A stretch of 33,797 nucleotides of DNA from Thermoplasmata archaeon (lineage in GTDB: Archaea > Thermoplasmatota > Thermoplasmata > Thermoplasmatales > Thermoplasmataceae). Shown in pieces: positions 1 through 33,797 of the stretch. The stretch's first letter is position 1. Each line of letters opens with the position of its first letter. The position numbers and the translations under genes are program-made. The notes below the pieces were generated by a model that was given only the letters and a program-made list of their open reading frames with translations, searched no databases and was not told the origin of the DNA. The stretch spans positions 1 to 33,797 of the forward strand of contig JAJZAR010000003.1 in assembly GCA_021799315.1 (NCBI GenBank). The letters run 5' to 3'.

Positions 1-1095
1 AGTTAGTTTTAGGGACCTTAACCCTCGTCTAGGATGTTCCCTTCACGGGTACAGAGCTTATCCCTGCACCCTAGCACCCAGCTTCTACGATTTGGACAAG
101 TTCGGAGTTCGATAAGTCGACGCGGACTTTCGCCCGCTAACCAACTATTCGGTCGCTCTACCTCGCCCAACATCTCTGCTGAGGTCTACCTGCGGGTAGT
201 ATCGGGGGGAACCCGCTATTACCGGCCTAGATTGGCCTTTAACCCCTACACCCAAGTCATCTGAACGATTTGCACATCAGAACCAGTTGGGTCCTCCACC
301 AAGTTTTCACTTAGCTTCAACCTACTCAGGTGTAGATCGACCGGATTCGGGTCTTCCTCAAGTGACTTACGCATTTGTTACGTTACACCTCCATTGCTGT
401 GCGTGTAATTGCTTTCGCTACGGCTACCTCTCATAAGAGTTAACCTCGCCACTCAATAAAACTCCCTGGCCCGTTCTTCAACACGGATAATAGAACACCG
501 CTCACTTCGTGTTAGGAAGATCACCGCTTGAGTGCCCTATAAGTTTATCACTGCCTGGTTTCAGGTACTTTTCACTACCCTTCCGGGTTGCTTTTCAGTT
601 TTCCCTCACGGTACTTGTTTGCTATCGGACTTGAGAAGTATTTAAGGTTGGATGTTGATGCCACCCATCTTCCCACGCGAATAACGACGCATGGTACTCT
701 GGAACTTCTTCCTCGTAACCTTTACTCTTACTCTTACAGGACTATCACCTTCTTTGGTTGACCTTTCCAGGTCATTCTGATTCAAGTACTAGGTATTGGG
801 AAGAGTCCTAACTCCACATCTTTTTCTTTTTTTCAAAGAAAAATTCGGTTTGCCTTATACCGCTTTCGATCGCCTTTAATAACGGTATCTCGATTGATTT
901 CTTTTCCTTCAGGTACTAAGATGTTTCAATTCCCTGAGTTCCCTCTCCTTTCGGAGTGTCTTACGACAGGAAGTCCCATTCGGACATTCTTGGATCAAGG
1001 GCTCCTTGCGCCTCCCCAAGACATTTCGCAGCTTGGCACGTCCTTCATCGGCTCTCAAACCAAACCATCCCCCAGACAGTTTTCACAGATTGCAC
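1..1095 (-). rRNA. 23S ribosomal RNA, 5' portion (truncated at window start); 5' boundary approximate
   Basis: Reverse complement carries conserved 23S 5'-domain motifs (e.g. GCCGATGAAGGACGTGCCAAGCTGCG near 1030-1060 and GGGACCTTAA-type sequence near position 15). Small ORFs here are spurious. Confidence 0.95.
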
Positions 1096-1491
1096 AATCC
1101 ATTTTGCTGGAACATTAACTGGCTTCATTGATTATTGAAATAATCTCATACCCTTCCCCCTTGATATCTATTCAAGGAGTGCATCTCTTAGTGCGTATCG
1201 GTGGTATTAAACCGTGCCATATTAACATTTTGGTAAACCCTTATTTTTACCACTGTTTCTTTGCCAATTAAATGGAAAACGATCGTTATTAAAGAGACAG
1301 TAAAAATGGTTGTTATAGCTGAAATTAAATATCAAGCATTGTCGTGAAACATAATGAAACACTGCTCAAAACCTCTAATCTTTCAGAGACTCGGGAGACA
1401 ATGACCGCATTTAGACCATAAAATCCTTAGAAATTGGGCCGGAGGCAATAATATAAGGAGCATAAAGTTCAGAAAACAATGAACGGCACAC

Positions 1492-2460
1492 TCAGATCTT
1501 CAATTTTTGATTTCTTTGAACATATCTATCCATTGTTATCTCTGAGATATCTGTTGAATACAAGCCTATTCGTGATATGTCCTCCAGTATACCGGAAAAA
1601 TTTACATCTCCATACTTTTTAGCCATCATGCTTTCCTTCTTCACTTTTATGGAATCCTTAATGTTCACAATCTTGTTCAGTGTTTTCAGATCGGCTCCCA
1701 TGAATGCAGTTGTGGCTTCCTGAAACACTTCGTTACATTCTTTCATAAAGGACCTCAATTCTCCCTTTCTCTTTTGATCCATTGTCTCACATTCCTTGAG
1801 AATGTTGCATATATTGACGGCATGATCTGCAACCCTCTCCAGAATCCTTGAAAAAATAAGATTAAAAACAGTGTCCGTCTCCTCATGCCTGCCCATGGAG
1901 ATTTCCTTCATTATGTAAAAATGATACCTGTCTACATCGTCGTCCCTTCCAATGATGTTATCTAAAAGCTCTCTCTCCATAGAATCCATGCCCCTAAGAG
2001 TGTCAACAAGCATCATCTGAACATTCATAATCATCCTTTTGAGAGCCGTAGATAGGGGAAAGCTTCCTGAATCCAGAACGTTTTGGAGAGTTATGGCATT
2101 TGCAGACTCTTCAAAGATCTCCACGCCCATCACCAACCTTGAAAATCTCTTCACAACGCTCTTGATGTCCTGGCTTATATATGTTTGAGATTTTACAATA
2201 AGTATATCGAAACCAGATATGTATAGAGAGACAAGGGTTCTGGGAAGGAGGTCGTCCGTAAACGTGCCACTTACGTCAAGTTCCCTGATTACTTCCTTCT
2301 TTTTGCTTTCATTCATAAAAATTGTGAGCGAATCACCGGAAGATTCGAGCGATAGGATACTCCCTTTTGATATACCGTTCTGTTTCACCCATTCTGGAGG
2401 CAAAGAGACAATGTAAGTTGATCCACCAGTTATCTGAACCTTCCGCGTTTCAATGGCCAT
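1492..2460 (-). CDS. Phosphate uptake regulator, AbrB/SpoVT N-terminal domain fused to PhoU domain
   Basis: 322 aa ORF; N-term 'RKVQITGGSTYIVSLPPEWVKQNGISKGS' is AbrB-like, followed by PhoU-like helical repeats. Confidence 0.85.
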   Translation of the reverse strand: MAIETRKVQITGGSTYIVSLPPEWVKQNGISKGSILSLESSGDSLTIFMNESKKKEVIRELDVSGTFTDDLLPRTLVSLYISGFDILIVKSQTYISQDIKSVVKRFSRLVMGVEIFEESANAITLQNVLDSGSFPLSTALKRMIMNVQMMLVDTLRGMDSMERELLDNIIGRDDDVDRYHFYIMKEISMGRHEETDTVFNLIFSRILERVADHAVNICNILKECETMDQKRKGELRSFMKECNEVFQEATTAFMGADLKTLNKIVNIKDSIKVKKESMMAKKYGDVNFSGILEDISRIGLYSTDISEITMDRYVQRNQKLKI

Positions 2461-2507
2461 ATACCTAAATAGATAGCGAGGTAAAATATTTTTTCTATAT
2501 AGATTAC

Positions 2508-3296
2508 CTATTTCCTATATTGACTTACCTTCCTCTGGCTCCTGCTTATTGATACGCTGAATATACCAATAATAACAAAGATGATACCCAGTAAGGTGTA
2601 AAGGACAATGTAGTTCAACATGAGAGACAGAGTGAATTGATATTCTGGATAAAGAATAGGACCTCTGACAAACCCTGTGGTCACATTGCCAGCACCTGTT
2701 GAGGTGGTATAATTGAGATTTACCTCAACGTAATAATCGCCACTGCGAATATTTGAAAACGACTGGCTAACAGATATAGAACCGTCTACAGGAGTCATAT
2801 TTTTTAAGAAAACTCTATCGGTAAGGTTAAGAAACTCGCCCGAGTTATATAGGAGAAATACAGGCATGAATGTTGTTGTACTATTCAGACCACTGAAACT
2901 GGCGTTTACTGTGAAATTGTGATAAGCACCGGAATAGGGGGATATATTCACTGTGAAATTAGAATCGCCTGGCGTATGACCTTCCAAAGTTCCCGGGTCA
3001 GAAAAAACGACAGGTGTCATGAGCAGAGACTGCACCACAAGAAGAATAATGAAAAAAACAATTCCATACTTCATTCTTTTTTTGAACCCCCATGTATTGG
3101 TAAAATGCATGGCAAGGAAAAATATGATTGGTATGGCAAAAATTACATAAATCAGATATGTCACGTAAATATACAGGCCCAAAACCGCAAGAGATGGCAA
3201 AAGTGCCAATACAGGCATTGTCCATTTTCTGTTCTTCTTTAAATATAAAAGAAGGTTCCCATTTTTCTGCTGAGTCTTCAACTCGATCGATCCCAT
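2508..3296 (-). CDS. Hypothetical membrane protein with extracytoplasmic domain
   Basis: 262 aa ORF with several hydrophobic helices and N-X-S/T sequons in the central segment. Confidence 0.7.
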   Translation of the reverse strand: MGSIELKTQQKNGNLLLYLKKNRKWTMPVLALLPSLAVLGLYIYVTYLIYVIFAIPIIFFLAMHFTNTWGFKKRMKYGIVFFIILLVVQSLLMTPVVFSDPGTLEGHTPGDSNFTVNISPYSGAYHNFTVNASFSGLNSTTTFMPVFLLYNSGEFLNLTDRVFLKNMTPVDGSISVSQSFSNIRSGDYYVEVNLNYTTSTGAGNVTTGFVRGPILYPEYQFTLSLMLNYIVLYTLLGIIFVIIGIFSVSISRSQRKVSQYRK

Positions 3297-3614
3297 ATGG
3301 AAAATTGCACTATTTACCTTTTCATTTTGGGCGACATTGAATGCTATTAGAGCTTCACCTTATATCTTCGATTGATACTTGAAACTCTGGTTCAAGAGGA
3401 GAAGGACAAGAGGTTAAGGAACATGATGTACAAAGTTTTTGACTCAAAGGGAATAACATAAAAAATGAACAACGCTTGATGAAACCTTCTTCTGTATGGG
3501 AAAATGGCGTGACCAATAAAATTGTGTGAATTTAGTTGGTTTTAGATGGAATATCTGTTTGGTGCGAATACATGGTTCCAAAAGGTGTTGCTAATCGGAG
3601 ATAATAGAAAACGT

Positions 3615-4946
3615 CTACAATACATTGAGGTACCTTTTTATCTCCCATTCTGTAACATAAGACCGGAAAGAATCCCATTCACTCTGTTTCACTGTGAGAT
3701 AATTATTGTATACGTGTTCCCCAAGTATTTCTTTCATCAGTTTGCTCTGCCTGAGGTGGTGAATGGACTCTCCAAGACTCTCTGGCATAGATTCTATGCC
3801 AGCTTTCTTTCTCTGAGTACTGTCCATTTTGAATATATCCTTCTCTACAGGTTCAGGCATTTTATAATTATTTTCTATTCCGTCAAAACCCATCCCAAAG
3901 ACTGTTGCGAACTGGAGATAGGGATTTCCTGAGGGATCAGGGCATCTCAATTCAATTCTCTTTCTCATATTGATCCCTGCTGGAACTCGGATGAGTGCAG
4001 TTCTGTTTCTGTTTGCCCATGATATGTACACCGGAGCCTCATATCCAGGAATCAAACGTTTATAAGAATTTACTGTGGATGCAAGAATTGATGAACCGGC
4101 ATTTATGTTTTTGAGAATTCCTGCAATATAGCTTTGAGCGATTTTACTCAACCCATAGCTTTCCTTCTCATCATAAAAGAAGTTCTTTTTTTGATCCTTT
4201 GCCATGAGACTCTGGTGTATGTGCATACCCGACCCGTTTACCCCATTGACTGGTTTAGGCATGAATGAAGCAAACAGTCCATGATTTTGAGCTGCATTTT
4301 TAATGACGCTTTTGAGCATTGTGATACGGTCAGCCATAAGTAATGCATTGGAATATTTCAGGTCAATTTCCTGCTGCCCGAATGCAACTTCATGGTGTGC
4401 TGCTTCAGGTTCATAACCCAGGGCCTTCAGGTTCAGGAGTATTTCCTCTCTAACTTGACTGGCATTATCATTTGGTGTGTGATCAAAATACCCACTATGG
4501 TCTCCTGGTTCAGGTATTGGTTCACCATTCACATCTTTTTTGAACAGGAAGAATTCAAATTCAGGCCCAACATAAAATTCCATTCCTTTGTCCCATGCTT
4601 TCTTCAAATTACGCTCCAGCACATATCGTGGATCAGCAGGAGAACGTTCTCCGTCAGGAGTGAAAATGTTACATATGAATCTTGCAGCGACACCCTTGCT
4701 GCTGTATGGATAAAGAGAATAGGTATCGAGAACAGGAATAGCCCTCATATCAGACTCTTCTATCTGTGCATACCCTGCAACGGAACTGCCATCAAAAACT
4801 ACCCCTTCACTCAGGGCGTCCTCGAATCTGTTTCTTGGCAGCGTGAGAGTCTTCACTCTCCCAAGAATATCGGAGAACTGCATATGCAGAAAATCTACTT
4901 CTTCTTTCCTTAACATTTCCAGGGATAGTTGAACCTTATCTTCCAT
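3615..4946 (-). CDS. glnA: Glutamine synthetase, type I
   Basis: 443 aa; motifs 'FDGSSVAGYAQIEESDM', 'VNGVNGSGMHIHQSL', 'NRNRTALIRVPAG'. Confidence 0.97.
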   Translation of the reverse strand: MEDKVQLSLEMLRKEEVDFLHMQFSDILGRVKTLTLPRNRFEDALSEGVVFDGSSVAGYAQIEESDMRAIPVLDTYSLYPYSSKGVAARFICNIFTPDGERSPADPRYVLERNLKKAWDKGMEFYVGPEFEFFLFKKDVNGEPIPEPGDHSGYFDHTPNDNASQVREEILLNLKALGYEPEAAHHEVAFGQQEIDLKYSNALLMADRITMLKSVIKNAAQNHGLFASFMPKPVNGVNGSGMHIHQSLMAKDQKKNFFYDEKESYGLSKIAQSYIAGILKNINAGSSILASTVNSYKRLIPGYEAPVYISWANRNRTALIRVPAGINMRKRIELRCPDPSGNPYLQFATVFGMGFDGIENNYKMPEPVEKDIFKMDSTQRKKAGIESMPESLGESIHHLRQSKLMKEILGEHVYNNYLTVKQSEWDSFRSYVTEWEIKRYLNVL

Positions 4947-5004
4947 GGGAAGCTAATATGATGGGACATAAAATTTTTTCTAATGGTATTGCCTATATTA
5001 TGAT

Positions 5005-6408
5005 ATGATTGATTTTCTTGAGAGTAGAAGAATTGAACAAAATTACCGCTGGCTGCATGGGGATCTGTTCATAGTAATGAACATTGCAGGAACCAAAGCG
5101 GCAGAGGTCTTCAGAAAAGAATACGGTAATGGAAAACGTATTCTCTGCCTTTGTGGCCATGGAAATAACGGCGGTGACGGAATTATATCGGCCAAAGATC
5201 TCTCAAGAGATAATGAAGTGAAGGTGATTCTTTTCACAGATTCCCAAGGAAATATTTCTTCCATGAACGAGAGGGCCATTCAATATGGATCTCATATTGA
5301 GATTAAGAAAAATCCAGATTCTGACGAAATCAAGAAAACGTGTGAATGGGCTGAAGTCATAATAGATGCTATGCTTGGAACCGGGATCTCAGGCGAATTA
5401 AGGAAACCATATAACAATATTGTGAAAATTGCAAACATGAGTAAAAAAGACATTCTTTCAATTGATATTCCAACAGGTCTTGGTGCGCACTTACAGATAA
5501 ATGCAAAACACACAGTCACTTTTGTGGATAAAAAACCAGAAATGAGTGAGAAAAATTCAGGTATTATCCACATAACAGACATAGGGTTTGGAAATGAGCC
5601 AGTCGATTACACAGGCGCTGGAGAAATGGTTTATTTCCCACTTTTAAAGGATGATGGACATAAGGGAGATAATGGAAGGCTTCATGTTATTGCCGGGTGG
5701 AGCTACCCTGGTGCAGGTTACATGAGTTCCAAGGCCGCCGGGGCTTCACTGGTTGATCTCATATCCTTGAGTGTTCCTGATCATTTATACTCCATATTTT
5801 CATCACGATTTACAGGAGAAATTGTAGTTAGAAGCTCGACAAAGGATGAGGAAAACTTAATGGAAAGAGCCTCGACAATCCTCATTGGCCCAGGTCTGGG
5901 ACAAGGTCCACAGAATCTGAAACTCCTTGAAAGAACCCTTAGAATGAAAAAGAAGTTTGTTTTGGATGCAGATGCCCTGAGAATGCTTCCGGAGATTATG
6001 GATCTTCTACCTGAAGGGACAATTCTGACACCTCATGCCAGTGAATTCAGGCAGTTATCTGGATGGGATGCAACCGAAGAAAACGCAATTAAGTTTGCAA
6101 AGGAGCACAATGTTGTGATCCTTCTGAAGGGGAAAGTTGATCTTATAACAGATGGGGAAAGAGTTGTGCGAAGCAGAGGTGGAAACCCCAGACTTGCCAT
6201 GGGTGGGACAGGAGATATGCTGGCCGGACTTGCCGCAGGTTTTCTATGCAGAGGCATGGCCCCATTGCAGGCTGCTAATCTTGCATCATTTGTAAACAAG
6301 TTAAATGCCGAAAGGATCGCAGTAAATAAATCATACTGGTTTGATGTAGATGAACTACTATCAGGACTGAGCTATACCATGGCTGAGTTATCCAGATTCA
6401 TTAGCTGA
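5005..6408 (+). CDS. nnr: Bifunctional NAD(P)H-hydrate repair enzyme (epimerase + ADP-dependent dehydratase)
   Basis: 467 aa; 'LCGHGNNGGDG' YjeF_N motif and C-terminal 'GGTGDMLAGLAAGFL' carbohydrate-kinase-like motif. Confidence 0.93.
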   Translation: MIDFLESRRIEQNYRWLHGDLFIVMNIAGTKAAEVFRKEYGNGKRILCLCGHGNNGGDGIISAKDLSRDNEVKVILFTDSQGNISSMNERAIQYGSHIEIKKNPDSDEIKKTCEWAEVIIDAMLGTGISGELRKPYNNIVKIANMSKKDILSIDIPTGLGAHLQINAKHTVTFVDKKPEMSEKNSGIIHITDIGFGNEPVDYTGAGEMVYFPLLKDDGHKGDNGRLHVIAGWSYPGAGYMSSKAAGASLVDLISLSVPDHLYSIFSSRFTGEIVVRSSTKDEENLMERASTILIGPGLGQGPQNLKLLERTLRMKKKFVLDADALRMLPEIMDLLPEGTILTPHASEFRQLSGWDATEENAIKFAKEHNVVILLKGKVDLITDGERVVRSRGGNPRLAMGGTGDMLAGLAAGFLCRGMAPLQAANLASFVNKLNAERIAVNKSYWFDVDELLSGLSYTMAELSRFIS

Positions 6409-6431
6409 CTCCCAAGCCTATTTAAACCATA

Positions 6432-7841
6432 GTGTATTTCAAAATGTTGGAAAGAGAGATACCTGACAAAGTGGAAACCCTTGGAGATATTCTGAGAACT
6501 GCCGTACCACGTTTTAGCAGTTACTCTGCAGTGAATTATGGGAAAAATGTGTGGAGCTACAAAGAAATTGATGAAATGAGCCAATCACTTTGCACAGCAA
6601 TAAACAATGAGTTTCCTGTTAAAAAAGGCCAGAGAGTTCTGGTAATTTTACCGCCTAGCATACAGAATGTACTTGCTTACTTCTCTCTCTGGAGCCTTGG
6701 GTTATGCCCGATCCCGGTGGACAGTAAGATCCCATTGGAACTTTTGAACAGGATAGTGTCCAGTGGCAAAATATCCGGATTGGTAACCTACAGTAATCTC
6801 TTCAGCCAGATAGACAAAGAGGATACAGCAGGGCTCTATACACTTCTCACAGATTCAACTGAATTCAGATCTCCGTTTTCTGGAAAAAATCCAGATATGG
6901 AAGGAAACCGTAGAAGAGGCTCCCTTCAGAGACCCAGAATGGAGGAGATGTGCTATGGAGAAAGTGGATATACTGTAAGTATTGATAATATCACAGATGT
7001 AGCCCTGAGCAATATAGGGTGGAATAAAGATGGCAATTTCACTTTCATCGATTTTAATCATGCAACTATTCTCAATGCATTAAAAACAGCTTCTGATACA
7101 TTTCCTATGAGAGAGTCCATACCGCATTTGGTGACTAAAGAACCAATGAATTCATGGGAAGTTGTGGTCTCACTTCTACTACCTCTATACAAAGGAGCAA
7201 GACTCATCATGTGCGAAGGTTATGAAGACGATGTGAAAAAGAATATAGAAAGAAATTGCAGGGACGAAAGCTGCAGTATTTGGACAAGCAATAAGACGTT
7301 TAAAGTTCTGGAAAAATTGGAAAACAACGTCAGAGACAGACTGAGCATAATATACAAAAACACCATAAGCCCAGAAGGAGAATTCAAGTTCCTTGGGAAG
7401 CATATCACATCTCTCTTTTGCCTTGCAGGACATGAATTGTCTGCTCTTCCCATATTTTTCAAGCAATATCTCAAAGAAGCAAATTTCAAATTGCTCGACA
7501 GCGTTAAAGTCTCCCCGGAAACATCTCATCCCATAATTTCCAAGAAAATTTCAGGAGAAGGGTATGAGAATGAGGATGGAAACGTAGAGTTAAAAGATAT
7601 AACGAGCCATGAAGATTCTTTCGAATTCAGTAGGGATGGACCTAGAGGAGACAATTACTTCACAGGTTTTGGAATCCCCACAATTCTTCTTGAAAAATGG
7701 CTGAACGAAAAATTTAAGATCAAACACAATGATCTATCCATAGAAGGAGACCCACTGACTATTCGAATAAAAAATAATTCTAACATCCCTCAGCAATCCT
7801 TACCGGAAATGATAAGCCAGATGTTAGTCATTAAGAATTAA
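6432..7841 (+). CDS. ANL-superfamily-like (AMP-dependent synthetase) protein, probably catalytically degenerate
   Basis: 469 aa; N-terminal 'KKGQRVLVILPPSIQNVLAYFSLWSLGLCPIPVDSKIP' resembles acyl-CoA synthetases, but no TSGTTGxPKG motif. Confidence 0.6.
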   Translation: MYFKMLEREIPDKVETLGDILRTAVPRFSSYSAVNYGKNVWSYKEIDEMSQSLCTAINNEFPVKKGQRVLVILPPSIQNVLAYFSLWSLGLCPIPVDSKIPLELLNRIVSSGKISGLVTYSNLFSQIDKEDTAGLYTLLTDSTEFRSPFSGKNPDMEGNRRRGSLQRPRMEEMCYGESGYTVSIDNITDVALSNIGWNKDGNFTFIDFNHATILNALKTASDTFPMRESIPHLVTKEPMNSWEVVVSLLLPLYKGARLIMCEGYEDDVKKNIERNCRDESCSIWTSNKTFKVLEKLENNVRDRLSIIYKNTISPEGEFKFLGKHITSLFCLAGHELSALPIFFKQYLKEANFKLLDSVKVSPETSHPIISKKISGEGYENEDGNVELKDITSHEDSFEFSRDGPRGDNYFTGFGIPTILLEKWLNEKFKIKHNDLSIEGDPLTIRIKNNSNIPQQSLPEMISQMLVIKN

Positions 7842-8276
7842 TTATTTGGAAACAATTTTTTCCAGACGTTTTATTATTGCCTTAATTCTGTCCATATCTT
7901 TTTGGTAATTTTCATCCTTAGCTGAGGTGGCAATATCCTCCATGTAACTGATAACTCCTTCTATTTCATTGATTGATTCACTCATATCCCTTGGAGATTG
8001 CCCACTTCTCCCATGTCCATGAAATCCAAATTCACTGAATACACTGTCTTCAAGAGAGTATTTACCGCTTTCATCCTTCGATATGGTACCTTCTTCAACC
8101 ATTTTCTGCAGCATAGGATACAGTGATCCTGGAGACGGTCTCCAGAACCCAAAGGTCATCTTTTCTATTGAGTCCATAATCTCTGCGCCATTTTTAGATC
8201 CATCTCTCAAAGCAAACATTACTGAGAATCTGAGATCCTTTCTTCTTCCAAACATTCCTCCCATCATATTTATCAA
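7842..8276 (-). CDS. PadR family transcriptional regulator
   Basis: 144 aa; 'LRFSVMFALRDGSKNGAEIMDSIEKMTFGFWRPSPGSLYPMLQKMVEEGTI' is the PadR wHTH. Confidence 0.93.
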   Translation of the reverse strand: MINMMGGMFGRRKDLRFSVMFALRDGSKNGAEIMDSIEKMTFGFWRPSPGSLYPMLQKMVEEGTISKDESGKYSLEDSVFSEFGFHGHGRSGQSPRDMSESINEIEGVISYMEDIATSAKDENYQKDMDRIKAIIKRLEKIVSK

Positions 8277-8285
8277 AACGGTTAT

Positions 8286-8313
8286 CCGATATCGGTATAT
8301 AGATTTTATCTAT
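8286..8313. promoter_or_regulatory. Candidate operator: palindrome CCGATATCGG (8286-8295) followed by inverted repeat ATAGAT-ttt-ATCTAT (8299-8313)
   Basis: Perfect palindrome plus perfect 6-3-6 inverted repeat 10-37 bp upstream of the padR start codon. Confidence 0.5.
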
Positions 8314-8397
8314 TTTTGCAAGTATAAGACTGTCAATCCTTATAACCTATCCTAAAATTCCTGTATGCCCTTAATTCACAATTTAGAGCTTAGGTGA

Positions 8398-9561
8398 TTG
8401 AGTATGAGTGACGTAAAAAACAATAATGAAAGTGACTTGAGAAAGGGTTTAGAGGGAGTTATTGCCGCAGAGACCAAGATTGGTTATGTTAATGGCACTG
8501 AGGGCAAATTGTTTTATGGCGGGTATGAAATACAGACTCTTGCTGAACAGAGCAACTATGAGGAGGTTTCTTATCTTCTCCTCCATGGAAAGCTTCCTGA
8601 CAGAAATGAATATGAAAAATACTGCAAGGCTCTGAAAGAAAAAGCAACTATTTCGAAGAATGTTGAGAAAATCATAGAAGAAATGGCTGGGAAGGTTCAT
8701 CCCATGTCCATACTGAGAACAGCGGTGTCTTACTTATCAGTAGAAGATAAAAGAGAGTCGGAGTCAGCCCTCGATGCGCAGAAAGAGATGGGGGAATCCC
8801 TTATTGCTAAAATGCCTACAATAGTGGCTGCTATTCAAAGGGCTGATCAGGGTAAGGACATAATAAAACCTGATCCTGATTTGAATTATGCGACAAATTT
8901 TTATCATATGGCTCTGGGAAAAAATCCAGACCCAATTGAGAGCAAGATAATGGATACGGCTCTCATCGTTCATGCAGATCATGGAATGAATGCCTCGACA
9001 TTTTCTGCCATGGTAACAATTTCAACAATGGCAGATATGTATTCAGCCATTACATCAGCCATAAGCACACTGAAAGGTCCTCTTCATGGAGGAGCCAATG
9101 AACGTGCACTCAAGATGTTGCAATCTATGGGTTCTCCAGAAAATGTTGAAAAGAAATTGAGTGAGATGCACGAAAATGGAGAAAGGGTTATGGGATTTGG
9201 TCATAGAGTTTATAAAGTATATGACCCAAGAGCCAAGATACTTAAAAAATTTGCAGAATATTTCGGTGACAGAAGAAAGGATAAACTGTTCGCCACAGCC
9301 ATGAAAACAGAAGAACTCATGATAAACAAGTATGGAGAAAGAGGAATATTTCCAAATGTTGATTTCTATTCAGGCATAATTTACGATTCTCTGGGGTTCA
9401 GCACTGACCTATTTACTCCAATATTCGCAGTTGCCAGAATATCAGGATGGGTTGCGAGGTCTCTTGAATATGCCTCCAATAATAGACTTTTCAGGCCAAA
9501 GGCGAACTATATTGGAGACAGGGGTCCGTTGAAATACGTGGCCATACAGGACAGGGAGTAA
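8398..9561 (+). CDS. gltA: Citrate synthase
   Basis: 387 aa; 'LHGGANERAL', 'GFGHRVYKVYDPRAKIL', 'NVDFYSGIIYDSLGF'. Start may be the second Met (8404). Confidence 0.96.
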   Translation: MSMSDVKNNNESDLRKGLEGVIAAETKIGYVNGTEGKLFYGGYEIQTLAEQSNYEEVSYLLLHGKLPDRNEYEKYCKALKEKATISKNVEKIIEEMAGKVHPMSILRTAVSYLSVEDKRESESALDAQKEMGESLIAKMPTIVAAIQRADQGKDIIKPDPDLNYATNFYHMALGKNPDPIESKIMDTALIVHADHGMNASTFSAMVTISTMADMYSAITSAISTLKGPLHGGANERALKMLQSMGSPENVEKKLSEMHENGERVMGFGHRVYKVYDPRAKILKKFAEYFGDRRKDKLFATAMKTEELMINKYGERGIFPNVDFYSGIIYDSLGFSTDLFTPIFAVARISGWVARSLEYASNNRLFRPKANYIGDRGPLKYVAIQDRE

Positions 9562-10070
9562 TGCCTGAGGAAATCTCGTCTAAAGAGTCTTCTACCACCA
9601 TTTTTGTTCCGGATACATCTGCCATACTTACTGGAAAGATAGACATCTATTCTTTAAATTCCATTGTACCAGAAAGTGTGTTGAACGAAATAAGGAAAGG
9701 TAAAGAAAGCAGAATTTACAATGACGGTTTACACATTTTAAAAACTGCAACACCCACGCATCAATCGGTAGAGATTGTCCGAGAAGCTGCGAAATCATCT
9801 GGTGATATTAGTTTTCTAAGTTCGACTGATATAGATGTTATAGCAATAGCCCTTGAAGTCAAAGGAGTAATACTCAGCGATGATTATTCACTTCAAAACG
9901 TAGCATCCAAATTGAATATTGCGTTCAAACCTTGTGGCCTAAAAGGGATTGAAAAACAAATAAAGTGGGAATTCAGATGCAAGGCTTGCGGCCTAAGGAG
10001 AAGGGAAAGAGTGGAATTCTGCCCCGTGTGTGGACATGTAATGACAAGATATCCAGTACAGAAACAATGA
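9561..10070 (+). CDS. nob1: Nob1-like rRNA maturation endonuclease (PIN domain + zinc ribbon)
   Basis: 169 aa; 'VPDTSAILTGK' PIN motif and 'FRCKACGLRRRERVEFCPVCGH' zinc ribbon; start overlaps gltA stop (taATG). Confidence 0.9.
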   Translation: MPEEISSKESSTTIFVPDTSAILTGKIDIYSLNSIVPESVLNEIRKGKESRIYNDGLHILKTATPTHQSVEIVREAAKSSGDISFLSSTDIDVIAIALEVKGVILSDDYSLQNVASKLNIAFKPCGLKGIEKQIKWEFRCKACGLRRRERVEFCPVCGHVMTRYPVQKQ

Positions 10071-10112
10071 TCAATATTTTTGCTCCCAACATGTGGAGAT
10101 ATATAGCTAATT

Positions 10113-10472
10113 TCAGAGTAAGGGGTATTTCTGGGTTATCTGGTCAATAATGGATTCTTCTGCCGGACCTATACCTATACATGTAACGCTGCCTGGCTCC
10201 ACCTGAGTAAAACCTGCATCTGATATTACAGATGTGAATAATCCAAGAATCTCGCTTTCGCCTTTTAATCTCATGAGTTCATCTTTGTTCGCTAAGCGTA
10301 TAACAACCTTTTTCTGACCTGAACTTTCCCAGTGTTTGAAAGCTTTCTTGTCGTGCTTCTCTGCCCACAGAGCACAATTAACAGCGGCATGGGATGCCTG
10401 TGCGGCAATTTTACCCTTTCCCATATCGAGATCCTTTCTCACACCAATAACGAGTTTATATTCATCTACCAT
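10113..10472 (-). CDS. pth2: Peptidyl-tRNA hydrolase Pth2
   Basis: 119 aa; 'YKLVIGVRKDLDMGKGKIAAQASHAAV' and C-term 'VTCIGIGPAEESIIDQITQKYPLL'. Confidence 0.95.
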   Translation of the reverse strand: MVDEYKLVIGVRKDLDMGKGKIAAQASHAAVNCALWAEKHDKKAFKHWESSGQKKVVIRLANKDELMRLKGESEILGLFTSVISDAGFTQVEPGSVTCIGIGPAEESIIDQITQKYPLL

Positions 10473-11020
10473 GGGACATCCTTCCTGTGCATTTTGTAAG
10501 CGAGTATGTTCACCCCTCTGTGAAGAAAGGGCGTTACTGCCAGAATGATCACAATATCTATAAAATTGCCGTAAAGGGTAAAAAAGAAATGCGGTTCAGC
10601 GAGCCATAGAAAAATAAATGCAAATATTACAAATGGCCACATGTCCAGAAGGTTCCCTCTCTGGCCACGTTTCATGTTGATTCTTCGCTTTATGAAGGAG
10701 CCGATCATATCTCCTGTAAGAGAGCCCCATGCCAGAAAGAGAGAGACAAATATCAACGTCTCGAATTTATAACCACTGATAGCGAAGTGAGTGAAGTTCA
10801 TAATTTCCAGGATGATGAAACCGATAATTGTTCCTATGGCAATTCCACCTATATACCCGCTAATGGTCTTCCCATCTCCAAAAATTCTCTTTCCGTCGAA
10901 AAAATTTTTCCCAAAATCAACTTTTCCATAACCTCCAGTTATCACTGCGCCAGGGTTTGCAACCAGCGCTGGAATGAAGGCTAGAAGGCCTCCTATGATA
11001 CTAAATATCAGAACTTGCAT
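10466..11020 (-). CDS. carS: CDP-archaeol synthase
   Basis: 184 aa membrane protein; 'DFGKNFFDGKRIFGDGKTISGYIGG' and 'WGSLTGDMIGSFIKRRINMKRG' are characteristic. Confidence 0.9.
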   Translation of the reverse strand: MQVLIFSIIGGLLAFIPALVANPGAVITGGYGKVDFGKNFFDGKRIFGDGKTISGYIGGIAIGTIIGFIILEIMNFTHFAISGYKFETLIFVSLFLAWGSLTGDMIGSFIKRRINMKRGQRGNLLDMWPFVIFAFIFLWLAEPHFFFTLYGNFIDIVIILAVTPFLHRGVNILAYKMHRKDVPW

Positions 11021-11591
11021 AGGTTTCTACAGCCTTCAGTATGTCTGCCTTAGTTATTATTCCTTTCAAGACCAACTGATCCATCACGAGAACAGCGTTG
11101 GAGAAACGTAGTATGGGATAAATTGTGGAAATAGGTGTCATTGTTGGTACCTGAGGTAGGAGAGGCCCCATGATTTTGTTCACTATCATTCTCTTCAGAG
11201 ACTCCGGTGAAATCCCTTTCATGAGATACTCATTTACCTCTGCCTCTCCCAATGTGCCTATTACGTGATTTTCAGAGTTGAGAACCGGCATCTGCGAAAT
11301 GCCGAGTTTTTTAAGCGTTTCCATACACGTTATTATTGAGTCTGTGGCTCTGCATGTTATAACATTAGTTGTCATGATTTCCTTTGCTTCAAGATCTAGC
11401 TGATCAGTTTTTTTAGTGTGTGTTTGAAGATAATTGTAAATTTTTCTTATGTTTTCATAAGTTGGGTTAATATCACCCTTTTCCAATCTTGCAATGTATG
11501 ACTGACTTACACCACATACTGTTGCCACTTCTTTCTGACTTATGCCAAGAGATTTTCTCATCTTCGAAATGTCTTTCACTGAAGGAAGCAT
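11001..11591 (-). CDS. XRE-type HTH plus paired CBS domain transcriptional regulator
   Basis: 196 aa; HTH 'GISQKEVATVCGVSQSYIARLEKGDINPTYENIRKI' then CBS repeats beginning 'IMTTNVITCRATDSI'. Confidence 0.92.
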   Translation of the reverse strand: MLPSVKDISKMRKSLGISQKEVATVCGVSQSYIARLEKGDINPTYENIRKIYNYLQTHTKKTDQLDLEAKEIMTTNVITCRATDSIITCMETLKKLGISQMPVLNSENHVIGTLGEAEVNEYLMKGISPESLKRMIVNKIMGPLLPQVPTMTPISTIYPILRFSNAVLVMDQLVLKGIITKADILKAVETYASSDI

Positions 11592-11927
11592 GGCAGATTA
11601 TGTCTTAATAGGTAATATTATTATTGATAAAATGTGCATAGATTATAACTCTTAGTAATTATTGACAATGCATTACCATTTATTAATAAAAGATATGAAG
11701 GTTGAGCCATGAATTGTGACAGTGCAGAAGTGCTCCGATGAAGTGGGCACGTTGAGAATTTATGGTATGACTATAATCTGGAAGCCTAGAGAAATTTCAC
11801 ATAAATAATGAAAAGTGATTGAAAAATAAGGAAATTTTTCAAGGAATGCTAATGTGATAGTTGACTGGCATCCCTTAAGAAAAAGTTATTAACGGTTTTT
11901 ATATCCACATGGACCGAGTGGTACTTA

Positions 11928-12380
11928 ATGGTCAATGTTAGAGATGTTCCTGCCGATCTCCTTATAGAGAAACTTAAGGAGGAATTGAGCAAGGATAAAA
12001 ATATTAAAATTCCTGAGTGGACAGAGTTCCTTAAATCAGGTTCCCATAGGGAAAAAAGCTGGTATCAGGAGGACTGGTATTTCAGAAGACTGGCATCAAC
12101 TCTCAGGAAAGTGTATCTTAGAGGAAATATTGGAATTCAGAGATTGAGCGAGGAATATGGCGGAAGAAAGGATAACGGATCCAAGCCATATCACCCAGTT
12201 GCCGGAAGTAGAAGCATAGTAAGAAATATGCTTAAGGAACTTGAGCAATTGAACCTTGTTGAGAAAAAGGAAACTGGTAGGTCCGTATCACCAAAGGGTG
12301 TATCTCTACTTCAGAAAGCATCCAGAAGTGTAATGGAAAGTTTGCTGGAAAAAAATCCTGAGCTTAAAAAATATCTGTAG
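11928..12380 (+). CDS. rps19e: Ribosomal protein S19e
   Basis: 150 aa; 'WYQEDWYFRRLASTLRKVYLRGNIGIQRLSEEYGGRK' is diagnostic. Confidence 0.97.
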   Translation: MVNVRDVPADLLIEKLKEELSKDKNIKIPEWTEFLKSGSHREKSWYQEDWYFRRLASTLRKVYLRGNIGIQRLSEEYGGRKDNGSKPYHPVAGSRSIVRNMLKELEQLNLVEKKETGRSVSPKGVSLLQKASRSVMESLLEKNPELKKYL

Positions 12381-12391
12381 GTGATGAAGAT

Positions 12392-12736
12392 TTGGATTCC
12401 GACAAAGAACTTGAGGAGATCAGAAGACGACGAATGGAGGAGATGCAGAGGTCTCAGGGTCAGGAAAGAGCGGATGAAGAACAACAGAGAGCAGCTCAGG
12501 AAGCTGAGAAAGCAAAGAAACAGCAGATACTGAGACAGATTCTTGATATTGCAGCTAGAGAGAGGCTGGCCAACGTAAGGCTGGTCCGCCCTGATCTCGC
12601 TGAGAATGTGGAGAATCAGCTGATACAATTGTACAGCATGGGAAGAATTAACAGAATAATAACTGAGGAAGAAATAAAACAGATTCTGGGGAGAATGACT
12701 GAAACCAAAAGAGAGACCCACATAGAGAGGAGATGA
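12392..12736 (+). CDS. PDCD5/TFAR19-family DNA-binding protein
   Basis: 114 aa; '[30 protein letters not shown]'; TTG start preceded by GGTGAT ribosome-binding-like sequence. Confidence 0.93.
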
Positions 12737-12738
12737 AA

Positions 12739-12894
12739 ATGAGTAGAAATAAAGAAACGGCAAGGAAAATAAGATTGATGAAGAGAATAAATGAGAACAG
12801 GAGAGTTCCAGGATGGGTCATAATGAGAACCGACAGAAAAGTCACTCAAAACCCAAACAGAAGAAACTGGAGAAAGAATAATCTTAAACTTTGA
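12739..12894 (+). CDS. rpl39e: Ribosomal protein L39e (51 aa, absent from ORF track)
   Basis: Manual translation: [51 protein letters not shown]; conserved operon position before L31e. Confidence 0.96.
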
Positions 12895-12905
12895 AGGTGA
12901 AATAA

Positions 12906-13175
12906 ATGGCAGGAGAAGAATTATCAAATGAACTATTAATGAATATACCACTAAGGAAAGCCTTTAACAGTTCCAAGAGAAGAAGAGCTGACACAGCTAT
13001 GAAGATAGTCAAGGAAACTGTATCTAAATTTACAAAATCAGATCTTGAAAAAGTATGGGTAGACAGTAAGATAAATGAAGAGATATGGAAGAGAGGAAGA
13101 TTCAAAATTCCTTCTCATATTCAGGTTAAAGTTTTAAAACTACAAAATGATGAAATAGAAGTACTGATGCCATAA
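12906..13175 (+). CDS. rpl31e: Ribosomal protein L31e
   Basis: 89 aa; 'NIPLRKAFNSSKRRRADTAMKIVKE' and downstream aIF6. Confidence 0.96.
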   Translation: MAGEELSNELLMNIPLRKAFNSSKRRRADTAMKIVKETVSKFTKSDLEKVWVDSKINEEIWKRGRFKIPSHIQVKVLKLQNDEIEVLMP

Positions 13176-13829
13176 ATGATAAGAAAATTATCTCTTTTTG
13201 AGAGCAACTTTGTGGGTCTGTATTTAAGAACTTGGGATGATGTTGTTATCGTTCCCAAAAATTTAGAGGAGGAACAGGCAACAATCATTCAGGAGACACT
13301 TGGTGTGAATCTGATCAGAAGTAGCATGGACCCTTCTGGCATGTATGGCGTATTTTCTGTGATGAATTCCAGAGGGCTTATCCTGAGTGGAATTTATGGT
13401 GGGAAAAAAACAGATTACGATATAGGAAACAGGGAAGTGCTCTACCTGAAAGACCACATAAATGCAGTCGGAAATGATATTATTGCAAATGATCACGCTG
13501 CTATGGTGCATGAAGATTATGGAAAACGCAGTGTTGAAAAGATTTCAGATGTACTTGGTGTGGAAACAGTTAGGGGTAGAATAGGCGGTTTCAATACTGT
13601 GGGCTCTGTGAGCGTAGTAACATCAAAGGGTATGATAGTAAATCCTGAAACCAGCGATGATGAGATAGAAATTCTGAAAGACCTTTTTAAGGTGCCAGTG
13701 AAGCTAGGGACTTCAAATTTCGGAAGTCCTATGGTGGGATCGGGTATTGTCGCTAATAAAAACGGAGTTCTTGTAGGAGAAGATACAACATCCATAGAAT
13801 TAACCGCTATTGATGATGTTTTATCCTGA
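13176..13829 (+). CDS. eif6: Translation initiation factor 6
   Basis: 217 aa; 'NFVGLYLRTWDDVVIVP', repeated IF6 modules; starts immediately after L31e stop. Confidence 0.95.
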   Translation: MIRKLSLFESNFVGLYLRTWDDVVIVPKNLEEEQATIIQETLGVNLIRSSMDPSGMYGVFSVMNSRGLILSGIYGGKKTDYDIGNREVLYLKDHINAVGNDIIANDHAAMVHEDYGKRSVEKISDVLGVETVRGRIGGFNTVGSVSVVTSKGMIVNPETSDDEIEILKDLFKVPVKLGTSNFGSPMVGSGIVANKNGVLVGEDTTSIELTAIDDVLS

Positions 13830-13830
13830 T

Positions 13831-14361
13831 TCAAAAAATATCTTTTATTTTCAATAAAGATTTAAGTTCTACTCCATTTTCCCTTAGCAATTCTTTTCCC
13901 CCTTCTTCCCTATCAATAACCGTAATTGCTTCCTTAACAGTGCAATGATTTTCCCTCAATAACTTTACTGCTTTCAATAATGACCCTCCTGTGGTTACAA
14001 CATCTTCGATCAGAGTCACTACAGGTTTGTCCTCAGCATGCCCCACGAGAAGCTTTTTCATTCCATGGTTGGATTCTTTTCTAATTATTAAATAGGGTAT
14101 TTTCAGATCATATGCCAGTGCTACAACAATTGGAACCGCACCAAGTTCCACACCACCTACCACTTCGGGAGTTTGAATTTTCTTTATCTCCTTTATTATT
14201 TCCCTCATGATTTCGGACTTTGTACATGCATCCTTAATATCAGCATAATACTGTGATTTCTTGCCTGAGGTTAAGGTAAAATCACCTCTTTTCACTGCAT
14301 TTTCTCTTATCAACATATCTCTAAGCATGGGGAAGATAATATGATAAACAAAATAAAACAT
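13831..14361 (-). CDS. pyrE: Orotate phosphoribosyltransferase (true start probably internal Met near 14328)
   Basis: 'VKRGDFTLTSGKKSQYYADIKDA' and PRPP motif 'VTLIEDVVTTGGSLLKAV'. Confidence 0.93.
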   Translation of the reverse strand: MFYFVYHIIFPMLRDMLIRENAVKRGDFTLTSGKKSQYYADIKDACTKSEIMREIIKEIKKIQTPEVVGGVELGAVPIVVALAYDLKIPYLIIRKESNHGMKKLLVGHAEDKPVVTLIEDVVTTGGSLLKAVKLLRENHCTVKEAITVIDREEGGKELLRENGVELKSLLKIKDIF

Positions 14362-14471
14362 ATGGTAGATTCAGATCCCTAGTTGAAGTCCACAATAATC
14401 CATAAGTAGTGACATATACTCTGCGATAATGATAGCAGAGAGATATTTAATTAATAAATACAAGAAATCTA

Positions 14472-14479
14472 TTTATATA
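14472..14479 (+). promoter_or_regulatory. TATA-box-like element (TTTATATA)
   Basis: Centred about 30 bp upstream of ATG at 14506, suitable spacing for a leaderless archaeal transcript. Confidence 0.5.
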
Positions 14480-14514
14480 AGTATGTGAATATAGTTATGA
14501 TTAATATGTATAAA

Positions 14515-14526
14515 AGAGAGAGAGAG
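14515..14526 (+). repeat. Dinucleotide tract (AG)6
   Basis: aaaagagagagagagg at 14512-14527; lies between ATG 14506 and the downstream ORF in another frame. Confidence 0.85.
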
Positions 14527-14551
14527 GATAAGTAAACAGAAGAGACAGCGT

Positions 14552-15124
14552 TTGTATCTGGAGCCAGAGACTTTGCTAGTGGGGTTTGTTGTGATTATGT
14601 TTGTTGGACTAAGTATTATGGGTGGCGTGAGTTATTTCTCAAATTCGCATTCAATATACCGGAGCAGTAATAGTGCTCACCCATTTATGAGTACAGGCCC
14701 AACCTGTCAAGGCAGCAAAATTTACTATGGAAATTCAGTATATTTGGAGATTAAAGGAAAGAATGTGTTCGGATGGACAATGGCTTGGGTTAGAGATACT
14801 TGGACATATGCATTTAACGCACAGGACGGTACATTTGTAATAGGAAGTAATACTTTCAATACGTTCACGAGTGGAAGTTCATGGCCGGATAGTGCATCCT
14901 TTAACGGTGCTCAAATATGTACATCTCAAAGTAAATTGGAAACAACTTTTAATACAGATCTCAGTTCACCTATTAACAGTTTAACTGGGACGTACTACCT
15001 AAAACTGGTGTCGGTTAGTGATACACAAATTAAGTTGTACGACGGATCAGAAGGAACTAAAACTTCAGTGAGCATTTCCCCTATATCAATTGGTTTTCCG
15101 ACTGATATTGATCTGTCTCTCTAA
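14552..15124 (+). CDS. Hypothetical secreted/membrane-anchored protein (TTG start; true N-terminus uncertain)
   Basis: 190 aa with one N-terminal TM segment (LLVGFVVIMFVGLSIMGGVSYF) and an extracytoplasmic domain with two Cys. Confidence 0.65.
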   Translation: MYLEPETLLVGFVVIMFVGLSIMGGVSYFSNSHSIYRSSNSAHPFMSTGPTCQGSKIYYGNSVYLEIKGKNVFGWTMAWVRDTWTYAFNAQDGTFVIGSNTFNTFTSGSSWPDSASFNGAQICTSQSKLETTFNTDLSSPINSLTGTYYLKLVSVSDTQIKLYDGSEGTKTSVSISPISIGFPTDIDLSL

Positions 15125-15143
15125 TCTAATTTATGTGTTGACT

Positions 15144-15995
15144 ATGAAAACTCCAATAAATAGCAAAAAGACAGGAAAGCAACAAATAAGGAAAATGTTC
15201 ATTAACAATATTTTGGTTATAATGTTAATCACATCTGGAGTCTCAATGTCTATATTCTCAGTAGGAGAGTACTATTTTGGGTCATATATTGAGTCTCCAT
15301 ATCACAATTCTATAGGAAATAAATCTACCTTTGTATACTATGGAATAATTCAAAGTTACATTAACAAAACAGATGGGACCACTTGCTGCTATGCCATGGG
15401 ACTGAACATATCCCATATAAATAACAATCAAAGAGTTATGTCAATGACTATTTATTTGATTAAGGACTTTGAGGATTTCAATGTATACAAATACCATAAT
15501 TTTCCATTTCGCGCGGGTGTAATTAAAAAAATTGGAACAAAAACAGCTAATCATGACACTTGGTTATACAAAAGTGTGAATGCAACCATATTTCCTTCTT
15601 CGAATGCTGTAAGAACAAAATTCTGGAATATGACAATAAATTCTACACCTTTACAATGCATGAACAATGTCTATGGTTTAGGCATTCCATACGTTTATGA
15701 CGTTCACTCATCACAACCGATCATAGGAAGTTACATGAAATATTCAAATTTTTATGTGCTTAAGGGTATATATCTTTCCACTACTATTGGAAATGAGTTC
15801 TTGAAGTATTTTAACCTGCCCGCATTAACAAATGATTCAGACTCCTGTTTTAACTTCGCTCTGGCGCACAGCAACACAGTCCCACCACAGAATTGGAAAG
15901 GTTGGTTTACTGAAGGCATAGGAAATGCCTTTCCTGTAAATGTTGCTTTGATAACCGTCGGTATCGTTGTATTTATACTTCGATACAGGAGATAA
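15144..15995 (+). CDS. Hypothetical bitopic surface protein, many N-glycosylation sequons (start inferred at internal Met)
   Basis: ORF 15090..15995; N-terminal TM (FINNILVIMLITSGVSMSIF), C-terminal TM (VNVALITVGIVVFILRYRR), several N-X-S/T sites, Cys residues. Confidence 0.65.
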   Translation: MKTPINSKKTGKQQIRKMFINNILVIMLITSGVSMSIFSVGEYYFGSYIESPYHNSIGNKSTFVYYGIIQSYINKTDGTTCCYAMGLNISHINNNQRVMSMTIYLIKDFEDFNVYKYHNFPFRAGVIKKIGTKTANHDTWLYKSVNATIFPSSNAVRTKFWNMTINSTPLQCMNNVYGLGIPYVYDVHSSQPIIGSYMKYSNFYVLKGIYLSTTIGNEFLKYFNLPALTNDSDSCFNFALAHSNTVPPQNWKGWFTEGIGNAFPVNVALITVGIVVFILRYRR

Positions 15996-15998
15996 CAC

Positions 15999-16844
15999 AT
16001 GGAATCAATAAGAATATATGGAGAACAGGTAACAAAGAACTTTGGCAACATAAGTGCACTTAACAATATATCATTCGACGTGGAGGGAGAAAGAATTGCC
16101 ATTCTTGGGCATAACGGAAGTGGAAAAACTACGTTGATGTCAATGATCCTAGGATTACTGAACCCATCAAGTGGAAAGGTTTATATAAATGGAGTTGAAC
16201 CTTACAAACACCACAAGTGGGTAAGTGAGAATTTATCGTTCTGCTTCGAAAAGGGAAAAATGCCTTATTCAATGACCGTTGAGAGCTTTCTAAACACAAT
16301 AAAGGATGTATGGGGGAGAGAAGATGTGATAAACAATATCTGTCAAAGTTTTTTTGTGAATAGATTCGAACACTTACAGATGAATAGACTGTCCACAGGG
16401 CAAGAACAGATTTTATATATTCTTACAGCAGTATTATCTTCCGCTCCTATTTTATTTTTAGATGAACCATTTACCCATCTTGATACTTTTGTTTCGTCCG
16501 GTATATATGATTACTTACTTTCAAGTGGTAAGAATCTGGTAATAACTACTCAATCCATAGAGGAAGCCGAAACCCTTGCCGATTCGTTTTTAGTGATAGG
16601 GGGAGGTAAATTAATTTGGCAGGGCGACAAAGATGAATTATACGACGATGAAACGTTTGAAGTTATGCCAATAGGAAATACACTGGATACATTCAACCTT
16701 GAAGTCTTGTATACAATAGAGAGGAGGATTATATGCAAAAGTACAGAGGAGAAACTAAGTAAGCTATTGATGGATCATAAAATTATGGGTTTCAGAAGAG
16801 CAGGTCTGAGGAAGATATATGGTAAAACTGGGCAAAATCATTAA
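15999..16844 (+). CDS. ABC transporter ATP-binding protein, non-canonical
   Basis: 281 aa; Walker A GHNGSGKTT, signature LSTGQ, Walker B ILFLDEP; Q-loop and H-switch residues substituted. Confidence 0.9.
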   Translation: MESIRIYGEQVTKNFGNISALNNISFDVEGERIAILGHNGSGKTTLMSMILGLLNPSSGKVYINGVEPYKHHKWVSENLSFCFEKGKMPYSMTVESFLNTIKDVWGREDVINNICQSFFVNRFEHLQMNRLSTGQEQILYILTAVLSSAPILFLDEPFTHLDTFVSSGIYDYLLSSGKNLVITTQSIEEAETLADSFLVIGGGKLIWQGDKDELYDDETFEVMPIGNTLDTFNLEVLYTIERRIICKSTEEKLSKLLMDHKIMGFRRAGLRKIYGKTGQNH

Positions 16845-17511
16845 ATGGTATCTCAAAACCATAATGACCACTCCTGTTTATGAAGTGGTTTTGTTTCTGA
16901 TTGCTCTTGTTCAAATAGGGTCCATGTATCTTTTCAATGGTTATTTCCTTTTAATCTTTGTTAGCTCAATTTTATCTTTTCCCATTATGGCAATTCTCTC
17001 CGGAACAGGAGTATATAGAGATAAGTCAGCACAGTTACTGGAGTTAAATTTATTCAAGGACAGAAGAAAGATTGCTCTGGCAAAATTCGTTTCAGTAACA
17101 CTTTCTTTCCTACCAGTATTTGCTTTCAACTCAGCCTTTCTTTCGATTCATCACTATTCATTCCTCATAATACCATCTATTCTTTCAATGCTTGTGCTTA
17201 TCAGTTTAATTTCGGTGTCTGCTCTTTACAGATCAAGTTCAAAGGCAGTTATATCGACAATGATGTATGCATTTCTCATACCCATGGCCATAGATGCGTT
17301 ACTAAACAATTATATGATGTTGCAAACTCATCCTAGTATAGTTTTTTCAGCTATATCATATATATTTTCACCCATATTTTCTATTTACTATTTCAAAGTT
17401 GGGCTGATAGAACTGATGCCATGGGAAGGTTACATATTTTCTTTGATTTTTTCACTCATTGTTATCACAATAAGTATATTTCTGTCGGAAGAGCTTGAAA
17501 TAAAACCATGA
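16819..17511 (+). CDS. ABC-2-like permease subunit
   Basis: 230 aa with about six hydrophobic segments; overlaps the ATPase ORF. Confidence 0.75.
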   Translation: MVKLGKIIKWYLKTIMTTPVYEVVLFLIALVQIGSMYLFNGYFLLIFVSSILSFPIMAILSGTGVYRDKSAQLLELNLFKDRRKIALAKFVSVTLSFLPVFAFNSAFLSIHHYSFLIIPSILSMLVLISLISVSALYRSSSKAVISTMMYAFLIPMAIDALLNNYMMLQTHPSIVFSAISYIFSPIFSIYYFKVGLIELMPWEGYIFSLIFSLIVITISIFLSEELEIKP

Positions 17512-17684
17512 TAATAATATGTCTACTTAATTATTTTCCGTAAAGGCGAGCGGCAAAACCTTTGTTTCAGTATACCTTCCATGCAACTTTGTAATATTAA
17601 GCACCCAAATAAGCAAATATGCCATCTAAATAAGAAAAAGATGACTAACTCTTTGAGTGTAGCTAGAAGGTTTGAAATGCTTAC

Positions 17685-18575
17685 CTATCGCAAAGATATA
17701 GATTTTCCTGAAACTACATAGTTTTCCAGTACTGGCAGCCCTTCAATATTTATTTGACTTGTAATTCTATCTCCTGGTGTCAACTCCACCGCGCCAGGTG
17801 TTCCAGTGGAGAGAATGTCTCCCGGAGCAAATGAAAACACCTTGGAATGAAATGAAATCAAAAACTGAGGTTTAAATGTCATATTATCAACAATATTTTT
17901 GTAAATTATCTGATTATTCTTACCAGTTGAAATTTCAAGCTTTGAGATATCAGTGATCTCGTCCATTGTAACGATTACCTGGCCCATTGAAAAAAAGGTG
18001 TCATAGCTCTTAGCTCTAGTGAGAAATCGAGGATTTCTTTCAAGAATATCAAGAGCGGTCATATCTGTTACACACACAATACCAAAAACATATCGCATTG
18101 CGTCCTTCTCCTTAATGTTTTTAGGTGTTTTCTTCATGACAAGGGCCATCTCAGCTTCCCCTGTTACTCTGCCAATTCCTTCAGGAACAATAATATTGTC
18201 TCCATGGCCTATCATAGTAGATGCAGGGCGAATAAAACTGGCAGGTTCATCTGGGACTTTTTCTCTGAGATCAGAAGCATGATTTGGATAATTAAGCCCA
18301 ATACACCATATGAGATTGGGCTTCCTTAGTGGGATGTCAAAGTTTATTTTTCCCTCTGCTCCTTTGAAACTGTTATTATCCAGCCTGCTATCTTTCAAAA
18401 AATCCTTAAGGTTCAAAAGTGCTCTTTCGTTCCCAATCAATTCTTCCATTTGCCCCGGTAAATCCATACCGAATGCTTTCTTTATTTCGTTAATAGGAAC
18501 AATTTTTTGGTTTATGATAAGGGACAGAACAGGACCTTCTTTTCCTTTCACCGTGCAGAATCTCACATCAAGCAC
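17685..18575 (-). CDS. Fumarylacetoacetate hydrolase family protein
   Basis: 296 aa; 'LIWCIGLNYPNHASD', 'VTGEAEMALVM', 'FAPGDILSTGTPGAV'. Confidence 0.92.
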   Translation of the reverse strand: MLDVRFCTVKGKEGPVLSLIINQKIVPINEIKKAFGMDLPGQMEELIGNERALLNLKDFLKDSRLDNNSFKGAEGKINFDIPLRKPNLIWCIGLNYPNHASDLREKVPDEPASFIRPASTMIGHGDNIIVPEGIGRVTGEAEMALVMKKTPKNIKEKDAMRYVFGIVCVTDMTALDILERNPRFLTRAKSYDTFFSMGQVIVTMDEITDISKLEISTGKNNQIIYKNIVDNMTFKPQFLISFHSKVFSFAPGDILSTGTPGAVELTPGDRITSQINIEGLPVLENYVVSGKSISLR

Positions 18576-18640
18576 AAATAAACCCTATGGATAAAGCTTA
18601 TGGATCTTGCACGATTAAAGTTGGATTATAGATAGTAATT

Positions 18641-18961
18641 CTATTTAGATGCAATCTCGTCAAGCCCATTTGTTAGTTCCTCTTCCAATTTATTCCCTGC
18701 ACCAAAGCGTATTCTTAAGAGTCCTGATCCGCCGCCAATCCGTCCCCCATCTACTTTCGTATTTACTCCATCATAAAATAACGTTAGAAAAAGCCCAATT
18801 ACATCATTTGTTCTGAAGAAATATTTACTCCCTGCAACTATATCAATCCTGCACTGCCCTGACGTGTGAGTACTGGAATATTCAACATTACCAACAACTC
18901 GAGTAAAGAGATCAATTACCTCGCCAGAATCAATTTTACCAGGAAAAGTTAAGGTGATCAT
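18641..18961 (-). CDS. Conserved-looking small hypothetical protein (start re-assigned to internal ATG)
   Basis: ORF 18641..19033; internal ATG at 18961 has TATA-like CTTATATATT about 25 bp upstream (18981-18990), suggesting leaderless start and ~106 aa product. Confidence 0.6.
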   Translation of the reverse strand: MITLTFPGKIDSGEVIDLFTRVVGNVEYSSTHTSGQCRIDIVAGSKYFFRTNDVIGLFLTLFYDGVNTKVDGGRIGGGSGLLRIRFGAGNKLEEELTNGLDEIASK

Positions 18962-19128
18962 AATTAGAACAAATATCCAAAATATATAAGTTTTAATGTT
19001 GCAAGAGATTTCACTTAGGCCATTCAAACACAATGGGTCATCATTTTAACTTCTGGAATTTTTCCATTATTTAATGATTGCAAATATGTCTGCGAAAACT
19101 TAATATATGGGTCAGACAATCGTCCTTC

Positions 19129-20172
19129 ATGATGCAATATGATCCAGAATTTGAAAAAATCCTGAAACTTGCGAGAGTTAGAGTTAAAGTTATTGGTTGT
19201 GGTGGGGCTGGATGTAACTCCATAACAAATCTGAAAAAATTCGGAACACCTGGAGCAAAACTCATTGCCCTCAATACAGATGCGGCCCACTTGAAGGATA
19301 AAACAGATTCAGATGTCTTTATGCTTATTGGAGAAAGATTAACTAACGGGCACGGTGCCAAAGCTGATCCAAACATTGGCAGAGACGCAGCCATAGAAAG
19401 TAAGGAAAATATAAACAAAGCAACTTCGAATGCAGACCTTGTATTCATAATTGCAGGCATGGGTGGCGGAACAGGGACAGGGAGTGCACCAATTGTAGCT
19501 CAGGCCGCAAAAAATAATGGTGCCCAGGTGATATCCTTTGTCACCTTGCCCACAGAAAGTGAAGGAGAGATAAGAAAGAAAAATGCAAAAATCGGACTGG
19601 ATAATCTTTCCAAAGTATCCCACACAGTGATTGTAATTTCCAACGACAAACTCAAGACTATAAATGAAAAAAAGAATGAAGATGAGAGCTTTGCCATGGC
19701 TGACAAATTCATAGTGGATCAGATATCAGGGCTTATTCAGACTATCACTGAGACCAGTCTTATAAACGTGGAATTTTCTGATCTTATGAAAATACTTTCC
19801 TATTCCAGAACTGCCTATATTGGAGTTGGGGAGTCTCCTGGAGGAGAGAGAAGGATGGAATTTGCTCTAAACGACGCACTCTCTAATAAACTGATGCAAA
19901 TCGACATTTCCGGAGCTAAGGGGTGTTTGATGAGGGTTGTGGGAGGAAATTTTACCATAGATGAGTTTGATGATGTGTCCAAGAAAATGCTTTCTATGAT
20001 GAATAGTGAATGCGAATTTATTCTCGGTGCAGACATAAAGGAAGAAATGGGTGATTCTGTGAAGATATTCCTCGTCATAACTGGAGTTGATTCGGAATTC
20101 ATAATAGGTAACGGAGAAAGAATAAATCCTCACCTCTTTGGAGATGACGATAATAACAATATTATAAGCTAA
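19129..20172 (+). CDS. ftsZ: Cell division GTPase FtsZ (start likely 19129/19132 rather than 19078)
   Basis: 'VKVIGCGGAGCNSITNL', 'LNTDAAHL', 'GMGGGTGTGSAPIVAQAAK'. Confidence 0.96.
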   Translation: MMQYDPEFEKILKLARVRVKVIGCGGAGCNSITNLKKFGTPGAKLIALNTDAAHLKDKTDSDVFMLIGERLTNGHGAKADPNIGRDAAIESKENINKATSNADLVFIIAGMGGGTGTGSAPIVAQAAKNNGAQVISFVTLPTESEGEIRKKNAKIGLDNLSKVSHTVIVISNDKLKTINEKKNEDESFAMADKFIVDQISGLIQTITETSLINVEFSDLMKILSYSRTAYIGVGESPGGERRMEFALNDALSNKLMQIDISGAKGCLMRVVGGNFTIDEFDDVSKKMLSMMNSECEFILGADIKEEMGDSVKIFLVITGVDSEFIIGNGERINPHLFGDDDNNNIIS

Positions 20173-20503
20173 TTGTGAAAATAGCATTATTAACTAATTT
20201 TTCTCCCGTTATTGGGAGAGATAACTTCGCATAAGAATTACATATTGAACTTGTCTTTATTATGTATGGGTCTAGTTCATGAAGACCACTCTTGATGTCA
20301 ATACATAGAATCCTATATTCTATTGGATTGAGACTGATGCAAATTTATTGCGTAGAAACATTTACAGGCTTTTTAATACACATATTTGTTTCATCGCTCT
20401 TCCGTGTATAAACGTACAGTAAAAGGATCCAGTTCTCCGAGTATACTATTTATATTGTTTATAGTTTAACATCTGGTGATTTTTATTATCTTCCATGTCT
20501 TTT

Positions 20504-20705
20504 CTAAACTTCCTTGTTTGATATTTCCATGAGGTTGTATGCAATGACTTTGAGGTTCATTGCATAGTCATTCCTGAGATCAATCCCAATCCTGCGGTTC
20601 GCCCATAATCGTTCAGTAACAGGGTCTATCCTCTTATTGCCGTCAATTACAGGAGCGGTGTGTGGCCCAAAAAAACATGATCATATGCGCCTGATTTAAG
20701 ATATT
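20504..20705 (-). pseudogene. Transposase C-terminal remnant, frameshifted (DDE-like, family not assigned)
   Basis: Manual reverse-strand translation: ...EYLKSGAYDHV (frameshift in A7/T7 tract) FFGPHTAPVIDGNKRIDPVTERLWANRRIGIDLRNDYAMNLKVIAYNLMEISNKEV*. Confidence 0.6.
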
Positions 20706-20838
20706 CCTAATATTTTTTATGAGTGAAAATTCCCAAGAGAATGCGCGATTTCATGACGCTCTGAACCTTTTACTAATTAAGTTTATTGATTACAAAAAAA
20801 ATACTACGAATCTATATATGTATTTATGATACAATTTC

Positions 20839-22275
20839 ATGAATAAAAAACATGGAAAAAAAATAACGCTAGTCATTCTCGTTTCGTTTATACTGGTTTT
20901 ATCGTCAAGCATGCTGTTTCTGGACCAGCCCCAGAGTTCTGGTAACTCTGGCGTTTCGTCCGGCTCCTTTGTAACTGGTTCTTACAACGTTACATTCACG
21001 GAATCTGGGCTGACATCGGGAACTCAGTGGAATGTAACGCTTAACACCGTATCCGAAACGTCAATAACAAACTCAATAGTTTTCTCTATGGCAAACGGGT
21101 CATATACCTATACAGTAGGCACCGTGCCGGGATTTAACGCAACACCATATACAGGTTCGGGAACTGTTAGCGGAGCAGCAGTTCCAATTACCATAACATT
21201 TACAAAACTGGCCCCTGTATCCATATCTCCAGTTAATCTTGGAACAGCAGGCAATTACGCAATTCTGTCAAAAACTGGAATCTCCAACACAGGAACATCC
21301 TCCATTGTTGGTAACATAGCTGTCAGCCCTGCCAGCAGTACTTACATAACTGGCTTCTCATTAGTCTTGAATTCAACCGGGCAGTTTGCAACCTCATCAC
21401 TCGTAACAGGGAAGGTGTACGCAGCAACATATACATCACCTACCCCTTCAACACTCACAACTGCAGTTGGCGATATGCAGACAGCATATACTGATGCTGC
21501 AGGAAGAACCAATCCTAATTATGTAAACCTTGGAGCGGGAAATATAAATGGAATGACATTGGTACCTGGTCTTTACAAATGGGGAACTGGCGTGTCCATA
21601 TCAACAAGCATAACACTCACAGGAAGCTCAAGCTCAGTGTGGATTTTCCAGATATCTGGAGGACTCACATTCGGTAACGGAGCACACATAATTCTCAGTG
21701 GTGGAGCACAGGCTAAGAACATATTCTGGCAAGTTGCAAGTGGAGTGTCCATAGGAACTGGAGCATCATTTTATGGTATAATACTCTCGCAAACATCTAT
21801 CACAATTGCCACAGGTTCAACCATGACCGGTCTCGTCCTGGCTCAAACCGCTGTTACCCTTCAGTCCGATAAAATAGCTTCGCCTTCAGGGGCGCAGAAT
21901 ATAACTACTGCGATGTACGGAGTTACATTCACGGAAACCGGTCTTCCTTCAGGAACAACATGGTATGTGAATTTAACAGGTGCGGCTTCATCTGGCCCAT
22001 TGACAGCATCAACCTACACAGTGAGTCTTACCAACGGATTATACTCATACACTGCCAGCTCAACGGACAAAACCTATCACTCAGTCACGGGAACTCTCTC
22101 TGTAAACGGCCATTCATCGTCGGTTACGGTTAAGTTCTCAACAACTTCAACGACTTCAACGCCAGGATCGGGGATTTCAAACACTGACATATACATAATC
22201 GTCGGTGTTGTTGTGGCATTGGCCATTATTGGTACGGCAGTAACAATGATTCTGAGAAAGAGAGGATCCAAATAA
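20839..22275 (+). CDS. Membrane-anchored surface protein with DUF3494/ice-binding-like domain and flanking 'VTFTE(S/T)GL.SGT.W.V.L' repeats
   Basis: 478 aa; N-terminal signal/TM, 'LGTAGNYAILSKTGISNTGTSSIVGNIAVSP ... NIFWQVASGVSIGTGASFYGIILSQTSITIATGSTMTGLVLAQTAVTLQ' and C-terminal TM + RKRGSK. Confidence 0.85.
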   Translation: MNKKHGKKITLVILVSFILVLSSSMLFLDQPQSSGNSGVSSGSFVTGSYNVTFTESGLTSGTQWNVTLNTVSETSITNSIVFSMANGSYTYTVGTVPGFNATPYTGSGTVSGAAVPITITFTKLAPVSISPVNLGTAGNYAILSKTGISNTGTSSIVGNIAVSPASSTYITGFSLVLNSTGQFATSSLVTGKVYAATYTSPTPSTLTTAVGDMQTAYTDAAGRTNPNYVNLGAGNINGMTLVPGLYKWGTGVSISTSITLTGSSSSVWIFQISGGLTFGNGAHIILSGGAQAKNIFWQVASGVSIGTGASFYGIILSQTSITIATGSTMTGLVLAQTAVTLQSDKIASPSGAQNITTAMYGVTFTETGLPSGTTWYVNLTGAASSGPLTASTYTVSLTNGLYSYTASSTDKTYHSVTGTLSVNGHSSSVTVKFSTTSTTSTPGSGISNTDIYIIVGVVVALAIIGTAVTMILRKRGSK

Positions 22276-22548
22276 TCCTCCAGTCTTTTTTTAATCTATT
22301 TTAAAAATATTTTCTAACCATAAACTTTTAAATTTAACAAAACTAGCAAATTAACAGATTTTGATCTTTTATAATGTTTATGACTAATTAGATTTAAGAA
22401 TAAAACCCTGGAATTATGTACATCCTGAAACAATCATAGAAATGAAAAAGAACGATGGATAATGCATGCATACTCACTGTCAGAGTTATTGTATGTCTCA
22501 GACTTTTGACATAAATATGCCGATTCATGATCACATCTTCCACTTAGA

Positions 22549-22886
22549 CTTTGTCAAACACTCGTTGATATTCGACTTCCTGCCATCTGCTCTGCATCTT
22601 TTGACTGCTTCACAGCTTCATTTGGCAGGCCTTCATGGGATCGGTTCAGCCATGTCCGACCCCTGCCTGCAATGTTTATGCAGGCATTTACGTCTCGATC
22701 TATCTCAAGACAACATGAATCACACCTCAGTATTCTGCCATGCCCTATTCGGGTCAGAGACCCACATGCCGAGCATTCTTTACTGGTGTTTACCTTTGCT
22801 TTTCCTGTTGGCTCTATTTCAGTGTGAAATAACTTGCAATATATAAGCTTGAGTATGGCAAAAAATCAACTAAGAATTGACTTCCT
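22549..22886 (-). mobile_element. Internally deleted tnpB-element copy (MITE/PATE-like), ~338 bp
   Basis: 22549-22791 is collinear with 23706-23948 (offset 1157 bp); the right end 22865-22886 resembles the tnpB-proximal end of the full copy; flanked by TTCCACTTAGA / CTCCACTTAGA. Confidence 0.8.
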
Positions 22887-23042
22887 CTCCACTTAGAAAA
22901 GCAGTTCTATGCTGCCGACTTTTTCCGTGCTCAGCGACCCTGTTAGAATAAGCACTTTGGAGCAGGCAGTTTCTGAACCACCTCTGATATTCACACTCTA
23001 AGACTATTAAGATTAAATGTAGAGGAAAGATACAGATTCTAG

Positions 23043-23675
23043 ATGACTGATAGAACCTCAAATATTGTGGCGTCCCTTGATATTGTTGAAGAAAAAAGGC
23101 TCCTGGACTTATCTCAGGAAATCGGTGATTCTGTTTTTGCAATAAAGATCAACTGGCCTACAATTTTAGCATGCGGAAAGCAGATAATTTCAAAATTGGG
23201 TAAATATTCAAGGATCATATGCGACCTGAAAATTGCAGATGTACCAAACACAGTCAATCTCATAATGAAACAAATAGAGACTGAGAAACCATACGCTGTC
23301 ATAACTCATCTTTTCACCGGGGAAGACTCACTTAAAACACTTATGGACAACGAGGGAGGTATACGAGTCATAGGCGTAGCATCAATGAGCAACTCTGGCG
23401 CAAAAAAGTATCTGAATCCAAACTATGCTTCTCTTATAAAAGATGCAAATTCAGCAGGATGCTATGGTATTGTCGGTCCCGGTAATGATTACAAGTTGCT
23501 TTCAGAAATGTCAAAGATTAAGGGAAACATGAAAATTTTTTGCCCTGGTATAGGAGCTCAGGGGGGTAACTACAGAGGAGCTATGAATTCGGGTGGAGAT
23601 TATATGATCATAGGTAGATCGATATATGAAAACCCATCTCCTCTAAAGTATATTTTAAATCTGGAAAAATCTTAA
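23043..23675 (+). CDS. pyrF: Orotidine 5'-phosphate decarboxylase
   Basis: 210 aa; 'IICDLKIADVPNT', 'GIVGPGNDY', 'CPGIGAQGGNYRGAMNSGGDYMIIGRSIY'. Confidence 0.93.
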   Translation: MTDRTSNIVASLDIVEEKRLLDLSQEIGDSVFAIKINWPTILACGKQIISKLGKYSRIICDLKIADVPNTVNLIMKQIETEKPYAVITHLFTGEDSLKTLMDNEGGIRVIGVASMSNSGAKKYLNPNYASLIKDANSAGCYGIVGPGNDYKLLSEMSKIKGNMKIFCPGIGAQGGNYRGAMNSGGDYMIIGRSIYENPSPLKYILNLEKS

Positions 23676-23705
23676 ATGTCCTATTTCAATTGAACTTATG
23701 TTCGA

Positions 23706-24945
23706 CCTTGTCAATTATTCGTTGATATTTGACTTCCTGCCTTCTGCTCCACATCTTTTGACTGTTTCACAACTTCAATTGGCAGGCCTTTAACGGATCG
23801 TTTCAGCCATGTCCGACCCCTGCCTGCAATGTTTATGCAGGCATTTACGTCTCGATCTATCTCACGACCACATGAATCACACTTCAACATTCTATCGTGC
23901 TCTATTCGGGTCAGTGACCCACATGCCGAGCATTCCTTGCTTGTGTTCATTGTTTCTTCTCTTGTGAGTTCCAGGACAGGCAGTCCTTCCCAGTCAGCTT
24001 TGTAAGTGATCTGGGATGCAAGCATGCCATAGGGAAATGCATTCTTTAGCAGAAATCTGTAATTGGTTCCTCTTCTATCCCCTTTCTTTGTGATATTAAT
24101 GAGACCCTTGATATTTTCAAGAACAATCATCTCTTTGTTCTTCACAGCATCCTTAACAATAGCTTTGCTTGTTTCGTGGATAATCTGCATTGTTCTGTTT
24201 CTTTCTCGCTTTCCGTACTTTAATGCAATCTTTTTCTGTATCCTTCTGTCGTTTCTGTGGAAACGTGATTTCTTTTTTCTGTAACGTTGCTTGATCTCCA
24301 CGACCTCTGACAGATCATGGACTTCATGATGATCCTCATTACCAACGGTTGCATTTCTCAAGTTACGATCAACACCAACTGTAGTGGTGCATTCCATAGA
24401 ATCGACCTCTCTCCCAATTACGAGAGAGTGTGTATGCCGACAAGGTAAAGGAATGCACTTTCACCGTTGGTATTGAGTTTCGCACATATGCATTCAACGG
24501 GATCGATTCGTATACGCGTTTGGCTATGGGGATCATGAGTTTACTATTTTCTATCTTAAAACCGTAATATGTGGATAGCATGGGCTTTTCCACATGGGGC
24601 ATGGTTGCCTTCTGTTTTTTCTTCAATTTCTTTCTGTATGTTTTCACAAGTGCAACTGCTTTGTTGATGGCTTCAGGACAATAGTACGAAGGCATGTTAT
24701 AATCTGTAAGCTTATGGTAAATCTCCTTGGATACAGAATTTCTTGATGTGAGATTCTTCTCAATCATAAGGGTGATTGTAAGATTTACCATTTCGGTGAA
24801 CTTATGCATTAATGTGATCAGATCGTGAGTGGGAGTGAAATGCTGTTTTACAGCCTTGAATGCATACACAATCAGATATATTTTTATGATAAATAAATCT
24901 ACTCTCATGCAAAGGGCGGAGAAATCAACTATGAATTGACACCCT
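23706..24945 (-). mobile_element. tnpB-carrying element (no tnpA), ~1240 bp, with short TIRs and 11-bp flanking direct repeats CTTATGTTCGA (23695-23705 and 24946-24956)
   Basis: Left TIR 23709-23726 TGTCAATTATTCGTTGAT; right TIR 24924-24941 (reverse complement TGTCAATTCATAGTTGAT), 15/18 identical; perfect 11-bp direct repeats outside. Confidence 0.8.
23711..24908 (-). pseudogene. tnpB: TnpB (RuvC-like RNA-guided nuclease family), split by a frameshift into ORFs 24369..24908 and 23711..24397
   Basis: C-terminal ORF has 'GVDRNLRNATV', 'MIVLENIKGL', 'CSACGSLTRIEHDRMLKCDSCGREIDRDVNACINI'; N-terminal ORF has 'VYAFKAVKQHFTPTHDL'. The reading frame changes near 24430-24460. Confidence 0.88.
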
Positions 24946-25011
24946 CTTATGTTCGAAAGTTATATATTGTAATCAAAAATACAGGTATTATCACTACAAA
25001 GACTGATTATT

Positions 25012-25899
25012 ATGAGTGACGTTCTTCCTGAATTAGAGCAAAAGCGTGAGATTTTAAGAGATCTTGTTGAGAGCCATATTAAACGTAGAGACGAGTTGTC
25101 ACAAGAGGCACATCACTATGCCGAAGAGAGAGATAAGTTAAACCAGAAATCTAAAAGCATGCGAGAAGCCGTAATGAAAAAGATAGATGAGAAAGGAAAG
25201 CTCATTGAAAATATTCAGAAACTCCGAAATGAAAAAGAGGAGCATTTTGCTGAGTTATCTGAACTCAGAAAAGAGTTGAGAAAGTATAGAGATGCTTTCA
25301 AATCTCAGGGAGCAGACCCTTCAGAGCTGAAGAGAAAAGAGAGGGAACTCCAGAGACTGGAAAAGATGCAACAAACAACACCTCTTAACAAGGATGAGGA
25401 AAAGCGAGTGGTCCTTGACATAAGAAAACTTTCAAACGATATAAGAAAGACAAAGGATGTTGTTGAGAAGGAACTCAAAGAAAATGAAAACGTAAAAGTT
25501 GTTTCAGAAAAAATAAGCGAAAAGAGAAAGGTCGTCGACGAGTTCAAGAGACAAATTGACGGAATATCCAAAAATATTAATGTCCTTGGCGAAGAAATTA
25601 ACAAAGGTCTTCAGGAGCTTGACCAGACAAGAAAGGAAGCAGATGATTTCCATGAGAAATTTATAGAATTTAACAAGGCATCTGAGAGAGAGCACGAAGA
25701 GTTTATTAAGGCCAAAACCGACATGAGAGATATTGAAAAGATGATGGGCGGAATGGCCGCAAAAACCAAGGCAACAAGAAGGAAAGAAAGAGAAGGAGAA
25801 CTGCAGAGTAAGGCCAATGTATTATTTGATAAATTCAAGAACGGAGAACAGCTCACGACAGAAGACTTACTCATACTTCAAAAAGCTGGATTTCTCTAA
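25012..25899 (+). CDS. Archaeal coiled-coil protein (COG1340-like)
   Basis: 295 aa almost entirely Lys/Glu-rich coiled coil. Confidence 0.8.
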   Translation: MSDVLPELEQKREILRDLVESHIKRRDELSQEAHHYAEERDKLNQKSKSMREAVMKKIDEKGKLIENIQKLRNEKEEHFAELSELRKELRKYRDAFKSQGADPSELKRKERELQRLEKMQQTTPLNKDEEKRVVLDIRKLSNDIRKTKDVVEKELKENENVKVVSEKISEKRKVVDEFKRQIDGISKNINVLGEEINKGLQELDQTRKEADDFHEKFIEFNKASEREHEEFIKAKTDMRDIEKMMGGMAAKTKATRRKEREGELQSKANVLFDKFKNGEQLTTEDLLILQKAGFL

Positions 25900-26996
25900 T
25901 CTGTGCTGTCATTTTCAGAAGATAGAGAGACGTTATAAATTTTTGACCTGTCCTGTATATTCAGATTAGCGGATAGAGCACTTTCCTGAATTTCACAATC
26001 TTTTCCAATTGTGGTATTTTTCATCAAGAGAGATTTGCTTATTTTAGAATTATTCTTTATAATGCAGTTTTCGAAGAGGATTGAGTCAATAATCTCGGTA
26101 TTATCACCTATGGCCACATTGTTGTAGACAGTTGAGTTCACAACCTTTGCCCCGGTGCCTATTTTAACACCTTCTCCCAGATAGCAACTCCCTTCAATGG
26201 TGAAGTCATGCCCAATTGGCCTTTCCTTTATGATCATCCTCCCCTTAATGAAGGGCTCATTCATCTCGATACCGTACTTATTAGCCATGAGTTTGTTGGC
26301 CATGATGAGTTCTCTGGGTCTCCCTGTATCAAGCCATGCACCCTTTCCAATGTAGGTATTGATTGCTATGCCCTCCTTAAGCAACTTGGGAAACAGTTCC
26401 TTGGCAAAATCATATGTCTGGTTTTCAGGAATATGATCAAAAATTTCAGGTTCAAATACGTAAATCCCTGCATTGACCATGTTGGAAAAAATTTCATTCT
26501 GAAGAGGTTTTTCCAGAAATCTCACAACCATATTGTTCTTGGTTTCCACAATACCGAATTGCGTTGGATCATCTACTTCGGTGAGGACAATTGTTGCAAT
26601 GGCCTTACTTTTTATGTGTGCCTTGAGTATATCTTTGATGTTAAAATCCGCAAGGACATCTCCGCTTGCAACCACAAAGGTATCATTCAAAAACCCTTGA
26701 ATTGCCTTGATGGATCCTGCAGTCCCTGCAGGCTCCCGTTCCACAGAAAAAATAATATTTAGATTTGCATGTTTTTGCTGTATCACACCAGATATGAGTG
26801 ACTCAAACTTATATCCCGTAGTCACTACAATGTCTTTGATGCCAGCCTCTGCGAAAGATCTTATGGGGTATTCCATACATGAAAGCCCGGCAATGGGTAC
26901 CAATGGTTTTGGAATCGCATATGTGATAGGTCTCAACCTTGTGCCCTTTCCTCCCGCCATCAGTATGCCTTTTACTGCCATATATGGATATGACAA
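25896..26996 (-). CDS. Sugar-1-phosphate nucleotidyltransferase with C-terminal left-handed beta-helix
   Basis: 366 aa; 'GILMAGGKGTRLRPITYAIPKPLVPI' and hexapeptide-like C-terminus. Confidence 0.92.
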   Translation of the reverse strand: MSYPYMAVKGILMAGGKGTRLRPITYAIPKPLVPIAGLSCMEYPIRSFAEAGIKDIVVTTGYKFESLISGVIQQKHANLNIIFSVEREPAGTAGSIKAIQGFLNDTFVVASGDVLADFNIKDILKAHIKSKAIATIVLTEVDDPTQFGIVETKNNMVVRFLEKPLQNEIFSNMVNAGIYVFEPEIFDHIPENQTYDFAKELFPKLLKEGIAINTYIGKGAWLDTGRPRELIMANKLMANKYGIEMNEPFIKGRMIIKERPIGHDFTIEGSCYLGEGVKIGTGAKVVNSTVYNNVAIGDNTEIIDSILFENCIIKNNSKISKSLLMKNTTIGKDCEIQESALSANLNIQDRSKIYNVSLSSENDSTD

Positions 26997-27051
26997 GTCC
27001 TGTTAAATAATTTATCAGAATTGTGAAAGAAAAAATACGCTTTTTTGCCTT

Positions 27052-28728
27052 TCAGGATTCTTCTCTCTTTCCATAATAGGGTGTTTTGAACTTCACTCCT
27101 TTGCGTATGAGTGTTCTTGAAGCTTCGTATCCTGCATCTGCGTGCCTGATCACGCCAATACCCGGATCTGCGTTGAGAACCCTCTTGATCTTTTCTTCAG
27201 CTTCCTTTGAACCATCTGCAATCAGAACGAATCCGGCGTGAATGGAATTACCGATACCGGTACCGCCGCCATGGTGCACAGAAACCCATGTCGCCCCCGA
27301 TGATGCATTGAGCAGAGCGTTTAATATGGGCCAATCTGCAATAGCGTCGCTGCCATCCTTCATACCTTCAGTTTCTCTGAATGGAGAGGCGACCGATCCA
27401 GTGTCATGGTGGTCTCTTCCTATGGCAATTGGGGCTTCCAGTTCTCCGTCCTTCACCATTCTGTTCATGAGTAAACCGATGGTTTCCCTTTCCCCATAGG
27501 CTGCATAACATATTCGGGCTGGCAGTCCCTGAAACTTTACCTTCTCCTGAGCCAGTTTTAACCACCTTACAAGGTGTTCGTTATAACCAAGTTCATAGGA
27601 AATTGCCTTGTCAAGTTTGTAAATATCCTCCTCAGAACCGGAAAGGGCAAGCCATCTGAAGGGTCCGGAGCCTACAGTAAACAGATCTCGTATATAGGCT
27701 GGAACATATCCCTGAATTTCAAAAGCTCTGTTCTCTCCAGCTTCTTTTGCCCTTGTTCTCAAGTTATTCCCATAATCGAAAACCTTTGCGCCCGCATCCT
27801 TGAATGCTAAAATTGCCCTGACTTCCTTTACGATTGAGTCATACACCTTTTTCCTGTAATTCTCAAAATCCTTTTCCATCATCTCCTTTGCAGATTGTAC
27901 TGAAAATCCTTCCGGGATGTAACCAACATTCAGATCATGAGCTGCGGTCTGGTCAGTCACAACATCTGGTATTATGTTCCTCTTCACGAGTTCAGTATAG
28001 ACAGTTGCTGCGTTTCCTAACAAGCCGATGGATATGGGTTTTTTACTCGCCACATATTCATCCTTAATCTTTAAGGCATCTTCAAGGTCCTTTGCCTGAA
28101 CATCAAGGTACTTGCCCTTCAACCTTCTATCTATCTTTTCCTGATTTACTTCAACAACTATGCCCACACCATTATTCATTGTGATGGCAAGAGGTTGAGC
28201 ACCACCCATTTCCCCAAGACCAGCAGTAAGAACCCATTTTCCTGAGAGGTCTGGTTGTTTGAAGTCTTTAGCTGCCATTGCATAGAGTGTTTCATATGTA
28301 CCCTGAAGTACACCCTGGCTTCCAATGTATACCCATGAGCCCGCAGTCATCTGGCCAAACATTGTAAGCCCTCTCTTCTCTAGGTCCCAGAAGATATCAT
28401 CTGTAGCAAACCTTGGCACAATCTGAGCGTTGACGATCAGAACTCTTGGAGCCTCTTTTGTCGTTTTGAAGGCACCAACTGGTTTACCAGATTGGATTAG
28501 AAGTGTTTCATCGCTGTATAGCTCCTTGAGCATTTCCACAATTTCATCAAAATCTTTCCATGTTCTGGCAGCCTTCCCCTTTCCGCCATAAACAATAAGG
28601 TTTTGTGGGTCCATCGCCACTTCAGGATCTAGATTGTTCATCAGAAGTCGGAGCGCGCCTTCCTGCTGCCATCCTCTGGTGTTTAATATCTTTCCTCGTG
28701 GAGCTCTTATCTCTCTGTGTTCTTGCAT
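27052..28728 (-). CDS. hutU: Urocanate hydratase
   Basis: 558 aa; '[28 protein letters not shown]', '[23 protein letters not shown]', '[18 protein letters not shown]'. Confidence 0.97.
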
Positions 28729-28771
28729 AGGAACTGTAGTGAAAGATTGTTTAATAATTATTGCAGTTTAT

Positions 28772-29353
28772 TTATTCCGGTTTGTAGTATTTGCTTCCGG
28801 AAAAGGTCATTGCCCATATGATATTCGGGATTAATATCATTCTTTCCATTCCGCCTTCTCCAAGTCCAAGATCAAAGGAATGTGATACCTCGATAGTGAG
28901 GAGGAACAGTATAAGAGATGCTATTGCAATTGACCCCATCAACGCCCATATAGCTGACATAAGAGTCCTGTCCTTTGATAGAACCACATAGGTCGCGATG
29001 GATGGGAAAAGGAATGCAAGGAGTGCGAATATGAGATGTATTGTTCCATAATTCTCATTGAAAATGCCAACCCCTATGGAACCTATTCCTGCTAAAACAA
29101 GGAATATTAGAAAGAGTTTTGAATATAACTTAAAATTCAGTGCTCCAAGAATTTCTAAAATACCAAGAACTATAATTGACCCATTGAAGATATACCCGGT
29201 GCTCACAATACCGAGATGGCTGATACTGTTGTTAGAAATACTGTAACCCTTGTCAACGAATGCGGCAATATTTATAAATATGTAAAATTGCGCAATGCCA
29301 ATGAATAGTAGTATGGCACCCATCTTAGTTCCTGTTTTTAACTTATCATTCAT
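28772..29353 (-). CDS. DUF998-like integral membrane protein
   Basis: 193 aa, about six TM segments, 'NSISHLG' motif after first TM. Confidence 0.75.
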   Translation of the reverse strand: MNDKLKTGTKMGAILLFIGIAQFYIFINIAAFVDKGYSISNNSISHLGIVSTGYIFNGSIIVLGILEILGALNFKLYSKLFLIFLVLAGIGSIGVGIFNENYGTIHLIFALLAFLFPSIATYVVLSKDRTLMSAIWALMGSIAIASLILFLLTIEVSHSFDLGLGEGGMERMILIPNIIWAMTFSGSKYYKPE

Positions 29354-29579
29354 GGCGATCTATACAATTGTATAATAAAAACTTGTTGTTATGCTAGTTT
29401 CCATTGGGTTTGTGATCTCTATTGGCTTCTTAATTAATGTTTTTTGAATCTGTCACCTTCCTAGCTCTTGAGTGAGTGTGGCACAAAATCTTCCTATCCT
29501 GTTCGTAAAGACTTCTGGAACTTGCTATTTAATGAGGTGTCGCGGTGTGGAATTATGAAAGCGTAAGGATGCGTTTTTC

Positions 29580-31421
29580 TCAATTGCTGCAATGCTCCCT
29601 GAGAAACGTTTTCAGTTCTTTCATAGACTGCATGATATGGTTTTTCTCCATGAAGCCGTGACCCTCTCTGGGAAATAGAAGAAGTCTTACAGATTTTCCA
29701 TTCTCTTTCAAGGCTCTGTAAAACTGAAATGCCTGCGAAACAGGAACGCATGGATCATTCACCCCATGCATGATCATAACATCGCAGGAGACATTATTTA
29801 CATACCGCAAGGGCGAGAATTTTATGAACTTGCTGAACGCATATGGAGACTCTCCATACTGATTTTCGTCCCATTCTGCTATATTTGTTGTGCCATGAAA
29901 ACTCACCCAGTCCGAAATGCCAAATAGTGGTATGGCACCCTTGAATATGTTTGACTGTGTTATGGCCCATTTGGTCATGAACCCGCCATATGACCCTCCT
30001 GTGATGAAAATTTTTTTCGGGTCTGCCATACCGTTTCTTACAAGCATTTCAATCCCTGAAAGGATGTCCTTGAGATCCATTCCTCCCATGTCTCCATAGT
30101 TTGATTCGGCAAATTTCCTGCCTCTGCCCGTACTTCCTCTAAAATTAGGCATAAATATGGAGTATCCTTCCTCTAAGAGAAATGAATATCTGTCAATGAA
30201 TGTCTCCTTTATAGAACCCGTTGGGCCTCCATGAACAATAACAATCAGTGGCATTTTTTTGCCCTTATTTCTGAGAAACCCATGAATTTCAAGACCGTCG
30301 TCAGACTTCCAACTAATGTCGTTCCATTCATATTTCTTCAGATCTTCCAGCTTTGAATTGATCTGTGTGAGCATCTGTTCCTTTGAGAAATGCGTATCAA
30401 TCCTGTGTATCTCAGGAGGAACTTCGCTATTGCTCCAGCAACTATAGATATTACTTTTCCCGTCCATTACGAAAGATGGTGCCATTCCAGGTGAAACATT
30501 TCCTCTAATGTTGAATAATTCTCTGAATTTTCCAGATTTATATTCCATGAATATGAACTCTGCCCCCCTCTGGCCAAGCGCTATGAAACTGTCATTATCG
30601 ATCCATTCAACACAACTGAAGCTGATGTCCATCTGCTCGGTGATATTTGATCTCCTTGATGATTCAATGTCCAAAATCACAATGTCTCCTGCTGTAACGC
30701 CTCTGTCGCTCCACATGGACTCGATTACGGCGAGACTATTTCCATCTAAAGATAGTTTTGGGAGACCTACCTGTCCTCTTTCTGGAGTGTATATTTTTTG
30801 CAGAGGTTTTCCGTCTTGAATCACTGCAACGTAACTCTTATACCATGCACCTTCATTGATTCCATCTGAACCGATTACTGCAATGGTGTCTTTGACGCAA
30901 TTCAATTCCCATATCTGTGGAAGATCAGATAGGAGTCTCATCCCTTTTTCTGCCGAAAAAACATATACCTGGTTCTTTTTGATATTCTCCTCAAAGAAGA
31001 AGCCATCATCTCCACCTTCCTTTGCCTCAGTATTGGAATTTGGATCTATGTGGAGGATTATATCTTCACGAGAATTTATGAACATATCTATCACAGAACC
31101 GGGACATAGAATATCCATTTTCTCCGACGTTTCAGTGTTCATAATGCATAGATAGTTTTTTGAAGTTTGTGAATAAGAGAAAGCCACTTTTGCGCTATTA
31201 TTGAAGAATTTTATGATGCCAAATGCCTTTCCACTTTCCTTCAACATGAAATCGCTGTCATCCTTCAGGCCCCTTATGTGAAGTTCATTTTCTTTTTCTT
31301 TCATATATTCACTATAAACATTATTGATCACATATCCTAGGCGGAGTCCGTCCAGGCTGACAGAAATATGATCTGGCTGCTTAAGAAGAAAGTAATCCTC
31401 CATTGTTACAGGTCTTACCAT
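29580..31421 (-). CDS. S9 family (prolyl oligopeptidase/acylaminoacyl-type) peptidase
   Basis: 613 aa; beta-propeller-like N-term, 'VIVHGGPTGS', nucleophile 'GGSYGGFM', 'MHGVNDPCVPVSQA', 'REGHGF'. Confidence 0.92.
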   Translation of the reverse strand: MVRPVTMEDYFLLKQPDHISVSLDGLRLGYVINNVYSEYMKEKENELHIRGLKDDSDFMLKESGKAFGIIKFFNNSAKVAFSYSQTSKNYLCIMNTETSEKMDILCPGSVIDMFINSREDIILHIDPNSNTEAKEGGDDGFFFEENIKKNQVYVFSAEKGMRLLSDLPQIWELNCVKDTIAVIGSDGINEGAWYKSYVAVIQDGKPLQKIYTPERGQVGLPKLSLDGNSLAVIESMWSDRGVTAGDIVILDIESSRRSNITEQMDISFSCVEWIDNDSFIALGQRGAEFIFMEYKSGKFRELFNIRGNVSPGMAPSFVMDGKSNIYSCWSNSEVPPEIHRIDTHFSKEQMLTQINSKLEDLKKYEWNDISWKSDDGLEIHGFLRNKGKKMPLIVIVHGGPTGSIKETFIDRYSFLLEEGYSIFMPNFRGSTGRGRKFAESNYGDMGGMDLKDILSGIEMLVRNGMADPKKIFITGGSYGGFMTKWAITQSNIFKGAIPLFGISDWVSFHGTTNIAEWDENQYGESPYAFSKFIKFSPLRYVNNVSCDVMIMHGVNDPCVPVSQAFQFYRALKENGKSVRLLLFPREGHGFMEKNHIMQSMKELKTFLREHCSN

Positions 31422-31799
31422 GGTTTGGCAATTCTAATCTACAATTTATTGTTGTGGATAATACTTAACAGGTATAAGTTGGAACAATACTTTTTTGATA
31501 AACTCTCAACCAGAGAAGAACTTCGAAAGTATATGACTGAAATAATAGTGCTGAGCCATTTATCTAGACAGTTTTAACTTTCAATTATTAACATTTATAG
31601 TAATTTTACCAGCCATTCATAGATATTCTCTATCTTCAGCGTCCTGAGTGTAGGGTTATGAGAGTATATCAAGAGCGTATGATTTATTCACTTTGAATTA
31701 TGTAAGCTAATGAAGTTTCTTTCTCATATCCTTCGAAAATGGAGATTCACCATTCATTATTGTTAAAGTATATCTAATAAGAAAGATTAAGGGTTTTGT

Positions 31800-31872
31800 G
31801 CCACTGTGGCTTAGTTGGTAGAGCAGCTGATTTGTAATCAGCAGGTCGGGGGTTCAAATCCCTCCAGTGGCT
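31800..31872 (+). tRNA. tRNA-Thr (anticodon TGT)
   Basis: Acceptor GCCACTG/CAGTGGC, anticodon stem GCTGA-TTTGTAA-TCAGC, T-arm GGGGGTTCAAATCCCTC; no intron. Confidence 0.95.
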
Positions 31873-31907
31873 TTTTTGACGTGTTTCAAAATTCTGGTTC
31901 TATTGGC

Positions 31908-32375
31908 TTATAAATCCAATGAGAAAAAAATCGCAACGTCTCTGGATGATTTGGGTGTGTTGGTGTAATACCTGTCATTAAAACCGCATAATCTAAATCC
32001 TTGAGAAATGTAGAAGTCCATAGCGACTATATTGCTAGGTTGAGTTTCAGCTATAACGGAACGAATCCCTCTCTTCTTACCAATATGTGACAGTCCTGCG
32101 ATCAGCGTTTTACCAACTCCGCTTCTTTTATTACCTTTGTCTACCGCGATTTCTAGCAGGTATCCTGTCTTATTCCATTTGATTATATTCGCAAGGGCCA
32201 TGCCTGCTAAAATGGGTTTCCCCAGTTCTTCGTCTTTGTATTCAGCAACCAGAAAGATGTTATCCTCCTTTACTACCTCAGCAGAATAGTCCAGAGAGGG
32301 CTGCCAGTACTGGGATATGATTCTGCTAACCACTTGGACATCTTCCACTGTTGCATATCTGGAATCAAACTTCAT
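31908..32375 (-). CDS. GNAT family N-acetyltransferase
   Basis: 155 aa; 'LLEIAVDKGNKRSGVGKTLIAGLSHIGKKRGI' acetyl-CoA binding motif. Confidence 0.88.
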   Translation of the reverse strand: MKFDSRYATVEDVQVVSRIISQYWQPSLDYSAEVVKEDNIFLVAEYKDEELGKPILAGMALANIIKWNKTGYLLEIAVDKGNKRSGVGKTLIAGLSHIGKKRGIRSVIAETQPSNIVAMDFYISQGFRLCGFNDRYYTNTPKSSRDVAIFFSLDL

Positions 32376-32541
32376 TTACAGATTATAAAAACCTGCATTC
32401 ACTTATAAATTTTGGTCTTAAACAGATATAACTATCGAAATTTTGAATTGATCAGATTTGTCCTCCTTTACCAATCTTGTTAAGACAAAAATAGAATTAT
32501 TCTCAAGAAACAGCTTAAATATTGTTGAATAATGACCGACA

Positions 32542-33000
32542 ATGACGGCATCAACTGCTAGACTTTTACAGAGCCTAACTGGAGGATATACGCCAATTAA
32601 AATAGTAAGATTCACACTTATGGCATTTGCCATACTTGACGCCGCAGCACATCTGTATGCATCCCCTGCTTCCTACCCTCTTGTAACGTTCTGGCTAGAA
32701 ATAGAAGTTTCAGCTTTTATAGTAATATCGATTGTGTTTCTTCTTGGTCTGAAAATATGGTATCTACCATCGGTTCTTTTTACCGTATTCAATCTGGTTA
32801 TTTATTTACTATCAGGTGTCATACCTCTCCCTCCAATTTCTGGAGCACCTCTTGTGGGTCATGTACAATTCGCTTCTTATTCCTTTGGAAGAGCATTCTC
32901 CCTCGTTGCATGGATATACATCATAATTGTTGGGCTCATAATGTTGAAATATGACAAGGGATCAAAAATAAATGATTTGCTGAGAGAAGACAGTCAGTAA
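32542..33000 (+). CDS. Hypothetical integral membrane protein (about 4 TM)
   Basis: 152 aa, hydrophobic segments throughout, ATG start. Confidence 0.65.
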   Translation: MTASTARLLQSLTGGYTPIKIVRFTLMAFAILDAAAHLYASPASYPLVTFWLEIEVSAFIVISIVFLLGLKIWYLPSVLFTVFNLVIYLLSGVIPLPPISGAPLVGHVQFASYSFGRAFSLVAWIYIIIVGLIMLKYDKGSKINDLLREDSQ

Positions 33001-33137
33001 TTTTTTCACACTTTTCTTGAAATATTCCAGCGACCAGGTAAGTTAAGGTAATGGGATTTTTGCCATTCCTCGTCAAAAATGTTTTATACATTAGTATCAT
33101 ACTTATGTAATTCGTCTTATACGAACTGTGAAAAAAC

Positions 33138-33797
33138 ATGGAAACAAAGAAAAATTTCAGGTTGAAGAAGAATGAGGTGGGAACATGGGGTGCTATTGCA
33201 GAAGAAATAGCCGCTATGGCTCCAGCCTGCGATACAGTTGCATTCATCACATCGGCAGCAGCCTTTGCATTCTTTTTAACCCCACTGGCCTTTCTCATTG
33301 CAACACTTACCATGTTCCTTGAAGTAAACACACTTTACCATTTATCGAAAAGACATGCGAGCGCCGGAGGATACTATGGATATATTGGAACAGCCTTTGG
33401 ACCTACCCCTGCAATTACCAGTGGACTGCTCTATGTGATGTACCAGATTGCAAGCACCGCTGCCATACCAGTATACGTTGGAGGTGTTGTCTTACCTGGT
33501 GTGCTTCAATATTTCCTCGGTGTAACCCTACCGGGATGGATATGGATACCGCTCATACTTGTTTTTATAGTTGCGCCAATAATTCTTTCCATATTTGGAA
33601 TAAGGCCACAGATGAAATATGTAAGAATAGCAGCATTTTTTGAAATTATCTTTCTGGCAGTGTTATCCGCCATAATAATAATAGAGGCAAAGGATAACAC
33701 ACTGGCAGTTTTCAACCCGTTTTCACATAATAAAATATTCAACAGTGTTGGCGGACCACTTTCAGGATTGGGGTTAGGTATGATATTTGGGTTAGAT
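33138..33797 (+). CDS. APC-family amino acid permease, N-terminal portion (runs off window; absent from ORF track)
   Basis: Manual translation METKKNFRLKKNEVGTWGAIAEEIAAMAPACDTVAFITSAAAFAFFLTPLAFLIATLTMFLEVNTLYHLSKRHASAGGYYGYIG... open to the last base. Confidence 0.88.
   Translation, partial: METKKNFRLKKNEVGTWGAIAEEIAAMAPACDTVAFITSAAAFAFFLTPLAFLIATLTMFLEVNTLYHLSKRHASAGGYYGYIGTAFGPTPAITSGLLYVMYQIASTAAIPVYVGGVVLPGVLQYFLGVTLPGWIWIPLILVFIVAPIILSIFGIRPQMKYVRIAAFFEIIFLAVLSAIIIIEAKDNTLAVFNPFSHNKIFNSVGGPLSGLGLGMIFGLD

What the first reader, a model, noticed from the sequence alone, without database searches (positions are those of the whole stretch)
23695..24956. tnpB element with terminal inverted repeats and an 11-bp flanking direct repeat, unlike IS200/IS605 transposition
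Seen directly: an 11-bp direct repeat CTTATGTTCGA (23695-23705, 24946-24956) brackets the tnpB unit. Just inside are near-matching inverted ends TGTCAATTATTCGTTGAT (23709-23726) and, reverse-complemented from 24924-24941, TGTCAATTCATAGTTGAT (15/18). Known: IS200/IS605 elements move by HUH (TnpA) chemistry without target-site duplication, and IS607 uses a serine recombinase. Inference: this TnpB may ride on a transposon mobilised in trans by a TSD-making (e.g. DDE) transposase, a poorly described TnpB host context in archaea. Caveat: each end also contains a TCAA-N7-TTGA partial palindrome, so IS605-like hairpins could mimic TIRs. The flanking duplications are harder to explain that way.
Basis: partly seen in the sequence, partly recalled or inferred. 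Interest (0 to 1): 0.72.

Follow-up and report, generated by a model that had tools for sequence, protein, structure and literature searches.

The report
RNA-guided nuclease element with transposon-type ends
In this archaeon a TnpB RNA-guided nuclease gene (ancestor of the Cas12 'scissors') sits inside the ends of an ordinary cut-and-paste-type transposon, and every copy we could read is inserted exactly where its nuclease could recognise and cut the empty site, which suggests the nuclease keeps the transposon from being lost.

Summary
The tnpB unit (window 23704-24946) has terminal inverted repeats and a true 8-bp target-site duplication, TTATGTTC. The reported 11-mer is these 8 bp plus 3 bases that match by position or chance. 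Of 17 related elements with both ends readable, in six genomes, 11 have an exact 8-bp duplication and 14 have at most one mismatch; mispaired ends do so in 1/272. A second TnpB lineage (G034/G031) with other end sequences also has 8-bp duplications.

The inverted repeats match, end for end, those of a DDE (ISH6-like) insertion sequence in the same archaeal family that also makes 8-bp duplications; fragments of it lie in the window's own genome. No IS605-type (Y1) transposase was found in that 72%-complete assembly.

New point: all 23 TnpB-type left ends lie directly downstream of TTTN (22 TTTY), where TnpB's target-adjacent motif must be; only 5/31 DDE copies do. The right end carries a covarying RNA hairpin (the presumed omega-RNA scaffold).

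Best reading: a non-autonomous DDE transposon carrying TnpB/omega-RNA, kept where TnpB can re-cut the empty site. Weak point: in four TnpB-bearing genomes, one complete, the DDE gene is absent. Close precedent is eukaryotic (Fanzor); none found in prokaryotes.

The parts
23704..24946 (-). TnpB element (1,243 bp), left end at 24946 and right end at 23704 in tnpB orientation
   Evidence: boundaries fixed by comparison with 16 other elements with both ends readable and with the DDE IS ends
23696..23703 (.). 8-bp target-site duplication TTATGTTC, copy at the right end (RE) of the element
24947..24954 (.). 8-bp target-site duplication TTATGTTC, copy at the left end (LE) of the element
24955..24958 (-). 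presumed TAM, 5'-TTTC on the minus strand (GAAA on plus), directly before the TSD; host sequence, part of the conserved CGAAAGTTATATAT promoter-like motif of the next gene
   Evidence: TTT at -4..-2 in 23/23 elements; motif conserved in ten relatives without the element
24924..24946 (-). left-end inverted repeat GAGGGTGTCAATTCATAGTTGAT
   Evidence: 22/29 identical to the DDE IS left end GACATTGTCAAAAATTAGTTGATTTCTCC incl. 14 contiguous bases
23704..23726 (+). right-end inverted repeat GACCTTGTCAATTATTCGTTGAT
   Evidence: related to DDE IS right end GACATTGTCACATTCGCGTTGAT
24369..24908 (-). tnpB 5' part (179-aa ORF), frame lost near 24400
   Evidence: intact 386-aa copy in contig C96 of the same genome
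23711..24397 (-). tnpB 3' part (228-aa ORF): RuvC and zinc-ribbon region, Cas12f1-like_TNB
   Evidence: Pfam PF07282 E=1.2e-18; guided_TnpB E=9.4e-26
23704..23803 (-). presumed 3' scaffold of the omega-RNA, overlapping the 3' end of tnpB
   Evidence: helix P1 with compensatory changes in 4 of 7 pairs, plus helix P2; fold z=-3.4 for the C96 copy
23736..23786 (-). helix P1 arms CCTGCCA 23780-23786 / AGGCAGG 23736-23742
23710..23733 (-). helix P2 (terminal hairpin) arms GTCAAA 23728-23733 / ATTGAC 23710-23715
23684..23703 (-). presumed guide: right flank beginning with the TSD, GAACATAAGTTCAATTGAAA
   Evidence: inference from TnpB biology (guide = sequence flanking the right end) and the TAM position
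22547..22887 (-). 341-bp internally deleted derivative (left end + omega-RNA end, no tnpB), TSD TCCACTTA at 22539-22546 and 22888-22895, GAAA (TAM TTTC) at 22896-22899

Best explanation
A non-autonomous DDE-type transposon whose cargo is an RNA-guided nuclease system. Its inverted-repeat ends are those of an ISH6-like IS; the transposase of such an IS, supplied in trans, cuts at the ends and inserts the element with an 8-bp target duplication (ends and TSD shown; the enzyme inferred). The right end encodes an omega-RNA whose guide starts with the first base of the duplication (structure shown; guide inferred). At an empty site the sequence reads TTTY + 8-mer + flank, i.e. TAM + guide match, so TnpB can cut empty copies and have them refilled from a filled one by recombination. 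At the filled site the left junction keeps only the 8-mer after the TAM, and the right junction has no TTTY (AGTC/GGTC/AGCC instead), so the element is spared. The transposase itself does not need TTTY; its presence at all 23 TnpB-type left ends is best explained by loss of insertions that TnpB cannot defend (inferred).
For: TSD: 11/17 exact, 14/17 within one mismatch, 1/272 in mispaired controls; an unbiased TIR-pair + TSD scan of complete genome G050 finds four of its TnpB-family elements among a handful of pairs (with a stricter filter). DDE IS: ends homologous to TnpB-element ends (LE/LE mean 19.3 of 29 identical, shuffled 8.6; RE/RE 18.1; each TnpB-element end is closer to the same-named DDE end, clearly for LE, slightly for RE) and 8-bp TSDs in 8 copies, 7 exact; removing the IS and one 8-mer in G022 restores a 504-codon frame; RNase H/integrase fold match and ISH6 profile E=4.5e-11. 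TAM: TTT at -4..-2 in 23/23 TnpB-type vs 4/26 DDE left ends, p=4e-10; with 5 further DDE copies 5/31, p=9e-11; the peak is confined to that position. omega-RNA: 27 two-sided cells vs 7.4 shuffled and at most 4 when slid. tnpB dN/dS about 0.14-0.19 between genomes, no stops, RuvC D/E/D and four Cys invariant. No Y1 transposase in the window's genome.
Against: Neither mobilisation nor nuclease activity is shown. The DDE gene is absent from complete genome G050 (five TnpB elements) and from incomplete genomes G116, G099, G034, so the mobilising enzyme there has been lost or is another. In the own genome only fragments of the DDE gene were seen. 5/31 DDE copies also have TTTN, 3 of the 8 in TnpB-bearing genomes, so a target preference is not fully excluded. 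One short derivative without recognisable omega-RNA (C33) also has TTTA. Three of 17 elements lack a clear TSD. No empty allele of a TnpB insertion with a single 8-mer could be read; relatives' upstream sequence has diverged. The 23 left ends are not all fully independent (two G050 copies share the LE 8-mer).
Confidence: 0.7

Rival explanations
1. The elements are moved by a different, unseen transposase that makes 8-bp duplications and itself prefers TTTY upstream of the left end; TnpB's TAM then simply equals the transposase's target, as in IS605.
For: DDE gene missing from G050, G116, G099, G034; in IS605 the TAM is the TnpA insertion motif (PMC11870625); the C33 derivative without recognisable omega-RNA has TTTA; G034-type elements have different end sequences.
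Against: Ends match those of the ISH6-like IS end for end, including 14 contiguous bases at the left end, and the TSD length is the same; a scan of the complete genome G050 found no multi-copy family recognisable as another such transposase.
Confidence: 0.22
2. Ordinary IS200/IS605-type (Y1, ssDNA) element whose hairpin ends mimic inverted repeats; the duplications are chance or conserved target sequence.
For: TnpB is usually found in such elements; the right end has a hairpin; G050 carries a separate open frame that looks like a Y1 TnpA.
Against: The duplicated 8-mers differ between insertions and match within each (11/17 exact; 1/272 control); no Y1 gene in the own genome; the ends are those of a DDE IS. 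Y1 transposition makes no TSD (established knowledge).
Confidence: 0.04
3. The duplication comes from TnpB's own staggered cutting and repair (as could be imagined for Chlamydomonas Fanzor elements, whose 7-19 bp TSDs follow TTTT), not from a transposase.
For: Same geometry, TTTT then TSD, in CRe-1,2,3 Fanzor1 elements (PMC3627910).
Against: TSD length is constant (8) here, equals that of the DDE IS with the same ends, and ends are precise inverted repeats; known TnpBs cut about 15-21 nt from the TAM, not at 0 and 8 (own knowledge).
Confidence: 0.04

Closest known systems
Fanzor1/Fanzor2 elements in eukaryotic DDE transposons and Helitrons (PMC3627910, PMC10711439)
   Same: TnpB homologue carried by transposons with TIRs and TSDs, some non-autonomous with ends matching a transposase-bearing relative; in Chlamydomonas the TSD lies right after TTTT, as here after TTTY
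   Different: Here in archaea, with a TnpB-type nuclease and an ISH6-like partner; in Fanzor1 the TSD is absorbed into the RNA scaffold, here the TSD varies and appears to be the start of the guide
IS200/IS605 (IS1341-type tnpB-only) elements
   Same: tnpB, omega-RNA at the right end overlapping the tnpB 3' end, TAM on the left flank
   Different: True TIRs, 8-bp TSD between TAM and left end, no Y1 gene found in the own genome, TAM not the target motif of the inferred transposase
ISH6 family insertion sequences
   Same: Partner transposase is most similar to the ISH6 profile (E=4.5e-11); 8-bp TSD (also the ISH6 value, own knowledge)
   Different: Score 42 bits, far below the curated cut-off of 240, so a distant relative rather than a member by that test; the TnpB element carries no transposase
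MITEs / non-autonomous IS derivatives
   Same: IS ends without transposase, several internally deleted short copies (341-344 bp, about 595 bp)
   Different: Carries a conserved nuclease gene (dN/dS about 0.15) and a structured RNA end, and insertions share a nuclease motif

Membership tests
IS200/IS605 | Y1 (HUH) transposase in element or genome | tested here: not met
   PF01797 absent from G000 (72% complete), found in 5 of 14 control genomes
IS200/IS605 | no target-site duplication | tested here: not met
   8-bp TSD, 14/17 within one mismatch
IS607 | serine recombinase, no TIR, no TSD | tested here: not met
   TIR and TSD present; the serine recombinase itself was not searched for in G000
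ISH6-like DDE transposon ends (non-autonomous derivative) | terminal inverted repeats homologous to those of a DDE IS | tested here: met
   LE 19.3/29 and RE 18.1/29 mean identity, shuffled 8.6
ISH6-like DDE transposon ends (non-autonomous derivative) | 8-bp TSD like the IS | tested here: met
   IS: 7 exact and one 7/8 of the copies with both ends; element:
ISH6-like DDE transposon ends (non-autonomous derivative) | mobilised by that transposase | not testable with these tools
   needs a transposition assay; DDE gene missing in G050
ISH6 family (partner transposase) | score above the curated NCBIfam cut-off | tested here: not met
   42.1 vs 240 bits
TnpB RNA-guided nuclease | RuvC D/E/D triad and CxxC...CxxC zinc ribbon | tested here: met
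   D168, E252, D341 and C314/C317/C331/C334 invariant in 10 proteins; Pfam PF07282
TnpB RNA-guided nuclease | structured omega-RNA at the right end next to the guide | tested here: met
   covarying helix P1 and hairpin P2; transcription not tested
TnpB RNA-guided nuclease | TAM adjacent to the guide target on the left flank | tested here: met
   TTTY before the TSD, TTT 23/23; cleavage not tested
Fanzor | eukaryotic/viral TnpB homologue of the Fanzor1/2 clades | not tested
   no tree made; proteins are annotated as TnpB and Cas12f-like and are archaeal

The most novel reading that the evidence does not exclude
A prokaryotic TnpB has switched from HUH/serine to DDE transposition, and because the DDE enzyme does not target TTTY, the TTTY found at every element is a fossil record of RNA-guided retention: only insertions whose empty site TnpB can cut survive. 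Two lineages (the window type and G034/G031) with different end sequences both show it.
Probability: 0.55. Interest if true: 0.85.

Novelty: new variant of a known kind. Interest (0 to 1): 0.72.

Why it matters
In IS605 elements the TAM is the same motif as the TnpA insertion site (PMC11870625), so one cannot tell from genomes whether TnpB shapes where elements persist. Here the inferred transposase does not share the motif (5/31 of its own insertions) yet all 23 TnpB-type left ends have it. That makes a natural, direct test of the retention/gene-drive model of TnpB, suggests that TnpB can change its type of transposase in prokaryotes as Fanzor did in eukaryotes, and offers a possible reading of the unexplained TTTT-before-TSD pattern of Chlamydomonas Fanzor elements.

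Tried and rejected
Rfam on the region: nothing. Related loci in GTDB contigs and IMG/VR with the TnpB: only distant or no hits, so organism names were not obtained. A pattern search in G050/G043 was ill-designed and uninformative. The idea that the TSD is 7 bp was dropped after comparison with the DDE IS ends. TTTY as part of the element was rejected: it is separated from the element by a variable 8-mer, and at the window site it is conserved host promoter-like sequence in relatives without the element. Empty-site proof at the window locus failed because relatives' upstream sequence has diverged; no TnpB insertion gave a clear case of a gene frame restored by removing it, so frame restoration could only be used for a DDE copy. 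Literature searches for a prokaryotic TnpB on a DDE transposon found none, but most subscription papers are not in the library.

Full report
OBSERVATION. The window (contig C190 of genome G000, an archaeal MAG of 1.67 Mb in 214 contigs, 72% complete) carries a tnpB on the minus strand, frameshifted into ORFs of 179 and 228 aa (PF07282). The reported 11-bp direct repeat and the inverted ends are there.

COPIES. The genome holds a 90%-identical full copy with an intact 386-aa tnpB (C96), a half copy at a contig end (C25), internally deleted derivatives of about 340 bp that keep the left end and the right-end 265 bp (C151, and window 22547-22887), and solo ends. Searching the 117 held genomes of the order with the C96 protein gave strong hits in G043, G050 (both one contig), G116, G098, G099 and G034.

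TARGET-SITE DUPLICATION. Aligning all left (LE) and right (RE) ends in tnpB orientation puts the element start at GAGGGTGTC or its equivalents and the end at ...ACAAgGTC. Between host and element each insertion has an 8-mer that differs among insertions but matches within each: window GAACATAA, C96 CAAAGAAA, window-b TAAGTGGA, C33 CATTCTTA, G043 GATCCTGT, G050 AATCTAGG, GAATTTAA and GCATCTAA, G116 TTATTTTT, G099 AGGGATTG and CAAATTTA, and others. 11/17 are exact and 14/17 within one mismatch; mispaired ends reach this in 1/272. An unbiased TIR-pair scan of complete genome G050 recovers four of its TnpB-family elements with 0-1 mismatch in the 8-mer (with three weaker pairs that look like chance). 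Hence a TSD of 8 bp. In the window the extra three bases of the 11-mer are one base on the left and GA on the right that are element on one side and host on the other.

A SECOND LINEAGE. G034 and G031 (another family of the order) carry TnpB elements with other ends (AGCCTAGTAGAAATCC / GGCTTTGTAGAAATCC). They too show 8-bp duplications: four exact and two 7/8 within loci, and three more exact pairs that cross between loci, which points to contig joins or recombination between copies.

THE PARTNER. A pattern search for the TIR core in G000 found the same ends on a different element in contig C15, which encodes part of a zinc-ribbon transposase. Intact about 400-aa relatives exist in G022, G019, G002, G004, G042, G102 and others. 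They score on the ISH6 transposase profile (E=4.5e-11, below its curated cut-off), have invariant candidate DDE residues, and the confident core of the predicted model (mean pLDDT only 62) matches retroviral integrase catalytic cores and Hermes transposase. Their ends are GACATTGTCAAAAATTAGTTGATTTCTCC and GACATTGTCACATTCGCGTTGATA, against GAGGGTGTCAATTCATAGTTGATTTCTCC and GACTTTGTCAAATTTTCGTTGATA for TnpB elements. Their TSD is 8 bp (7 exact, one 7/8), and in G022 deleting the IS with one 8-mer restores a 504-codon open frame. No Y1 transposase was found in G000. So the ends are DDE-transposon ends and the TnpB element looks like a non-autonomous relative of this IS. That this transposase moves it is inference. 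The transposase is not detectable in G050, G116, G099 or G034 (for G050), which is the main weakness: there it was lost, or another enzyme acts.

THE TAM. Upstream of the LE copy of the 8-mer, positions -4 to -2 are TTT in 23/23 TnpB-type left ends, with C (16) or T (6) at -1 in all but one; elsewhere in the 60-bp flank TTT starts at 0-3 of 23, apart from the overlapping offsets -5 and -3. The DDE IS has TTT there in 4/26, p=4e-10. With five further degenerate copies it is 5/31, p=9e-11. G034/G031-type elements have it in 11/15. By known TnpB biology the guide is the sequence following the right end, so the empty site TTTY-8mer-flank is TAM plus guide match. At the window the TTTC is the complement of GAAA in a promoter-like motif (CGAAAGTTATATAT) conserved in ten relatives that lack the element, so it is host sequence.

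THE RNA. The last 100 nt of the element align across 20 elements. Helix P1 (CCUGCCA/UGGCAGG) has compensatory changes in four of seven pairs (e.g. CCCGCC/GGCGGG in G098, ACCATCA/TGATGGT in G034), and P2 forms a hairpin next to the guide: 94% of cells paired, 27 two-sided cells against 7.4 shuffled and at most 4 with slid partners. The 150-nt end of C96 folds with z=-3.4. tnpB is under purifying selection (dN/dS about 0.14-0.19 between genomes) with invariant catalytic and zinc residues.

MECHANISM. Shown: TIRs, TSD, shared ends with a DDE IS, TAM-like motif at the position fitting a guide that starts with the TSD, structured right-end RNA, conserved nuclease. Inferred: transposition in trans by an ISH6-like enzyme; the exact guide start; cleavage of empty sites by TnpB and refilling by recombination; loss over time of insertions not next to TTTY. 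Main rival: an unseen transposase that itself prefers TTTY.

KNOWN AND NEW. TnpB homologues in DDE transposons are known in eukaryotes as Fanzor (PMC3627910, PMC10711439), including non-autonomous elements and a TTTT-then-TSD pattern in Chlamydomonas. In prokaryotes those papers describe TnpB with Y1 or serine transposases, and the literature searches found no DDE case (the library lacks most subscription journals). I therefore call this a new variant of a known kind. Its special value is that TAM and transposase target appear to be decoupled.

Noticed in passing
window 22547-22887: A 341-bp derivative of the same element without tnpB but with the omega-RNA end, own 8-bp TSD (TCCACTTA) and TTTC motif; a 126-aa ORF at 22466-22846 lies across it on the other strand and is probably not a gene.
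   Followed up: yes
G034: L132, L134, L135, L140: TSD 8-mers pair between different contigs or loci (GGAATTGA, GTAACTTC, GCTTCCAA), which suggests chimeric joins at element copies in the assembly, or recombination between elements.
   Followed up: partly
G050: L199 and L205: Two copies share the LE 8-mer and TTTC but only one has the matching RE 8-mer, possibly gene conversion across the left end.
   Followed up: no
L149 / G000 contig C15: The DDE IS in the own genome seems to be interrupted by another element with an IS3-type-looking integrase ORF.
   Followed up: no
window 24955-25011: The element is inserted right next to a strongly conserved promoter-like motif (CGAAAGTTATATAT) of the coiled-coil gene at 25012; TTTY may recur there because archaeal promoters carry A-rich elements, which could itself bias insertions.
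   Followed up: partly
G050 about 275632, 402774, 1009774, 1280568, 1313170: Further, more decayed left ends (GATGTTGTCAATTTTTTGTTGAT type), also each preceded by TTTT or TTTG and an 8-mer: a second, older subfamily.
   Followed up: partly
L148 / G000 contig C53:2793-2810: A similar TIR next to an ORF with a DUF3800 domain; not resolved whether it belongs to an element.
   Followed up: no
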